From an uncultured Paracoccaceae bacterium (lineage in GTDB: Bacteria > Pseudomonadota > Alphaproteobacteria > Rhodobacterales > Rhodobacteraceae), in NCBI GenBank assembly GCA_947503765.1, contig CANNFA010000002.1, forward strand, positions 430,501 to 494,500: 64,000 nucleotides of DNA, in the 5' to 3' direction. How positions within the stretch are numbered: the stretch's first letter is position 1; every line of letters begins with the position of its first letter. A program made the position numbers and the translations under genes. Under the pieces are notes generated by a model. That model was not told the origin of the DNA, did no database searches, and worked only from the letters and a program-made list of their open reading frames with translations. Below, in pieces: positions 1 to 64,000 of the stretch.

Positions 1-500
1 CCGAGCTTGGCATACCGGTGCTGGGCATCTTCGATCTGATGAGCTTCTGGGCGGCGCGCCACGACATCGAGACGCTGGGCTTCAACAAGGGCGGCACGGT
101 CGACCTGGGCGGCGTCAAGGTGACGATGGTCAATGCCGAACATTCCAGTTCCATCGAGGGGCCGGACGGCCCGATCTATTGCGGCGCCGAGGCGGGGTTC
201 ATGATCGAGGGCGAGGGGCATGTGATCTATTTTTCGGGCGATACCGACGTGATGGCCGACATGCGGATCTTCCACGACCTGCACCGGCCCGATATCGGCA
301 TCCTGTGCTGCGGCGGCCATTTCACCATGGACATGCGCCGCGCCGCCTATGCCGCGCGCGAGTTCTTCGATTTCAAGGTCGTGCTTCCGTGCCACTACCG
401 GACCTTCCCCCTGCTGGAGCAATCGGCCGATGCCCTGGCCGAGGCATTGCCGGGCGTCGACGTGAAGACACCCGAGGTGATGGAGCCGGTGACGATCTAG
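1..500 (+). CDS. UPF0173-type metal-dependent hydrolase (3' part)
   Basis: The gene enters from the left edge: the frame is open from base 3, so the true start lies outside the window. The visible ~165 residues are the C-terminal part of a metallo-beta-lactamase-fold protein. Seen in it are a GDTDV segment, the CGGHFTMD segment that corresponds to the metal-site loop of the UPF0173 group, and a closing PCHYRTFP motif very like the PMHYNTFP of that group. Family members bind two metal ions and are presumed cytoplasmic hydrolases of unknown substrate. It lies alone, with 136 bp before the next gene on the same strand. Confidence 0.8.
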   Translation, partial: ELGIPVLGIFDLMSFWAARHDIETLGFNKGGTVDLGGVKVTMVNAEHSSSIEGPDGPIYCGAEAGFMIEGEGHVIYFSGDTDVMADMRIFHDLHRPDIGILCCGGHFTMDMRRAAYAAREFFDFKVVLPCHYRTFPLLEQSADALAEALPGVDVKTPEVMEPVTI

Positions 501-636
501 GTGCGCGCCCCGGACAGACCGGGCCGGGGCGCCCCGGCCGGCATCGGGGACGGTGCGGGCGCAGGCTTGAAACGGCGGCCCGGTGCCGCTAGAAAGCTGC
601 GCCAGCATCCAACATGTTCACGAGAAGAGAGTCCCC

Positions 637-1386
637 ATGGCCGGCCATTCCAAATGGGCCAATATCCAGCACCGCAAGGGTCGTCAGGACGCCGCGCGGT
701 CCAAGCTGTTTTCCAAGCTGTCGAAGGAGATCACCGTCGCCGCCAAGATGGGCGATCCCGATCCCGACAAGAACCCGCGCCTGCGCCTTGCGGTGAAGCA
801 GGCCAAGTCGCAATCCATGCCGAACGACAATATCGACCGGGCGATCAAGAAGGCGACCGGCGGCGATGCCGACGATTACGAGGAAATCCGCTACGAAGGC
901 TACGGCCCTGGCGGCGTCGCGGTGATCGTCGAGGCGATGACCGACAACCGCAACCGCACCGCGTCCACCGTGCGCTCGACCTTCGGCAAGAACGGCGGCA
1001 ACCTGGGCGAGACGGGCTCGGTCGGGTTCATGTTCGAGCGCAAGGGCGAAGTGACCTATCCGGCCAGCGCCGGCGATGCCGACACGGTGATGATGGCCGC
1101 GATCGAGGCGGGGGCCGAGGATGTCGAAAGCTCCGAGGATGGCCACGTCATCTATTGCGCCGATACCGACCTGAACGAGGTGTCGACCGCGCTGGAGGCG
1201 GAGCTTGGCGAGTCGGACACGACCAGCCTGATCTGGAAGCCGACGACCACGGCCGAGCTCGATCTCGAGACCGCGCAGAAGCTGATGCGCCTGATCGAGG
1301 CGCTGGAGGATGACGACGACATCCAGCGGGTCACGTCGAATGTCGAGGTGTCCGACGAGGTGATGGAACAGCTGGGCGCGGCGTGA
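637..1386 (+). CDS. yebC: YebC/PmpR family transcriptional regulator
   Basis: A 249-residue protein beginning with the signature [18 protein letters not shown], followed by the long basic helix and three-domain layout of the YebC/TACO1 family. The length fits the family (240-250). The start at 637 is preferred over an upstream in-frame codon because the family signature begins here and AGAAGAGAG precedes it. Members bind DNA or act on translation of difficult nascent peptides, and in bacteria often sit near ruvC. Here no ruv gene is visible, and the next gene (an exporter) starts 34 bp downstream. The acidic C-terminus (EALEDDDD) is typical of the family. Confidence 0.95.
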
Positions 1387-1420
1387 CGCACCGGGCTGTG
1401 CCGCGCGGCGCACCTGCCGG

Positions 1421-2023
1421 ATGATCGGCGCCGCCGTCGCGGGCTATCTGCTGGGCCTGTCGCTGATCCTGGCGATCGGGGCGCAGAACGCATTCGTTCT
1501 GCGGCAGGGTCTGCGCGGGGCGCATGTCTTTGCCGTCTGCCTGACCTGCGCGCTGTCCGATGCCGTTCTCATCGCGGTCGGTGTGGCCGGGTTCGCTGCG
1601 ATCGAGTTGGCGCTGCCGGGCATCGCGCCCCTGATGCGCTGGGGCGGGGCCGCGTTCCTGCTGGTCTATGGCGCGCTGTCGTTCCACCGGGCCTTCGGCG
1701 CGGCCGAGGCCCTGGAGCCTGCCGCGGCCGGCGCCGGGTCGCTGGGGGCGGCGCTGGCCACCTGCCTTGCGCTGACCTGGCTGAACCCGCATGTCTATCT
1801 CGACACGGTGGTCCTGCTCGGCTCGGTCTCGACCCGCTACGAGGGGCAGAGCCTGGCCTTCGGCGCGGGCGCGGTTGCGGCGTCGTTCAGCTTCTTCTTC
1901 GCGCTCGGCTATGGCGCGCGTCTGCTGCGGCCGGTCTTTGCGCGGCCCGCCGCGTGGCGCCTGCTGGAGGCGGCTGTGGGCGTCACGATGTGGGCGATCG
2001 CGGCCAAGCTTCTGCTGGAATAA
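1421..2023 (+). CDS. LysE/ArgO family amino-acid exporter
   Basis: A 200-residue integral membrane protein with about six hydrophobic segments. The opening GYLLGLSLILAIGAQNAFVLRQGL is typical of the LysE/ArgO branch, where a conserved GAQNAFVLRQ stretch follows the first helix, and a second conserved stretch TWLNPHVYLDT sits in the middle. Members export basic amino acids (lysine, arginine) through the inner membrane. It follows yebC by 34 bp and precedes a DMT exporter by 42 bp on the same strand, so the three may be co-transcribed. Substrate is inferred from the family only. Confidence 0.88.
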   Translation: MIGAAVAGYLLGLSLILAIGAQNAFVLRQGLRGAHVFAVCLTCALSDAVLIAVGVAGFAAIELALPGIAPLMRWGGAAFLLVYGALSFHRAFGAAEALEPAAAGAGSLGAALATCLALTWLNPHVYLDTVVLLGSVSTRYEGQSLAFGAGAVAASFSFFFALGYGARLLRPVFARPAAWRLLEAAVGVTMWAIAAKLLLE

Positions 2024-2065
2024 GCGTACTGGCCCTGCCGCGCGCGCTGGGATAGAGCGGCTTTC

Positions 2066-2971
2066 ATGTCAGACGTCATCCCCCCTTCCGCGCGGCCCCT
2101 GGCCGGTATCTTCTGGATGCTGGTCACGGGCCTGCAATTCGTCGCCGTGACGGCGCTGGTCAAGCATGTCGGCGCCGATGTGCCCGCCCCCGAGGCGGCA
2201 TTCCTGCGCTATGCGCTGGGCATGGTCTTCCTGTTGCCGGTGCTGGGGCCGATCCTGCGCGCGGCGACGCAGCCGGGCATGCTGCGGCTGTTCGGGCTGC
2301 GCGGGGCGGTGCATTCGATCGGCGTGATGCTGTGGTTCTTTGCGATGACGCAGATCCCGCTGGCCGAGGTGACGGCGCTCAACTACGCGTCGCCCGTCTA
2401 TGTCACCATCGGCGCCGCGATCTTCCTTGGCGAGACGCTGGCGCTGCGGCGGCTGACGGCGGTGGGCGTGGCGCTGATCGGGGCGCTGATCATCCTGCGG
2501 CCGGGTGTGCGCGAGCTGTCGCCGGGCCATTACGCGATGCTGGGCACCGGGCTGCTCTTCGCCATGTCCTATCTCGTCGCCAAGGTGCTGAGCGCGCGTG
2601 TCCCGCCCTCGGTCGTGGTGGGATGGCTGTCGCTGGTGGTCACGGTGTTCCTGTTTCCCTTCGCGCTGGCGGTCTGGGTCTGGCCGACCTGGGCGCAGGT
2701 GGGCTGGCTGTTCGCCGTGGCCGGCTTCGCCACGGGCGGGCATTACACGATGACGCTGGCCTTTCGTGCCGCGCCGATGGCGGTGACCCAGCCGGTGACC
2801 TTCCTGCAACTGGTCTGGGCGGTGGCGCTGGGCGCGCTGGTCTTTTCCGAGCCGGTGGATGTCTGGGTGGTGCTGGGCGGCACGCTGATCCTGGGCGCGG
2901 TCAGCTTCATCACCTGGCGCGAAGCGGTGCTGAAACGCCGCGACGTCACGCCGGTCACGGTGACGACCTAG
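2066..2971 (+). CDS. DMT superfamily (EamA) transporter
   Basis: A 301-residue protein with about ten transmembrane segments and two EamA repeats, roughly residues 15-145 and 155-290, each ending in a small-residue-rich helix (GVALIGALIILRPG and GGTLILGAVSFITWREA). The length and repeat layout match drug/metabolite transporters. The substrate cannot be read from sequence. It lies downstream of the LysE-type exporter on the same strand, and the next gene starts 92 bp further on. Confidence 0.85.
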   Translation: MSDVIPPSARPLAGIFWMLVTGLQFVAVTALVKHVGADVPAPEAAFLRYALGMVFLLPVLGPILRAATQPGMLRLFGLRGAVHSIGVMLWFFAMTQIPLAEVTALNYASPVYVTIGAAIFLGETLALRRLTAVGVALIGALIILRPGVRELSPGHYAMLGTGLLFAMSYLVAKVLSARVPPSVVVGWLSLVVTVFLFPFALAVWVWPTWAQVGWLFAVAGFATGGHYTMTLAFRAAPMAVTQPVTFLQLVWAVALGALVFSEPVDVWVVLGGTLILGAVSFITWREAVLKRRDVTPVTVTT

Positions 2972-3063
2972 CCGTGCCGGGCGATCCCGCCCCTTCGCCG
3001 CACGGGGCTGGCACCTGCGCCGCGCCGCCCTTATCTTGACCGGGCAGGGCAGGGAGCGCGGCT

Positions 3064-4491
3064 TTGGGACTGGGCGACATCGCAGACGGGCTTACACGCG
3101 GGGTCGAGGCTGCCGGCAGCACCATCAGCGGCGCCCTGTTCGAGCCGGTGATCCGCATCGGCGTGACCGGGCTGGCGCGGTCGGGCAAGACGGTGTTCAT
3201 CACCTCGCTGGTTGCCAACCTGATGGACCGCGCGCGCATGCCGCAGCTTGCCGCCGCCGCCGAGGGGCGCATCCTGTCGGCCTATCTGCAACCGCAGCCC
3301 GACGATACCGTGCCGCGCTTCGACTATGAAAAACACCTTGCCGATCTGACCGGCCCGACCCCGCGCTGGCCGGACAATACCCGCGCGGTCAGCCAGCTGC
3401 GCCTGTCGCTTCGGGTGCGGCCCGCGGGCCTGCTGGCCGGGATGCAGGGGCCGCGTACCGTGCATCTTGACATCGTGGATTATCCCGGCGAATGGCTGCT
3501 GGATCTCGAACTCATGGACCTGTCCTATGCCGACTGGTCGGCAAAGGTGCTGGAGCGGATCGAGGGGCGCGCCGAGGCGCGCGGCTATCTTGCCGCGCTG
3601 GGCGGTGTGGATGGCATGGCCGCCTTCGACGAAGGCGGCGCGCGGCGCCTGGCCGAGGGGTTCACGGCTTATCTCATGGCGGCGCGGGACGCCGGCTATT
3701 CGGATTGCACACCGGGCCGCTTCCTGCTGCCCGGCGAGATGGAGGGCAGCCCGGCCCTGACCTTCGCCCCGCTCCCGCCGCAGGGACGGACGCGGCGCGG
3801 CTCTCTCGTGCGCGAGATGGCGCGGCGGTTCGAGGCGTACAAGGCGCGGATCGTCAAGCCGTTCTTTCGCACCCATTTTGCCCGGATCGACCGGCAGATC
3901 GTGCTGGTGGACGCGCTGGGCGCGATCCATTCCGGCCCGCCCGCGATGGAGGATCTGCGCCGCGCGCTGGCCGATATCCTCGGCGCGTTCCGGCCGGGGC
4001 GCAATGCCTTCCTGGCGCGGCTGCTGCGTGGCCGCCGGGTCGAGAAGATCCTGTTCGCCGCCACCAAGGCCGACCATCTGCACCACAGCCAGCACGCCCG
4101 CCTGACCGCGATCATGGCGGCGCTGGTGCGCGAGGCAAAGGATCGCGCCGATTTCGCCGGCGCCCGGACCGAGGCGATGGCGATCGCCGCCCTGCGCGCC
4201 ACGGTCGAGGAAACGCTGGACCATGACGGGCGGCCGCTGGATTGCGTGCGCGGCACGCTTCTGAACGACGACGGCACGCGCGGGCGGCAGGCCGCGTTCC
4301 ATCCCGGCGAATTGCCCGAGGATCCGCAGGCCCTGCTGGGTCCGGCGCGCCAGGGGGCGGAGGCATGGCTGGACGGCGATTACCGGGTGATGCGGTTCGC
4401 GCCCGCCGCGCTGCGGCTGAAACCGGGCGAGGGGCCGCCGCATGTCCGGCTGGACAAGGCGGCGCAATTCCTGATCGGGGACCGGCTGTGA
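3064..4491 (+). CDS. ycjX: YcjX-like P-loop NTPase (DUF463)
   Basis: A 475-residue protein read from a TTG codon; GGCAGGGAG lies upstream. A Walker A-type loop, GLARSGKTVF, is near residue 40, and LDIVDYPGEWLLDLELMDL near 140 is the characteristic Walker B-like stretch of the YcjX family. The family is a predicted nucleotide-binding stress protein that often pairs with the membrane protein YcjF. The gene ends in TGATG, sharing one base with the start of the acetyltransferase gene, and two genes on lies the YcjF-like protein, so the three form one translationally coupled operon. Confidence 0.88.
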   Translation: MGLGDIADGLTRGVEAAGSTISGALFEPVIRIGVTGLARSGKTVFITSLVANLMDRARMPQLAAAAEGRILSAYLQPQPDDTVPRFDYEKHLADLTGPTPRWPDNTRAVSQLRLSLRVRPAGLLAGMQGPRTVHLDIVDYPGEWLLDLELMDLSYADWSAKVLERIEGRAEARGYLAALGGVDGMAAFDEGGARRLAEGFTAYLMAARDAGYSDCTPGRFLLPGEMEGSPALTFAPLPPQGRTRRGSLVREMARRFEAYKARIVKPFFRTHFARIDRQIVLVDALGAIHSGPPAMEDLRRALADILGAFRPGRNAFLARLLRGRRVEKILFAATKADHLHHSQHARLTAIMAALVREAKDRADFAGARTEAMAIAALRATVEETLDHDGRPLDCVRGTLLNDDGTRGRQAAFHPGELPEDPQALLGPARQGAEAWLDGDYRVMRFAPAALRLKPGEGPPHVRLDKAAQFLIGDRL

Positions 4492-4940
4492 TGCTCTCGC
4501 CCGCCACCCCGCGCGATGCTGCGCCGCTGGGCCGGATCCTGGGCGACTGGCCGCGGCAGACGCCGTGGATGCCGGTGCTGCACAGCCGCGCCGAGGATCG
4601 CCGTCATGCCGCAGACATGATCGCGCGGTTCGAGGTGATCGTGGCGCGCGGCTGGCGCGGGCCGTGCGGGTTTATCGTGCTGGACGGCGCGGCGGTGCAC
4701 GCGCTTTACCTTGCGCGGCGGGCGCGCGGGCGGGGGATCGGTCGCCTTCTGCTGGACGCGGCCAAGGCGCGTTCGGCCCGGCTGGATCTGTGGTGCTTTC
4801 AGGCGAATACGGGCGCGCGGCGGTTCTATGCGCGCGAGGGCTTTGCCGAGGTCGAATGGTCGGACGGCGCAGGCAACGACGAGGGTCTGCCGGATGTGCG
4901 GCTGACCTGGCGCGCGGCGGCGATGGAGGACGCGGCATGA
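4491..4940 (+). CDS. GNAT family N-acetyltransferase
   Basis: A 149-residue protein with the GNAT core: a beta strand with AVHALYLARRARGRGIGRLLLDAAK, whose R-G-x-G-I-G segment is the acetyl-CoA pyrophosphate loop, then LWCFQANTGARRFYAREGFAEVE, the usual C-terminal strand-helix. The substrate is unknown. It is wedged between ycjX and the ycjF-like gene, overlapping the first by one base (TGATG) and the second by four (ATGA), so co-translation of all three is likely. Confidence 0.88.
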   Translation: MLSPATPRDAAPLGRILGDWPRQTPWMPVLHSRAEDRRHAADMIARFEVIVARGWRGPCGFIVLDGAAVHALYLARRARGRGIGRLLLDAAKARSARLDLWCFQANTGARRFYAREGFAEVEWSDGAGNDEGLPDVRLTWRAAAMEDAA

Positions 4941-5941
4941 CCGATGACAGGCGTGGCCCGGTGCTGATCGAGCTGGACACGGCGCCGCCGCTGTCCCCAG
5001 CCGAGGCGCCGCCGGTCGAGGATGCCCCCGACCTGAGCGATCCGGCGGCGATGCAGAAACTGGCGGCGCTCGCGGCGCGGCGGCCCTCGATGCTGGCGCG
5101 CTGGTTCTGGCGCTTTCTGCTGGCGCTGGTGGGCTTTGCCGCCTCGGTCGCGGCGTGGGATTTCGTCACCCGCCTGATGGACCGCAGCCCGGTGCTGGGG
5201 CTGACCGCGCTGCTGCTGGTCGCGGGCGTCGCGGTGATGCTGCTGGCCATCGCGGTGAAGGAAGCGGCGGCCTATGCGCGGCTGACCCGGCTGGACGCGC
5301 TGCACCGCGCGGCCGATGCGGCGCTGGTCGAGCAGGACCTGGCGGGCGCGCGCGGCGTGGTGGACCGGCTGTGCGCGCTCTATGCGCGGCGCGAGGAGCT
5401 TGACTGGCAGCGCCAGCGGCTGGCCGACCGGCGCGGCGACCTGTTCGACGCCGACGCGCTGCTGGCGCTGGCCGAACGCGAATTGCTGGTGCCGCTGGAC
5501 GATGCCGCGCGGCGCGAGGTGGAGGCCGCGGCGCGGATGGTGGCGACGGTCACCGCACTTGTGCCGCTGGCGCTGTCCGATCTGCTGGCCGCGCTGGGCG
5601 CGAACCTGCGGATGATCCGGCGTGTGGCCGAGATCTACGGCGGCCGGGCCGGCCTGCTGGGCAGCTGGCGGCTGACGCGGACGGTGCTGATGCACCTGGT
5701 GGCGACCGGCGCGGTGGCAGTGGGCGACGACCTGATCGGATCCGTCGCCGGGGGCGGCGTGCTGTCGAAGGTGTCGCGCCGGTTCGGCGAAGGCGTGGTG
5801 AACGGTGCGCTGACCGCGCGCGTCGGCGTCGCCGCGATGGAGGTCTGCCGCCCGCTGCCGTTCCGCGCCGCGCGCCGCCCCTCGGTCACGCGGCTGGTGC
5901 AGCGGGCGCTGACCGGGCTGTTCGGGCGCGCATCCGGCTGA
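4937..5941 (+). CDS. YcjF-like membrane protein (TIGR01620/DUF697)
   Basis: A 334-residue protein: an acidic, proline-rich N-terminus, two hydrophobic helices at about residues 55-75 and 85-110 (FLLALVGFAASVAAWDFV and TALLLVAGVAVMLLAIAV), a helical middle, then a C-terminal DUF697-type region containing ALVPLALSDLLAALGANLRMIRRVAEIYGG. This fits the YcjF family, the usual partner of YcjX. It starts at an ATGA overlap with the GNAT gene and ends the operon. A copy of a short dispersed repeat (5967-6000) lies just downstream. Confidence 0.82.
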   Translation: MTDDRRGPVLIELDTAPPLSPAEAPPVEDAPDLSDPAAMQKLAALAARRPSMLARWFWRFLLALVGFAASVAAWDFVTRLMDRSPVLGLTALLLVAGVAVMLLAIAVKEAAAYARLTRLDALHRAADAALVEQDLAGARGVVDRLCALYARREELDWQRQRLADRRGDLFDADALLALAERELLVPLDDAARREVEAAARMVATVTALVPLALSDLLAALGANLRMIRRVAEIYGGRAGLLGSWRLTRTVLMHLVATGAVAVGDDLIGSVAGGGVLSKVSRRFGEGVVNGALTARVGVAAMEVCRPLPFRAARRPSVTRLVQRALTGLFGRASG

Positions 5942-5966
5942 TCGGGCGGCGGCGCGGATCGCGCAG

Positions 5967-6000
5967 CCGGATTTTGCGTATTTTTGCCGAGAAGAAGCGC
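5967..6000 (+). repeat. Dispersed intergenic repeat, family B, copy 1
   Basis: The core TTTGCGTATTTTTGCCGAGA followed by AGAAGC recurs at 26399-26426, 41654-41678 and, inverted and slightly diverged, at 32005-32035. All copies lie between genes. This copy follows the ycjF-like gene and is inside the 249-bp gap before ileS. Nothing else recognisable lies in that gap. Confidence 0.6.
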
Positions 6001-6190
6001 AAGAGCCGGCAATCCCGCGCTTGTTCCCGGCCGGGCGCTTGCCTATAAGCCGCCCCATGACGGCCCGGTTTGCGATGATCCTTCAGCGAATTACCGGCCC
6101 GGCGCTCTGACTCACGGAACGCCGGGACAAGGCGTGTGTGATACGCGCCGCCCCTCACCCGATGTCATGGACCGACCCGAGGCGACCCCG

Positions 6191-9166
6191 ATGTGTGCCG
6201 ACACGCCCGACTACAAAGACACCCTGAACCTGCCGCAGACCGACTTCCCGATGCGCGCCGGCCTGCCCAAGCGCGAGCCCGGCTGGCTGGACCGCTGGGC
6301 GCGGATCGGCGTCTATGACCGGCTGCGCGAGACGGCAGGCGCGCGCGCGCCCTTCGTGCTGCATGACGGGCCGCCCTATGCCAACGGGCACCTGCATATC
6401 GGCCACGCGCTGAACAAGATCCTGAAGGACATGGTGGTGCGCAGCCAGCAGATGATGGGCCGCGATGCGCGCTATGTTCCGGGCTGGGATTGCCACGGCC
6501 TGCCGATCGAATGGAAGATCGAAGAGCAGTACCGTGCCAAGGGGATGGACAAGGACGCGGTCCCGGTCGTCGATTTCCGCCAGGAATGCCGCCGCTTTGC
6601 CGAGGGCTGGATCGACATCCAGCGCGACGAGTTCAAGCGGCTGGGCGTGACCGGCAAATGGGACGATCCGTACCTGACGATGGATTTCCACGCCGAGCGG
6701 GTGATCGCCGAGGAATTCCAGAAGTTCCTGATGAACGGCACGCTTTACCAGGGGTCCAAGCCGGTGATGTGGTCGCCGGTGGAACAGACCGCGCTGGCCG
6801 AGGCGGAGGTCGAGTATCACGACAAGGAGAGCTTTACGGTCTGGGTGAAGTTCAAGGTCGATGGCTGGGTTGCAACGGATCCGGGTCCGCCGTCGAAAGG
6901 TGATGAGCGAGTCGAGTTGCCGGATACCCGACCATATCAAGATCTGGAAAACGCACATGTCGTCATCTGGACGACAACCCCCTGGACCATCCCGTCGAAC
7001 AAGGCGGTCGTGTATGGCAAGGATATCTCCTACGGTCTCTACGAAGTCACCGACACGCCCGAAGAATGCTGGGCTGCCAAGGGCGAGCGATATCTGCTGG
7101 CTGACACTCTGGCATCGGAAGTGCTCACCCGTGCACGGCTCGATGACAGCATGTGGAAACGTGTGCGCGACGTATCGGTGCACGAACTGGCCGGTCTGTC
7201 CTTGCAGCACCCCCTCGCCGGTGCCGACGGCTCGAACGGGGAATGGGACGCCCCCCGCGATTTCCGCGCCGCCGATTTCGTAACCGACGAAGAAGGCACC
7301 GGTTTCGTGCATTGCGCCCCCTCCCACGGGATGGAGGAGTTCGAGCTTTACCGCGATCTGGGGATGCTGGCCGAGGTCATCACCTATAATGTCGACCCCG
7401 ATGGCCGTTTCCGCGCCGATCTGCCCCTGTTCGGCGGCAAGGCGATCCTCAAGCCGAATGGCAAGGAGGGGGACGCCAACAAGGCGGTCATCGACAAGCT
7501 GATCGAGGTTGGCGGCCTGCTGGCGCGCGGCAAGATCAAGCACAGCTATCCGCATTCCTGGCGCTCCAAGGCGCCGGTGATCTTTCGCAACACGCCGCAA
7601 TGGTTCGCCGCCATCGACCGGCCGGTCGGCGACGGGCAGGACGAGTATGGCACCACGATCCGCCAGCGCGCGCTGACCTCGATCGACGAGCTTGTGACCT
7701 GGACACCGCAGACCGGGCGCAACCGGCTCTATTCGATGATCGAGGCGCGGCCCGATTGGGTGCTGAGCCGCCAGCGCGCCTGGGGCGTGCCGCTGACCTG
7801 TTTCGTCAAAATCGGCGCAAAACCGGACGATCCCGATTTTCTGCTACGCGATCCGGCAGTCAATGCGCGCATTCTTGATGCATTCGAACAAGAGGGCGCG
7901 GATGCCTGGTATGCCGAGGGCGCGAAGGAACGATTCCTTGCCGGCGATCACGACCCGGACGCCTACCGGCAGGTCTTCGACATTCTCGATGTCTGGTTCG
8001 ACAGCGGCTCGACCCATGCCTTCGTGCTGCGCGACCGCGCCGATGGTAGCCCCGACGGCATTGCCGATCTGTATCTGGAAGGGACCGACCAGCATCGCGG
8101 CTGGTTCCATTCATCGATGCTGCAGGCTTGCGGGACCAAGGGGCGCGCGCCCTATCGCGGGGTGCTGACGCACGGCTTCACGCTGGACGAGAAGGGCAAC
8201 AAGATGTCCAAATCGCTCGGCAATACGATCGTGCCCGACCAGGTGGTCAAGCAATACGGCGCCGATATCCTGCGGCTTTGGGTGGCGACCACCGATTATA
8301 CCGGCGATCAGCGGATCGGGCCGGAGATCCTGAAGGGCGTGGCCGACAGCTATCGCCGCCTACGCAACACGATGCGGTTCCTGCTGGGCAACTTGGCAGG
8401 CTTCACCGAGGCGGACCGGGTCGATCCCGCCGAGATGCCGGAGCTGGAGCGTTGGGTGTTGCACCGGATGGCGGTGCTGGATCAGCGGGTGCGCGCGGGC
8501 TATGATTCCTATGATTTCCAAGGCGTGTTCCGGGCGCTGTTCGAGTTTGCCACCGGCGATCTGTCGTCCTTCTATTTCGATATCCGCAAGGATGCGCTGT
8601 ATTGCGACGGCGATAGCGCGCGTCGCCGGGCCGCGCGGACGGTGCTGGACTTGCTGTTCCACCGGCTGACGACCTGGCTGGCGCCGATCCTGACCTTCAC
8701 CATGGAAGAGGTCTGGCTGGAACGCTATCCGGGCGAGGAGTCCTCGGTCCACTTGGTCGATATCCCGAACACGCCCGGGGATTGGCGCAACGATGCGCTG
8801 GCCGAGAAATGGGCCGGCATCCGCAAGGTGCGCCGCGTCGTCACCGCCGCGCTGGAAATCCAGCGGCGCGAGAAGGTGATCGGCGCCTCGCTGGAGGCGG
8901 CGCCGGTTGTCCATATCGCGCAATCGGATGTCCTCGAGGCCGCAAAATCCGTGCATTTCGAGGACATTTGCATCACTTCGGCGATCTCGCTGACGGCCGA
9001 TCCGGCCCCGGCGGAGGCGTTCCGCCTGCCGGAAATCGACGGCGTGGGCGTGGTTTTCGAGATGGCCGACGGCAAGAAATGCCAGCGCTGCTGGAAGATC
9101 CTGCCCGATGTCGGCACCCATGCGCATCCCGGTGTCTGCGCGCGCTGTGAGGCCGCACTGGGCTGA
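6191..9166 (+). CDS. ileS: Isoleucyl-tRNA synthetase
   Basis: A 991-residue class I synthetase. HIGH is at residues 69-72 and KMSKS at about 671-675. The CP1 editing domain contains [10 protein letters not shown] near residue 263. The C-terminus has a zinc knuckle with CQRCWK near 965 and CARC near 983. It charges tRNA-Ile and edits mischarged valine in the cytoplasm. The start at 6191 gives the usual [15 protein letters not shown] opening; an in-frame ATG at 6167 is possible. Codon use is not uniform: about 6860-7290 (editing domain) and 7805-7990 carry more A/T-ending codons than the rest, which may mark recombination. Confidence 0.97.
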
Positions 9167-9210
9167 GGCCGCGTTTACGTCGATCTCAGGCGCTTTGCAG
9201 GAAACGGTGT

Positions 9211-9292
9211 CGGATCGCCTGCGGCGATCCGACCCGTGCGAGGGGCTTTGCCCCTCGCGCTCCCCAAGGTATTTTTGCAAGATGAGGAGCAG
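9211..9292 (+). repeat. Dispersed intergenic repeat, family A, copy 1
   Basis: Two hairpins followed by a conserved tail. The first hairpin is the palindrome CGGATCGCCTGCGGCGATCC (9211-9230). The second is GAGGGGCTTTGCCCCTC (9240-9256). The tail is GGTATTTTTGCAAGATGAGG (9268-9287). A near-copy is at 20166-20250 and an inverted one at 53280-53364. It lies between the ends of ileS and the rhamnose operon, which converge here, so it may terminate transcription, although no T-run follows the stems. Confidence 0.65.
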
Positions 9293-9337
9293 ATGCGGGC
9301 GTTATCGGGCGGATGAGCCCGGGGGCGCGGCGCTGGT

Positions 9338-10699
9338 TTACCGGCGGTTCGCCACGGCTTGGCGCCAGGCATCGGCATAGGCCGCGCCGCCCGGCAGGGG
9401 CGCGGCGATCTCGCCGGGGGGGAGCGTCACCGGGCCGGGCCGGAACAGCAGCGCGGCGCCGGCGCTGGTGCCGGTCGCCGATCCGGACGCCTCGACACGC
9501 GCGCCGGTGGCGGCGGCCAGCATCCCCAGGAAGGCGCGGTTGCGGGCAAAGGCGCCCTCGACCACCACCGCGCCGCGATGGCCGATCAGGCCGAGGCATT
9601 CGGCCGTCATCAGCGCAAGGTAGAACGACATGGCGGCTTTGCGTGCACCGGTCGCGGGTGCCGGCTCGTGCCGCCATTCGGCCGCGATCCCCTGAAACGG
9701 TCCGTTCGCCGGATCGACGGCGGGCAGCAGCATGGCGCCGCTTGCCAGCACCTCGGCGATCTCCGCCGGTGATGGGTCGGGCGCGCCGCCTTCCATGATC
9801 GTCTCGAATTCGCGCCCGCCCATGAACCGGGCGGACGGCACCTGATCGCCCAGCGCGTTCACGTTCATCAGCGTGTCGCGCGCCGGATCGAGCGGCCCCG
9901 CTGCGCCGCCCACCGCCATGCAGATCACCCATGTGCCGGTCGAGACCACGCTGAACGGCGCGTCCCGCGCAAGAAGATGCGGGTAGAGCGAGGCGTTGGA
10001 ATCGTGCAGCCCGCTGACCACCGGCGTGTCCGGCGGCAGGCCGGTAGCGCGCGCGATCTGCGGCAGGACTGGCCCGAGGATATCGCCCGGCGGGCGCGGC
10101 GGGGCCATCCTGCCCGCGATGCCCAGCCGGGTCGGCAGCGCCGAGAAATCGCGCGCGGCAGGGGTCCACAGATCGGTATGCGTGCCGTAGGAGGATGCCT
10201 CGCCCGCCGCGACGCCGGTCAGCCGGAAGGCCCAGTATTGCGGGTAGGGGATCACCGTTCCCACAGCCTCGCGCAGGCCGGGCAGGGTGCGGAACTGCCA
10301 GAAAAGCTGTGCCCCGACATTCAGCCCCATATGCAGCCGAGGCGAGCCGGTCTGCGCGAAATCGGGCCGGATCGCGTCATACTCGGCCGCGACGCTGTCA
10401 GGGCCATCATGTTCGTAATCCAGCATCGGCGCGGCAAGGCCGCCATCGCGGTCCAGCAGCACGATGCTGGCGCCGTGCGCCGCCGGCGCGATCCCGTCTA
10501 CGCCATGGCCCGCGTGGAACCGTGCCAGACCGTTCAGGATGAATTGCCAATGCCCCTCCAGGTCGTAATGCGGCCAGGGCGGGCCGGGCAGGACGGTATT
10601 GGGCCGGGTTTCCACCGCGATCTCGGCAAGGCTGTCCAGATCGACCAGCGCCAGCTTGGCATTGGTCTTGCCGATGTCGATGACGGCGATGCGGGTCAT
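9338..10699 (-). CDS. rhaK: FGGY-family kinase, L-rhamnulokinase type (RhaK)
   Basis: A 453-residue sugar kinase opening with [20 protein letters not shown], the phosphate-1 motif of the FGGY fold. [20 protein letters not shown] and [16 protein letters not shown] in the middle are the substrate and ATP-binding regions. It is predicted to phosphorylate L-rhamnulose to L-rhamnulose-1-phosphate. In Rhizobium leguminosarum the homologous kinase RhaK is also required for rhamnose uptake by the linked ABC transporter. It is the last gene of the leftward rhamnose operon and overlaps the mutarotase stop codon by ATGA. The start is set by that overlap and by the FGGY signature. Confidence 0.9.
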
Positions 10700-11010
10700 G
10701 GCATGTGGAACATCGGCGCCAGCGGTATGGCGACCGGACTGCCATCGGGGTTGGTTTCCATGATGTCGGCCATATGCGCCCACCATTTGCGCATCACGGG
10801 ATGCGCGGGCAGATCGTCCATGCCGTGATCGTCGCACCGCCAAAGCACGCCGAACAGCGTGTTCGTCTGCTCGTCCAGGTGGATCGAGTAATCGGACACC
10901 CCCGCCTCGTGCAGAAGCGCCGACAATTCCGGCCAGATCGCATCGTGGCGGCGCCGGTATTCGTCCTTCATGCCGGCCGCCAGTTTCATCTTGAAGGCAT
11001 GCTTTTCCAT
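10696..11010 (-). CDS. rhaM: L-rhamnose mutarotase
   Basis: A 104-residue protein with the hallmark residues of the RhaM/RhaU family: the early [22 protein letters not shown] block, and the [23 protein letters not shown] block with its paired tryptophans. It interconverts alpha and beta anomers of L-rhamnose in the cytoplasm. It overlaps the permease gene upstream by one base and the kinase downstream by four, as expected for tight co-translation. It corresponds to rhaU in rhizobial nomenclature. Confidence 0.93.
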
Positions 11011-12017
11011 CACTCCCTCCGTGCCATGGCCCAGAGCCGCGGCAGGGCGATCACCCCGATCAGCAACAGGCCGATGAAGATCGACATCACGATGCCCGGC
11101 ACGTTCAGCAATCCCAGCCCGAATGTCACCAGCCCCATGACGAAGGTCGCGATCACCACGCCGGGGATCGAGCCGGACCCGCCAAGGATGTTCACGCCGC
11201 CCAGCACCACCATCGTCACCACCTCCAGCTCCCAGCCGAACGCGATGGACGGGCGGGTGGAGCCGAGCCGCGAGGTCAGGCAGATCGCCGCGACGCCCGA
11301 CATCAGCCCTGTGAGCAGGAACAGGATGAACTTCACCCGCGCCACGCGGATGCCGGAAAACAGCGCGCCCACCGGGTTGTTGCCGATGGCATAGACCGCG
11401 CGGCCGAAATTGGTCTTGTGCAGGAGGATGGCGAAGAGCACCGCGAAGACGGCGAACAGCACGAACTCGACGGAAATCACCCACCAGACATAGCCTTGCC
11501 CGAACCACGCGAAACCGGGCGGATAGCCGCGATAGGCCTGATCGCCCAGCACGATATAGCTGATGCCGCGAAACAGGCTCATCGTGCCGATGGTCACGAC
11601 GATCGAGGGCAGGCCAAGCCCGGTGACGAGCGCGCCGTTGAACGCGCCGCAGGCCAGCCCGCAGACCAGCCCGATCGCCACCAGCCCCGCCGGCCCGATG
11701 CCCGCCTGCGCCGCCGCGCCCATCGCCGTCGAGGCCAGCGCGATGATCGCGGCTACCGACAGGTCGATCTCGCCCGAGATGATGAGCAGCGCCATGGCAA
11801 AGGCGATCATCGCCTTTTCGGTGAAGTTGAAGGTCGCGTCGCTGAGGTTCCAGGCGTCGAGGAAATAGGGCGAGGCAAAGGAATTCGCCACGAAGATCGC
11901 CACCGCGACCAGCAGCAGCAGGACTTCCCAGCTTTTCAGCAGGCGGCCCAGCGGCGAGCGCAGGCGGTCGGGAACGCGGCGGGCCTCGTCCGGCCGGGGT
12001 ACGCTTTGGGTGCTCAT
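11010..12017 (-). CDS. rhaQ: Rhamnose ABC transporter permease
   Basis: A 335-residue inner-membrane permease of the ribose/RbsC class. It has an N-terminal polar stretch, then 8-10 hydrophobic segments, with [18 protein letters not shown] and [20 protein letters not shown] as family-typical stretches. The EAA-like loop region lies between the two. It works with the sister permease, the ATPase and the binding protein to import L-rhamnose. The start at 12017 overlaps the end of the sister permease gene by four bases. Which permease is P and which Q follows the rhizobial gene order and is provisional. Confidence 0.88.
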
Positions 12018-12994
12018 GTCCGGTGCTCCGCCCGGCGCAGGATCACCCGGCCGCGGCCGCGGCTGGACTGCGCGTTGAAGGCGACCGCGATGATGATCGC
12101 GCTGCCGGAAATCGCCAATTGCCAGAAGGGCGAGATATCGACCACCGGCAGCGCGTTCTTGACCACGCCCAGAAACAGCGCCCCCAGCAGGGCGCCGCCG
12201 ACCGAGCCGATGCCGCCCATGATCGAGATGCCGCCGATCACGCAGGCGGCGACAACCTCGAGCTCGAACCCGCCGGCAATATCGACATAGGCGACCGAAT
12301 AGCGCGCCACCCACAGATAGCCGGTCAGCCCGGCCAGTGCGCCCGAGATCATGAAGGCGAAGAATTGCGTGCGCCCGACATTCAGCCCGGTATATACGGC
12401 CGCATGCGGGTTGCCGCCCACCGCGTAGAACGCCCGGCCCAGCGGTGTGCGCGCGATCACCACGGCCAGCAGCAGAACGGCGGCGATGGCGATCCAGGCC
12501 AGCATCGGCACGCCCAGGATCTCGGCCCGCGGGAAACCGGTGAAGCTGGCCGACATTTCATGCGCATTGATCCATTTGCCGTTCGACAGCAGGAAGATGA
12601 GGCCGCGAAAGATGGTCATCGTGCCCAGCGTCACCACGATCGGCGGGATGTCGAGCTTCCACACCAGAACGCCGTTGATCGCGCCGAGCACCGCGCCCAG
12701 CGCAAGCGCGACCGCCAGCGTCGCCGCCACCGGCAGATCGGGTGCGGCGGTGTTCAGCATCGCCACCACCATGCCGGTCAGCGCCAGGTTGGCCGCCACC
12801 GACAGGTCGATGCAGCGGGTCAGGATCACGCACATCTGCCCCAGCGCGAGGATGATCAGCGGCGAGGTGTCGGTGAACACCCGCACCAGGTTGGACGGCG
12901 CGACGAAGCCGGGAAAGCGGGCTGCGATCAGGGCCAGTAGCGCCAGGATGGCGGCCAGCAGGATCGCCTCGCGCGATTTCAGCAGGGCGGTCAT
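12014..12994 (-). CDS. rhaP: Rhamnose ABC transporter permease
   Basis: A 326-residue permease paralogous to the neighbouring one. It shares [17 protein letters not shown] and [20 protein letters not shown], corresponding to the RbsC-type conserved stretches, and has about nine transmembrane segments. The start at 12994 overlaps the ATPase stop by ATGA. Two different permease genes in tandem imply a heterodimeric membrane domain, as in the rhizobial RhaSTPQ importer. Confidence 0.88.
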
Positions 12995-14538
12995 TGCGCG
13001 TCCTGTGTTATTCCGGCGGCGTGGCGCACCAGGATCTCGGGCGACAGGTCGCCGCCCGCCACCTCGGCGGCGATCCGTCCCTCGCGCATCACGATGGCGC
13101 GGTCCGCCATGCCGAGGATTTCGGGGATTTCCGAGCTGATCATGATCACCGCCAGCCCCTCTGCCGCCAGTTCCGCCATGAACTCGTGCACCGCCGCTTT
13201 CGATCCGATGTCGATCCCCTTGGTCGGCTCGTCGAGGATGATGACCCTGGGCCGGGTGGCGAGCCATTTGGCGATCACCACCTTCTGCTGGTTGCCGCCC
13301 GACAGGTTGCCAAGCGCCTGGTCGAGCGCGGCCGCCCGCAAGTCGAGCCGCCCGGTATATTCGCGGGCCAGGCGGAATTCCTCGGCCAGTTTCAGGAAAC
13401 CGTGTCGCGAGGTGCGCCGCAGCGACGGCAGGGTGACGTTCTGGAAGATCGGCAGGCCGCGGATGGCGCCCTGTGTGCCGCGATCCTCGGGGACATAGAC
13501 GATGCCGGCGCGGATCGCCTGCGCCGGTGCGCGGATCGTGGCGGCCGTGCCGCCGATGCGCGCCGTTCCGCGCGACGGGCGGGTGATGCCGAACAGCGCC
13601 TGCATGACTTCCGACCGGCCGGCACCGACCAGCCCGTAGAAGCCCAGGATCTCGCCTTCGCGCAGGCTGAAGGAGATGTCCTCGAACTCGGTGGGGTGGG
13701 AATAGCCCTCAACCTGCAGCACGATTTCGCCCGGTTTGCGCGCGCGGGCGGGAAAGATCGTCTCGACCGAGCGGCCGACCATCATCCGCACCAGCGCGTC
13801 CTCGGTGACCTCGGCCATCGGCCCGGCGCCGACGAACCGGCCGTCGCGGAACACGGTGTAGCGGTCGGCGATGCGGAAGATCTCGTCGAACTTGTGCGAG
13901 ATGAACAGGATCGCCTTGCCCTGCGCCTTGAGCCGCTCGACCAGGGCGTACAATTCCTGGATTTCCTTGTGCGAGAGCGCCGCCGTCGGCTCGTCCATGA
14001 TGACCACCTGCGCGTCGATCGACAGGGCGCGGGCGATGGCGACAAGGTGCTTGCTGGCGATGCCCAGATCGCGCAGCCGCACGCCCACGTCGATCTCGGC
14101 GTCGATGCTGTCCAGAAGCGCGCGCGCGCGGGTGCGCATCCGCCGGGTGTTGATCAGCCCGGCGCGGGTGCGCGGCGCATGGCCGATAAAGATGTTCTCG
14201 GCCACCGTCAGCTCGTCGAACAGCACGGTTTCCTGATGGATCGCGGTGATCCCGGCGCGGCTGGCATCCTGCGCGGCGGCGAATTGAACGGGCGCGCCGT
14301 TCACGCGGATCGTGCCGTGGTCGGGCCGGTAGATCCCGGTCAGGATCTTGACCACGGTCGATTTGCCCGCGCCGTTCTCGCCCACCAGCGCGGTGACCTC
14401 GCCGGGGTGAAGCTCCAGCGATACGTCCGATAGCGCGGTGACGCCGGGAAAGGTCTTGGTGATCGCGTCGAGCGCGACGACCGGGGCCGGGGCGGTCCGG
14501 GGTCGGGTGTCGGTGGCGGCGGCGTTCTGCATCAGCAT
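12991..14538 (-). CDS. rhaT: Rhamnose ABC transporter ATPase (two nucleotide-binding domains)
   Basis: A 515-residue sugar ABC ATPase with two fused cassettes. The first has Walker A GENGAGKST near residue 53 and Walker B VVIMDEPTAAL. The second starts near 275, lacks a normal Walker A (GLVGAGRSE), and has the signature LSGGNQQKV followed by VIILDEPTKGID. A degenerate second P-loop is normal for the RbsA/MglA class. It energises rhamnose import. Start at 14538 (MLMQ) or 14532; both are plausible. A strong hairpin (14575-14597) separates it from the binding-protein gene. Confidence 0.92.
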   Translation of the reverse strand: MLMQNAAATDTRPRTAPAPVVALDAITKTFPGVTALSDVSLELHPGEVTALVGENGAGKSTVVKILTGIYRPDHGTIRVNGAPVQFAAAQDASRAGITAIHQETVLFDELTVAENIFIGHAPRTRAGLINTRRMRTRARALLDSIDAEIDVGVRLRDLGIASKHLVAIARALSIDAQVVIMDEPTAALSHKEIQELYALVERLKAQGKAILFISHKFDEIFRIADRYTVFRDGRFVGAGPMAEVTEDALVRMMVGRSVETIFPARARKPGEIVLQVEGYSHPTEFEDISFSLREGEILGFYGLVGAGRSEVMQALFGITRPSRGTARIGGTAATIRAPAQAIRAGIVYVPEDRGTQGAIRGLPIFQNVTLPSLRRTSRHGFLKLAEEFRLAREYTGRLDLRAAALDQALGNLSGGNQQKVVIAKWLATRPRVIILDEPTKGIDIGSKAAVHEFMAELAAEGLAVIMISSEIPEILGMADRAIVMREGRIAAEVAGGDLSPEILVRHAAGITQDAQ

Positions 14539-14574
14539 GAAACGGGCTCTGGCGGGGCGGGTGCGGCGGGCATA

Positions 14575-14597
14575 GCCCCGGCGGATGCCGCCGGGGC
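14575..14597 (-). promoter_or_regulatory. Intercistronic hairpin between rhaS and rhaT
   Basis: A perfect 10-bp stem with a three-base loop: GCCCCGGCGG, ATG, CCGCCGGGGC. It sits 8 bases after the binding-protein stop codon, in a 66-bp gap. No T-run follows. Such hairpins after binding-protein genes usually stabilise the upstream message or attenuate read-through, so that the binding protein is made in excess over the membrane parts. That role is inferred. Confidence 0.6.
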
Positions 14598-14604
14598 CGG
14601 GCGG

Positions 14605-15600
14605 TCAGAAGATCGACTTGAACTCGTCGATGTTCGACGCGTCATAGACGAAGGGATCGGCCATCGCGCCCTCGGTATTGTCGTCGAGCGTGAGCGTGCC
14701 CATGCGGCCCATCGGGATTTCCGCACCCGGCGCGGCCTCTGCCTCGCCGGTGGCCAGGTTGTAGGCCAGCATCGTCGCCGAATAGCCCAGGTCGATCGGG
14801 TTCCAGATCGCGAAGGATTTCGAGGCGCCCGATTCGATGGCGCCGGCCATTTCCGAGGGCAGGCCCAGCCCGGTCACGTTGACCTCGCCGACCTTGCCGG
14901 CATCCACCACCGCCTGCGCCGCGGCCACGATGCCCACCGATGTCGGCGCGATGATCGCGTCGAGATCGGGATAGGTCTGCATCAGGCCGGTCGCCTCGCG
15001 GTAGGATTTGTCGGCCAGATCGTCGCCATAGACGGTCGCCACGACTTCGATCCCCGGATAATCGCCCATCACCTTGTTCATTTCCTCGATCCAGACATTC
15101 TGGTTGGTCGAGGTGGTGGTGGCCGACAGCACGGCAACCTCGCCGCCATCGGGCAGGTGATCGGCGGCCAGCTTGATGATCATGTTGCCGATCAGCGGGC
15201 TGGAGGACGGGTTCAGGTGCAATTGCCGGCCCTCGGGCGCGACGCCGGAATCCCAGGAAATGACGGTGATCCCCCGGTCCATCGCCTTTTTCAGCGCCGG
15301 CACCAGCGCGTCGGTGTCGTTGGCCGACACCGCGATCGCATCCACGCGCTGCGCGATCAGCGAATTGATCACCTCGATCTGGCCCTCGGCGGTGGTGTCG
15401 GTCGGGCCGGTATAGATGATCTCGACATTGCCCAGCTCTTCGGCGGCTTCCTCGGCGCCCTTGTGCGCCGCCTCGAAAAAGCCGATGCCCAGCGCCTTGA
15501 CCACCAGCGCGATGCGTACAGGATCGTCCTGCGCCTGGGCACCGCCGGCCATGGCAGCGGCCACAGCGGCCCCCGTCATCAGTCTCTTGAATACACCCAT
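14605..15600 (-). CDS. rhaS: Rhamnose ABC transporter substrate-binding protein
   Basis: A 331-residue periplasmic protein. The first ~23 residues are a Sec signal peptide (RLMTGAAVAAAMAGGAQAQ, cleavage after AQA). The rest is a type I periplasmic-binding fold of the ribose class, with GPTDTTAEGQIEVINSLIAQ and IAVSANDTDALVPALKKAMD as recognisable stretches. It delivers L-rhamnose to the permeases. The start at 15600 is preceded by GGGAGGAAACG, a strong ribosome site. It lies 29 bp after the regulator gene in the same operon. Confidence 0.92.
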   Translation of the reverse strand: MGVFKRLMTGAAVAAAMAGGAQAQDDPVRIALVVKALGIGFFEAAHKGAEEAAEELGNVEIIYTGPTDTTAEGQIEVINSLIAQRVDAIAVSANDTDALVPALKKAMDRGITVISWDSGVAPEGRQLHLNPSSSPLIGNMIIKLAADHLPDGGEVAVLSATTTSTNQNVWIEEMNKVMGDYPGIEVVATVYGDDLADKSYREATGLMQTYPDLDAIIAPTSVGIVAAAQAVVDAGKVGEVNVTGLGLPSEMAGAIESGASKSFAIWNPIDLGYSATMLAYNLATGEAEAAPGAEIPMGRMGTLTLDDNTEGAMADPFVYDASNIDEFKSIF

Positions 15601-15629
15601 CGTTTCCTCCCTTGGATGCGCCGCGGCTG

Positions 15630-16433
15630 TCAGGACGCCGCCTCCTCTTGCTGCTGCGCGCCGCTTTGCGCGACGATCAGCGTGATATCGGCGGCCTCCA
15701 GCATCGCGGCGGCCTTGTCCGGGATCCCCTCGTCGGTGATCACGGTCGAAATTCGCGCCAGCGGGCACAGCACCAGGCTGGAGCGGCGGTCGAACTTGGT
15801 CGAATCCACCAGCACGATCAGCTCGTCCGCCTGGCCGATCAGCTTTTCCTCGGCCTGGATCAACAGCGGGTCCGTTTCCATCAGGCCCAGCGGTCCCAGC
15901 CCCTGCGCGCCCATGAACATCCGGCTTGCGTAGAAATTGCGCGTCACGTCGTTGTCGAAGGGCGACAGGATGATGTTCTGCTCGCGGTAGATCGCGCCGC
16001 CGGCCAGCATGATCGTGTTCCGCGAATGCTTCAGCAGATGTTCCGCGATCGGGAACGAGTTGGTGAAGACCTGCATCCGCCGGCTGGCCAGCGGATGCAC
16101 CATCTGGAAGGTGGTGGTGCCGCCGTTGATGATGATCGCCTCGCCATCGGCGCACAGATCGACCGCGGCGCGGGCAATGGCGCGTTTCTGTCGGGCCTGC
16201 ATCGTTTCGTTGATCGCGAAGGGGCGCCCGGCCAGTCCGACGAATTGCGGCGGGTTGACCGATTCGGCGCCGCCGCGCACGCGGCGCAGCTTCTTGGCGA
16301 GATGCAGCGCGGCGATGTCGCGCCGTACCGTCGCCTCGGACGCGCCGGTCAGGGTGCACAGGTCGGCCACGGTCGCCACCGGGCGTTCCTGCACGGCCGA
16401 CAATATGACCCTGTGGCGTTCCTTTTCGTGCAT
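15630..16433 (-). CDS. rhaR: DeoR-family regulator of rhamnose genes
   Basis: A 267-residue protein with an N-terminal DeoR helix-turn-helix (residues ~5-60; LCTLTGASEATVRRDIAALH) and a C-terminal sugar-phosphate-sensing domain containing INGGTTTFQMVHPL. The start at 16433 is chosen because GGGAGG lies six bases ahead; the in-frame ATG at 16439 is too close to that site. First gene of the leftward operon and divergent from rhaD, it is expected to bind the intervening region (inverted repeat at 16479-16549) and to be relieved by a rhamnose pathway phosphate. The effector is inferred from the family. Confidence 0.9.
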   Translation of the reverse strand: MHEKERHRVILSAVQERPVATVADLCTLTGASEATVRRDIAALHLAKKLRRVRGGAESVNPPQFVGLAGRPFAINETMQARQKRAIARAAVDLCADGEAIIINGGTTTFQMVHPLASRRMQVFTNSFPIAEHLLKHSRNTIMLAGGAIYREQNIILSPFDNDVTRNFYASRMFMGAQGLGPLGLMETDPLLIQAEEKLIGQADELIVLVDSTKFDRRSSLVLCPLARISTVITDEGIPDKAAAMLEAADITLIVAQSGAQQQEEAAS

Positions 16434-16478
16434 CCGCATCCTCCCTGACGCCAAGGCTGCGGTGAAACCGGCGAGTCT

Positions 16479-16549
16479 GTCAATCAGGAAACGTCACAAG
16501 CCATCAAATGCTGCACTTGCAAGATTGAAGTTGATCGTTTGTGATTGAC
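16479..16549. promoter_or_regulatory. Candidate RhaR operator in the rhaR-rhaD divergent region
   Basis: Two arms in inverted orientation: GTCAATCAGGAAACG at 16479-16493 and its near reverse complement CGTTTGTGATTGAC at 16536-16549. The shared half-site is GTCAATCA followed by two variable bases and AAACG. The arms are about 43 bp apart, and a second small pair, CATCAA at 16502 and TTGATC at 16531, lies between them. The 173-bp region serves two divergent operons, and DeoR regulators often bind such repeats. This is the only obvious dyad in the region. Confidence 0.5.
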
Positions 16550-16606
16550 ATGCATGGTCGCCTCCCGCAGGTTTTGGCAATGCGCCACGCGCCACGGGAG
16601 GGAAGG

Positions 16607-18721
16607 ATGCACAAGACCACGGGCCAAGACAGCGGCCAGCCGCGCCTTGAAAACCGCTGGGACGACGCGCGCGCCGCCGCGATGACCGAGCCGGAAAAGC
16701 TGCTTTACCGCTCCAACCTCCTGGGCGCCGACAAGCGGATCACCAATTACGGCGGCGGCAACACCTCGGCCAAGGTGATGCAGGCCGATCCGCTGACCGG
16801 CGAAGAGACGCGGGTGCTGTGGGTCAAGGGCTCGGGCGGCGATGTCGGCACGATGGGCATGGACGGATTTGCCACGCTCTACATGGACAAGCTGGACGCG
16901 CTGAAGGGGCTGTATCGCGGGCCGGACCACGAGGACGAGATGGTCGGCTACCTGCCGCACTGCACCTTCGATCTGAACCCGCGCGCCGCCTCGATCGACA
17001 CGCCGCTGCATGCCTATGTGCCCCGCCGGCATGTCGACCACATGCACCCCGACGCGATCATCGCCATCGCCGCATCCGCCAATTCGCGCGAACTGACGCA
17101 GGAGATTTTCGGGGACGAGATCGGCTGGCTGCCGTGGAAGCGCCCCGGCTATGAGCTGGGTCTGTGGCTGGAGCGGTTCTGCAAGGACAATCCCGAGGCG
17201 AAGGGTGTGGTGCTGGAATCGCATGGCCTGTTCACCTGGGATGACGATGCGCGAACCTGTTACGAGTTGACGCTGGACGTGATCCAGCGCGCGATGGACT
17301 GGTTCGCCCAGCGGTCCGGCGACAGCGCCCCGTTCGGCGGGCCGATCCATGACAGCCTGCCCCCCGAAAGACGGCGCGCCGTGGCGGCGCGGCTGATGCC
17401 GGCGATCCGCGGCATGGTGTCGGGCGCGCAGCACATGGTCGGCCATTTCGACGATTCGGGCACCGTGCTGGACTTCGTCAACGCGCAGGAGATGGAGCGG
17501 CTGGCCGCGCTGGGCACATCCTGCCCCGACCATTTTCTGCGCACCAAGATCCGCCCGCTGGTCGTTGCCCACGATCCGGGCCGGGACAATCTGGACGCGG
17601 TGCTGGCCGGCCTGCCCGCCCAGATCGCCGCCTACAGCGACGATTACGCCGCCTATTACAACCGCTGCAAGCACCCCGATTCGCCGCCCATGCGGGACCC
17701 GAACGCGGTGGTCTACCTGGTGCCGGGCATCGGCATGATCACCTTTGCGAAAGACAAGGCGACGGCGCGGATCTCGGGCGAATTCTATGTCAACGCGATC
17801 AACGTGATGCGCGGCGCCTCGGCCGTCAGCACCTATGTCGGCCTGCCCGAGCAGGAAGCGTTCGACATCGAATACTGGGCGCTGGAAGAGGCCAAGCTTC
17901 AGCGGATGCCGAAACCCCGCGCGCTGGCGGGCCGCATCGCCCTGGTGACCGGCGGGGCGGGCGGGATCGGCATGGCCACGGCCGAACGCTACCTGTCCGA
18001 AGGCGCCTGCGTCATGCTGGCCGATATCGACGCCGACGCGCTGGAGATCGCGCGCGCCGATCTTGCCGCGCGCCATGACGGCGACCGGGTGCGCGCCGCG
18101 ATCATGGATGTCACGGACGAGGCCGCCGTCGCCGCCGCCTTCGCCGAGACCGCGACCGAGTTCGGCGGGCTGGATATCCTGGTGTCGAACGCCGGCATCG
18201 CGTCTTCCGCGCCGATCGAGGATACGTCGCTGGAGCTGTGGAACCGCAACATGGACATCCTGTCCACCGGCTATTTCCTGGTCAGCCGCGAAGCCTTTCG
18301 GCTGCTGCGCGCGCAGGATATTGGCGGCGCCGTCGTTTTCGTCGCGTCGAAGAACGGCCTTGCCGCGTCGCCCAACGCGGCCGCCTATTGCACCGCCAAG
18401 GCCAGCGAGATCCACCTTGCCCGCTGCCTTGCGCTGGAGGGCGCAGAGGCGGGGATCCGCGTGAACACCGTCAATCCCGACGCGGTGCTGCGCGGTTCCA
18501 AGATCTGGCAGGGCGACTGGCTCGACCAGCGCGCCGCCACCTACGGAACCGACAAGGCGGGGCTGGAAGAGATGTACCGCAACCGCTCGCTGCTGAAACG
18601 CTCGGTCCTGCCCGAGGATATCGCCGAGGCGTGCTATTTCCTTGCCAGCGACCTGTCGGCGAAATCCACCGGCAATATCCTGAACGTCGATGCCGGCAAC
18701 GTGCAGGCCTTTACACGCTAG
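16607..18721 (+). CDS. rhaD: Rhamnulose-1-phosphate aldolase / short-chain dehydrogenase fusion (RhaD)
   Basis: A 704-residue two-domain enzyme. Residues ~20-430 are a class II aldolase/adducin domain with NYGGGNTSAK near the start and metal-site histidines in HVDHMHPDA. Residues ~450-704 are an SDR domain with the TGGAGGIGMA nucleotide loop, NAG, the catalytic AAYCTAKASE (Y-x-x-x-K), and an upstream serine region VASKNG. The fusion is the rhizobial RhaD type: it splits L-rhamnulose-1-phosphate to DHAP and L-lactaldehyde, and the dehydrogenase half probably oxidises the lactaldehyde. Start 16607 has GGGAGGGAAGG just ahead. Confidence 0.93.
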   Translation: MHKTTGQDSGQPRLENRWDDARAAAMTEPEKLLYRSNLLGADKRITNYGGGNTSAKVMQADPLTGEETRVLWVKGSGGDVGTMGMDGFATLYMDKLDALKGLYRGPDHEDEMVGYLPHCTFDLNPRAASIDTPLHAYVPRRHVDHMHPDAIIAIAASANSRELTQEIFGDEIGWLPWKRPGYELGLWLERFCKDNPEAKGVVLESHGLFTWDDDARTCYELTLDVIQRAMDWFAQRSGDSAPFGGPIHDSLPPERRRAVAARLMPAIRGMVSGAQHMVGHFDDSGTVLDFVNAQEMERLAALGTSCPDHFLRTKIRPLVVAHDPGRDNLDAVLAGLPAQIAAYSDDYAAYYNRCKHPDSPPMRDPNAVVYLVPGIGMITFAKDKATARISGEFYVNAINVMRGASAVSTYVGLPEQEAFDIEYWALEEAKLQRMPKPRALAGRIALVTGGAGGIGMATAERYLSEGACVMLADIDADALEIARADLAARHDGDRVRAAIMDVTDEAAVAAAFAETATEFGGLDILVSNAGIASSAPIEDTSLELWNRNMDILSTGYFLVSREAFRLLRAQDIGGAVVFVASKNGLAASPNAAAYCTAKASEIHLARCLALEGAEAGIRVNTVNPDAVLRGSKIWQGDWLDQRAATYGTDKAGLEEMYRNRSLLKRSVLPEDIAEACYFLASDLSAKSTGNILNVDAGNVQAFTR

Positions 18722-18735
18722 GCGCGCCGGGGCTT

Positions 18736-18815
18736 CATCCTGGCAGGAGAATACTCCGGGGGAGTCGCGGAACCCGATCCCGATCGGGGGCCGGGCCGGG
18801 GCAGCGCCCCCTTCC
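18736..18815 (+). repeat. Dispersed intergenic repeat, family A-like, diverged copy
   Basis: CATCCTGGCAGGAGAATACT followed by a G/C-rich hairpin region (CCGGGGCAGCGCCCC at 18796-18810) resembles the inverted form of the family A repeats at 39606-39660 and 53280-53364. It fills most of the 116-bp gap between rhaD and rhaI, so it would be transcribed within the operon if the two genes are co-transcribed. Confidence 0.4.
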
Positions 18816-18837
18816 TCCGCCCATCAGGGAGACGACC

Positions 18838-20112
18838 ATGATCGACCAATCCGTCATCGCAGAACACAACGCGCCGCGCGAAGCCGATCTTCGCGCCGAT
18901 TACGACGCGCTGGGCGCAGGGCTGGCCCGCCGGGGCATCGACATCGACGCGGTCAGGCGCGAGGTCGCCGGCTACGGCGTCGCGATCCCGTCCTGGGGGG
19001 TCGGCACCGGCGGCACCCGCTTTGCCCGGTTTCCGGGGCCGGGCGAGCCGCGCGATGTGTTCGACAAACTGGACGATTGCGGCGTGATCCACCAGCTGAC
19101 CCGCGCCACGCCGCGCGTGTCGCTGCATATCCCGTGGGACAGGGCCGACCCCGCCGACCTGCTGGCCAGGGCCGAGGCGACCGGCCTTGCCTTCGACGCG
19201 ATGAATTCCAACACCTTCCAGGACAGCCCCGGCCAGACCGGCAGCTACAAGTTCGGCTCGCTGTCGCATACCGATCCGGCGATCCGCGCGCAGGCGGTCG
19301 AGCACAACCTCGACTGCATCGAGATCGGCCGTGCCATCGGCTCAAGGGCGCTGACCGTATGGGTCGGGGACGGGTCCAACTTTCCGGGGCAGGTCGATTT
19401 CACCCGGCAGTTCGACCGCTACCTGGACACGATGCGGCAGGTCTATGCCGGGCTGCCCGAGGATTGGCGGCTGTTCACCGAACACAAGATCTACGAGCCG
19501 GCCTTCTATTCCACCCTGGTGCAGGATTGGGGCACCAACTACCTGATCGCGCAGGAACTGGGGGAGCGCGCCTTCTGCCTCGTCGATCTGGGCCACCATG
19601 CGCCGACGGTGAACATCGAGATGATCGTGTCCCGCCTGATCCGGTTCGGCAAGCTGGGGGGCTTTCACTTCAACGACAGCAAGTATGGCGACGACGATCT
19701 GGATACCGGCGCGATCGACCCGTACCGGCTGTTTCTGGTGTTCAACGAACTGGTCGGCGCCGAAGGCACGCCCGGCTTCGATCCGGCGCACATGCTGGAC
19801 CAGTCGCACAACGTCACCGACCCGGTGGAAAGCCTGATGGTGTCGGCGGCCGAGGTGCAGCGCGCCTATGCCCAGGCGCTGCTGGTGGACCGGGCCGCGC
19901 TGGCGGAATTCCAGGAGGCGAACGATGCGCTGATGGCCAGCGGTGCGCTCAAGGCGGCGTTCCGCACCGATGTGGAGCCGATCCTGGCCATGGCCCGGCT
20001 GGACGCCGGCGGCGCCATCGACCCGGTGGCCGCGTTCCGCGCGTCGGGCTACCGCGCAAAGGTGGCGGCGGAGCGGCCCGAGCTCAGCGGCGCGGGCGGC
20101 GGTATCGTCTAG
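18838..20112 (+). CDS. rhaI: L-rhamnose isomerase (rhizobial/Pseudomonas type)
   Basis: A 424-residue TIM-barrel isomerase. Seen are AMNSNTFQDSPGQTGSYKFG and the metal-site stretches RLFTEHKIYEPAFYST (Glu), FCLVDLGHHAP (Asp/His) and GGFHFNDSKYGDDDLD (His/Asp). These match the L-rhamnose isomerase group of Pseudomonas stutzeri and rhizobia rather than E. coli RhaA. It converts L-rhamnose to L-rhamnulose in the cytoplasm, ahead of RhaK and RhaD. Start 18838 follows CAGGGAGACGACC. Second gene of the rightward pair. Confidence 0.93.
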   Translation: MIDQSVIAEHNAPREADLRADYDALGAGLARRGIDIDAVRREVAGYGVAIPSWGVGTGGTRFARFPGPGEPRDVFDKLDDCGVIHQLTRATPRVSLHIPWDRADPADLLARAEATGLAFDAMNSNTFQDSPGQTGSYKFGSLSHTDPAIRAQAVEHNLDCIEIGRAIGSRALTVWVGDGSNFPGQVDFTRQFDRYLDTMRQVYAGLPEDWRLFTEHKIYEPAFYSTLVQDWGTNYLIAQELGERAFCLVDLGHHAPTVNIEMIVSRLIRFGKLGGFHFNDSKYGDDDLDTGAIDPYRLFLVFNELVGAEGTPGFDPAHMLDQSHNVTDPVESLMVSAAEVQRAYAQALLVDRAALAEFQEANDALMASGALKAAFRTDVEPILAMARLDAGGAIDPVAAFRASGYRAKVAAERPELSGAGGGIV

Positions 20113-20165
20113 GACGGGCCGCGTTCGACCGGATGCGCGCCATTCGACAGGTGTCCGGGTGGGAT

Positions 20166-20250
20166 CGGATCGCCTGCGGCGATCCGACCGGGGCGAGGGG
20201 CGTTGCCCCTCGCGCTCCCCAAGGTATTTCGGGCAAGATGAGGATCAGGT
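20166..20250 (+). repeat. Dispersed intergenic repeat, family A, copy 2
   Basis: Same layout as the copy at 9211-9292: palindrome CGGATCGCCTGCGGCGATCC at 20166-20185, hairpin GAGGGGCGTTGCCCCTC at 20195-20211, and tail AAGGTATTTCGGGCAAGATG at 20221-20240. It separates the convergent ends of rhaI and mipZ. Copies 1 and 2 therefore bracket the whole rhamnose regulon in direct orientation. Confidence 0.65.
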
Positions 20251-20274
20251 CGGAAACAGGGCGCGCGAGTGCGG

Positions 20275-21084
20275 TCAGAAGTCCACGGTGACGCCGGGCA
20301 GGTTCAGGGCGCCCATCAGGTCGCGCAGTTCCTGCCTTGCGGCGACCATCGAGATGTTGAACTGCTTGACGCCGATATCCTTGAGGTCCAGCAGGGTCAG
20401 CCCGCGCGGGAACAATTCGCGGAACGTGACCCGCTCGGTGAAGCCGGGTGCGATGCGGAAGCCCAGCCGCCGCGCGAGTTTTTCCAGCGCCTCGATCATC
20501 AGCTCCTTGTTGACCATCCGCTGCGGGCCGACCCGGTTGCGCACCACCACCCAGTCGATCGGCGTCAGCCCGGCCTGGCTGCGCAATTGCCGCGCGCTCC
20601 AGACCATTTCCGAATAGACCGACGGGCCGAGGATCTCGCGGGTTTCGCCGTCCATCCGGGCCAGCAGGTCGAAATCGAGAAACGAGTCGTTGAGCGGCGT
20701 GATCAGCGTGTCGGCCAGCGAATGCGCCACCTGGCTGAGCCGTGTATGCGATCCGGGGCAGTCGATCAGGATGAAGTCGCAGATCGGCTCCAGCCCGGCC
20801 ACGGCCATGGACAGGCGGCGGTCATAGATGTTCTCGCCCGCCGCGAGGTCGCGCTTTTCCACGTCGGGCAGGTCGCGGAATTCCGGCACGGCGAGGTCGG
20901 CGGCGTGTTTTTGCATGTAGGTCAGGCGGTTCTCGAGATAGCGGGTCAGCGTCTTCTGCCGCAGGTCGAGGTCGATCACGCCGATCCGGTGGCCCATTCG
21001 CGCCAGGGCCGTGGCGACATGCATCGACACGGTTGACTTGCCCGCGCCGCCCTTTTCGTTCCCGACGACGATGATATGCGCCAT
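20275..21084 (-). CDS. mipZ: MipZ division-plane positioning ATPase
   Basis: A 269-residue ParA/MinD-type ATPase. The deviant Walker A is NEKGGAGKSTVS near residue 8, the Walker A' region contains VIDLDLRQKTLTRYLENR, and Walker B is DFILIDCPGSHTRLS. The ENR stretch and the C-terminal GVKQFNISMVAARQELRDLM are typical of alphaproteobacterial MipZ. It forms gradients from the ParB-bound poles and inhibits FtsZ, placing the division ring at midcell. It is monocistronic as far as can be seen, convergent with rhaI. Confidence 0.93.
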   Translation of the reverse strand: MAHIIVVGNEKGGAGKSTVSMHVATALARMGHRIGVIDLDLRQKTLTRYLENRLTYMQKHAADLAVPEFRDLPDVEKRDLAAGENIYDRRLSMAVAGLEPICDFILIDCPGSHTRLSQVAHSLADTLITPLNDSFLDFDLLARMDGETREILGPSVYSEMVWSARQLRSQAGLTPIDWVVVRNRVGPQRMVNKELMIEALEKLARRLGFRIAPGFTERVTFRELFPRGLTLLDLKDIGVKQFNISMVAARQELRDLMGALNLPGVTVDF

Positions 21085-21222
21085 GGCCTGCCCCTTTACC
21101 GGCTATGGATACCGTTCCTGCCCTTGCGCGCCACTATATGTGGGGCGGTGCCGCTTGGAAAGCGGCGGCGGCGCGGTTTTCGGCGTGCTGCGGCATATTT
21201 TCAAGGGACGCGCGGGGCGGGC

Positions 21223-22281
21223 CTAGTTCAGCCAGGGATGCAGCCCCGCCTGGCCGAGCGGCCCGAAGGGCAGGACCAGGATCAGTGCCAGCGCCGCGCG
21301 GGCCGGCGTGAGCCGCGCGGGCCGTGTGCCGATCGCACTGCCCGCGTGGCAGATCGCGATCAGCGCCGTCACCACGCCGATACCGATCCAGCGCGGGTGA
21401 TCCGTGCCCAGCAGGTTGAGCGCGAGCGGCGAAAGCGCGGCAAGGTAGTACAATCCAGCGGTTCGCCCGTTATCCCGCCACCACCAGCGCAGCACCGCGC
21501 CGATCGCAACCCAGTACCACAGCGTCAGCAGCAGATCGCGCAGGTGCCATGTATCCTCGGTCTCGAACAGGCCGCGCCGCCAGGCCACCTGGCCGATGCC
21601 GTGCGGGATGGACTGCGCCGCGTCCGATCCGCCAAACAGCAACACGGCAATAATGGCGGACCCGGCGGGGACGGCCACGCCGATTGCCAGCCGTGTCGCG
21701 TCTCTGCCCAGCAAGGCCGCCGATAGCAGCAGCGGCAGGGCGAAGACCGCGAAGGCTTCGTGCACGAGGATCGCGGCGGCGGCGACCAGGCCGGCGAAAC
21801 CGCCGCGGCCGCGCGCCAGCAGAGCCAGCGCCAGGATCAGAAGCAGGTAATTCACCTGGTCCAGCGCACCATGCTCGTTCATCAGCTGCATGACACCGCC
21901 GGAGCCGATCACCATGGCGACGCGGAGGAAGACGGCCATGTCCACGCGGTCTTCGCGGTGTGGCAGGCGGCGGGCCACCATCTCGATCAGGACGAAGGTC
22001 GTGACCAGGTTCAGCGCCGCCATGATCCCGAGTATCCAGAGGAACGGATCGTCCAGCCTGTCCACCAGCGGGCGCAGCACCGTGCCGAGCAACCCGCGCC
22101 GGGCAAACCCGTGATCGACGTAGTTGGCGAAATAGAAGGTGATCGACCAGTCGCGGCCGGTCTCGATCCGCGAAGGATCGCGGATCAGGCTGCCGATCCG
22201 TTCCGCGGCAAGCGCCGCGTAGACCAGCCAGGCCAGCCAGCGGAAGTGCCGCGAGACGAACAGGGCGGCGGCCGCGATCAC
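21223..22281 (-). CDS. Polytopic membrane protein of unknown function
   Basis: A 352-residue protein with about nine to ten hydrophobic segments and a soluble-side stretch WSITFYFANYVDHGFARRGLLG near the N-terminus. That loop, and a conserved-looking HGALDQVNYLLL in the middle, recall polysaccharide-polymerase-like (EpsG/Wzy) membrane proteins, but I cannot assign it firmly. No catalytic signature is evident. It lies 138 bp downstream of mipZ on the same strand and 187 bp upstream of the rpmE end, where a ~117-bp palindromic repeat is found. Confidence 0.7.
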   Translation of the reverse strand: MIAAAALFVSRHFRWLAWLVYAALAAERIGSLIRDPSRIETGRDWSITFYFANYVDHGFARRGLLGTVLRPLVDRLDDPFLWILGIMAALNLVTTFVLIEMVARRLPHREDRVDMAVFLRVAMVIGSGGVMQLMNEHGALDQVNYLLLILALALLARGRGGFAGLVAAAAILVHEAFAVFALPLLLSAALLGRDATRLAIGVAVPAGSAIIAVLLFGGSDAAQSIPHGIGQVAWRRGLFETEDTWHLRDLLLTLWYWVAIGAVLRWWWRDNGRTAGLYYLAALSPLALNLLGTDHPRWIGIGVVTALIAICHAGSAIGTRPARLTPARAALALILVLPFGPLGQAGLHPWLN

Positions 22282-22356
22282 AGCGGGACCGTCCGCAAAC
22301 GACGAAGCGCCGCCCTTTCGAGCGGCGCCTCGGGTGTTTCGCTCGGGCGGCGGCTC

Positions 22357-22472
22357 AGAGCATGTTTCACTCGGTTGAATTCACCCGCTTGCCCGAACGC
22401 ACTTGCCTTGCAAGCGCTGCCTCGGGCGACCGGGTGAATACCCTGAATCCGATCAAGCGAAACACGCTCTAG
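22357..22472. repeat. MITE-like palindromic repeat, copy 1
   Basis: About 116 bp with imperfect terminal inverted repeats: the left end reads AGAGCATGTTTCACTCGGTT and the right end, reversed, AGAGCGTGTTTCGCTTGATC. The core carries CCGAACGCACTTGCC, GCAAG and GCCTCGGG. The element at 55455-55570, read on the other strand, has the same ends and the same core with a few changes. This copy overlaps the rpmE stop codon, whose TAG is made from the CTAG at the element's right end. Confidence 0.7.
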
Positions 22473-22690
22473 AAGCCGAGGCCCTCGTATTTCTTCTTGA
22501 ACTTAGACACGCGGCCGCCGGTATCCATCAGGCGGGTGCCGCCGCCGGTCCAGGCGGGGTGCACCGAGGGGTCCACGTCCAGCGACAGCGAATCGCCTTC
22601 CTTGCCCCAGGTGGATTTCATCTGCACCACGGTGCCGTCGACCAGCTTGACGTCGACGATGTGGTATTCGGGATGGATGTCTTTTTTCAT
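22469..22690 (-). CDS. rpmE: 50S ribosomal protein L31
   Basis: A 73-residue protein starting [19 protein letters not shown]. It lacks the CxxC pairs of zinc-binding L31, so it is the cysteine-free type common in alphaproteobacteria. It contributes to the bridge between ribosomal subunits. It follows rplS by 10 bp in the ribosomal/tRNA-modification block. Its last codon and stop lie within the right end of the palindromic repeat at 22357-22472, so the C-terminus may have been trimmed or extended when that element arrived. Confidence 0.95.
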
Positions 22691-22700
22691 CGTCGGGTCC

Positions 22701-23084
22701 TCAGGCTTCGGCGCGTTTGCGCGGCTTGTAAGTGGCGTCCTCGGCGATCCGGGCCGATTTGCCGCGGCGCGTGCGCAGGTAGTACAGCTTGGCGCGGCGC
22801 ACTCGGCCGCGGCGCACCACGGTGATATCGGCGATGTTGGTCGAGTAGAGCGGAAAGACCCGTTCCACGCCCTCGCCGAAGGAAATCTTGCGCACGGTGA
22901 AGGTGCCGGCGATGCCGTCGCCGTTCTTGCGGCTGATGCACACGCCTTCGTAGTTCTGCACGCGGGTCCGCGTGCCTTCCGTCACCTTGTAGCCGACGCG
23001 AATCGTGTCGCCGGCCTTGAAGTCGGGAATGTCCTTGCCGAGCTCCTTGATCTGCTCGGCTTCCAGTTCAGCGATCAGGTTCAT
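22701..23084 (-). CDS. rplS: 50S ribosomal protein L19
   Basis: A 127-residue protein with the L19 core: [52 protein letters not shown] and [15 protein letters not shown]19 sits at the subunit interface. The start at 23084 is preceded by TTAGGAGTGG. It lies about 300 bp downstream of trmD on the same strand, and rpmE follows after 10 bp. Confidence 0.97.
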
Positions 23085-23380
23085 CCGATCCACTCCTAAT
23101 TGTGCCCCCGGTTCATGCCGGGAAGATTGATGCCGCCTCAGAGCTCTCGGTCTTCTTCCGGGTCCGCCTTGCCCGGATGACCGGGGCGCCCGCCAGAGTT
23201 CAGGTCGTCTTTGCTTTCGCCTGCTATGCGCGGCGCCGGCATGGTCGGGGCGAAGAAACCCCTGGCCGGCGTGGGATGCGGACAGCACAAGCACCTGACT
23301 CGGGCGCGGCCCGGCAGGTGCGGGGCTTGTACGGGAAGAGCGGGGCGATTGGCAAGAGGGTCCGCGGCCGGCGCGGCGCC
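23085..23380. other. 296-bp gap between rplS and trmD
   Basis: No coding frame with normal codon use was found here. The sequence is G/C-rich, with no clear terminator T-run and no RNA gene I recognise. It probably holds the leader and promoter of rplS-rpmE. Confidence 0.4.
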
Positions 23381-24133
23381 CTATTTCCGTGCGGTGCGGG
23401 CCTTGTAGGCGGCCCAGAGGTCGGGGCGCCGCTCGCGGGTGATGCGCTCTGCCTCCGCCCGGCGCCAGGCGGCGATTTCGCCGTGGTGGCCCGACAGCAG
23501 GACGGGCGGGATTTCGCGGCCGTCCCATTCGGCGGGGCGGGTGTATTGCGGGTGTTCCAGCAGCCCGCCCGCAAAGCTCTCCTCCTCGGTCGAGGCGGCA
23601 TTTCCCAGCACGTCGGGCAGCAGCCGCACCGCCGCGTCCAGCACGGCTTGGGCCGCGATCTCGCCGCCGGTCAGGACGAAATCGCCGAGGCTGATTTCCT
23701 CGATTGCGTGGCGGTCGATGACGCGTTGGTCCAGCCCCTCGAACCGGCCGCAGATCAGCGTGGCGCCGCGCCCCGCCGCGAGCGCGCAGGCGCGCGCCTG
23801 GGTGAACGGGGCGCCGCGGGGCGACAGGTAGATCACGGGCCAGTCGCCGCGGGGCGCAGGCGTGTCCCTGGCCGCATGGTCCAGCGCCGCGCCCATCACG
23901 TCGGCGCGCAGCACCATGCCCGCGCCGCCGCCGGCGGGCGTGTCGTCGACATTGCGATGCCGGCCCAGGCCGAAATCGCGCAGGTCGAGCGTTTCAAGCC
24001 GCCACAGCCCCTCGGCCAGCGCGCGGCCGGTCAGCGAGGCGCCCAGCACGCCGGGAAAACAGTCGGGGAAGAGGGTGATCACCCTGGCGGTCCAGGGCGG
24101 GGGCCAGGGCGGGGGGGTGTCGGGGCGGCTCAT
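23381..24133 (-). CDS. trmD: tRNA (guanine-37-N1)-methyltransferase
   Basis: A 250-residue protein with the TrmD/SPOUT trefoil-knot motifs: [54 protein letters not shown] and [26 protein letters not shown]. It methylates G37 next to the anticodon using SAM and prevents +1 frameshifting. The N-terminus has an unusually proline/tryptophan-rich run ([10 protein letters not shown]). It is in the rpsP-rimM-trmD-rplS order, with a small membrane-protein gene inserted upstream. Confidence 0.96.
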
Positions 24134-24184
24134 GCGCGTTCCTTACCGGAAACCGCGCGAAATGCCAGCCGCCCCGCGCAAGGG

Positions 24185-24349
24185 TCAGGCGGCGAGGCCG
24201 ATCACGCCGAACAGAACCAGCAGGAACAATATCAGCACGATGACAATCAGGATCTTCGCGCCCGACAGGGCCACGCCCGACAGTCGGCCGAAGCCCAGAA
24301 TCGCGGCGACGGCGGCCACCGCCAGCAATATGAGAATCCACTCGATCAT
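24185..24349 (-). CDS. DUF1328 (YtjA-like) small membrane protein
   Basis: A 54-residue protein starting MIEWILILLAVAAVAAILGF, with a second hydrophobic helix ending FGVIGLAA. Two membrane segments around a short polar turn (GRLSGVALSGAKI) are the pattern of DUF1328. The function is unknown; relatives are small inner-membrane proteins. It sits between rimM and trmD on the same strand with gaps of 115 and 51 bp, an unusual place within that otherwise conserved block. Confidence 0.85.
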   Translation of the reverse strand: MIEWILILLAVAAVAAILGFGRLSGVALSGAKILIVIVLILFLLVLFGVIGLAA

Positions 24350-24464
24350 AGGTCCATCCTTTCCTGGCGGCCGCCGTTCGTCGCGCGGCCGGATCGCAGG
24401 ATGAACGCGCCATCACGGCGCCGTGTTCCACCGAAAACCCGCGACAGGCAGGTGCCGGCGCGGA

Positions 24465-24992
24465 TCAGGGTTCGGGGAACAGCCCCTCGGGCGGGTCGGC
24501 GACGATCAGGCCGGCGGCGGGATCGATGGTCGGAACCGCCTCTTGCGTGAAGGGCAGAAGCACCGGCTCGGACAGGCCCGGCCCGGCCACTTCCAGCAGA
24601 TCGCCCGCGCCGTGGTTGAGCACAGCCCTGACCCGGCCCAGAACCGCGCCGCCGGTGTCGCGGACCTCCATTCCGATCAGGTCGGCATGGTAGAATTCGT
24701 CATCCGGCAGCGCCGGAAGCGCGGCCCGGTCGGCGCAGAGCCGCACACCGCGCAGCGCATCCGCGGCTTCCTTGTCCGCGATGCCCGCGACGCGCGCGGC
24801 GAACCCGCCCTTGACCGGGCGGATCGCGCGGATCTCGAAGCGGCGCGTGCCGTCCTCGGACCAGAGCGGGCCATAGCTGCCGATCGCGGCGGGATCGGCG
24901 CAGAAGCTTTTCAGCCGCACCTCTCCCGTCACGCCGAAGGCGCCGGCGATGGCGCCGACGCAGACCCGGTCTTCGCTCGTGTCCCCGGTCAT
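24465..24992 (-). CDS. rimM: 16S rRNA processing protein RimM
   Basis: A 175-residue protein: an N-terminal beta-barrel domain beginning [21 protein letters not shown] and a C-terminal PRC-barrel domain with [22 protein letters not shown] and [13 protein letters not shown]. It binds S19 and helps 30S maturation. It starts 13 bp after the rpsP stop codon, so the two are co-transcribed. Confidence 0.95.
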
Positions 24993-25005
24993 GCCGCGCG
25001 GCGGA

Positions 25006-25392
25006 TCACTCCGCCGTATCCTCTGCCGGCTCCCCTGCCGGTGCCTCGGCGGGTGCGGCGGCCTTGGCGGCCTTCTCCTCGGCGCGTTCCTTGGCCTTGG
25101 TGCCCGGCTCCGCCTTCTTGGGGTTGCTGCGGGTCGCCTTTTCGCGCACGCCCGCGGCTTCGAGCATCCGGGCGATCCGGTCGGTCGGCTGCGCGCCCTT
25201 GTCCAGCCAATGCTGCACACGCTCCATGTCCATCTTCACCCGGTCCTCGCTGTCCTTGGGCAGGAGCGGGTGGTAGGTGCCAAGCTTTTCGATGAAGCGG
25301 CCGTCGCGGGGCATGCGCGAATCGGCGGCGACGATGGAATAATGCGGGCGCTTTTTCGAGCCGCCGCGGGCCAGTCGGATCTTCATTGCCAT
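25006..25392 (-). CDS. rpsP: 30S ribosomal protein S16
   Basis: A 128-residue protein. The first ~80 residues are a standard S16 ([20 protein letters not shown], then [16 protein letters not shown]). The remaining ~45 are an alanine/glutamate/lysine-rich tail, longer than in most bacteria but seen in alphaproteobacteria. The start is ATGGCAATG at 25392, with AGGAGAACAC ahead. Upstream is the chorismate mutase gene (49-bp gap). Confidence 0.97.
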
Positions 25393-25441
25393 GTCGTGTT
25401 CTCCTTTGAATGGCGTGTCGGGCAGGGGGTCGGCCCCGGCC

Positions 25442-25744
25442 CTAGGATTGGTGTTTGCGGTGGTGACGGATGACTTCCTCGATGACGAAGCCGAGAAACT
25501 TGCGGGCGAAATCCGGGTCGAGCCCGGCATCGCGCGACAATTGCTCGAGCCGCGCGATCTGCCGGTCCTCGCGCGCGGGGTCGCTGGGCGGCAGGGCGTG
25601 TTCGGCCTTGAGCACACCGACCTCTTGCGTGTGCTTGAACCGTTCGGCCAGCGTGTAGACCAGGATCGCGTCCAGCCGGTCGATGCTGGCGCGGTGATCG
25701 GCCAGCACGGCCTCGGCGCGGGCGGCGGTGTCGGTTGTGCTCAT
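25442..25744 (-). CDS. Chorismate mutase (AroQ type)
   Basis: A 100-residue all-helical protein with the AroQ layout: [29 protein letters not shown] (first helix, with the catalytic Arg and Lys), then [41 protein letters not shown]. It converts chorismate to prephenate for phenylalanine and tyrosine. The start at 25744 (MSTTD) is chosen over an upstream in-frame ATG because the helix begins shortly after. Its place between ffh and rpsP is conserved in Rhodobacteraceae. Confidence 0.9.
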
Positions 25745-25790
25745 CGGGCGGATCCTCTGGCGGTGGCGAAAACGGGGCGAAACGCGGCGG

Positions 25791-26351
25791 TCATGCATAG
25801 GCCTCCATCCCGCCGGCATCGTCGGGGACCGGGTGGCGGTAGACCAGCGTGCCGGGATCGCCGCGCGGAGCCGGGGCGGCCGGATCGCGCACCGCGCCCA
25901 GCCGTTCGGCCAGCGCGATGGACGGCGCGTTCGCGCGGTCGATATAGCTGACGGCGCTGTCCCAGCCGAGCACGCCGTGGACGAAGGGCAGGACGGCGCG
26001 CGCCGCCTCGGTCATCAGGCCCTTGCCCTCGTGCTCGGCGCTCCAGAGCGACCAGCTGATCTCTCGCTCGGGCCAGCCGGCGGGGCACCACGGCCCGCAG
26101 GTGCCGATCGCGGTGTCGCTGCCGCGCAGGGTCAGGGCGAACACGCCGCAGCCGCGCAGCGCCCAGTGCCCGATGACCGAGGCGAAGGCCCGCCAGGCGC
26201 GGCCCTCGTCCATCTGCGGCCCCGCGCCGATGAACACGGCGCGCGGCGACGTGTAGAACGCCCGCCAGGCCGGGTAGTCCTGCGCGCCGGGCACCCGCAG
26301 AACCATGCGCGCGGTCTCGAGTACCGGGGTACCTGCAAGGCGCGGCGTCAT
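25791..26351 (-). CDS. GNAT family N-acetyltransferase (RimJ/RimL-like)
   Basis: A 186-residue protein of the ribosomal-protein-acetylating GNAT subgroup: LETARMVLRVPGAQDYPAW at the N-terminus, EISWSLWSAEHEGKGLMTEAA (acetyl-CoA loop, here H-E-G-K-G), and YIDRANAPSIALAERLGAV. The substrate is unknown. It is located between ffh and the chorismate mutase gene, 46 bp upstream of the latter on the same strand. Confidence 0.85.
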   Translation of the reverse strand: MTPRLAGTPVLETARMVLRVPGAQDYPAWRAFYTSPRAVFIGAGPQMDEGRAWRAFASVIGHWALRGCGVFALTLRGSDTAIGTCGPWCPAGWPEREISWSLWSAEHEGKGLMTEAARAVLPFVHGVLGWDSAVSYIDRANAPSIALAERLGAVRDPAAPAPRGDPGTLVYRHPVPDDAGGMEAYA

Positions 26352-26398
26352 GCGCCGTGCGTCCGGGCAGGGCGCAGCGCATGCAGGCTGCGGGCGGG

Positions 26399-26426
26399 AT
26401 TTGCGTATTTGCAACGAGAAGAAGCC
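26399..26426 (+). repeat. Dispersed intergenic repeat, family B, copy 2
   Basis: ATTTGCGTATTTGCAACGAG followed by AAGAAGCC, matching the copies at 5967-6000 and 41654-41678 with two small changes. It lies between the ffh stop and the acetyltransferase start, which are on the same strand. Confidence 0.55.
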
Positions 26427-26484
26427 GCAAGCGCGCGGGCGGGCCGGCCCGGCGTGCCGCGCATGGAGGGGCGGGGTGGCAATG

Positions 26485-27990
26485 TCATTTCTTCTTGCCA
26501 AGGCCCGACAGGCCGGAAGGAAGCTGCATGCCGCCGGGGCCGCCCATGCCGGGCAAGCCGCCGGGCATCCCGCCGCCGCCCATCTGTTTCGCGGCGGCCT
26601 GAATCTCTGCCTCGGAGGGCATGCCGCCGCCCGGACCCTTGCCGCCGAACATGCCGCGCATCGCCTGTTTCAGCATGCCGCCCTTCATCTTGCCCATCTT
26701 CTTCATCATGTCCGACATCTGCCGCTGCATCTTGAGCAGGCGGTTGAGTTCGGACACTTCGAGCCCGGCACCGGCGGCGATGCGTTTCTTGCGGCTGGCC
26801 TGGAGGATCTGCGGGTTGGCGCGTTCCTTCCTGGTCATCGACTGGATCAGGGCGATCTGGCGGCGCAGCACGCTGTCATCCATGCCGGATTGGTCCATCT
26901 GTTTCGCCATCTTCTTCATGCCCGGCATCATCCCCATGATGCCTTCCATGCCGCCCATCTTCATCATCTGTTCAAGCTGCATCTTCAGGTCGTTCATGTT
27001 GAACTGACCCTTCTGGAAGCGCTTCATCATCCGTTCGGCCTGTTCGGCCTCGATGGTTTCCTGCGCCTTCTCGACGAGGGAGACGATGTCGCCCATGCCG
27101 AGGATGCGCCCGGCGATGCGTTCGGGATGGAATTCCTCGATCGCGTCCATCTTTTCGCCGAGGCCGACATACTTGATCGGCTTGCCGGTGACGGCGCGCA
27201 TCGACAGGGCCGCGCCGCCGCGCCCGTCGCCATCCATCCGGGTCAGGACCACGCCGGTCACGCCGATATCGCGGTCGAACGCCTCGGCGACATTGACCGC
27301 GTCCTGACCGGTCAGCCCGTCGACCACCAGCAGCGTCTCGCGCGGGCCGGTGATGTCGCGCACCTCGGCGGCCTGGGCGATCAGCTCGGCGTCGATATGC
27401 AGCCGGCCGGCAGTGTCGAGCATGTAGACGTCGTAGCCGCCCAGCGTCGCCTGCTGTTTCGCGCGGCGGGCGATCTGCTGCGCGGTCTCGCCGCGCACGA
27501 TCGGCAGCGTGTCGACGCCGATCTGCTGGCCGAGGATCGCCAGCTGTTCCATCGCGGCGGGCCGGTTGGTGTCGAGCGAGGCCATCAGCACCCGCTTGCC
27601 GTTCCGGGTCTGAAGGCGCCGCGCCAGCTTGGCGGTGGTGGTGGTCTTGCCCGAGCCCTGCAGGCCGACCATCAGGATCGGCGCGGGCGGGCTGTCGATC
27701 TTGAGCGCGCCGGGATCGGCATCGCCGCCGGACAGCACATGCACCAGCTCGTCATGCACGATCTTGACGACCTGCTGGCCGGGCGTGACCGACTTGGTGA
27801 CTGCCTGCCCGGTCGCCTTGTCCTGCACCGCCTTGACGAAATCGCGCGCCACGGGCAGCGACACGTCGGCCTCCAGCAGCGCGACGCGGACCTCGCGCAG
27901 GGCGGTCTTGACGTCGTCCTCACTGAGCGCGCCCTGCTTGGTCAGGCGGTCGAAGACGCCGGACAGGCGCTCTGACAGGTTCTCGAACAT
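26485..27990 (-). CDS. ffh: Signal recognition particle GTPase Ffh
   Basis: A 501-residue protein: N domain, then the G domain with GLQGSGKTTTTAKLA near residue 108, the LDTAGRLHID box and [14 protein letters not shown], then a methionine-rich M domain (repeated MKKM/MGGM runs) that binds 4.5S RNA and signal sequences. The C-terminus is glycine/methionine-rich and ends GLGKKK. It targets membrane proteins co-translationally. Start 27990 (MFENLSERL) has AAGAAGGG upstream. First gene of the block that runs to rpmE. Confidence 0.97.
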   Translation of the reverse strand: MFENLSERLSGVFDRLTKQGALSEDDVKTALREVRVALLEADVSLPVARDFVKAVQDKATGQAVTKSVTPGQQVVKIVHDELVHVLSGGDADPGALKIDSPPAPILMVGLQGSGKTTTTAKLARRLQTRNGKRVLMASLDTNRPAAMEQLAILGQQIGVDTLPIVRGETAQQIARRAKQQATLGGYDVYMLDTAGRLHIDAELIAQAAEVRDITGPRETLLVVDGLTGQDAVNVAEAFDRDIGVTGVVLTRMDGDGRGGAALSMRAVTGKPIKYVGLGEKMDAIEEFHPERIAGRILGMGDIVSLVEKAQETIEAEQAERMMKRFQKGQFNMNDLKMQLEQMMKMGGMEGIMGMMPGMKKMAKQMDQSGMDDSVLRRQIALIQSMTRKERANPQILQASRKKRIAAGAGLEVSELNRLLKMQRQMSDMMKKMGKMKGGMLKQAMRGMFGGKGPGGGMPSEAEIQAAAKQMGGGGMPGGLPGMGGPGGMQLPSGLSGLGKKK

Positions 27991-28232
27991 GGGCGCGGCC
28001 CTTCTTGTCTGCATCGGTTGCCCCCGATGTAAGGGGCGATCCGGAATGCGCCAAGCGCCCCCACGGGCGAAACTCGCTGGTGGGGGGCGATCCCGGACGG
28101 GGCCGGGACCGGAAGCGCTTGCACCTCCGGAAAACAAGGCCGGCGTTTAGAGCGGCGCGGCGCGGCTGTCAAGATGCGGAGCAAAGGGCCCCTCGCGCTT
28201 CCTGCGATACTTGCGGCCGGAAGACCCTGGGG

Positions 28233-28583
28233 CTACCCCGCCGCGCCGTCGTCGGCGGCGATGTCGCGGAACTGATGTTCCAGGAACGCCTCGAAGGCGT
28301 CGAGGTTGACCGGCTCGAACAGGCCGAAGCCCTGCATCCAGACCGAGGCCGGCCGGAGCGCGTCCGGCTCCAGCTTGCACCATTTGAGGCGGCCGCGTTT
28401 CTCCTGACTGATCAGGCCGGCACGGCCGAGGATCGCGAGGTGCTTGGAGATCGCGGCAAGCGACATCTCGAACGGCTCGGCCACGTCGGTCACGGCCATG
28501 TCATCCTCCAGCAGCATCTGCAGGATGGCGCGCCGGGTCGGATCGGCGAGCGCGGCGAAGACGGTGTCGAGACCGGGTGTCAT
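28233..28583 (-). CDS. ArsR/SmtB-family transcriptional regulator
   Basis: A 116-residue winged-helix protein: LDTVFAALADPTRRAILQMLL, then the recognition helix in SLAAISKHLAILGRAGLISQ, and a WCKLEPDALRPASVWMQGF tail. The tail places it with the SdpR-like branch, which lacks the metal-binding cysteines. It probably represses itself through the palindrome at 28615-28630. It is divergent from atpI and convergent with nothing; the neighbour ffh is downstream on the same strand. Confidence 0.88.
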   Translation of the reverse strand: MTPGLDTVFAALADPTRRAILQMLLEDDMAVTDVAEPFEMSLAAISKHLAILGRAGLISQEKRGRLKWCKLEPDALRPASVWMQGFGLFEPVNLDAFEAFLEHQFRDIAADDGAAG

Positions 28584-28614
28584 GCCGGCGCTTTGGCAGC
28601 GGGCGCGGCAATCG

Positions 28615-28630
28615 TCAACCGTTCGGTTGA
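28615..28630. promoter_or_regulatory. Candidate ArsR operator
   Basis: TCAACCGTTCGGTTGA, two perfect 7-base arms around TT, lies 32 bp upstream of the ArsR-type start codon. Such dyads built on TCAACC are common ahead of SdpR-like regulators, suggesting self-repression. Confidence 0.55.
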
Positions 28631-28731
28631 ATGAGGCCGCGCGGCGAGGGGCGCATACGAGGCGCGGCGCGGGTAAATAAATCAACACAATAACAATTGG
28701 TTGGCGAGTTTTCTTGCCCGCGCTTCCCGTC

Positions 28732-28759
28732 TTGACTCCTTGGTGCGTCGTTTCTAGTT
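28732..28759 (+). promoter_or_regulatory. Candidate promoter of the ATP synthase Fo operon
   Basis: TTGACT at 28732-28737 and CTAGTT at 28754-28759, 16 bp apart, with the atpI start 29 bp further on. The stretch before it (28672-28700) is locally A/T-rich. The match to sigma-70 consensus is good at -35 and fair at -10. Confidence 0.45.
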
Positions 28760-28788
28760 TCCGCCCGACTGATCGGGGGTCCGGTTTC

Positions 28789-29121
28789 ATGGTCGATCCA
28801 AAGGACAAGGCGCGGCTTGACGCGCTGGACAAGCGGATCGCGGCGCTGAAGAAGGCGACGGAACCCACCCCAACCAAGACGCAGGACGCCGCGGGCGGGG
28901 CCGAACTCGCCTGGCGCATGCTGATCGAACTGGTGGCCGGGATCGTGATCGGTTTCGGCATCGGGTACGGGCTGGACTATCTGTTCGGCACGCTTCCGAT
29001 CCTGCTGGTTCTGTTCACGCTGCTCGGCTTTGCGGCCGGGGTGCAGACGATGATGCGGACGGCGCGCGTGGCGCAGCAAGAGACGGACGGGCGCGGCGCG
29101 CCGGACAAGGACGGGGAATAG
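28789..29121 (+). CDS. atpI: ATP synthase accessory protein I
   Basis: A 110-residue protein: a charged N-terminal helix ([18 protein letters not shown]), then two membrane helices in [45 protein letters not shown]. This is the AtpI layout. It helps assemble the c-ring. First gene of the Fo operon; the stop codon is four bases before the atpB start. Confidence 0.93.
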
Positions 29122-29125
29122 AGAC

Positions 29126-29902
29126 GTGGCGACCGAAGAACAAAGCGCAGGCCTGGCCTTTCATCCGATGGACCAGTTCATCGTCAAGCCGCTGTTCGGT
29201 GCGGCGGGCGACCCGGTGCACTGGTACACCGTGACCAACGTCACGCTCTGGCTGTTCCTGGCGGTGGTGGCCGCCTCGGCGCTGATGGTGCTGGGCACCC
29301 GCGGGCGCGCTGTCATCCCGACCAAGATACAATCGATTGCCGAGCTGTCCTACGGCTTCATCTACAAGATGGTCGAGGACGTGTCGGGCAAGGATGGCGT
29401 GCGGTTCTTTCCCTACATCTTCACGCTGTTCATGTTCATCGTGATGGCGAACGTCCTGGGCCTGCTGCCGCTGGCCTTCACCACGACCTCGCACCTTGCG
29501 GTGACCGTGATCCTGGCGCTGGCGGTGTTCTTCACCGTCACCATCGTCGGCTTCGTGCTGCACGGCGCCGCGTTCCTGGGCCTGTTCTGGGTGAAATCGG
29601 CGCCGCTGCCGCTGCGCCCGATCCTGGCGCTGATCGAGGTGATTTCCTACTTCGTGCGCCCGGTCAGCCATTCCATTCGTCTGATGGGCAACATGATGGC
29701 CGGTCACGCCGTGATCAAGGTGTTCGCCGCCTTCGCCCCGCTGATCCTGATCTCGGGCATGGGCGTGCTGGTCACCCCGTTGTCGATCCTGGCGATCTCG
29801 ACCATCTACGCGCTGGAAGTGCTGGTGGCCTTCATCCAGGCGTATGTCTTCACCATCCTCACCTGCGTCTATCTGAAGGATGCCCTGCATCCGGCGCATT
29901 GA
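29126..29902 (+). CDS. atpB: ATP synthase subunit a
   Basis: A 258-residue membrane protein read from a GTG codon with GGGGAA ahead; an ATG at 29168 (MDQFIVKP) is a weaker option. Key stretches are [19 protein letters not shown], which holds the essential arginine of the proton path, and [20 protein letters not shown]. It forms the two half-channels for protons next to the c-ring. Confidence 0.97.
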
Positions 29903-29966
29903 CGGCGCGCATCCGCGCACCGGGCAAATCCAAACGAGCCAATTCCAGAATGTAAGGAGACCAATC

Positions 29967-30203
29967 ATGGAAGGCGATATCGCACAAATGGGCGCTTTCA
30001 TCGGCGCGGGCCTGGCATCGGTCGGCATGGGCGGCGCAGCCGTCGGTGTGGGCAATGTCGTCGGCAACTTCCTGTCGGGCGCGCTGCGCAACCCGTCGGC
30101 GGCCGGCGCCCAGACCGCGACCATGTTCATCGGCATCGCCTTTGCCGAAGCGCTGGGGATCTTCTCGTTCCTCGTCGCGCTTCTGCTGATGTTCGCCGTC
30201 TAG
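29967..30203 (+). CDS. atpE: ATP synthase subunit c
   Basis: A 78-residue hairpin of two helices joined by the polar loop GALRNPSA, with the proton-carrying glutamate in [26 protein letters not shown] precedes the start, a strong ribosome site, consistent with the high copy number of c per complex. Confidence 0.98.
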
Positions 30204-30278
30204 GACCTCTTACGCTCCTTACGTTCGGGCGGCCGCCGTTGCGGCCGCCTGTTCCAGACGAGGTGTCAGGAGGACGAC

Positions 30279-30845
30279 ATGGCAGATACGACAGACGCCG
30301 CCGCCGCAGGCGCCCACGGCATCGAGGAAACCGCGCATGGCGGCGGAGAGGCTGTGGGCATGCCGCAGCTCAACTTCGAAAGCTGGCCGAACCAGGTGTT
30401 CTGGCTCGTCGTCGCGCTGGTGGTGCTGTACCTGATCCTCAGCCGCATCGCCCTGCCGCGCATCGCGTCGGTGCTGGCGGAGCGGGCCGGATCGGTAACC
30501 AACGACATTGCTGCCGCCGAAGAGCTGAAGCTCAAGGCGCGGCAGGCCGAAGAGGCGTATAACCAGGCGCTCGCCGATGCCCGGACCGAGGCGAACAGCA
30601 TCGTCGCCGCCGCGCGCGCCGAGATTCAGGAAGAGCTGGACGAGGCGAACGCCAAGGCCGATGCCGAGATCGCGGCGCGCACTGCCGAATCGGAAAAGGC
30701 GATCGCCGAGATCCGCAAGGGCGCGATGGACAGCGTCGAGGAGGTGGCCCGCAGCGCCGCCGCCGAAATCGTCACCGCGCTGGGCGGCAAGGCGGACCAG
30801 CCCGCCATCGACGCCGCCGTTGCCGACAACCTGAAGGGGGCCTGA
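30279..30845 (+). CDS. atpG: ATP synthase subunit b'
   Basis: A 188-residue protein with an acidic N-terminal stretch, one membrane helix ([21 protein letters not shown]) and a long charged coiled coil. This is the b' partner of b in the alphaproteobacterial heterodimeric stalk. It ends three bases before atpF. The symbol follows usage in photosynthetic alphaproteobacteria; atpF2 is also used. Confidence 0.95.
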
Positions 30846-30848
30846 GCC

Positions 30849-31406
30849 ATGCGTTACCTGACCCTGCCTCTGGCCCTTCTGGTCGCCGGACCGGCGCTGG
30901 CCGCTTCGGGGCCGTTCGTGTCGCTGTGGAACACCAACTTCGTGGTGCTGATCGCGTTCCTGATCTTCATCGGGGCGCTGGTCTATCTCGGGGTGCCGCG
31001 CATCCTGGGCAACATGCTGGACAAGCGCGCCACCCAGATCCGCAGCGAGCTGGACGACGCCAAGGCCCTGCGCGAAGAGGCGCAGACGATCCTGGCCTCC
31101 TACGAGCGCAAGCAGAAGGAAGTCGCCGAACAATCCGCCCGCATCGTCGAGAACGCGAAGACGGAGGCGCAGCAGGCGGCCGATCAGGCGAAGACGGATA
31201 TCGAGGTGTCGATGACCCGCCGCCTCGCCGCGGCCGAGGAGCAGATCGCCTCGGCGCGGTCCAAGGCGGTCAAGGCGGTGCGCGACCAGGCCGTCAACGT
31301 CGCCATCGCCGCGGCCCGCGATGTGGTGGCCAAGCAGATGACAGCGGCGGATGCCAACAAGCTGATCGACGAGTCCATCTCGGTGGTCGAGGCAAAGCTG
31401 CACTGA
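30849..31406 (+). CDS. atpF: ATP synthase subunit b
   Basis: A 185-residue protein with an N-terminal cleavable-looking stretch (MRYLTLPLALLVAGPALAAS), a membrane helix (FVVLIAFLIFIGALVYLGV) and a long coiled coil ending SVVEAKLH. It pairs with b' to form the peripheral stalk. Last gene of the operon; a rho-independent terminator follows after 30 bp. The F1 genes are not in this window, which is usual for the group. Confidence 0.97.
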   Translation: MRYLTLPLALLVAGPALAASGPFVSLWNTNFVVLIAFLIFIGALVYLGVPRILGNMLDKRATQIRSELDDAKALREEAQTILASYERKQKEVAEQSARIVENAKTEAQQAADQAKTDIEVSMTRRLAAAEEQIASARSKAVKAVRDQAVNVAIAAARDVVAKQMTAADANKLIDESISVVEAKLH

Positions 31407-31436
31407 TCCCGGCTATCGCGCGACGCGCACTTCCCG

Positions 31437-31462
31437 AACCCGGCCCTCGCGGCCGGGTTTTT
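31437..31462 (+). terminator. Terminator of the ATP synthase operon
   Basis: A 9-bp stem AACCCGGCC / GGCCGGGTT with loop CTCGC, followed by TTT and more T-rich sequence. It is 30 bp past the atpF stop. An inverted near-copy of the same hairpin lies at 31491-31518. Confidence 0.85.
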
Positions 31463-31490
31463 CGTTTTCGGCTGTCGGTCTGCCAGGAAT

Positions 31491-31518
31491 AAACCCGACC
31501 GCGAGGGCCGGGTTCGGG
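31491..31518 (-). repeat. Inverted copy of the ATP synthase terminator
   Basis: This 28-base stretch is complementary to 31433-31460 at 27 of 28 positions. Read on the minus strand it is again a hairpin followed by TTTATT, so it could terminate transcription coming from the right. Together the two copies can form one long hairpin with a 30-base loop. Confidence 0.7.
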
Positions 31519-32079
31519 TGCTGAAAAGGTCTGGTGCTGAAATTCCGGTCAAGGGTGCTCCGGGCCGGACGCCGGGGACAGGAGGACGCGGGGAGATGCG
31601 GGCGCCCCGCCCGGAGCGGGAGGCGAGCCAAGGGGCGGGAGAACCCCCTAGATGCTCGCCCAGTCGGTGAAGATCTGGCCCGGCACCCGCCGTGCCGCGC
31701 CGGCCCGGACATTGCGCCGTTCGGCGCGGGGCAGGGGGAACGTCGTGCCATGGTCTGCGGGCTGGCGATACTGGCGGTGTGCGGTGCAGAAGGTCATTGT
31801 GCGGGTCTTTCGGTTGCGGGTTGCTGCGTGGCGTTTTGCCGATGACCTCATTGGTGCATCCCGCCGAAAGACAGGCAATGTCAGCGCGCTGTTATCCGAT
31901 GACAAACATGCACACCTGAACGAGATCAATGCCTTGCGCGCCTCTCCGGCCGATCCTCGCCTTGCATCTCGCATTGCCGGCCCGCTTCCCGCGCGCTTCT
32001 TCCCGCTTCTTCTCGTCTCAAATACGCAATCCCGGTCTCTCCGCCCGTGCCAGCGCGCTTCCGAATCGCGCCCGCAACG
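31519..32079. other. Gene-poor stretch between the atp operon and the anomalous element
   Basis: About 560 bp with no convincing gene. Frames are open on both strands because of high GC. The most protein-like short frame is on the minus strand, 31797 down to 31648 (49 codons, MTFCTAHRQY... ending QIFTDWASI), but its ribosome site is weak and I do not recognise it. A family B repeat in inverted orientation lies at 32005-32035. Transcription from the left should have stopped at 31462. Confidence 0.4.
32005..32035 (-). repeat. Dispersed intergenic repeat, family B, inverted copy
   Basis: Read on the minus strand it begins CCGGGATTGCGTATTTGAGA and ends CGAGAAGAAGC. This matches the copies at 5967, 26399 and 41654 except around the middle. 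Confidence 0.5.
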
Positions 32080-32125
32080 AAAAAGGCCGGGCACCCGGCT
32101 GACGCATTCCGTCCGGTGGGAGGCC
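32079..32125 (-). repeat. Left ~46-bp inverted repeat flanking the transposase-like gene
   Basis: On the plus strand it runs GAAAAAGGCCGGG, six variable bases, CTGACGCATTCCGT, two variable bases, GGTGGGAGGC. The reverse complement of 34947-34993 has the same blocks in the same order; about 38 of 46 positions agree. Together the two bracket a 2.8-kb interval with the 800-codon gene. Whether these are the ends of a mobile element or two related small-RNA genes facing outward is open. Confidence 0.6.
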
Positions 32126-32163
32126 TGCACAAACTGACCTGTCGCGCACCGCGCGGCAGGTCA
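32080..32163 (-). ncRNA. Candidate small RNA (CUCCCACC loop plus terminator)
   Basis: Read on the minus strand the order is: a perfect hairpin TGACCTGCCGCGCGG...CAGGTCA (32163-32135), a short linker with GCCTCCCACC, the stretch ACGGAATGCGTCA, and the hairpin GCCGGGTGCCCGGC followed by CTTTTT (32100-32080), a good terminator. TAAAAT at 32173-32168 could be its -10 box. Unpaired CUCCCA next to a terminator recalls anti-Shine-Dalgarno sRNAs of alphaproteobacteria (AbcR-like), a resemblance in layout only. The terminator could instead simply serve leftward read-through. Confidence 0.35.
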
Positions 32164-32455
32164 TTGTATTTTAGGCGGATTTGCTGAGGACCTGACCAAG
32201 AAAAACAGGACGAAAATCCGAGACTTTTTTCTCGGACCACCGCAGCAGCCGTGGCGGGAGGCAAAACTCCCAAGCCAGGGCAAGTTTCTGCTTCGCTTAG
32301 ATACGATACAGCCAATATTCATCGACGACAAGCTTGACCCTCGCGCGATCGCGGGACTGCGGACGAGTGTCCGTATCAACTTCAATTCATGCGGATTTTC
32401 TGGTCTTTGGTCGAAAAACGACTCAGGGCAGAGCCGCGGAAATCCGAGGTTCTGA
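32138..32455 (+). other. Open frame overlapping the start of the transposase-like gene
   Basis: Frame 2 is open from 32138 to a TGA at 32453-32455 that shares its A with the ATG of the next gene (TGATG). The translated end, containing KIRDFFLGPPQQPWREAKLP and IDDKLDPRAIAGLRTSVRIN, looks protein-like and its codon use resembles the downstream gene. No ATG, GTG or TTG lies in the frame; only CTG (32192) or ATT (32168) could start it. It may be the remnant of a truncated coupled gene, a gene with a rare start, or the first half of a frameshifted product. Confidence 0.35.
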
Positions 32456-34857
32456 TGGCAGGCTTGGCGACTTTCAACTTCAAGCTCTCGCAGCTCTATC
32501 CGGGCGCAGGGGAGCACCGCATCAACACGTGCGCGAACCCGGACTGTTCCAACTTCGGACAGCAGTTGACCGATCGGGCGACCCGTATGTCGAAATGGAA
32601 GGAAAGGCGACCGGACGCTTCTCCGGAGCAGCTACAGCTCGTCGAGATGCACGGACCAGGTGCCTATAAGCTGGCTGGAGCTGACAAGAAACATCGCCGG
32701 GTCTCTCGCGTATTTGCCTACCAGGACAACCCGCATGTGTGGTCCGATCAGCGCACTGTCCGGTGCCTGGGCCAGACCCACGAGGGCAGAATCTGCGACT
32801 CCGGCTTGTCGATCCTGTCGCCGGATCACCTCGAAGGGGAGATCGACAGGCTCCGGAACTCCAATGGCGTTCTCGACGGCCCCTCCTGCGGAGCCTGTGG
32901 CAAACGGTTTCTGGATGATCCGGACGAGTTCGCGCTCGACGGCGTCCACGAGCGATCAAAGGATCACGAAGGAAATCCCCTCCGCCGAAAGAAGACGCCC
33001 TTGTCTCTTCGCGTGCTTCACAAGCCCTGCCGGGGGAAGAAGGGCGCGCGCTTCTCTGTCGCGCTGCCCCATGCCGGGCAAAAGACGACCGCTGACAATC
33101 TTAGGATACTCGGGGCGGTGTTGAACAGCGCAGGGATTGTCGACATACAGCGGATGATCGGGACCGCCGCAACCGGCAAGAAGATCGGCATGTCCCGGAT
33201 CTATGACCGGATCGAATGGCTCGAAGGGGTCTTCCTGGCATACGAGCGCGAGATGCTGCGCAGATGGAAGGACAAGGTTGAACGAAGCGGTGAAGCCGTC
33301 GAGCACCTTCTCAGCCACGACGACATGGTCCTCACGGTGAACTGGGAGACCTCGACAGACCGACGGAACACGCAACTCAACTGCGCGATCACCGCTGACG
33401 CCCGCAGTGGCTATGTCTACCGGCTCGATGTCGACTTCGACCCGCGTGCCACGCCTCTGGACATGTTCAACGCCACCTACCTCGACGAGGCCGGGATGCC
33501 GCAGAACCTCGAACAGCAGTATCCCAGCAGCAAGGTGCGAACGGCCCCGAAGTTCTCCTGGCAACGGCCGACTGGACGGTATCACGAACCGCAGTTCTTC
33601 GCCGCCTGCGTCAACGAGATCAAGGCATTCCAGAGCCGGGCGAAACGCCGAATGCCGAAGAGGGACAAGGCCCAGCGAACCGAGAGGGACGAGGTGATTG
33701 CGCGCACGAACGGCATGATCGCCAACATCCGGATGATCTCGGAGGGGTGGTTCGGCTTTCCAATCGACGAATCCGAAGAGCGTGGCTCGTTCAAGGGCGT
33801 CACGACCAAGGATATCTACACCAAGGGCGCCCATTTCGCGCTCCTGAAGGAGATGCTGCCGCGCGGGTCGATTGTCCTGACCACGGAACAGGAAGCGACC
33901 CTGCCGCCCCTGCTGCCGCATATTTTCGACGAGGAGATCCGGGAGGACAGGTTCGCGTGGCTGGCCATGACATTCAACAAGAAGGCCACGAAGCCGGAAA
34001 AGCTCGGGAAGGTGAAGGAGTATCGCAAGGCGCGGAAACGCTTCCACAACGACGGCATGTATGCCGGGCGCTTCGACCCCGGAACGGATGCGCAGATTGT
34101 GAGCGAGGCGTTCATCGCTGACCGTATGGAGACGGCACTCCGGGGCACCGCCGCAAATTTTCAGATCTCGAACTACCGGTCCGAGGCCTTCCCTTCGCTT
34201 TGGGTCCGGTCCTCGACCCAGGCGAGCGGAGAGATCGACAAGACCGTCGGTTTTCCGATCCTGCCGCGCCACCTGCGCAGGGCGCTGAAGAAGCTCCCAT
34301 TCGACCAGGAAGAGCTGAGCCAGGACCTGCGCGAAGAACTTGCGCCTTGGGTCTATAAGGCGACACTTCAGCCTGTCAGTTCCTTCATGAACTCTCTGCG
34401 CGAAAGGATGAGCGTCGCCGCCCGGGCCGGAAGTGGAGGTGCCCGTGTCGGCGGCTCCTACATCCAGGGCGCGATCTTCAATCCGAGGACCCTGATCGCG
34501 CTCCTGAATATCTACCGCATTCACTACAACTTCTTCGAACCGCGGCCCTACGCATGTCCCTACGAGGAGATCGACGCCCTCATAGATCCTCCGAAGCTGA
34601 CACCGCGCGCCCTGAGGATACCTGGGACGGATGAGTTCGTTGATCTACCGCCACGGGCGCGGCGCTCGCGCGCGCGAATGACGCCGGCCATGCGACACGG
34701 CATGGATGCCTGCACGAAGCGCAAGGACGGCACGCAGGACCCGCCCGACATCTATCGAATGCTATATCGCCCGTGGCTCTATATGGGCACCAAGCTTGGG
34801 GCGCGGTTCGAACGGGCGAGAGGTCAACGCAAAACGGAACCTACCACTTCTTCGTAG
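32455..34857 (+). CDS. Zinc-ribbon / HTH / DDE-transposase-like protein of unknown function
   Basis: An 800-residue protein I do not recognise as a named family. The start at 32455 is preferred (GAGG five bases ahead); an in-frame ATG at 32389 has no ribosome site. Layout: cysteine pairs at 26/31, 104/114, 145/148 and a single 192, suggesting zinc ribbons; a helix-turn-helix-like region at ~212-265 (VDIQRMIGTAATGKKIGMSR); then a region at ~290-700 that reads like an IS-type RNase-H fold, with strand MVLTVNWE, NCAITADARSGYVYRLDVDF, strand IVLTTEQE, VSSFMNSLRERMSVAARA and the typical end RIHYNFFEPRPY. At the places where Asp, Asp and Glu are expected I see Asn-296, Glu-478 and Ser near 642. Codon use is less GC3-rich than the neighbours. 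It stands alone between inverted repeats. Confidence 0.6.
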   Translation: MAGLATFNFKLSQLYPGAGEHRINTCANPDCSNFGQQLTDRATRMSKWKERRPDASPEQLQLVEMHGPGAYKLAGADKKHRRVSRVFAYQDNPHVWSDQRTVRCLGQTHEGRICDSGLSILSPDHLEGEIDRLRNSNGVLDGPSCGACGKRFLDDPDEFALDGVHERSKDHEGNPLRRKKTPLSLRVLHKPCRGKKGARFSVALPHAGQKTTADNLRILGAVLNSAGIVDIQRMIGTAATGKKIGMSRIYDRIEWLEGVFLAYEREMLRRWKDKVERSGEAVEHLLSHDDMVLTVNWETSTDRRNTQLNCAITADARSGYVYRLDVDFDPRATPLDMFNATYLDEAGMPQNLEQQYPSSKVRTAPKFSWQRPTGRYHEPQFFAACVNEIKAFQSRAKRRMPKRDKAQRTERDEVIARTNGMIANIRMISEGWFGFPIDESEERGSFKGVTTKDIYTKGAHFALLKEMLPRGSIVLTTEQEATLPPLLPHIFDEEIREDRFAWLAMTFNKKATKPEKLGKVKEYRKARKRFHNDGMYAGRFDPGTDAQIVSEAFIADRMETALRGTAANFQISNYRSEAFPSLWVRSSTQASGEIDKTVGFPILPRHLRRALKKLPFDQEELSQDLREELAPWVYKATLQPVSSFMNSLRERMSVAARAGSGGARVGGSYIQGAIFNPRTLIALLNIYRIHYNFFEPRPYACPYEEIDALIDPPKLTPRALRIPGTDEFVDLPPRARRSRARMTPAMRHGMDACTKRKDGTQDPPDIYRMLYRPWLYMGTKLGARFERARGQRKTEPTTSS

Positions 34858-34890
34858 ATCGGTCGCGCACGATGGGGAAACCGGCAAGAT

Positions 34891-34919
34891 AAGGCCGCGC
34901 CCTTACGAGGCGCGGCCTT
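34891..34919 (+). terminator. Hairpin after the transposase-like gene
   Basis: An 11-bp perfect stem AAGGCCGCGCC / GGCGCGGCCTT with loop CTTACGA, followed by TGGTAGTTT. It lies 34 bp after the stop codon and is the probable terminator. It could instead be the 5' hairpin of a small RNA running to about 34993, the mirror of the one at 32080-32163. Confidence 0.65.
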
Positions 34920-34946
34920 TGGTAGTTTACTCTGGAGCTTCGGATC

Positions 34947-34993
34947 AGCCTCCCACCACACGGAATGCGTCAGCACCCGGCCCGGCCTTTTCC
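34947..34993 (+). repeat. Right ~46-bp inverted repeat flanking the transposase-like gene
   Basis: It reads AGCCTCCCACCACACGGAAT then GCGTCAGCACCCGGCCCGGCC and TTTTCC, the reverse complement of the left copy (32079-32125) with about eight differences. Its terminal stem is weaker than in the left copy because CCGGG/CCCGG pairing is disturbed. It ends 20 bp before the OmpA-type gene's stop codon. Confidence 0.6.
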
Positions 34994-35012
34994 AATGTGA
35001 CTGCCCGAGGGC

Positions 35013-35675
35013 TCAGCCGTTCGGGATGATGGTGATGTCCACGCGGCGGTTCCGCGCCCGGCCTTCCGTGGTCAGGTTCGAGGCGATCGGTGCGTTCTCG
35101 CCCTGGCCGGTGGCCGAAATCCGGCCGCCCGGCACGCCCGCCCCCATCAAGACCGAGGCGACCGAGTTCGCCCGCCGCACCGACAGGTCCTGGTTGTAGG
35201 ACGCGCTGCCGGTATTGTCGGTATGGCCGACCACCTGCACCGTCGAGGCCGGGTAGCGCTGAAGGCTTTGCGCCAGCACCCGCAGGTCCGATTGCAGCGC
35301 CGTGTTCACCGACGCGCTGTCCACCGCGAACAGGATGTCCTGCGGCATCCGCACGATCAGCGAATTGCCGTTGTTGATGATCTGGATCCGGTCCGAGGAG
35401 AAATCGCGCTGCAACTCCGCCGCCTGCTTGTCGAGGTTGTAGCCGGCCGCGGCGCCGATGCCGGCGCCGACCACGCCGCCGATCAGCGCGCCGCGCGCGC
35501 GTTCGCCCGAATCGCCGCCCGTCGCAAGGCCCGCCAGCGCGCCCAGCACGCCGCCGACGGCCGCGCCTTCCTTGGTGCGCTGGCGCGGGTCGTTGGTCTG
35601 GACCGACGGATCGGTACAGGCCGTCAGCGCGATCAGGCTCGCGCTCAGGAATAGAAATGGGGTCTTGAACGTCAT
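35013..35675 (-). CDS. OmpA-family outer-membrane lipoprotein
   Basis: A 220-residue protein. Residues 1-20 are a lipoprotein signal ending LIALTAC (lipobox, Cys-20). Residues ~38-80 are a glycine-zipper stretch (GAAVGGVLGALAGLATGGDSG and GALIGGVVGAGIGAAAGYN). The C-terminal half is an OmpA peptidoglycan-binding domain with VVGHTDNTGSASYNQDLSVR and GRARNRRVDI. It probably tethers the outer membrane to the wall. It has no operon partner; it is convergent with the element to its left. Confidence 0.93.
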   Translation of the reverse strand: MTFKTPFLFLSASLIALTACTDPSVQTNDPRQRTKEGAAVGGVLGALAGLATGGDSGERARGALIGGVVGAGIGAAAGYNLDKQAAELQRDFSSDRIQIINNGNSLIVRMPQDILFAVDSASVNTALQSDLRVLAQSLQRYPASTVQVVGHTDNTGSASYNQDLSVRRANSVASVLMGAGVPGGRISATGQGENAPIASNLTTEGRARNRRVDITIIPNG

Positions 35676-35779
35676 GGATTGGCCGCCTTCTGCTCTCGTG
35701 TGACTTTTGCGGCAAAGCTATCGCGTGTGGCGGCAACGTCCAACAGCATCCTCGAAGAAAATCGGCGGTTCCTTGCCGT

Positions 35780-36631
35780 CTATGCCTCGGCGCGGGCCGA
35801 TTCCCAGGCCAGAAGTGCCCGTTTGACCGGCAGACCCCAGTGATAGCCGCCCAAACCCCCGCTCTTGCGCAGCGCGCGGTGGCAGGGGATCAGCCAGCTG
35901 ACCGGGTTGCGCCCCACCGCGGTGCCGACGGCACGCACGGCGCGCGGGTTGCCGACGGCGGCGGCGATCTCGGAATAGGTGGTGACGTGGCCGGACGGGA
36001 TCGCCAGCAGCGCCTCCCATACCTTGATCTGGAACGGCGCCCCGATCAGGAAGAGCGGCACCTCGCGATCCGCCGGCCCCGCACCAAGCGCGGCCTCGAC
36101 CCAGGGGCGCAGGAACGCGCGATCCTCGGTATACGTCGCCTTCGGCCAGCGCGCGCGCAGATCGGCCATCGCGGCGTCGTCGCCGGTCTCGGCGGCAAAG
36201 GCGATGCCGCAGATGCCCTTTTCGGTGCCCATCACCAGTGCCGGGCCGAACGGGCTGTCGAACCGGCCCCAGCGGATGTCCAGCCCGGCGCCGTGGCGGG
36301 CGAATTCGCCGGGGCTCATCGCCTCCCAGCGCAGGAACAGGTCGTGCAGCCGGCCCGCACCGGAAAGGCCCAGCTCGTGGCTGGTCTGCAAGGTGGTGAA
36401 ATTGGCGCGCAGCATCGCCCGCGCGTGGTCCAGCGTCAGGTATTGTTGATAACGCTTGGGCGAAACCCCGACCCAGCGGCTGAACAGGCGCTGGAAATGC
36501 GCCGGGCTCATGTTCATGTCCGCCGCCAGATCCTCGAGCGCGACCGGCCCCGGCGCGCGCGCGTCGATCGCGTCGATGGCGCGGCGCATCACCGCGAAAT
36601 GGTATCCGGTCTCGGTGGCTTGCGTCGTCAT
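35780..36631 (-). CDS. Ada-like protein: AraC HTH plus O6-methylguanine-DNA methyltransferase
   Basis: A 283-residue two-domain protein. Residues ~10-105 form an AraC-type DNA-binding domain (LAADMNMSPAHFQRLFSRWVG and KRYQQYLTLDHARAMLR). Residues ~115-283 are the methyltransferase with GHVTTYSEIAAAVGNPRAVR and active-site SWLIPCHRAL. The N-terminal Ada zinc domain that repairs phosphotriesters is missing, so it matches the shorter Ada-like proteins. It removes O6-methyl groups from guanine in a single-turnover reaction and may regulate its own gene. The start at 36631 (MTTQATE) is chosen as the nearest ATG to the domain. Confidence 0.9.
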   Translation of the reverse strand: MTTQATETGYHFAVMRRAIDAIDARAPGPVALEDLAADMNMSPAHFQRLFSRWVGVSPKRYQQYLTLDHARAMLRANFTTLQTSHELGLSGAGRLHDLFLRWEAMSPGEFARHGAGLDIRWGRFDSPFGPALVMGTEKGICGIAFAAETGDDAAMADLRARWPKATYTEDRAFLRPWVEAALGAGPADREVPLFLIGAPFQIKVWEALLAIPSGHVTTYSEIAAAVGNPRAVRAVGTAVGRNPVSWLIPCHRALRKSGGLGGYHWGLPVKRALLAWESARAEA

Positions 36632-36762
36632 GGTGCGCTGTCCTTCTGTCTGCCTCGAAACTATGGCAGCGGCACCGCATCCGCGACCCGATTCATGCGC
36701 CTTTGGCCGCGACATGCCGGCTTTCGCTTGCAGCCCGCTGCGCCCCGGTGCTTAACGGGGCC

Positions 36763-37407
36763 ATGGCCCGGCAGCTCGACTATTCCACGCTTTGCGAGAT
36801 CTTCGCGCGCTTCTCGGCGGCAGAACCCGAGCCGAAGGGCGAGCTGGAGCATCTGAACGCCTACACGCTGCTGGTCGCGGTCGCGCTCAGCGCGCAGGCC
36901 ACGGATGCCGGCGTGAACCGCGCCACCCGCGCGCTGTTCCAGGTCGCGGACACGCCCGAAAAGATGCTGGCGCTGGGCGAGGAGGGGCTGACCGAGCATA
37001 TCAAGTCGATCGGCCTCTACCGCAACAAGGCGAAGAACGTCATCAGGCTCAGCCGGATCCTCGTGGAGGAGTATGGCGGCCAGGTGCCGTCCTCCCGCGC
37101 GGCGCTGCAATCGTTGCCCGGCGTCGGCCGCAAGACCGCGAACGTGGTGCTGAACATGTGGTGGGGCCATCCTGCGCAGGCGGTCGACACCCATATCTTC
37201 CGCGTCGGCAACCGCACCGGCATCGCGCCGGGCAAGGATGTCGCCGCCGTGGAGCGCGCCATCGAGGATCACGTTCCCGCCGAGTATCAGCGCCACGCAC
37301 ATCACTGGCTGATCCTGCATGGCCGTTATATCTGTACCGCGCGCAAGCCGAAATGCGGCGTCTGCCCGATCCGCGACCTGTGCCTTTACGAGGAGAAAAC
37401 CGCATGA
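36763..37407 (+). CDS. nth: Endonuclease III
   Basis: A 214-residue DNA glycosylase/AP lyase. The helix-hairpin-helix LPGVGRKTANVVLN carries the catalytic lysine, VDTHIFRVGNR the catalytic aspartate, and the C-terminal C-x6-C-x2-C-x5-C (CTARKPKCGVCPIRDLC) binds a 4Fe-4S cluster. It excises oxidised pyrimidines. Start 36763 gives the usual length; it ends in an ATGA overlap with the kinase gene. Confidence 0.96.
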   Translation: MARQLDYSTLCEIFARFSAAEPEPKGELEHLNAYTLLVAVALSAQATDAGVNRATRALFQVADTPEKMLALGEEGLTEHIKSIGLYRNKAKNVIRLSRILVEEYGGQVPSSRAALQSLPGVGRKTANVVLNMWWGHPAQAVDTHIFRVGNRTGIAPGKDVAAVERAIEDHVPAEYQRHAHHWLILHGRYICTARKPKCGVCPIRDLCLYEEKTA

Positions 37408-38399
37408 GCAAAGCCTTTCAGATCGTCGGTATCGGCAATGCGATGGTCGATGTGCTGGCCACCGCGACCGACGATTTCCTGGCCGAGAACGACGTGCAGA
37501 AAAGCGTCATGCAGCTGATCGACATGGACCGCGCGGTGCATCTCTATTCCCGCGTCGGCCCCGCGCGCGAGGTGTCGGGCGGATCGGCGGCGAACACCAT
37601 CGCGGGCATTGCCGGCCTGGGCGGGCGCACCGCCTATGTCGGCAAGGTGAAGGACGATCAGCTGGGGGCGATCTTTGCCCACGATCTGCGCGCGCAGGGT
37701 GCGGTGTATGAAACGCCGCTCGCCCCCGGCGACCACGCCGCCGAAACCGGGCGCTGCATCGTGCTGGTCACGCCGGACGGCGAACGCTCGATGAACACCT
37801 ATCTGGGCGTGACCGAATTTCTCGAACCTGCCGACATCGACACCGCGCAGATGGCCGAGGCCGAATGGATCTTCCTCGAAGGCTACCGCTTCGACGGCCC
37901 CGCCAGCCACGAGGCCTTTGCCCGCGCCGTGGATGCCTGCCGGGGGGCGGGGGGCAAGGTGTCGCTGACCCTGTCCGACCCGTTCTGCATCGAGCGGCAC
38001 CGCGCCGCCTTTGCCGCGATGCTGCGCGATCATGTGGATCTGCTGTTCGCCAACCGGGCCGAGATCCTGTCGATGTACGAAACCGCCGATTTCGATGCGG
38101 CGCTGAGCGCTGCCGCGGCCGAGATCGAGACCGTCGTCTGCACCGACAGCGAGAATGGCGCGCATATCCTGAATGGCGGCAGGCGCTGGCACGTCCCCGC
38201 GATCCCGACCGAGGTGGTCGATGCGACGGGCGCGGGCGATCTGTTCGCCGGGGCCTTCCTGTGGGGGCTTGCCGAGGGGTACGATCTGGAAACCTGCGGC
38301 CGCATGGGCTGCATCGCGGGGTCCGAGGTGATCAGCCATCTGGGCGCCCGCCCGGAAACCGACCTCAAGGCGCTGTTCCGCACCCACGGCGTGATCTGA
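37404..38399 (+). CDS. PfkB-family kinase (adenosine kinase-like)
   Basis: A 331-residue kinase with both PfkB signatures: GGSAANTIAGIAGLGGRTAYVG near residue 57 and DATGAGDLFAGAFLWGLAEG near 275, whose Asp is the catalytic base. The overall sequence (VGIGNAMVDVLATATDDFLA at the N-terminus) matches the group annotated as adenosine kinase in alphaproteobacteria. The substrate is inferred. Coupled to nth through ATGA, with AGGAGAAAACC ahead of the start. Confidence 0.88.
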   Translation: MSKAFQIVGIGNAMVDVLATATDDFLAENDVQKSVMQLIDMDRAVHLYSRVGPAREVSGGSAANTIAGIAGLGGRTAYVGKVKDDQLGAIFAHDLRAQGAVYETPLAPGDHAAETGRCIVLVTPDGERSMNTYLGVTEFLEPADIDTAQMAEAEWIFLEGYRFDGPASHEAFARAVDACRGAGGKVSLTLSDPFCIERHRAAFAAMLRDHVDLLFANRAEILSMYETADFDAALSAAAAEIETVVCTDSENGAHILNGGRRWHVPAIPTEVVDATGAGDLFAGAFLWGLAEGYDLETCGRMGCIAGSEVISHLGARPETDLKALFRTHGVI

Positions 38400-38419
38400 A
38401 CGCCCGGCGCCGGCGCGCG

Positions 38420-39577
38420 CTAAAGCCGCTCGCCAAGCCGGTCCAGCATCGCAAGACACATGCTCAGCTGGTCGCGGCTGACGAACTCGTCCGCCTTGTG
38501 CGCCTGCGCGATGGAGCCCGGCCCGCACACCACCGTGTCGATCCCCATCGACTGGAACAGCCCCGCCTCGGTCCCGAAAGGCACGAGATCGGTGCCGTTC
38601 GCGCCGGTCAGCTCGCACACCAGGTCGCGGGCCGCGTTGCGCTCCATCGGCTCCAGCCCCGGAACCTCGCCCAGCGTCTCGGTTCGGATCGCGGCGGCCG
38701 GGTCGACGGCGCGCATGGCCGGCAGCAGGACCTCGGCGCAGAACCAGTCCAGATCGGTCTTGACGAACTCGGCATCGCCGGTGACCACGGGCCGCATCTC
38801 CCACTCGACGCCGGCGCGCGCGGCGATGACGTTGGGGGCGAACCCGCCGACAAGCGCGCCCACATTGATCGTGGTCCAGGGCGGATCGAACCGGCTGCCC
38901 GGCGGCGTGCGCTCCTTCAGGCTGTCCTTCAGCTCGACCAGCCGCGCGACATAGCGGGCGGCATATTCCACCGCGTTCACGCCCAGATCGGGGGCGGATC
39001 CGTGACCTTCCAGCCCGGTGAACTCGGTGTGGTATTCGTAGCAGCCCTTGTGCCCCTCGATCACCCGCATCTCGGTCGGCTCGCCGATGATCGCGAGGGC
39101 GGGGCGCAGATCGCGCGCCTTCAGCACATCGACCAGCGCCTGCGCGCCCAGACAGCCGATCTCCTCGTCATGGGTGAACACGAAATGCAGCGGCCGGTCC
39201 CGCACACGTTCGGCCAGCATCGGTGCCGCCTCGATGCAGGCGGCGATGAAGCCCTTCATGTCGCAGGTGCCGCGGCCGAAAAGCCGCCCGCCGCGCTCCA
39301 TCATCTCGAAGGGATCGGATGTCCAGGGCTGGTCGTCCACCGGCACCACGTCGGAATGGCCGCACAGCATCAGGCCGCCATCGCCCTCGGGGCCGATCGT
39401 GGCGAACAGGTTGGCCTTCAGCCCGCCGGCGTCCTGCAACACCTCGCAGCGCGCCCCGACCGCGTCCAGCCGGTCCGCCAGATAGGCGATGATGTCGAGG
39501 TTCGACTGCGCCGACACCGTCGGATAGGCGACCAGCTCGCCCAGCGTACGCACCGTCCTGTCCAGCAGCCCGCTCAT
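38420..39577 (-). CDS. argE: M20 family deacetylase (acetylornithine deacetylase, ArgE type)
   Basis: A 385-residue zinc-dependent amidohydrolase. Metal and catalytic motifs: LMLCGHSDVVPVDDQ, GRGTCDMKGFIAA, FTHDEEIGCLGA, and IIGEPTEMRVIEGHKG. This is the ArgE pattern, hydrolysing N-acetylornithine to ornithine. It lies next to ectoine hydrolase, in the same direction 118 bp downstream, so an alternative role is deacetylation of N-acetyl-diaminobutyrate from ectoine. The start at 39577 is preferred; a GTG at 39598 would add seven residues. Confidence 0.85.
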   Translation of the reverse strand: MSGLLDRTVRTLGELVAYPTVSAQSNLDIIAYLADRLDAVGARCEVLQDAGGLKANLFATIGPEGDGGLMLCGHSDVVPVDDQPWTSDPFEMMERGGRLFGRGTCDMKGFIAACIEAAPMLAERVRDRPLHFVFTHDEEIGCLGAQALVDVLKARDLRPALAIIGEPTEMRVIEGHKGCYEYHTEFTGLEGHGSAPDLGVNAVEYAARYVARLVELKDSLKERTPPGSRFDPPWTTINVGALVGGFAPNVIAARAGVEWEMRPVVTGDAEFVKTDLDWFCAEVLLPAMRAVDPAAAIRTETLGEVPGLEPMERNAARDLVCELTGANGTDLVPFGTEAGLFQSMGIDTVVCGPGSIAQAHKADEFVSRDQLSMCLAMLDRLGERL

Positions 39578-39605
39578 GCCCGCCCCGTCCAAAGACACAC
39601 CTGCA

Positions 39606-39660
39606 TCCTCATCTTGCCCAAAATACCTCGGGGAGGTCCGGAGGGGCAGCGCCCCTCCGG
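39606..39660 (-). repeat. Dispersed intergenic repeat, family A-like copy
   Basis: CCTCATCTTGCCCAAAATAC followed by CTCGGGGAGGT and a hairpin CCGGAGGGGCAGCGCCCCTCCGG (39638-39660). It is the inverted form of the tail plus one hairpin seen at 9240-9292, with a different stem sequence. It fills the gap between the M20 deacetylase and ectoine hydrolase genes. Confidence 0.6.
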
Positions 39661-39695
39661 CCTTTCCGCCCGCGCGCGGCCGGCCCGCATGGTGC

Positions 39696-40880
39696 CTACC
39701 CCTTCACATAAAGCTGGCGCGGCAGGTCGCAGAATGCCTCGGCCGGGCCGTCCTCGCGGATCAGGATGGATTCGGTGATCTCAAGCCCCCAGGTCTCCAT
39801 CCACAGGCCGGGCATGAAATGGAATGTCATCCCCGGCTCCAGCACGGTCTCGTCCTCGGCGCGCAGGCTGATCGTGCGCTCGCCCCAGTCGGGCGGATAG
39901 GACAGCCCGATCGGATAGCCGCAGCGCGCGCCGCGCTGGATGCCGGCGCGGTCCATCGCCGCGCCCAGCGCATTGGCGATGTCGCAGGCCCGGTTGCCGG
40001 CGCGGGCCGCGTCGAGCCCGGCCTCCAGCCCTTCCAGCAGCGCCTCTTCGCCGCGCTTGATGTGATCGGGCGGCTTGCCCAGGAAGACCGACCGGCAGAG
40101 CGGCGCGTGATAGCGCCGGTAGCAGCCCGACAATTCGAAGAAGGTGCACTCGCCCTCGTTCATCGGATCGCCGTTCCAGGTCAGGTGCGGCGCCGCGGCC
40201 GAGGGGCCGGACGGCATCAGCGGCACGATCGCCGGGTAATCGCCCCAGGCACCGTCCGCGCCCTCGATCCCGGCGGCCATGATCCGCGCCGCGATCTCGT
40301 TCTTGCGCGCCCCCGGTTCGGCCAGATCCAGCGCCAGGCGGTTGATCTTCTCCGAGATCCGCGCGGCTTTGCGCATGAAGCCGATTTCCGCCTCCGACTT
40401 CACCGCGCGCTGCCAGTTCACCAGCGCGGTGGCGTCGATCAGCGCGGCGTCGGGCAATTCCTCGGCCAGCGTCGCATGGGCGCGCGCGGAGTAATAGTAA
40501 TTCTCCATTTCGACCCCGATCCGGCCGGTATCCAGCCCCTGGCCGCGCAGCAGCGAGGCGAGGTGCTGCATCGGGTGCAGATCGACCGATTGCACGAAAT
40601 GGTCGGGATAGCTGTCGATCCCGGTCCGCGCGACATCGACCGTGCGCCGCGCGCCGTTGGCGTCCTGCCGGCGGCCCCACCAATAGGGCGCGTCGTTCAG
40701 CGGCAGCACCACGGCCTGGTGGACATAGAACGACCAGCCGTCATAGCCGGTCAGCCAGGCCTGGTTCGACGGGTCGGTCACGATCAGCACGTCGATGCCC
40801 CGCGCCTCCATTTCGGTGCGGGTCAGGGACAGGCGGCGGTCGTATTCGGCGGCCGGAAATGGCGGGATCGGGTCGGACAT
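39696..40880 (-). CDS. doeA: Ectoine hydrolase (M24 peptidase family)
   Basis: A 394-residue M24-fold protein that closely follows DoeA of Halomonas as I remember it: DPSNQAWLTGYDGWSFYVHQ, YWWGRRQDANGARRTVD, ATALVNWQRAVKSEAEI, APHLTWNGDPMNEGECTFFE, GCYRRYHAPLCRSVFLGKP, GYPIGLSYPPDWGERTISLR and EPGMTFHFMPGLW. It opens the ring of ectoine to N-acetyl-L-2,4-diaminobutyrate, letting the cell use this osmolyte as food. Unlike in known clusters, no doeB, doeC/D or uptake genes are visible nearby; only the M20 deacetylase downstream could supply the next step. Confidence 0.88.
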   Translation of the reverse strand: MSDPIPPFPAAEYDRRLSLTRTEMEARGIDVLIVTDPSNQAWLTGYDGWSFYVHQAVVLPLNDAPYWWGRRQDANGARRTVDVARTGIDSYPDHFVQSVDLHPMQHLASLLRGQGLDTGRIGVEMENYYYSARAHATLAEELPDAALIDATALVNWQRAVKSEAEIGFMRKAARISEKINRLALDLAEPGARKNEIAARIMAAGIEGADGAWGDYPAIVPLMPSGPSAAAPHLTWNGDPMNEGECTFFELSGCYRRYHAPLCRSVFLGKPPDHIKRGEEALLEGLEAGLDAARAGNRACDIANALGAAMDRAGIQRGARCGYPIGLSYPPDWGERTISLRAEDETVLEPGMTFHFMPGLWMETWGLEITESILIREDGPAEAFCDLPRQLYVKG

Positions 40881-41078
40881 GCGCGCCTCCTGCAAGTCGG
40901 CCCCCGGCGATTTCCATCGGGCCTTGACGGGTCCGGGTCCGGGGGAATGCGGCCATGGAAACCGATTTGCGGCCGCTCTGCCATAGTGTTGCCCCAGTTT
41001 CGTGGAAAATTTGACGCATAAACGCCCGGATGCCGGCAGGCTGCGCCTTCCGGCACCGGCAACAGCGAGGGAATCGCG

Positions 41079-41603
41079 ATGAATCGAGCAGTTTTCGGGC
41101 GCAATGCGGCGATGGCCCTGCTGGCGCTGGCCCTGGCGGGCTGCAAGGCCGGCGATTTCAGCACCAGCCGTGCGGGGTTCAAGGCCAACTACCTGGTTGC
41201 GCGGGTGGCGCTGGAGAACGGGCAGTATTCCAAGGCGACGCGGCATTACGGATCGCTCCTGCGCAAGGCCGGCCCGCTGGAGCCGCGGCTGCGGCTGGAA
41301 TTCGCCCATGCGCTGCTACGCGAGGGCAAGTACCGCAAAGCCGCGGACGAGGCCCGCACCGTGGCAATGCAATTGTCCGGTGCCGGCCGGTCGGCGGCGC
41401 TGGCGGTGCAGGGCACGGCCGAGCACGAGGCGGCGCGCGTGGCGGTCCGCACCGGGAAGACCGGGCTGGCCACCGCCAAGCTGATGAAATCGGCCAAGGC
41501 CGCGCTGGAGGAGATGCTGCGCGCCAACCCCGAGCTTGACGCGACCGGCGGCATGGCCGCCCGGATCGGCCAGATCGAGACCGAGCTGCGCACGGCGCTG
41601 TAG
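41079..41603 (+). CDS. TPR-type lipoprotein
   Basis: A 174-residue protein with a lipoprotein signal (MALLALALAGC, Cys-22) followed by helical repeats resembling one or two TPR units (VALENGQYSKATRHYGSLLRKA, then HALLREGKYRKAADEARTVA). The C-terminal third is alanine-rich helix. The layout fits the small TPR lipoproteins (TadD-like) of Flp/Tad pilus systems, which agrees with the prepilin peptidase gene just downstream. No firm assignment. Confidence 0.7.
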   Translation: MNRAVFGRNAAMALLALALAGCKAGDFSTSRAGFKANYLVARVALENGQYSKATRHYGSLLRKAGPLEPRLRLEFAHALLREGKYRKAADEARTVAMQLSGAGRSAALAVQGTAEHEAARVAVRTGKTGLATAKLMKSAKAALEEMLRANPELDATGGMAARIGQIETELRTAL

Positions 41604-41653
41604 CGGAATGTGCCTTTGCCCAGGCCGACGGGATCGCGGTAAGGGTGGTGCCG

Positions 41654-41678
41654 TGCGTATTTTTGCCGAGAAGAAGCG
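41654..41678 (+). repeat. Dispersed intergenic repeat, family B, copy 3
   Basis: TGCGTATTTTTGCCGAGAAG followed by AAGCG, identical over its length to the copy at 5967-6000. It sits immediately upstream of the prepilin peptidase start (GTG at 41688), so its AGAAG could double as part of that gene's ribosome site. Confidence 0.6.
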
Positions 41679-41687
41679 GGGGGCCGC

Positions 41688-42434
41688 GTGAGCTGGGCCG
41701 CCGGGTCCGATTGGCCCCTGGCGCTGCTCGTGCTGCTTCTGGGGCCGGCGGCGGGATCGTTCCTGGGCGTGGTCGTGGACCGCTGGTGTACGGGGCGCGG
41801 ATTATGGGGCCGGTCGGCCTGCGAGACCTGTGCTGCGCGGCTGGGCTGGCGCGACCTGGTGCCGGTCCTTTCCGGGCTGCGCGGGCGCTGCCGACATTGC
41901 GGCGCGCCGATCCCGGCGCATCTATTGCGTATCGAGCTGGCGGCGACCGGGGCGGGTGTTCTGGCGGTGCTTCTGGCGGACAGTGCGGCGGAGGCCGCGG
42001 CGCTGGCGGTTTTCCTGTGGTGCCTTGTCGGGCTGTTCTATGCCGACCTGCTGCATTTGCGGCTGCCCGATCCGCTCAATGCCGGGCTGCTGGCCGCGGG
42101 GCTGGCGCTGGCGGCCGCGGCGCCGGGGCGCGGCGTCGGCGAGGCGCTGCTTTCCGCGGGCGCCGGGGCGGGCGCGTTCTGGCTGATCCGCGCCGGCTAC
42201 CGCGCGCTGCGCGGCCGCGAGGGGCTGGGGCTGGGCGACGTCAAGATGATGGCCGGGCTCGGGGCCGGGCTGGGCTGGATGCTGCTGCCGCTGGCCACGT
42301 TGATCGCGGCGCTGCTGGCGCTGGCGGTGGTGGGGCTGGAGGCGCTTCGCACGCAGCGGGCGCCCGACACGCGTGCGCCGTTGCCGTTCGGCGCCTGCCT
42401 TGCCGGGGCGGCGGTTCTGGTGCTGCTGGTGTGA
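41688..42434 (+). CDS. Prepilin peptidase (A24 family)
   Basis: A 248-residue membrane protein read from GTG. It has the N-terminal DiS_P_DiS-like region with paired cysteines (SACETCAARLGWRDLVPVLS, RCRHCGAPI), and the two catalytic aspartates of A24 peptidases in FYADLLHLRLPDPL and GLGDVKMMAGLGA. It cleaves type IV prepilins; the two Flp pilins near 50 kb are likely clients, though 8 kb away. Confidence 0.88.
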   Translation: MSWAAGSDWPLALLVLLLGPAAGSFLGVVVDRWCTGRGLWGRSACETCAARLGWRDLVPVLSGLRGRCRHCGAPIPAHLLRIELAATGAGVLAVLLADSAAEAAALAVFLWCLVGLFYADLLHLRLPDPLNAGLLAAGLALAAAAPGRGVGEALLSAGAGAGAFWLIRAGYRALRGREGLGLGDVKMMAGLGAGLGWMLLPLATLIAALLALAVVGLEALRTQRAPDTRAPLPFGACLAGAAVLVLLV

Positions 42435-42529
42435 AAATCCTTGCTTGCGATCGGCTTTTTTGGTCGTCTGAACGGCGTGGCCGGGGCCGTGCAGCCCGCC
42501 CGGCCCCCGGATTTCATAAGGATATTCTC

Positions 42530-44092
42530 ATGCCGATTTGCAGTTTCACGACCCGCGGCTGGCCTGCGGCCCGTACCGCGTTGACCTGCCTGATGCTGGC
42601 GGCGCCGGCCCCCCTGGCCGCGGACGGCGCGGCCGACACCCCGCCGACGACCATGGAGGAGGTCGCCGCCGCGTACCGTTCTGGCGACTTTGCGACGGCA
42701 CGGGGCGCGATCGTGCCGCTGGCCGAGGCAGGCGATGCGGTGGCGCAGTTCCGGCTGGGTTACATGCTGGCGCTGGGCGAGGGCGGCGCGCCCGACCAGG
42801 AGGGCGCGATCCGCTGGCTCGAAGCGGCGCTGGCACAGGGGCACGGACCGGCGCTGATGCTGCTGGCGCGCACCTATCTGGGCGGCAATCCCGAGGATCC
42901 CGATTACCGCCGCGCCGCCGAAATCCTTGAACAGGGGGTCGAGGGCGACCTGCCCGAGGCGGAGTTCCTTCTGGCACAGCTTTTGCGGGCGGGGCGGGGC
43001 GTTGAGGCGAATCCGGCGCGTGCCTTTTCGCTGATGGAGGCGGCGGCGCGGGCGGGCGAGCTGCGTGCGCAGACCGCGCTCGCGCAGTTGTACGCGCGCG
43101 GCGAGGGGGTGGAGGCGGACCCGGCGCAGGCCGTGCGCTGGCTGTTCCAGGCGGCCGAGGCCGGTCATCCCGAGGCGCAGATGTCGCTGTACTACAACTA
43201 TACTCGCGGCACCGGGTTTCCGCAGGATGATGCAAAGGCGCTGGAGTGGCTGCGTGCGGCCGCCGCGGCCGGCCATGCCGAGGCGGAAAGCATCCTGGGG
43301 GCGAACTACCTGCTGGGCGAGGGCGGGCTGGAGGCGGACCCGCTGCGCGGCGTCTCCTGGCTGGTGCGCGCGGCCGAAAAGGGGAATGCCGCCGCGCATT
43401 CGAACCTGGGCTATGCCTATATCACCGGCACCGGCGTGCCGCAGGACGATGCCAAGGCGTTCGATCATTACCGGCGCGCGGCCGACCAGGGGCTGGTGCG
43501 GGCGGCGGCGGTCGTCGGCACCCTTTACGAGGAGGGGCGCGGGATAGCCGCCGACCCGGAGACCGCCGCGGCCTATTACCGTATCGCGGCGCGCGGCGGG
43601 AACGACGACGCGGCGGCGCGGCTGGGCGGGATGATCGTGGCGGGCACCTATGTGCCGGATGCGGATACCGCCGAGGCTGCGCTTTCCTGGGTGGCGCAGG
43701 CAGCGAATGCCGGTAGCGACGGCGCGGTTCTCTGGCTGAAAGATCGGGCCTCGTCCGGCGAGGGGGAGCCGGGTGCGCATTATCTGCTGGGCGTTCTGCT
43801 GCACGACAGCGGCGGCGTCGCCCCGGACCCGGCGGAGGCCGAGCGGCACATGCGCATCGCGGCCGAGGCCGGGATGATACGCGCGCAATACATGCTGGGG
43901 CTGTTCTATGCCGAGGGTGTGGGGGTCGAGCAGAACCTGGTGCAGGCGCATGTCTGGACCAACATCGCCGCGGCGAACGGGCTGGACGAGGCCGCAGAGA
44001 AACGCGACACCTTTGCCGCGCTGATGACCCCCGAGGAGATTGCCGAGGCGCAGGAGCGCGCGCGCGGCCGCATCCGGGGCGGCGGCGAATGA
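42530..44092 (+). CDS. Secreted Sel1-repeat protein
   Basis: A 520-residue protein: a signal peptide (~32 residues, ending PLAADG), then at least ten Sel1-like repeats of about 36 residues, each with the form A...GH..A...LG..Y..G.GV..D...A..W...AA. Examples are LGYMLALGEGGAPDQEGAIRW and LGYAYITGTGVPQDDAKAFDH. Such solenoids bind partner proteins, often in envelope stress or exopolysaccharide systems. It is coupled to the next Sel1 gene by ATGA. AAGGATATTCTC precedes the start. Confidence 0.85.
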   Translation: MPICSFTTRGWPAARTALTCLMLAAPAPLAADGAADTPPTTMEEVAAAYRSGDFATARGAIVPLAEAGDAVAQFRLGYMLALGEGGAPDQEGAIRWLEAALAQGHGPALMLLARTYLGGNPEDPDYRRAAEILEQGVEGDLPEAEFLLAQLLRAGRGVEANPARAFSLMEAAARAGELRAQTALAQLYARGEGVEADPAQAVRWLFQAAEAGHPEAQMSLYYNYTRGTGFPQDDAKALEWLRAAAAAGHAEAESILGANYLLGEGGLEADPLRGVSWLVRAAEKGNAAAHSNLGYAYITGTGVPQDDAKAFDHYRRAADQGLVRAAAVVGTLYEEGRGIAADPETAAAYYRIAARGGNDDAAARLGGMIVAGTYVPDADTAEAALSWVAQAANAGSDGAVLWLKDRASSGEGEPGAHYLLGVLLHDSGGVAPDPAEAERHMRIAAEAGMIRAQYMLGLFYAEGVGVEQNLVQAHVWTNIAAANGLDEAAEKRDTFAALMTPEEIAEAQERARGRIRGGGE

Positions 44093-45303
44093 GCGCGATG
44101 CGCGGCGCGGCGCAGTTGCTGGCCGCAGTGCTTTCGATCAGTGGTGCGCCGCCGGTCTTTGCGCAGACGGTCGATCCCGCCCCGCCGGATGCCGCGGCCG
44201 AGGCCGGGGAGGCCGAATACGCCTATCGGCTGGCCGAGACCTATCGCCGGGGCATCGGCGTTCCGCAGGACTATGCCCGGGCCGCCGAATTGTACCGCCA
44301 GGCCGCGGACCAGGGCCATCCGGGTGCGCAGAACGCGCTGGCGGGGCTGTACGCAAACGGGTTCGGGGTGGCGCGGGATGCCGCGCGCGCCTTTGAACTG
44401 GTGTCGAAGGCGGCCGATTCGGGGCAGGCGGAATACCTACACACCCTGGCCACGCTGATCGAGACGGGCACGGGCACCGGGGCCGATCCCGCCCGCGCGG
44501 CCGAATTGTACCGGCAGGCGGCCGATCTGGGTTGGATGCCGGCCCGCGTTGCACTGGCGGTCCTCTATCAGGAGGGCAAGGGGGTGGCGCAGGACATCCC
44601 GCATGCGCTGGAGCTGTACACCGCGCCGGCGGAGGCGGGCGATGCGCGGGCGCAGAACAACCTTGGCCTGATCCTCGCACGGGGCGAGGGCGGGGTGGCG
44701 CAGGATTACGCCAAGGCCGCCGAATGGTACGCCAGGGCGGCCGATCAGGGGCTGCCGGACGCGATCCGAAACCTGGCCGTGATGTACCAGAACGGGTTCG
44801 GCGTGCCGGTGGACGAGGCAGAGGCGGCGCGGCTGAACCGGCTGGCGGCGCTGGCGCCGGGGCAGACGGCGACGCCCGAGGGCGACGCGGCCGGCATTGC
44901 GCTTCTGTACGACCCGCGTCTGTTGCCGCCCGACGCGGCGCTGGTGTCCGGCTATGTGGCGGCGGCGCGGGCAGGCGACCCGGTGGCGCTGTTCGTTCTG
45001 GGGTACCTAAGGGCAAGGGCGGCCGGATCGGCGGCCGGGCTGCGCGAGGCGGCGGGCCTGTTCCGGCAGGCGGCGCAGAAGGGATCGGCCCCCGCCATGG
45101 CCAATCTCGGCCTGATGATGTTCGAGGGGCGCGGTGTGTTGCAGGATTATGTCGAGGGATACAAGTGGCTGTCGCTGGCGGCGATCAGCGGCCTGCCCGG
45201 GACAGAGGCGCTGCGCGACCGTCTGGCGGCGCGGATGACACCCGCACAGATCAACGCGGCCAATGCGCTGGCACAGGAGGTCTGGGACGGCAATGCCCCG
45301 TAA
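44089..45303 (+). CDS. Secreted Sel1-repeat protein
   Basis: A 404-residue paralogue of the upstream gene: signal peptide ending VFAQ (cleavage near residue 25), then about eight Sel1 repeats (YRRGIGVPQDYARAAELYRQ, LYANGFGVARDAARAFELV, LYQEGKGVAQDIPHALELY, MFEGRGVLQDYVEGYKWLS). The last repeats are looser. The two adjacent Sel1 proteins probably act together or on a common partner. The start overlaps the upstream stop by four bases. Confidence 0.85.
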   Translation: MSAMRGAAQLLAAVLSISGAPPVFAQTVDPAPPDAAAEAGEAEYAYRLAETYRRGIGVPQDYARAAELYRQAADQGHPGAQNALAGLYANGFGVARDAARAFELVSKAADSGQAEYLHTLATLIETGTGTGADPARAAELYRQAADLGWMPARVALAVLYQEGKGVAQDIPHALELYTAPAEAGDARAQNNLGLILARGEGGVAQDYAKAAEWYARAADQGLPDAIRNLAVMYQNGFGVPVDEAEAARLNRLAALAPGQTATPEGDAAGIALLYDPRLLPPDAALVSGYVAAARAGDPVALFVLGYLRARAAGSAAGLREAAGLFRQAAQKGSAPAMANLGLMMFEGRGVLQDYVEGYKWLSLAAISGLPGTEALRDRLAARMTPAQINAANALAQEVWDGNAP

Positions 45304-45408
45304 TGCCGACTGCGGACCGGGCGTTCAGGCGCGCGTTGCACCGAATCCGTTGCAGGAGTATCCTTCGCCGTGCGCCGCCGGGCCGCATATTTCAACAGGA
45401 GCCGTTTT

Positions 45409-45837
45409 ATGAAAACCCATATCGCCGCACTCGCGCTGTCGCTGGCCCTCGCCACCGGCGCCGCTCAGGCTGCGCAGGAGATCGCGCCGCGCATCCAGTC
45501 CACCTCGATCTCCTTTTCCGGGGGGCAGACCTATTCCAATGCGGTGCTCACCGTCAGCGGACCCCATGGCTACAGCCACGAGGAAAGCGCCGCGCGCGGG
45601 CTGCCGATCTTCCGGTTGCAGACGGCGGGGCGGCTGGTCGATGGCTATTACCAGTTCGCGCTGATCGCCGCCTCGGACGAGGAAGTCCGGATCGAGAGCC
45701 AGCTTGACAATGGCCGCGGCGAGGCTGCGCGCAAGACCCAGCTTGTGCCATTCTCGATGTACGGCGCGTTCCGTGTCGAAAAGGGTCTGATCCAGCCGGT
45801 CGAAAGCGGCGATGGCGGCGCGGACAGCGACGGCTGA
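45409..45837 (+). CDS. Secreted protein of unknown function
   Basis: A 142-residue protein with a clear Sec signal (MKTHIAALALSLALATGAAQA) and a mature part of mostly beta character (IQSTSISFSGGQTYSNAVLT, SGPHGYSHEESAARGLPIF, YYQFALIAASDEEVRIESQL), ending in an acidic GGADSDG tail. I do not recognise the family. CAGGAG precedes the start. The next gene, the permease-propeller fusion, begins about 54 bp later, so this may be its periplasmic partner. Confidence 0.7.
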   Translation: MKTHIAALALSLALATGAAQAAQEIAPRIQSTSISFSGGQTYSNAVLTVSGPHGYSHEESAARGLPIFRLQTAGRLVDGYYQFALIAASDEEVRIESQLDNGRGEAARKTQLVPFSMYGAFRVEKGLIQPVESGDGGADSDG

Positions 45838-45890
45838 GGCATCGCACCGGCCTGGTGCCTGTGCCGGCCGCCATGAGAGGCATGACGACC

Positions 45891-48800
45891 ATGAACCAGC
45901 TTGTCGCCCGCTCGACCGAGAAGCGGCTTTTCTTCGCGGTTCTTCTTTGCGCGCTGCTTGCCATCGTGTTCTGGACCCAGTCGCGCTATCCGGCGCTGAA
46001 CGAAAAGGCGATGATGTCGGGCGCGATCCAGCTGGAGGATCCGCTGGGCTTCGAGGCGAAGTTTCCGCTGACCGAGCAGATGGGAACGCTTGAGCGCATC
46101 TTCTTTTCCACGATGAACTGGATCAACACCAACAAGAAGGGCATGACCTTCGGGATCCTGTTCGCGGCCGCCTTCCTGACGCTGTTCGGCTATCTGCGGC
46201 GGCGCAGTTTCAACGGCGGCTTCGCCAATTCGTTTCTCGGGCTGGTGATCGGCGCCCCGCTGGGGGTCTGTGCCAATTGCGCCGCGCCGATCGGCAAGGG
46301 GATGTACGCGGCCGGGGTGCGGGCGGAAACCGCGCTGTCGGCGATGGTCGCCTCGCCCACGCTCAACATCATCGTGCTGACGATGGCGTTCTCGCTGCTG
46401 CCGTTCTACATGGCGGTGGCCAAGATCGTGCTGTCGCTGGCGGTGATCCTGGTCGCCGTGCCGCTGATCTGCCGCCTGCTGCCGCGCGAGCAGTTGCAGG
46501 CGGTGCCGCCGCCCGATGTCGCCGGGCAGGTCGAGGGCGACGCCGCCGCATTCCGCGAATCCGTGCCGGCGGCCTTTGCCGAGTTCCTGCGCAGTTTTGC
46601 GGCGAACCTGTGGTTCATCGTCAAGACCACCGTGCCGCTGATGCTGATGGCCGGGTTCCTGGGCGCGATCGCGGCGACGCTGATGCCGCAGGACCTGGTG
46701 CTGGGGGCAACGTTCTCGCTGGGGGTGCTGGTGCTGGTGGCACTGGTGGGCACCTTCCTGCCGGTGCCGATCTCGTTCGACGTGGTGGTGGCGGGCGCGC
46801 TGCTGGCGACGGGGCTGGCGCATGGCTATGTCTTCGCGCTGATGTTCACGCTGGGCAGCGTGTCGGTCTATTCGTGGCTGATCGTGTCCTCCACGATCTC
46901 GGCGCGGGCGGCGAACCTGCTGGCCGGCGTGATCCTGGCGCTGGGCGTGCTGGGCGGCGCGGCGGCGAACTGGTACCACGGCTGGCAGAGCGACCGCGCG
47001 CTGGAGATGCTGCTGTCGGTCGAACGTGCGACCCTGCCCGCGGCAGAGGCGCAGGGCACCGATGCGCGCTGGCAGATCGACAGCGCCAGCCCCGTCACGG
47101 TCAGCGCGGTGCCCTTCGCCCCCCGCTCCGCCCCGGCAGAGACGCCGTTCACCCGGATCGAGGCGTCGGCCATGGGCATCGACAAGCCGCTGGAATTCTC
47201 GATGAAGGACATGTGGCCGCCGTTCTGGGAGGGGCGCAGCCTGGCCACCGGCGACATCGACCGCGACGGCGACATGGACCTGGTGATCGCCTCGACCGAG
47301 GCGGGGCTTTACATCTACCACAACGACGGCGCGGGCCGGTTCTCGCGCTCGGCGGATGACATCGCGCCGGTGGCCGACCTTGACGTGTTCAACGCCGCGC
47401 TGGTCGATATCGACAATGACGGCTGGCTCGACCTGTTCCTTGCGACCTACATGGATGGCAACCTGTGGATCCGGGGCGACGGCGGCGCGTTCGCAATGGA
47501 CGACGCGCGCCCGGTGGCGAACCGCGCCGACACGCCGCTTACCATGGCGCTGAGCTTTGGTGACGTGGACGGTGACGGCTTTCTCGACGCGGCGCTGGGC
47601 AACTGGGCGGCGGGCTGGTACCGGCGCATTCCGGGCGAGGAATCGCGCAACCGCGTGGTGTTGAACGAGGGCGGCAGGATGGACGGCAGCCGCTTTGCCG
47701 ATCTGCCCGGACTGCCGGGCGAGACGTTGACGATGCTGCTGTCGGACGTGAACCTCGACGGGCATCCCGACCTGCTGGTGGGCAACGATTTCGAGCTGCC
47801 CGATTACCTGTATCACGGCGACGGGCAGGGCGGGTTCACCGCCGTCACGCGGGCCGACGGGCTGATCCCGCATACGACCAACACCACGATGGCGATCCGC
47901 ACCGCCGATCTGCACAATGACGGCGTGCCCGAGATCTATTTCGCGCAGATCGCCGGGCGGTCCTCGGGCGTGTCGGGAACGCTGAAGATGCAGGATCTCG
48001 ATCTGTATTGCGACGGGATCGAGGATGAGGCGGCGCAGGAGACCTGCGCGCGGAACATGGCAATCAAGACCTGGTATCGCTCTGGCAACCAGTTCGACCC
48101 GACCTATGCCGGCAGGTGCAAGGCGCTCGAGGGCACGCTTCAGGCCGAATGCAAGGCGATGCTGATCAAGGACCTGGCGATCCAGCGGCGCGATCCGTCG
48201 CTTTGCGCGCTGATCCCCGACGCGCAGGCGCAGCCGAAAGTCTATTGCGACATCCATTTCAAGCCCTTCGTCGCCCCGCTCAAGGCCGAGTTCGACAAGA
48301 CCCTGCCGCAGATCATGCGCGCAAACGTGCTTTTGACGCTGAAGAACGGCGCCTATGCCGACACGGCCGGTCCCGAGTGGCTGGAGGTCGGCGGCTGGTC
48401 CTGGGACGTGAAGATCGCCGATTTCGACAATGACGGCTGGCAGGATGTCTACATCGTCAACGGCACATGGGTGCCGAACGAGGTGTCGCCGTCCAACCTG
48501 TTCTTCCGCAACACCGGGGACGGCCGGTTCGTCGAGGCATCGGGGCCGTTCGGGCTGGAGGATTACCTGATGACCGCCGCTGCGGCGGCCATCGACATCG
48601 AGGGCGACGGCGATCTGGATATCCTGACCCAGCCGGTGAACGGGCCGGTCGTGCTGTTCGTGAACAACGCGCAGGCGGGCGGCGCGGTGACCGTGGCGCT
48701 GCGCGACGGGCAGGGCAACAGCCACGGGATCGGCGCGCGGCTGAGTGCCGAACTGCCGGATGGCCCCCGCATGACGCGCGAGTTGACGCTGGGCGGCGGC

Positions 48801-48965
48801 TTCATGTCGTTTGATGAGCCGGTCGCCCATTTCGGGCTGGGCGATACGGACGCGCTGGCGGCGCTGACGATCCGCTGGCCGGATGGCGAGGAAACGCGCG
48901 TCGAAGGGCCGATCCCGGCCGGCGCGGCCTATACCGTCACGCGCGAGGCGGCGGCGCTGCGGTAG
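45891..48965 (+). CDS. Permease (UPF0718/DUF318, YraQ-like) fused to FG-GAP propeller and ASPIC/UnbV domain
   Basis: A 1024-residue fusion. Residues ~10-375 hold eight or more membrane helices with GAPLGVCANCAAPIGKGMYA, the cysteine-containing signature of the YraQ/ArsP permease group. Residues ~430-950 carry Ca-type FG-GAP/VCBS blades: DIDRDGDMD (~455), DIDNDGWLD, DVDGDGFLD, DVNLDGHPD, DLHNDGVPE, DFDNDGWQD and DIEGDGDLD. Between blades, ~707-786, is an insertion with six cysteines. Residues ~935-1020 resemble ASPIC/UnbV (SHGIGARLSAEL, GGGFMSFDEPVAHFGLGD). The propeller should lie in the periplasm. Start uncertain: ATGs at 45873, 45882 and 45891, GTG at 45855; 45891 has GAGAGG ten bases ahead. 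The substrate is unknown. Confidence 0.8.
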   Translation: MNQLVARSTEKRLFFAVLLCALLAIVFWTQSRYPALNEKAMMSGAIQLEDPLGFEAKFPLTEQMGTLERIFFSTMNWINTNKKGMTFGILFAAAFLTLFGYLRRRSFNGGFANSFLGLVIGAPLGVCANCAAPIGKGMYAAGVRAETALSAMVASPTLNIIVLTMAFSLLPFYMAVAKIVLSLAVILVAVPLICRLLPREQLQAVPPPDVAGQVEGDAAAFRESVPAAFAEFLRSFAANLWFIVKTTVPLMLMAGFLGAIAATLMPQDLVLGATFSLGVLVLVALVGTFLPVPISFDVVVAGALLATGLAHGYVFALMFTLGSVSVYSWLIVSSTISARAANLLAGVILALGVLGGAAANWYHGWQSDRALEMLLSVERATLPAAEAQGTDARWQIDSASPVTVSAVPFAPRSAPAETPFTRIEASAMGIDKPLEFSMKDMWPPFWEGRSLATGDIDRDGDMDLVIASTEAGLYIYHNDGAGRFSRSADDIAPVADLDVFNAALVDIDNDGWLDLFLATYMDGNLWIRGDGGAFAMDDARPVANRADTPLTMALSFGDVDGDGFLDAALGNWAAGWYRRIPGEESRNRVVLNEGGRMDGSRFADLPGLPGETLTMLLSDVNLDGHPDLLVGNDFELPDYLYHGDGQGGFTAVTRADGLIPHTTNTTMAIRTADLHNDGVPEIYFAQIAGRSSGVSGTLKMQDLDLYCDGIEDEAAQETCARNMAIKTWYRSGNQFDPTYAGRCKALEGTLQAECKAMLIKDLAIQRRDPSLCALIPDAQAQPKVYCDIHFKPFVAPLKAEFDKTLPQIMRANVLLTLKNGAYADTAGPEWLEVGGWSWDVKIADFDNDGWQDVYIVNGTWVPNEVSPSNLFFRNTGDGRFVEASGPFGLEDYLMTAAAAAIDIEGDGDLDILTQPVNGPVVLFVNNAQAGGAVTVALRDGQGNSHGIGARLSAELPDGPRMTRELTLGGGFMSFDEPVAHFGLGDTDALAALTIRWPDGEETRVEGPIPAGAAYTVTREAAALR

Positions 48966-49158
48966 GGGGGCGCGGAATCAAGGCGAAGCCGCCGCGCGAG
49001 CGCCTGCCCGGCCCGGCGGGCTGGCACTTTGGCGACCCGCGCGCATCGCTTGAATTCCGTTCGTATCCGGCCGCGATAAAGCGCGCTGTTCGAACGCTGC
49101 TGCGCCATCCCCCGGCCAGGCGCTCGCGCGGCTTGTGCAAGGATGGAACGTGACCGCA

Positions 49159-49917
49159 CTATCCCGCGAACGGATCCTCGGGATAGTCCACCCCAGCCAG
49201 ATACAGCCCGTCCGGGGGCGCCACCGGCCCGCAGGCGGCGCGGTCGCGGGCGGCCAGCGCCTCGGCCATGCGGGCGGGCGGCCAGGTGCCGGCGCCGACA
49301 CGTTCCAGCGTACCCACGAAGCTGCGCACCTGGTTGTGCAGGAAGGACCGGGCGCGCACATGGATCGCGATCTCGGCCCCAGCCTCCTCGATCTCCAGCG
49401 CGTCGACGGTCTTGACTGGGCTGTTGGCCTGGCAACCCGCCGCGCGGAAGGTGGTGAAATCATGCCGCCCGACAAGGTGACGTGCCGCCGTGCGCATTGC
49501 CCCCGCATCCAGCGGACCCGGCACCTTCCATGCCAACCCGCGCGCATGGGTCAGGGGCGCGCGGCGGCAGACGACACGGTAGAGATAGCGCCGCTCCACC
49601 GCCGAGAAACGCGCGTGGAAATCCTCGCCGACCCGCGCCGCCGCGATCACCGCCACACGCGCCGGTTTCAGATGAAAATTCAGCGCCTCCGACAGGCGGA
49701 ACGGTTCCCAGTCCCTGGCCAGGTCGCAATGCGCCACCTGCCCCAGGGCATGAACGCCCGCATCCGTGCGCCCCGCCGCGGCGATTCCCGGCGCGTCCCG
49801 TTCCAGCCGGCGCAGCGCCTCCTCGACGCTGGCCTGCACCGAGGGGTGATCCTTCTGGCGCTGCCAGCCGGCGAACCCGCCGCCGTGGTATTCGATCTTC
49901 AGGGCATATCTGGGCAT
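49159..49917 (-). CDS. truA: tRNA pseudouridine(38-40) synthase
   Basis: A 252-residue protein with the TruA core: [21 protein letters not shown], the catalytic aspartate in [30 protein letters not shown], and [17 protein letters not shown]. It modifies U38-U40 in the anticodon arm. The start at 49917 ([10 protein letters not shown]) is the usual one. It is convergent with the permease-propeller gene, with a 193-bp gap. Confidence 0.96.
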
Positions 49918-49971
49918 CGTGCGGGGCTTAGCCCGCGCCCGTGCCACTGGCAATCGCCCCGCAAACGAAAT

Positions 49972-49999
49972 GCGCCCCGGAGAGCGATCCCCGGGGCGC
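49972..49999 (-). terminator. Terminator of the first Flp pilin gene
   Basis: A stem GCGCCCCGG / CCGGGGCGC with a 10-base loop; on the minus strand it is followed by ATTTCGTTT. It lies 51 bp past the pilin stop codon. Confidence 0.6.
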
Positions 50000-50050
50000 G
50001 TCGGCCTGTCCCTCGTCGCCGCGACTTGCCGCCGCGTGCGCCGCTGCCGA

Positions 50051-50245
50051 TCAGTACTGCGTCTTGATGCCCTGCGACGACAGGTGCGAGCCGATCTTGA
50101 CCGCGTAATCGTCGGTCGCGCCGCCAACGGTGGTCAGCACGGCGATGCCGAGCCCGACGATGGCGGCGGTCAGCACGACCCAGTCGACGGTCACGGCACC
50201 GTCCTCGTCGCGACCGAAGCTTTTGATCAGGTTGATGAATTTCAT
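50051..50245 (-). CDS. Flp-family type IVb pilin
   Basis: A 64-residue protein. After a short basic leader ([16 protein letters not shown]) comes [20 protein letters not shown], the hydrophobic helix of an Flp pilin; the glycine before AVTVDW is the likely prepilin cleavage site. It would assemble into a thin adhesive pilus. A second copy (50493-50687) is identical over the last ~52 residues, differing only near the N-terminus. AGAGTATCC upstream is a weak ribosome site. Confidence 0.9.
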
Positions 50246-50440
50246 GGATACTCTCCGTTCGCTGCGCGATAGCTTGTGTTCTTGCCCGGGGCTGCCTGCC
50301 GCCCGTGACTCGTCTTTAACCTTCGAAATGGGGCGGGATTGGGGCGATTGGTGTACAATTTTGAAGCGAGGCAGGGTTTGTCGGCATTCATGCAACAATG
50401 CGGTATCGTCCGCGCCATCGACGCGGCCCCGGCCATGCCA

Positions 50441-50470
50441 AAGGCCGCGCCCCCCTCGGGACGCGGCCTT
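50441..50470 (-). terminator. Terminator of the second Flp pilin gene
   Basis: A stem AAGGCCGCG / CGCGGCCTT with a 12-base loop, 23 bp after the pilin stop codon; TTGG follows on the minus strand, so the T-run is short. Confidence 0.55.
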
Positions 50471-50492
50471 CATGCAATTCGCTTCGGCGTCG

Positions 50493-50687
50493 TCAGTACT
50501 GCGTCTTGATGCCCTGCGAGGACAGGTGCGAGCCGATCTTGACCGCATAATCGTCGGTCGCGCCGCCCACGGTGGTCAGCACGGCGATGCCGAGGCCGAC
50601 AATGGCGGCGGTCAGCACGACCCAGTCGACGGTCACGGCACCGTCCTCGTCGCGCTCAAAACGCTTGATCAGGTTGAACAGGTTCAT
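50493..50687 (-). CDS. Flp-family type IVb pilin (tandem paralogue)
   Basis: A 64-residue protein beginning MNLFNLIKRFERDEDG and then the same as the neighbouring pilin through the end (GIKTQY). AAGGAGTGATAAA provides a better ribosome site than the other copy has. The upstream regions of the two genes also share a block, TTTAACC.TCGAAA and nearby G-rich sequence (50319-50345 and 50778-50800), so the duplication included the promoter region. Each gene has its own terminator. Confidence 0.9.
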   Translation of the reverse strand: MNLFNLIKRFERDEDGAVTVDWVVLTAAIVGLGIAVLTTVGGATDDYAVKIGSHLSSQGIKTQY

Positions 50688-51032
50688 TTTATCACTCCTT
50701 GGCCAGAAACACTTGGTTTATGTTACCGCGACGCGGCCCCGGACTTCGCCCGGCTGCCCGTCTTGGTATGGAAGCATTTAACCGTCGAAACCGGGCGGGA
50801 GTTTGGCGCCCATCGTACTTCTTTGGTGCCTTCGTCGGGCAATCCGCGGATGCTAGCCTTGGCATGGAACGCCTGTTTTCCGGGAAAAATCACGCTTTTG
50901 GTGCCGCTTATTGTCAATTTTGACACATCTTCCGCCGCAATCCGGGATGCGGGGCGCCGAAAAACTGGCCAAGCCGCGGCGGCTGTTGCAGAACACCGGG
51001 AAGGCAGTCTCGGGGCGGGCAAAGAACCCCAT
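50688..51032. other. 345-bp divergent region between pilin and transglycosylase genes
   Basis: It contains the duplicated pilin upstream block (ATTTAACCGTCGAAACCGGG, 50777-50796) and, closer to the transglycosylase, an A/T-rich stretch GTCAATTTTGACACATCTTC around 50914-50933 with the small dyad GTCAATTTTGAC. No gene is evident. Confidence 0.4.
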
Positions 51033-51836
51033 ATGAAACAGGTCGTTGCAGCAGGATCCTTGTGCGCGCTGATCGCGGTCGCCGCGGGCTCGGCCGTGCT
51101 TGCAGGGCCAGAGCCGTTCACCGATTTCACCTTCAAGCGCGTCAAGCCGCCCAAACCCGGATCCGGCCCGCGTATCGACGTCCAGATCGAGCCGCAATCC
51201 GAAGCGCCGCCCGCGCCCGAAAACCCCGCCACCCCCGGCCCGGCGATTGCCGGCGCCTTCGCCTGGTACTGGGACAAGGTGCGCCCGGAACTTACCGCCG
51301 CCTCGCCCGGCCGGCTCGACGCGGCGCTGGCGCAGTTGCAGCAGGGGCCGGGCGTGCCGACCCCGCGCCTCGCCGCGATACAGAAGATCGCCGAAACCTA
51401 TGGCCAGCAAATCCTCGCCGCGACAATCGGCACAAGGGTCTCGCCGGCGCTTGTGCTGGCGGTGATCGGTATCGAATCGGCGGGCCGCGCCGATGCGGTC
51501 AGCGGCAAGGGCGCCGCCGGCCTGATGCAGCTCATGCCCGACACCGCGGCGCGGTTCGGCACCGAGGACCGGGCCGACCCCGCGCAGAACATCGCCGGCG
51601 GAGTCGCCTATCTCGACTGGCTGATGGGCGAGTTCGAGGGCGATCCGATCCTTGTGCTGGCCGGCTACAATGCAGGCGAGGGCGCGGTGCGCAAGCATGA
51701 CGGCGTGCCGCCCTACGATGAAACCCGCGCCTACGTGCCCAAGGTGCTGGCCGCCTTCACCGTGGCGCGCGGGCTGTGCCAGACGCCGCCGATGCTGATC
51801 AGCGACGGGTGCGCGCTGCGGCTGGCGGGGCGATAG
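51033..51836 (+). CDS. Lytic transglycosylase (SLT domain)
   Basis: A 267-residue secreted protein: a signal peptide (~25 residues, ending VLAGPE), a proline-rich linker with KPPKPGSGP and PPAPENPATPGP, and an SLT domain at ~130-250 with catalytic Glu in IGIESAGRADAVSGKGAAGL, MQLMPDTAARFG and LAGYNAGEGAV. It cleaves peptidoglycan glycan strands in the periplasm. The start follows AAAGAACCCCAT. It ends four bases before the UbiA-fusion gene. Confidence 0.92.
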   Translation: MKQVVAAGSLCALIAVAAGSAVLAGPEPFTDFTFKRVKPPKPGSGPRIDVQIEPQSEAPPAPENPATPGPAIAGAFAWYWDKVRPELTAASPGRLDAALAQLQQGPGVPTPRLAAIQKIAETYGQQILAATIGTRVSPALVLAVIGIESAGRADAVSGKGAAGLMQLMPDTAARFGTEDRADPAQNIAGGVAYLDWLMGEFEGDPILVLAGYNAGEGAVRKHDGVPPYDETRAYVPKVLAAFTVARGLCQTPPMLISDGCALRLAGR

Positions 51837-51839
51837 GGC

Positions 51840-53273
51840 ATGGGGGACGACACGCCGCTGGTGCTGGACGTGGACGGCACGTTCCTGCGTACCGACATGC
51901 TGTACGAATGCTTCTGGGCCGGGCTGGGGCGCGCGCCGCTGGACACGCTTCGCATCGCCGCGACACGGCTGGGCGACAAACCGGCGCTGAAGCGCGATCT
52001 CGCCGCCGTCGCGGGGCTGCGCGCGGACCTTCTGCCGGTGAACGGCGCGGTGCTGGATCTTGCCCGCGCGGCGCAGGGGCAGGGCCGCGAGGTCGTGCTC
52101 GCCTCCGCGTCCGATGCGGAACTGGTGGCCGACCTTGCGCGCCTGCACGGGCTGCCCGGGCGCGTTTTCGCCACCGCGCCGGGGCGCAACCTGTCGGGTG
52201 CCGCCAAGGCCGACGCGCTGGTGGACGCTTACGGCGAGGGCGGCTTCGATTATGCCGGCAACGCCCCCATCGACCGGGCGGTGTGGGACCGGGCGCGCCG
52301 CGCAGTGATCGTCGGCAACCACCCGGCCATCGCGGCGGACCTGAAGGCCGCCGGCAAGCCCGTGACGGAACTGCCCGGCGGCTGGCGTGCGGCGGATCTC
52401 GTGCGCGCGCTGCGTCCGCACCAATGGGTCAAGAACGTGCTGCTTCTGGTGCCGATGATCGCCTCGCACTATTTCGACTGGCCGACGCTGTTCATGGTGC
52501 TGCTCGGCATTGCCGCCTTCTCCTTCGCGGCGTCCTCGATCTACATCGTCAACGACCTGCTCGATCTCGAGGCCGACCGCCTGCATGCGACCAAGCACAA
52601 GCGTCCCTTCGCCAGCGGCGCCGTGCCGATCCATGTCGGCATGGCCGCCTATGCCGCGCTGGCCGCGCTGTCGGTCGCGCTGGCGCTGACCATCGGGGCG
52701 CCGTTCCTGGGGGTGGTCCTGCTCTACATGGTGCTCTCGCTCAGCTATTCGCTGCGGCTGAAACGGATGCGCTGGGTGGACATTGCGACGCTGGCCGCGC
52801 TTTACACGTTGCGGGTGGTGGCCGGCGCGCTGGCGGTGGATGTCTACGTGTCAGGCTACCTGCTGGTCTTCATCTTCCCGACCTTCGTGACGCTGGGCTG
52901 CGTCAAGCGCCTGACCGAGGTGACGCTGGCCCCGAACGACGATCCGCTGCCGGGGCGCGGATACGGCCGGCCCGACCGGGGCGATCTGCTGAACGTCGCG
53001 TGGCTGGGCATCTTCGCGGCGATGCTCGTCTTCTTTCTCTATACCTTCACCGAACAGGCGCATGATCTCTACCCGACGCGCTGGCTGCTCTGGGTGGCGA
53101 TGGTGCCGCTGTTCCTGTGGCTGCTGCGGATGGTGCGCATGGGCGCGGACGGCAAGCAGGATTACGACCCGATCGTCGCGGCGGTGCGCGACAAGCGCGG
53201 GCTCGGCCTGATCTTCCTGATGCTGGCAATCATGTTCTACGCCGCCGGTCTGTGGCAGGCCTGGATCGGCTGA
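51840..53273 (+). CDS. HAD-phosphatase / UbiA prenyltransferase fusion (decaprenyl-phosphate phosphoribosyltransferase-like)
   Basis: A 477-residue protein. Residues ~5-175 are a HAD domain (LVLDVDGTFLRTD, VVLASASDAELV). Residues ~190-477 are a UbiA-type membrane prenyltransferase with RALRPHQWVKN and NDLLDLEADRLHATKHKRP, very close to the motifs of mycobacterial Rv3806c, which transfers 5-phosphoribose from PRPP to decaprenyl phosphate. About eight membrane helices follow. With the DprE1- and DprE2-like genes facing it, the likely product is polyprenyl-phosphoryl-arabinose. The HAD half could remove the 5-phosphate; that is inferred. Confidence 0.87.
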   Translation: MGDDTPLVLDVDGTFLRTDMLYECFWAGLGRAPLDTLRIAATRLGDKPALKRDLAAVAGLRADLLPVNGAVLDLARAAQGQGREVVLASASDAELVADLARLHGLPGRVFATAPGRNLSGAAKADALVDAYGEGGFDYAGNAPIDRAVWDRARRAVIVGNHPAIAADLKAAGKPVTELPGGWRAADLVRALRPHQWVKNVLLLVPMIASHYFDWPTLFMVLLGIAAFSFAASSIYIVNDLLDLEADRLHATKHKRPFASGAVPIHVGMAAYAALAALSVALALTIGAPFLGVVLLYMVLSLSYSLRLKRMRWVDIATLAALYTLRVVAGALAVDVYVSGYLLVFIFPTFVTLGCVKRLTEVTLAPNDDPLPGRGYGRPDRGDLLNVAWLGIFAAMLVFFLYTFTEQAHDLYPTRWLLWVAMVPLFLWLLRMVRMGADGKQDYDPIVAAVRDKRGLGLIFLMLAIMFYAAGLWQAWIG

Positions 53274-53279
53274 ACGGGC

Positions 53280-53364
53280 CTGTTCCTCATCTTGCGAAAA
53301 GTACCTCAAGGGGGTCCGGGGGAACAGCGTTCCCCCGGCGGATCGGATCGCCGCAGGCGATCCG
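53280..53364 (-). repeat. Dispersed intergenic repeat, family A, inverted copy
   Basis: CTCATCTTGCGAAAAGTACC, then the hairpin CCGGGGGAAC / GTTCCCCCGG region (53316-53338), then the palindrome CGGATCGCCGCAGGCGATCC (53344-53363). It is the reverse of the repeats at 9211 and 20166, placed between two convergent genes (UbiA fusion and DprE2-like). Confidence 0.65.
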
Positions 53365-53375
53365 ACACAACGCGC

Positions 53376-54113
53376 TCAGATCGACATCTTCTTGAACACC
53401 GGCTCGGGGATCGTGCGGATGATGAGCATGATCCAGCGCCAGAAGAACGGCGTGTAGATCACGTTGCGCCGCTTGCGCACCGCTTTCAGGATCGCGGCGG
53501 CGATCTTTTCGGGCGGGGCGACCAGGAACATCCCCTCGATCCCCCAGGTCATCGACGTGTCCACGAAGCCGGGCTTGACCGTCACGACATGCCCGCCTGC
53601 GCGCGTCAGCCGGTTGCGCAGTCCCGACAGGTAGGTGGCGAACCCCGCCTTGGCCGCGCCGTAGACGTAGTTGCCGACCCGTCCGCGATCGCCGGCGACC
53701 GATCCGACACCGACGATGGTGCCGCGCCCGCGGTCTTCCAGCACGGGCGCCAGCATGTGCAGGAACCGCGCGGGGCCGGTGAAGCTGTCGGTCACGGTCC
53801 CGTCCACCAGCGCCGGATCGGCGTCGATGTCGGACTGGTCCGGCATCGAGCCGACGAACATCGCGGCGTTGAGGGTGCCGGGCGCCGCGCGCGCCCGGTC
53901 CACCAGCGGGGCGAAACAGGCCGGATCGCGCGCGTCGAACGCGGCCGGTTCGGCCAGGGACGCGCCGCGCAGGCGGCAATCGGCGGCCAGCGCCTCCAAC
54001 TCGGGCATGTCGCGCCCGGCGAGGATCACGCCGTCCCCCCGCTCGGCCAGCGCGCGCGCCAGCGCCCGCGCCATCGACGAGGTCGCGCCAAGTATGATCC
54101 AGGTCTCGCTCAT
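53376..54113 (-). CDS. dprE2: Short-chain dehydrogenase, DprE2-like
   Basis: A 245-residue SDR: WIILGATSSMARALARALAE (nucleotide loop), the catalytic serine region VGVGSVAGDRGR and YVYGAAKAGF (Y-x-x-x-K), and a C-terminal hydrophobic helix VIYTPFFWRWIMLIIRTIPE that may anchor it at the membrane. In mycobacteria DprE2 reduces the 2-keto intermediate made by DprE1 to decaprenyl-phosphoryl-arabinose. The coupling here (ATGA overlap with the DprE1-like gene) supports that pairing. Confidence 0.85.
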   Translation of the reverse strand: MSETWIILGATSSMARALARALAERGDGVILAGRDMPELEALAADCRLRGASLAEPAAFDARDPACFAPLVDRARAAPGTLNAAMFVGSMPDQSDIDADPALVDGTVTDSFTGPARFLHMLAPVLEDRGRGTIVGVGSVAGDRGRVGNYVYGAAKAGFATYLSGLRNRLTRAGGHVVTVKPGFVDTSMTWGIEGMFLVAPPEKIAAAILKAVRKRRNVIYTPFFWRWIMLIIRTIPEPVFKKMSI

Positions 54114-55426
54114 CGTTCTTCCCTCAGGTTCAGGCGGCGGACGATGTCGGTGAACATCCGGCCCTCCGGGTCGGCCTGTTCCGCCACCGCGCGCCAGGCA
54201 TCCAGTTCGGGGTACATCTGCGGGATGCGGTTCGGCCGGCACAGCGCGTCCTTGGCGAAGTAGATCCGGCCTCCGGCATCGGCGGTCATGTCCTCCAGCC
54301 GGGCGATCAGCGCCTCGGCCTCGGGGCGGGCGCGCAGGTCGACGGCCAGGGTATAGCCCTCGATCGGGAAGCTCAGATGCCCCGCCCGGCCCGGCCCGGT
54401 GCGTTTCAGCACCGCCAGCGGCGAGGCGAGGCCCGAGCCCGAGATCCGCTCGAGCATGAGGCGCAGCACCCCGGCGGCGTCCAGCGGCACGACGCATTGG
54501 AACTGGTGAAAGCCGCGTTTGCCGTACAGCCGGTTCCAGTCGTATATCCGGTCGAGCGGGAAAAAGAAGTCGTCCAGCGGCTTGACCACGCTGCGCCCGC
54601 GCCTGGGGATGCGGCGGTAATATACGGTGTTGAAGCCGCGCACGATGGGCGTGGACAATGCGAAACCGGGCGCATCCATCGGAACGCGCATCGACGGTTT
54701 GCGCGCGGGAACAAGGCCCGCGCCGGTTTCCGCTTCTTCCAGCAGGCCGCGGCCCAGCGTGGCGCCGCGCGACGTGGCGTCGATCCAGCCGACGGAAAAG
54801 GTCGCCTCCGAAGCGTCGAGAAGGGCGGTGAAGTCCTCGAAATTCGCGGCCCGGCGCTCGGTCACGGTGACAAGATCGCTTTTCGCCCGGCGCAGTTGCA
54901 ATTCGGCGCTGGCGATGATGCCGGTCTGGCCCAGCCCGCCCGCCGTGGCGCGAAACAGATCGCGCTCGTTCTCGGGCGTCACGCGCTTTGCCGTGCCGTC
55001 CGGGCCAAGCAGCGTCAGCGCCGCGACATGCTGCGTGAAGCTGCCCGCGTTGTGATGGTTCTTGCCGTGCACGTCGTTGCCGATCGCCCCGCCCACGGTG
55101 GCGAAACCGGTGCCCGGCAGCACCGCCGGCAGCCAGCCCCGGGGGCCCATCACGCGCACGATCTCGCCCAGCGTCAGCCCCGCCTCGACATGCAGGATGC
55201 CGGTCTCGGCGTCGAAGCCGAGGAACTTGTCGAGCCGGGTCATGTCGACCACGCGGCCGCCGCCGTTCAGGCAGGCATCGCCATAGGAGCGGCGCATCCC
55301 GATGGCGGGGGCCGGCTCCTCGGCCATGAGGGCGGCCAGGGCCGAGTGCCGTTCGGGGCGCGCCATCTCGCCGGTGGCGGTCAGCGCGCGGCCCCATCCG
55401 GCATATTCCGTAGCTTTCCAGCGCAT
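54110..55426 (-). CDS. dprE1: FAD-dependent oxidase, DprE1-like
   Basis: A 438-residue flavoprotein of the VAO/PCMH fold. GGAIGNDVHGKNHHNAGSF is nearly the same as in mycobacterial DprE1, and RRSYGDACLNGGG, FHQFQCVVP and the active-site lysine region YFAKDALCRPN also align. It would oxidise the 2'-OH of polyprenyl-phosphoryl-ribose. Where mycobacterial DprE1 has Cys-387 (the target of benzothiazinones) this protein appears to have alanine (GYTLAVDL). A ~117-bp palindromic repeat lies 29 bp upstream of the start. Confidence 0.88.
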   Translation of the reverse strand: MRWKATEYAGWGRALTATGEMARPERHSALAALMAEEPAPAIGMRRSYGDACLNGGGRVVDMTRLDKFLGFDAETGILHVEAGLTLGEIVRVMGPRGWLPAVLPGTGFATVGGAIGNDVHGKNHHNAGSFTQHVAALTLLGPDGTAKRVTPENERDLFRATAGGLGQTGIIASAELQLRRAKSDLVTVTERRAANFEDFTALLDASEATFSVGWIDATSRGATLGRGLLEEAETGAGLVPARKPSMRVPMDAPGFALSTPIVRGFNTVYYRRIPRRGRSVVKPLDDFFFPLDRIYDWNRLYGKRGFHQFQCVVPLDAAGVLRLMLERISGSGLASPLAVLKRTGPGRAGHLSFPIEGYTLAVDLRARPEAEALIARLEDMTADAGGRIYFAKDALCRPNRIPQMYPELDAWRAVAEQADPEGRMFTDIVRRLNLREER

Positions 55427-55454
55427 GCGCGTCCCCTTTTCTGCCCGGCGGGAT

Positions 55455-55570
55455 TAGAGCGTGCCGCGTTCATTCGAATCCAAGCTGTCCACCCTCCGGC
55501 CCGAGGCTGCCCTTGCGCGGCAAATGCGTTCGGTCCGGCGGGTGGCGTCAGTTAAACGCGACATGCTCTA
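55455..55570. repeat. MITE-like palindromic repeat, copy 2
   Basis: Bounded by TAGAGC and GCTCTA. Read on the minus strand it begins AGAGCATGTCGCGTTTAACT and ends at AGAGCGTGCCGCGTTCATTC in inverse; the core carries CCGAACGCATTTGCC, GCAAG and GCCTCGGG, as in copy 1 at 22357-22472. It lies directly ahead of the DprE1-like gene and would be in its leader. A separate small dyad (TTTCGCCAT / ATGGCGAAA, 55601-55631) lies between it and the CoA-transferase gene. Confidence 0.7.
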
Positions 55571-55701
55571 GATACAAACTGGGGCAGAAATATGAAGCTG
55601 TTTCGCCATCGTGAACAAACACATGGCGAAAAAAGACGGACCCGGCGGGATGGCCTGGGGGAAACCGGGGCCGCGCCGGTGATCCGGCGCGGCGCTGCGG
55701 G

Positions 55702-56331
55702 TCAGACGATCCGCGCTTCGGTCTTCTCGGCGATCTCTTCGGGGGTCACGCCGGGCGCCGTCTCGACGATCTTCAACCCACCCTCGACCACGTCCAGAAC
55801 GCCCAGATTGGTGATGATCCGGTTCACCACGCCGGTGCCCGTCAGCGGCAGCGTGCATTCCCTCAGCAATTTGGATTCGCCGGCTTTGTTGGTGTGGTCC
55901 ATCACCACCACGACGCGCTTGACGCCGGCGACCAGATCCATCGCGCCGCCCATGCCCTTGACCAGCTTGCCGGGGATCATCCAGTTCGCCAGATCGCCGT
56001 TTTCGGCCACTTCCATCGCGCCCAGGATCGCCATGGCGATCTTGCCGCCACGGATCATGCCAAAGCTGGTGGCGCTGTCGAAATAGCTGGTGCGATCCAG
56101 TTCGGTCACGGTCTGCTTGCCGGCATTGATGAGATCGGGGTCGATCTCGTCCTCGCTCGGGAAGGGGCCGATCCCCAGCATCCCGTTTTCCGATTGCAGC
56201 GTCACGTCCACGCCTTCGGGGATATAGTTGGCCACCAGCGTCGGGATCCCGATGCCGAGGTTCACATACATCCCGTCCTCAAGCTCCTGCGCGGCCCGTT
56301 CGGCCATCTGGTTGCGGTCCCAGGGCATCAT
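55702..56331 (-). CDS. scoB: 3-oxoacid CoA-transferase, subunit B
   Basis: A 209-residue protein with [15 protein letters not shown] and the active-site glutamate in [13 protein letters not shown], then [21 protein letters not shown] and [16 protein letters not shown]. It forms the active subunit of succinyl-CoA:3-ketoacid (or acetoacetate) CoA-transferase. The start at 56331 overlaps the stop of a small unrelated gene by ATGA; normally subunit A lies directly upstream. Confidence 0.94.
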
Positions 56332-56552
56332 GTATTCTCGCTTTTTCTCAAAAAGACGACTCGATCATCACGAAACGTCAGTCCGCTGTCCGGCGTCTTG
56401 GTAAGCTTTTTTGTGACGTAAGCATTTCGCGTTGCTAGTTCGGAGATTTCCACCCAGTCGATATTAGCGTCAGCTAAATCATCAACGCTAACTTCAATTT
56501 GTTTTTCAGGCTCTTTGCGCAAAAGGTATAGCAGGTTTTTCTTATCGAGCAT
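56328..56552 (-). CDS. Small orphan protein between scoA and scoB
   Basis: A 74-residue protein starting [20 protein letters not shown], with [20 protein letters not shown] in the middle and [14 protein letters not shown] at the end. It is rich in Lys, Asp and Glu and has no cysteine, signal or membrane segment. I do not recognise it. Its GC content is near 43 %, far below the neighbours. It is exactly fitted: its ATG shares one base with the scoA stop and its TGA overlaps the scoB start by four. The helical middle could be a small DNA- or protein-binding fold. The foreign base use and perfect coupling suggest recent acquisition into the operon. Confidence 0.7.
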
Positions 56553-57256
56553 CACGCTTCCTCTCTCTTCCGAGTCGTGCGCTGTTCGATGCGCTTCTCG
56601 TGCTCGCCCTCGATCAGGCGGTGCACGTAGATCCCCGGCAGGTGGATCGCGTCGGGATCGAGCGATCCGCGCGGCACGATCTCCTCGACCTCGGCGACGC
56701 AGACCTTGCCGCACATCGCCGCCGGCGGGTTGAAGTTGCGGGCGGTCTTGCGGAACACCAGGTTGCCGGTATCGTCGGCCTTCCACGCCTTGACGATGGA
56801 CAGATCGGCGACGATGGCTCGTTCGAGGATGTAGGTCTCGCCGTCGAAATCCTTGTGCTCCTTGCCCTCGGCGATCTGGGTGCCGACGCCGGTCTTGGTG
56901 TAGAACCCCGGTATGCCGACGCCACCGGCGCGCATCCGTTCGGCCAGAGTGCCCTGCGGGTTGAATTCCAGGTCCAGCTCGCCCGACAGGTATTGCCGCA
57001 TGAATTCGGCATTTTCGCCGACATATGACGACATCATCTTTGAAATCTGCTTCGATTCCAGTAGGATGCCCAGGCCGAACCCGTCCACGCCGCAATTGTT
57101 CGACGCCACCGTCAGATCCTTGACGCCGGCATCGTGGATCGCGGCGATCAGGTTCTCGGGAATACCGCACAGGCCAAAGCCGCCGGCGGCGATCAGCATC
57201 CCGTCACTCAGCAGCCCGTCCAGCGCCTCGGCCGCCGATCCATAGACCTTCTTCAT
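56552..57256 (-). CDS. scoA: 3-oxoacid CoA-transferase, subunit A
   Basis: A 234-residue protein beginning [20 protein letters not shown], with [38 protein letters not shown] and [22 protein letters not shown], the conserved stretches of the A subunit. It pairs with ScoB to move CoA between succinyl-CoA and 3-oxoacids in ketone-body or butyrate use. GGGGAGTTTCCG precedes the start. First gene of a three-gene operon scoA, orphan, scoB. Confidence 0.94.
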
Positions 57257-57341
57257 CGGAAACTCCCCGTCCTCGGATGGTTGCCGCGGTTGTGGCGCGG
57301 GGTGCCGGCAGAGTCAACGAAGGAGCGGTAGCAGCGGCGCG

Positions 57342-57662
57342 TCAGCCGCGCCGCCGGTCGGGAATGCGCGCCGCCCAGTTCGCGCCGCCATGGGCGACGA
57401 TATGCACGAAGACATCCCGCGCGTCGTCATCGACCGTGAAAGCGATCACGCCGCGCCTGGAGGCGGGTATGGCCCTGAGGCCCGGCAGGATCTCGGGCCT
57501 GAGCGTGCCGCGATGCGGCGCGTCGGCGAGGGCACGCGCGGCATCCCGCAACTCGGACAGGATCCGCCCCGTGATGGTCGGGCCCGCATGGGGCAGCAAA
57601 GAGCGCGCGATGCCGCGAAGATCGTCCGAAACCGCCGGGTGAAACCGGACCCGGTAGGTCAC
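57342..57662 (-). CDS. ParE/RelE-family toxin
   Basis: A 106-residue protein of the ParE fold: YRVRFHPAVSDDLRGIARSL, a long helix (ITGRILSELRDAARALADA), RGTLRPEILPGLRAIPASRRG and the closing strand FVHIVAHGGANW. ParE toxins poison gyrase and RelE toxins cut mRNA; the lack of RelE-type catalytic residues and the P-G-LR-IP pattern favour ParE. It overlaps the upstream antitoxin by ATGA. Confidence 0.8.
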   Translation of the reverse strand: MTYRVRFHPAVSDDLRGIARSLLPHAGPTITGRILSELRDAARALADAPHRGTLRPEILPGLRAIPASRRGVIAFTVDDDARDVFVHIVAHGGANWAARIPDRRRG

Positions 57663-57928
57663 TTGGGCTGCGCCGCCGCGATGTCGGCGAACGCGGCGGC
57701 GAAGGTCTCTTCTTCGGTTCGGTAGGCGTCGCGCGGCGTCGCGGTGCGCGCGCGGATTTCTTCGGCGAGCGCCGACAGCATGACCTGCCGCGCCTCCTCG
57801 TCCTGGATCATCTGCTCGATGGCCGCGGCGACACTGGCGCTGGCAGTGGCGTAGACGCCTTTTTCCACCTGCTCGCTGAGAAAGCGGTGATGGCGGTCGG
57901 TAAAGCTTAGCGTCGTCTTGACTGTCAT
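57659..57928 (-). CDS. ParD-like antitoxin
   Basis: An 89-residue protein: an N-terminal ribbon-helix-helix (VKTTLSFTDRHHRFLSEQVE, then YATASASVAAAIEQMIQDEE) and an acidic, flexible C-terminus (EEETFAAAFADIAAAQPK) that would wrap the toxin. It binds its own promoter in the family. The start at 57928 fits the fold; an ATG at 57940 would add four residues. First gene of the pair. Confidence 0.8.
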   Translation of the reverse strand: MTVKTTLSFTDRHHRFLSEQVEKGVYATASASVAAAIEQMIQDEEARQVMLSALAEEIRARTATPRDAYRTEEETFAAAFADIAAAQPK

Positions 57929-58055
57929 GGCGCGCCCCATTGGTATGACTTGGTCATATACCTGTTGCGCCACAATCCGCAAGCCCGGCAGCGCGGGCCT
58001 GCGAAACCCGCCGTCCGTCGGGATGGGCGGCGGATTCCGTGGGGTGCGCCTCGCG

Positions 58056-58613
58056 TCAGATCAGCCGCACCTGCATGCCGATCGGGGTGATGGCGAACAG
58101 ATCCGCGATCATCTCGTTGTATAGCCCGATGCAGCCATCCGAGGACTTTCGCCCGATCTTGCGCGTGTCGTGGGTGCCGTGGATCAGGTAGGCGGGCCAG
58201 TCGAGATACATCGCATGGGTGCCCAGCGGGTTGTCGGGGCCGGGCGGCATGTATTTCAGCTCGGGGTTGCGCTCGATCATCGACGGCGTGGGCGTCCAGT
58301 CCGGGCCGACGCGCTTGCGTACCACCTTCGTATAACCGCGCTTGGTCAGCTCGTTGGTGCGCGGCACGGAGGTCGGGTAGATGCGGTAATCGGTGCCGCC
58401 CTCGTTCCAGAAATGCAGCGCGCGCGACACCGTGTCGGCGACGATGGCGCCGCTGCCCAGCTCGCTGAAATGATCGCGCCAGTCCTGGTTCGCGAAGCTC
58501 GAGATGTTGCGCGCCGCATAGGTGACCTCCTGCGCGCGCGCGGCGGCGGGGACCAGCATCGCGGCGCCCGCGCCGGCCAGCAGGCGGCGGCGGTCAAGCT
58601 TTTGTTTGAACAT
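58056..58613 (-). CDS. L,D-transpeptidase (YkuD/ErfK family), Tat-exported
   Basis: A 185-residue protein with a twin-arginine-like leader (DRRRLLAGAGAAMLVPAAARA) and a YkuD domain at ~70-185. The catalytic region reads IHGTHDTRKIGRKSSDGCIG, with the histidine and the cysteine in place. The residue after Cys-Ile is glycine where many family members have arginine (SxGCIR). It cross-links meso-DAP residues or attaches proteins to peptidoglycan. Monocistronic. Confidence 0.9.
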   Translation of the reverse strand: MFKQKLDRRRLLAGAGAAMLVPAAARAQEVTYAARNISSFANQDWRDHFSELGSGAIVADTVSRALHFWNEGGTDYRIYPTSVPRTNELTKRGYTKVVRKRVGPDWTPTPSMIERNPELKYMPPGPDNPLGTHAMYLDWPAYLIHGTHDTRKIGRKSSDGCIGLYNEMIADLFAITPIGMQVRLI

Positions 58614-58739
58614 GGGAAATCCTTTCGTCCAGCGTCTCGTTTGGCCGGACCCTGGGCCAGGGGCACATGGAAGGCCAGTCACAAATGCTTTATGCTGAAT
58701 GTGATCGCCGGTCCCGTGGCGGAAAGGCGCCGGCGGGGT

Positions 58740-61358
<2,619 letters not shown>

Positions 61359-61589
61359 GGGAATCCTTCCGATTCAGGGAGTGCTGCTCATGGCGGCGGA
61401 CCATGTGGCCTCCGGGCGCGGATTGTCAATGCGGGGGCTGCGAAGGTGGCGAGGGCCGCCGGCGGGTTGCCGTCGTGCGCTTGGGCTGATCGGTGCAAGG
61501 GCCGGCGATTTACGCCAAAACACCGTAAAAGCGGGAAGAATCCCGTCTTTTTTCATCCGGGCGGCCAGCCGCGCGGCACGCTGCGGGCC

Positions 61590-62753
61590 TTACGCCCGCG
61601 ACAGCAACCCGCCGGCGCGCCGTTCGATCTTGCCGTCCAGTTCCAGCGCCACCAGTTCCGGCCCGACCCGTCCCGCCGGCATGCCCAGATCGCGGATCAG
61701 CTGATCCTCGGCCAGCGGGCTGGGGCCCAGACGGTCGAGGATCTGCCTGTGCAGCGCGCCGGTTTCCGCCAGCCCGCGGCGCGGCGGGTTCGGGTTTCCC
61801 TCGCCGGTTCCGGTTTCGGGTGCGGGCATGTCGGGCAGTGTAAGTTCGGGCTGCTCGGCGGCGGGGCCGACGGCCTCGATCACGTCCTCGCAGCGGCGCA
61901 CCAGCACCGCGCCGTCGCGGATCAGCATGTTGCATCCCGAGGCGCGCGCGTCGAACGGGTGGCCCGGCACTGCCAGAACCTCGCGCCCCTGGTCGAGCGC
62001 GTTGCGCGCGGTGATCAGGCTGCCGGATTTCGCCGCGGCCTCCACCACGACGACGGCGCGCGCGAGGCCGGAAATGATGCGGTTGCGCGCGGGAAAATGG
62101 CGCGCCATCGGCTGCATTCCCATCGGCTGCTCCGACAGGCGCAGGCCCTTTTCGCCGATTTCCTGCGCCAGCACCGCGTTTTCGGCCGGATAGACGACAT
62201 CGACGCCGCCCGCCTGGACCGCGGCGGTGCCGCCATCGAGGGCGGCCAGGTGCGCAGCGGTGTCGATGCCGCGCGCGAGGCCGGACACGACGGCGAACCC
62301 CGCCTCCGTCAGGCCGTGTGCCAGTTGCCGCGCCATGCGGGTGCCGAGGCTGGAGGCATTGCGGGCGCCGACCAATGCGATCATCGGCCGTGACAAGAGC
62401 GCGGGATCGCCCAGCGCCCACAGGATCGGCGGCGCGTCGGACAATTGCGCGAGCCGGTGCGGATATTCGTCTGCGCCGATCGCCACGGGCCGCGCGCCGG
62501 CCAGCCGGCCGTGTTTCATCTCGGCGGTGGCGACTTCGGAGGGGCAGGAGGCATAGCGTTCGACGCCGGCATCGCGGGCGACCTGCGGCAGGGCATCCAG
62601 CGCGGCCGCCGCGCTGCCATGTTCGGCCATCAGCCGGTGAAACGTGGCCGGCCCGACCCTGCGAGAGCGCAAGAGGCGAAACCAGGAGACCCATTCATCC
62701 TCGCTTCGGGGTGGGGTGAGGGGGTGGGGTGAAGGGAGTAAATCCTTGGCCAT
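61590..62753 (-). CDS. dprA: DNA processing protein DprA
   Basis: A 387-residue protein: an N-terminal helical domain, then the Rossmann-like DprA fold with GARNASSLGTRMARQLAHGL, VVSGLARGIDTAAHLAAL, NRIISGLARAVVVVEAAAKS and the single-strand DNA-binding C-terminal winged helix (~residues 310-387). It loads RecA on incoming single-stranded DNA in transformation. The start at 62753 (MAKDLLP) is chosen over 62774; a GGATGGCC-type context precedes both weakly. Confidence 0.94.
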   Translation of the reverse strand: MAKDLLPSPHPLTPPRSEDEWVSWFRLLRSRRVGPATFHRLMAEHGSAAAALDALPQVARDAGVERYASCPSEVATAEMKHGRLAGARPVAIGADEYPHRLAQLSDAPPILWALGDPALLSRPMIALVGARNASSLGTRMARQLAHGLTEAGFAVVSGLARGIDTAAHLAALDGGTAAVQAGGVDVVYPAENAVLAQEIGEKGLRLSEQPMGMQPMARHFPARNRIISGLARAVVVVEAAAKSGSLITARNALDQGREVLAVPGHPFDARASGCNMLIRDGAVLVRRCEDVIEAVGPAAEQPELTLPDMPAPETGTGEGNPNPPRRGLAETGALHRQILDRLGPSPLAEDQLIRDLGMPAGRVGPELVALELDGKIERRAGGLLSRA

Positions 62754-62947
62754 CCTGGCTCCGCCGTCTTGCAAGGACAGGTATGCGGCGCGACTGGTTA
62801 AGGACTGGTGAACACCGGGATGTTTCCTGAAAATTCAACGCAACTTATTGATCGGATTAAAGAAGAAATACCCCGATTGCCCCGGCACCGCCCGATCATC
62901 GCCCCGGATCATGCCGAATCCGCGCCTCCGCCCCCTCGCGGCACGGC

Positions 62948-64000
62948 TCAGGCAGAGCCGCCCACCGTCAGCCCGCCGATCAGCAGCGTCGGCTGGCCCA
63001 CGCCCACCGGCACCCATTGGCCGGCCTTGCCGCAATTGCCGATCCCCGGATCCAGCGCCATGTCGTTTCCGATCGCGCGGATCTGTCTCAACGCGGTCGG
63101 CCCGTCGCCGATCAGCGTCGCGCCCTTTACCGGGGCCCCGATCCGGCCGTCCTTCACGCGATAGGCTTCGGTACAGGAGAACACGAACTTGCCATTGGTG
63201 ATATCGACCTGTCCGCCGCCGAATCCCACGGCATAGATGCCGTCCTTCAACTCGGCCACGATCGCGCCGGGATCGGCGTCGCCGCCCAGCATGTAGGTAT
63301 TCGTCATGCGCGGCATCGGGATATGGGCATAGCTTTCGCGCCGCCCGTTGCCGGTAGGCTCCACCCCCATCAGCCGCGCATTCTGCCGGTCCTGCATGAA
63401 CCCGGTGAGGATCCCGTCCTCGATCAGCACGTTCCTGCCGCTCGGCGTGCCCTCGTCATCGACCGAGAGCGAGCCGCGCCGGTCCGGGATCGTCCCGTCG
63501 TCCAGCACCGTGACGCCGGGCGCGGCGACGCGCTGGCCCATCAGCCCGGCGAAGGCGCTGGTCTTCTTGCGGTTGAAATCGCCCTCCAGCCCGTGGCCGA
63601 CCGCCTCGTGCAGCAGGATGCCGGGCCAGCCGGCGCCAAGCGCGACATCCATCACGCCGGCGGGGGCGGGTTCGGCGCGCAGGTTCACGAGCGCGATTCG
63701 GAGCGCCTCGTGCACGGAGGCCTGCCAATGGGCCGGGTCCACCAGCCCGTCCAGCCCGAACCGCCCGCCGCTGCCGTGCCCGCCGGTCTCGCGGCGGCCG
63801 TTCTCCTCGACGATGACCGACACGTTGAGCCGGGCCATCGGGCGCAGATCGCGCACCGCGCCGCCTTCGGGGCGCAGGATCTCGACCTCCTGGAAGGACG
63901 CGGCCAGCACGGCCGATACCTGCACCACCCGGCGGTCCAGCCCGCGGGCGAAGGCGTCGATCTCGCGCAGCGTGTCGATCTTCATGGGAAAGGCGAAGCC
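62948..64000 (-). CDS. tldD: Metalloprotease TldD (5' end outside the window)
   Basis: The visible ~350 residues are the C-terminal three quarters of Tld[21 protein letters not shown] carries the H-E-x-x-x-H zinc motif, followed by [40 protein letters not shown] and [20 protein letters not shown]. The frame stays open through base 64000, so an in-frame ATG at 63985 is probably internal. TldD works with TldE to clip small peptides such as microcins and CcdA. The 194 bp between it and dprA hold an A/T-rich stretch but no gene. Confidence 0.95.

Follow-up and report, generated by a model that had tools for sequence, protein, structure and literature searches.

What is the protein of 800 amino acids encoded at positions 32455..34857 (+ strand) of the window, the whole stretch of 64,000 nucleotides analysed here: the transposase of a mobile element, or a transposase-derived protein kept by its host for another job? 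The open reading frame is real, as the first-pass annotation had proposed from the sequence alone; an upstream extension to an ATG at 32389 is possible, and the start shared with its relatives is at 32455. Its left neighbours are ATP-synthase genes and its right neighbour is an OmpA-like gene, all recognised by eye from their translations, and the G+C content is ~0.61-0.63 across the gene versus mostly 0.64-0.71 outside it. The frame is the sole gene seen in the window copy of a 2,873 bp element (32100..34972, + strand), in agreement with the earlier description of a single gene adjoining the ATP synthase operon. The bounds of this element are based on the edges of DNA similarity to its near copies (onset at ~32089-32098 and end at 34972; L004, L006), on terminal inverted repeats and on a target duplication. 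The 25-bp inverted repeats (TGACGCATTCCGTCCGGTGGGAGGC), the left one at 32100..32124 (+ strand) and the right one at 34948..34972 (- strand), match at 23/25 positions, and the element is bordered by exact copies of the 9-bp duplication GCACCCGGC (32091..32099 and 34973..34981). The syntenic locus without the gene, which the first-pass annotation had proposed to look for, was found in the congener G534 (L092 1438-1474), where the element is absent and the 9 bp occur in a single copy; this empty site was identified from its OmpA-like flank together with a 29-base match in the left flank. Judged by the inverted repeats, the exact 9-bp duplication and the empty site in the congener, the window element is thus a transposon. 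The earlier label of a transposase-like protein is likewise borne out by the repeats, the duplication, the empty site and the copies at unrelated sites, that is, by element structure and not by fold. That annotation had mentioned neither the inverted repeats and the duplicated target nor the insertion into a terminator that is described below.

A single copy of the element was found in the window's own 3.98-Mb genome, and not the multiple identical copies that the first-pass annotation associated with an ordinary active insertion sequence. Four near copies, with 88-95% protein identity, occur in Loktanella atrilutea (L003), a Rhodobacteraceae MAG (L004), Jannaschia seosinensis (L005) and an uncultured Jannaschia (L006). 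A search with the repeat pattern matched 11/394 genomes of the family, the window's own among them, against two for a reversed control pattern, and yielded L063 (3,567 bp), L064 (3,916 bp), L067 (2,881 bp; transposase intact, with 66% identity to the window protein) and L066 (one end only, at a contig end), as well as single-end matches such as L065, L069, L070 and L071. Both ends are present in seven copies of this clade (window, L004, L005, L006, L063, L064 and L067), and the L003 stretch yielded no right end. Exact 9-bp duplications flank the copies in the window, L005, L006, L063 and L067; L064 retains 8/9 bases and L004 has none. The close copies stand at unrelated sites, and the gene is under purifying selection (dN/dS 0.08-0.15 across 15 pairs of six copies). 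The window protein matched 2/385 genomes of the class, namely its own and one distant match, and a profile search placed family members in 18/248 Rhodobacteraceae genomes (L010-L038). Since many of the latter are split or contain stop codons, decayed copies of the family seem to be common in Rhodobacteraceae.

Relatives at ~19-25% identity, annotated as 'hypothetical protein' or 'insertion element protein', are found on plasmids of Pseudomonas, Acidovorax, Polaromonas, Marinobacter, Rhizobium, Enterococcus, Staphylococcus and others. The homology extends over most of the protein length, with the window query finding L008 (E 5e-7) and L008 in turn finding the Enterococcus protein (E 2e-37). Thirteen relatives were scanned for repeats and duplications along with two controls, both of which were found. 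Repeats matching at 20/20 positions with 9-10-bp duplications were observed in L008, L041, L042 (where the duplication fits 10 bases) and L046, and 20/20 repeats with no duplication in L039; nothing convincing was seen in L002, L007, L016, L017, L018, L040, L043 and L044, the flanks of several of these being short. Scans of a viral collection gave two family loci, L045 and L046. The latter is the dfrG transposon Tn7491, and its repeat and 9-bp duplication match those printed in PMC10763498. According to the same paper, the dfrG element was first described as Tn6198, and one genome holds a second copy of Tn7491 between the convergent genes csbB and saeS. Ninety-six plasmid records carry the Tn7491 left end, and among eight hand-picked across hosts, seven show both ends and a duplication (9 bp in six, 10 bp in L086), with no right end in the stretch fetched for L088. 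It is proposed here that the window element and Tn7491 belong to one unnamed transposon family, and the window element shows its features: a homologous transposase, inverted repeats with a 9-bp duplication, and terminator-centred insertion.

The window element interrupts the loop of a terminator hairpin located between the ATP-synthase genes and the OmpA-like gene. The left half of this hairpin (32080..32099) comprises an A tract, the left arm and the loop, its last 9 bp being the duplication, and is supported by flank folding and the L092 empty site; the right half (34973..34991), supported by flank folding, comprises the duplication, the right arm and a T tract. When joined, the flanks read AAAAGGCCGGGC ACCCG GCCCGGCCTTTT, with a 12-bp stem and A and T tracts, and fold better than mononucleotide shuffles (z -4.4 and -4.8). 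The hairpin is kept at the orthologous place in the congeners L093 and L094 and in L096 of the same family, the loops differing or, in L096, the stem carrying paired changes, and no such hairpin was seen at the orthologous place viewed in the congener L095. Under a loop rule requiring the duplication centre to fall within +/-2 of the loop and an A or T tract to be present, all five clade copies with exact duplications are centred on a loop with a stem of at least 4 bp, versus 0.6-3.3% of background positions, and four of the five retain this at stems of at least 5 or at least 6 bp (background at the latter 0-1.3%); this background pools coding and intergenic DNA, so that the contrast with intergenic DNA alone is overstated. 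A second hairpin rule is satisfied by 4/5 clade sites (P 1.6e-10), these rules having been drafted after the first sites had been seen. L067 agrees with the loosest rule only, and its sequence does not fold better than shuffled versions (z -0.8 and 0.2); L064, with its 8/9-base duplication, has no hairpin and fails the rules. The eleven sites of distant relatives are those of L008, L041, L042 and L046 and of the seven fetched Tn7491 copies, so that 8/11 represent Tn7491. Here 5/11 satisfy the strict rule (P 3.0e-8), 6/11 with one mismatch allowed (P 5.4e-8) and 7/11 with G-T pairs allowed (P 1.1e-5, with a background of up to 16%). The insertion site of L008 is a perfect terminator, and L046 fails the scripted rules, its minus strand folding as GCGCATC GAATA GGTGTGC TTTTT (z -3.5). 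L041, L042 and L090 fail every hairpin rule. Because the window site and 4/5 clade sites, but just 5/11 distant sites, satisfy the strict rule, insertion into terminator loops is, on these counts, a preference rather than a rule. Nothing on these elements inserting into terminators was found in the open-access literature at title level, which is weak evidence of absence.

Some further sites bear mention in their own right. L004 (5646-8518) is without a target duplication, yet its flanks resemble the left and right arms of a single terminator. The same holds, by eye, for L108 (~2303-4202), a relative of the Asp type in the L005 host, which has 20/20 repeats and no duplication and is flanked by GGGGGC and GCCCCCTTTTT arms. 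At the non-terminator sites of L041 (2930-4972) and L042 (2883-4768), the duplications GCTTGATCT and GCTGATCCCC look alike, and they may reflect another target preference.

No match above cut-off was obtained for the window protein in Pfam, nor any in NCBIfam or PADLOC, nor a convincing one among the PHROGs, and 17 family members gave no Pfam match to IS1595 (PF12762) at E 1 and none to the IS1 catalytic family. The cysteine pairs noted in the first-pass annotation were confirmed, with C26, C31, C114, C145 and C192 kept in 17/17 family sequences and C104 in at least 90%. Over the zinc-ribbon and helix-turn-helix part, the wider family matched IS1 InsA in hhalign (probability 95-96%), and the window clade alone gave no such match (0.1%). 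For the catalytic part, hhalign gave 0.1% against InsB and 0.2-0.6% against IS1595, and AlphaFold2 predictions from seven-row alignments were of low confidence (mean pLDDT 35.5 and 36.2). For this protein, an RNase-H fold and a DDE catalytic triad are putative. In an alignment of 17 proteins, Asp289, Asp329 and the acids at 478 and 480 are kept throughout. The residue that had been taken for the first triad position, Asn296, belongs to a V-N-W motif; the aligned acid is Asp289 (codon 33319..33321, + strand), seven residues earlier and acidic in 17/17 relatives. Glu478 (codon 33886..33888, + strand) had been correctly placed at the second position, being Glu in the six rows of the window clade and Asp in the other 11. 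The Ser assigned to the third position is Ser642 (P-V-S-S-F; codon 34378..34380, + strand); this position is Ser in 6/6 clade rows, versus Asp in 9/10 and Asn in 1/10 (Tn7491) of the covered distant rows, in which L045 is not included. Ser is also found in the clade fragments L013, L031, L033, L035 and L066, and Ala in the clade fragment L109. The proposed catalytic role of position 642 draws on a by-eye resemblance to the IS1595 motif I-E-x-F-W. Glu593 (codon 34231..34233, + strand; Glu in 15/16, Lys in Tn7491) is a candidate third acid with a putative role, and position 620, acidic in 15/16, is a further candidate. Two other candidates for the third acid were rejected, namely the LERP-motif Glu, which is replaced by Ala in P0001, L016 and L017, and Glu515 (acidic in just 12/17). 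The claim that the catalytic triad has been lost is not supported, given the acids kept at 289 and 478 in 17/17 sequences, the purifying selection and the exact duplications around close copies that occupy different terminators. The other suggestion made at first pass, that of a new family of transposases whose active-site residues are altered, could still be correct: there is no Pfam match above cut-off and no NCBIfam match, and in the clade Asp is replaced by Glu at 478 and by Ser at 642.

A relative of ~480-490 amino acids in the Vibrionaceae (L043, L044 and L100; Photobacterium and Salinivibrio) has lost both the Asp at 289 and the Asp at 478. The Salinivibrio copy is annotated as 'lactate dehydrogenase' and is located between deoD and hdfR in both Salinivibrio records viewed, and Vibrio and Photobacterium matches to this relative share 53-57% identity. 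This suggests that the Vibrionaceae protein, unlike that of the window, derives from a transposase and has long been kept for another job. An E. coli 'cytoplasmic protein' gene beside nhaA (L101 1492-2736), with 25.7% identity to the Vibrionaceae protein over 81% of its length, is possibly another transposase-derived gene.

In some copies, cargo genes occupy the stretch from the transposase gene to the right repeat. These include a Schlafen/AlbA_2 gene in L005 (Pfam E 5e-18) and dfrG in Tn7491. L063, whose transposase is broken, carries a gene that resembles the end of NsnA (E 1.3e-16), together with a HEPN gene seemingly split in two frames. The cargo of L064 comprises a CBASS cyclase, an E2 protein and an HNH-SAVED effector (PADLOC E 2e-125, 3e-91 and 4e-147); this complete-looking CBASS set lies between inverted repeats (1069-4984), and the transposase gene is reduced to its end. 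There is no room for cargo in the window, L004, L006 and L067 copies. Hairpins also occur just inside the element ends, as read from the printed copies with no shuffle control. Inside the left end, a hairpin followed by TTGTATTTTA (32135..32163, + strand; 7/7 copies) is a possible terminator against read-through from outside, and inside the right end a hairpin with A and T ends (34891..34920; 6/6 copies) may be a two-way terminator.

We consider it likely, from the features of the sequences compared, that the gene encodes the transposase of a self-contained transposon, which inserts preferentially at the centre of intrinsic (Rho-independent) terminators. The possibility raised at first pass that it is a domesticated DNA-binding protein, kept by the host for another job, would fit a single copy in the genome and purifying selection on the gene. 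It is highly improbable, however, given that inverted repeats and an exact duplication bound the gene, that the same place is empty in a congener and that the distribution is patchy (2/385 class genomes by protein and ends in 11/394 family genomes); the position and distribution of the element contradict it. An ordinary transposon with little target choice could also produce such a pattern, if insertions into genes are lost to selection and terminators abound in intergenic DNA. The sites of L041, L042, L064 and L090 outside hairpins accord with this, as do the small samples (five clade and 11 distant sites, with Tn7491 contributing eight of the latter), but the duplication, rather than just lying close to a terminator, is centred on its loop in 4/5 clade and 5/11 distant sites under the strict rule, against a background, pooled from genes and intergenic DNA, of a few per cent at most, and we regard this explanation as unlikely.

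The protein might alternatively be catalytically dead and its element moved in trans by another transposase. This would account for Ser (Ala in L109) at position 642 versus Asp in most relatives, and additional members of the family, including the Asp-type L108, are present in the hosts G778 and G779. Family-profile matches number five in G778 and six in G779, with one partial match each in G575 and G701, and draft genomes can hide copies. By contrast, G000, G638, G761 and G777 have one family match each, which is the element's own, so that movement in trans is possible in some hosts while no helper is visible in others. The constraint on the whole gene, the acids kept at 289 and 478, and the spread of Tn7491 with Asn at 642 (PMC10763498) also stand against it, and we hold it to be quite unlikely.

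Under the preferred reading, that of a transposase with a preference for terminators, the protein would bind the element ends through its zinc-ribbon/HTH part, select the twofold-symmetric arrangement of A tract, arm, loop, arm and T tract, and join the ends at positions staggered by 9 bp about the dyad centre. Insertion in the middle of a terminator would spare genes, and the hairpins inside the element ends could stand in for the terminator that is interrupted. A broader reading, which we put forward tentatively and think more doubtful than probable, is that the family reads the twofold hairpin of terminators, whether as a DNA palindrome, an extruded cruciform or terminating transcription, and that its active site is atypical (Asp-Glu-Ser/Ala for the Rhodobacterales clade and Asp-Asp-Asn for Tn7491); its elements would bring substitute terminators in their own ends and transfer modules for anti-phage defence from genome to genome. 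If true, cutting at the dyad centre of terminators, from Enterococcus to marine Rhodobacteraceae, would represent a testable example of target choice guided by structure or by transcription, and would touch on the central question of how mobile DNA picks harmless landing sites. Terminator targeting could also be part of the reason why the dfrG transposon has become established on such a large number of plasmids. It would in addition offer a simple criterion by which to locate hidden relatives, of which some have defence genes.

Insertion at a defined non-coding feature is also known for REP-targeting insertion sequences, whose transposases and targets differ from those of the window family. 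IS1 resembles this family in its zinc-ribbon/HTH part, where InsA is homologous to that of the wider family, and in the length of its target duplication, but its InsB has no detectable likeness to the catalytic part, and it employs InsA plus InsB in place of one protein of 600-800 amino acids. Mutator-like elements insert upstream of promoters (PMC3942029), and so likewise have a defined non-coding target, but with other transposases and other targets; the word 'terminator' is absent from that paper. With IS1595, the V-D-x-F-F...R of the relatives shares a by-eye resemblance to the I-E-x-F-W...R motif (PMC12561309), but the hhalign probability is 0.2-0.6% and the window-family protein is much larger; an IS1595-family member generates 8-bp duplications (PMC12561309), compared to 9 in the window element. 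The named element included in the proposed family is Tn7491, a 3.3-kb dfrG transposon of Gram-positive bacteria that is also printed as Tn4791 (PMC10763498), in a paper that contains neither the word 'terminator' nor 'transposase'. It differs from the window element in its repeat sequence, its 650-amino acid protein, Asp at 478, Asn at 642 and its resistance cargo, and shares with it a homologous transposase (~20-25% identity), terminal inverted repeats, a 9-bp duplication, the cargo position between the transposase gene and the right end and, in the present analysis, several copies centred on terminators.
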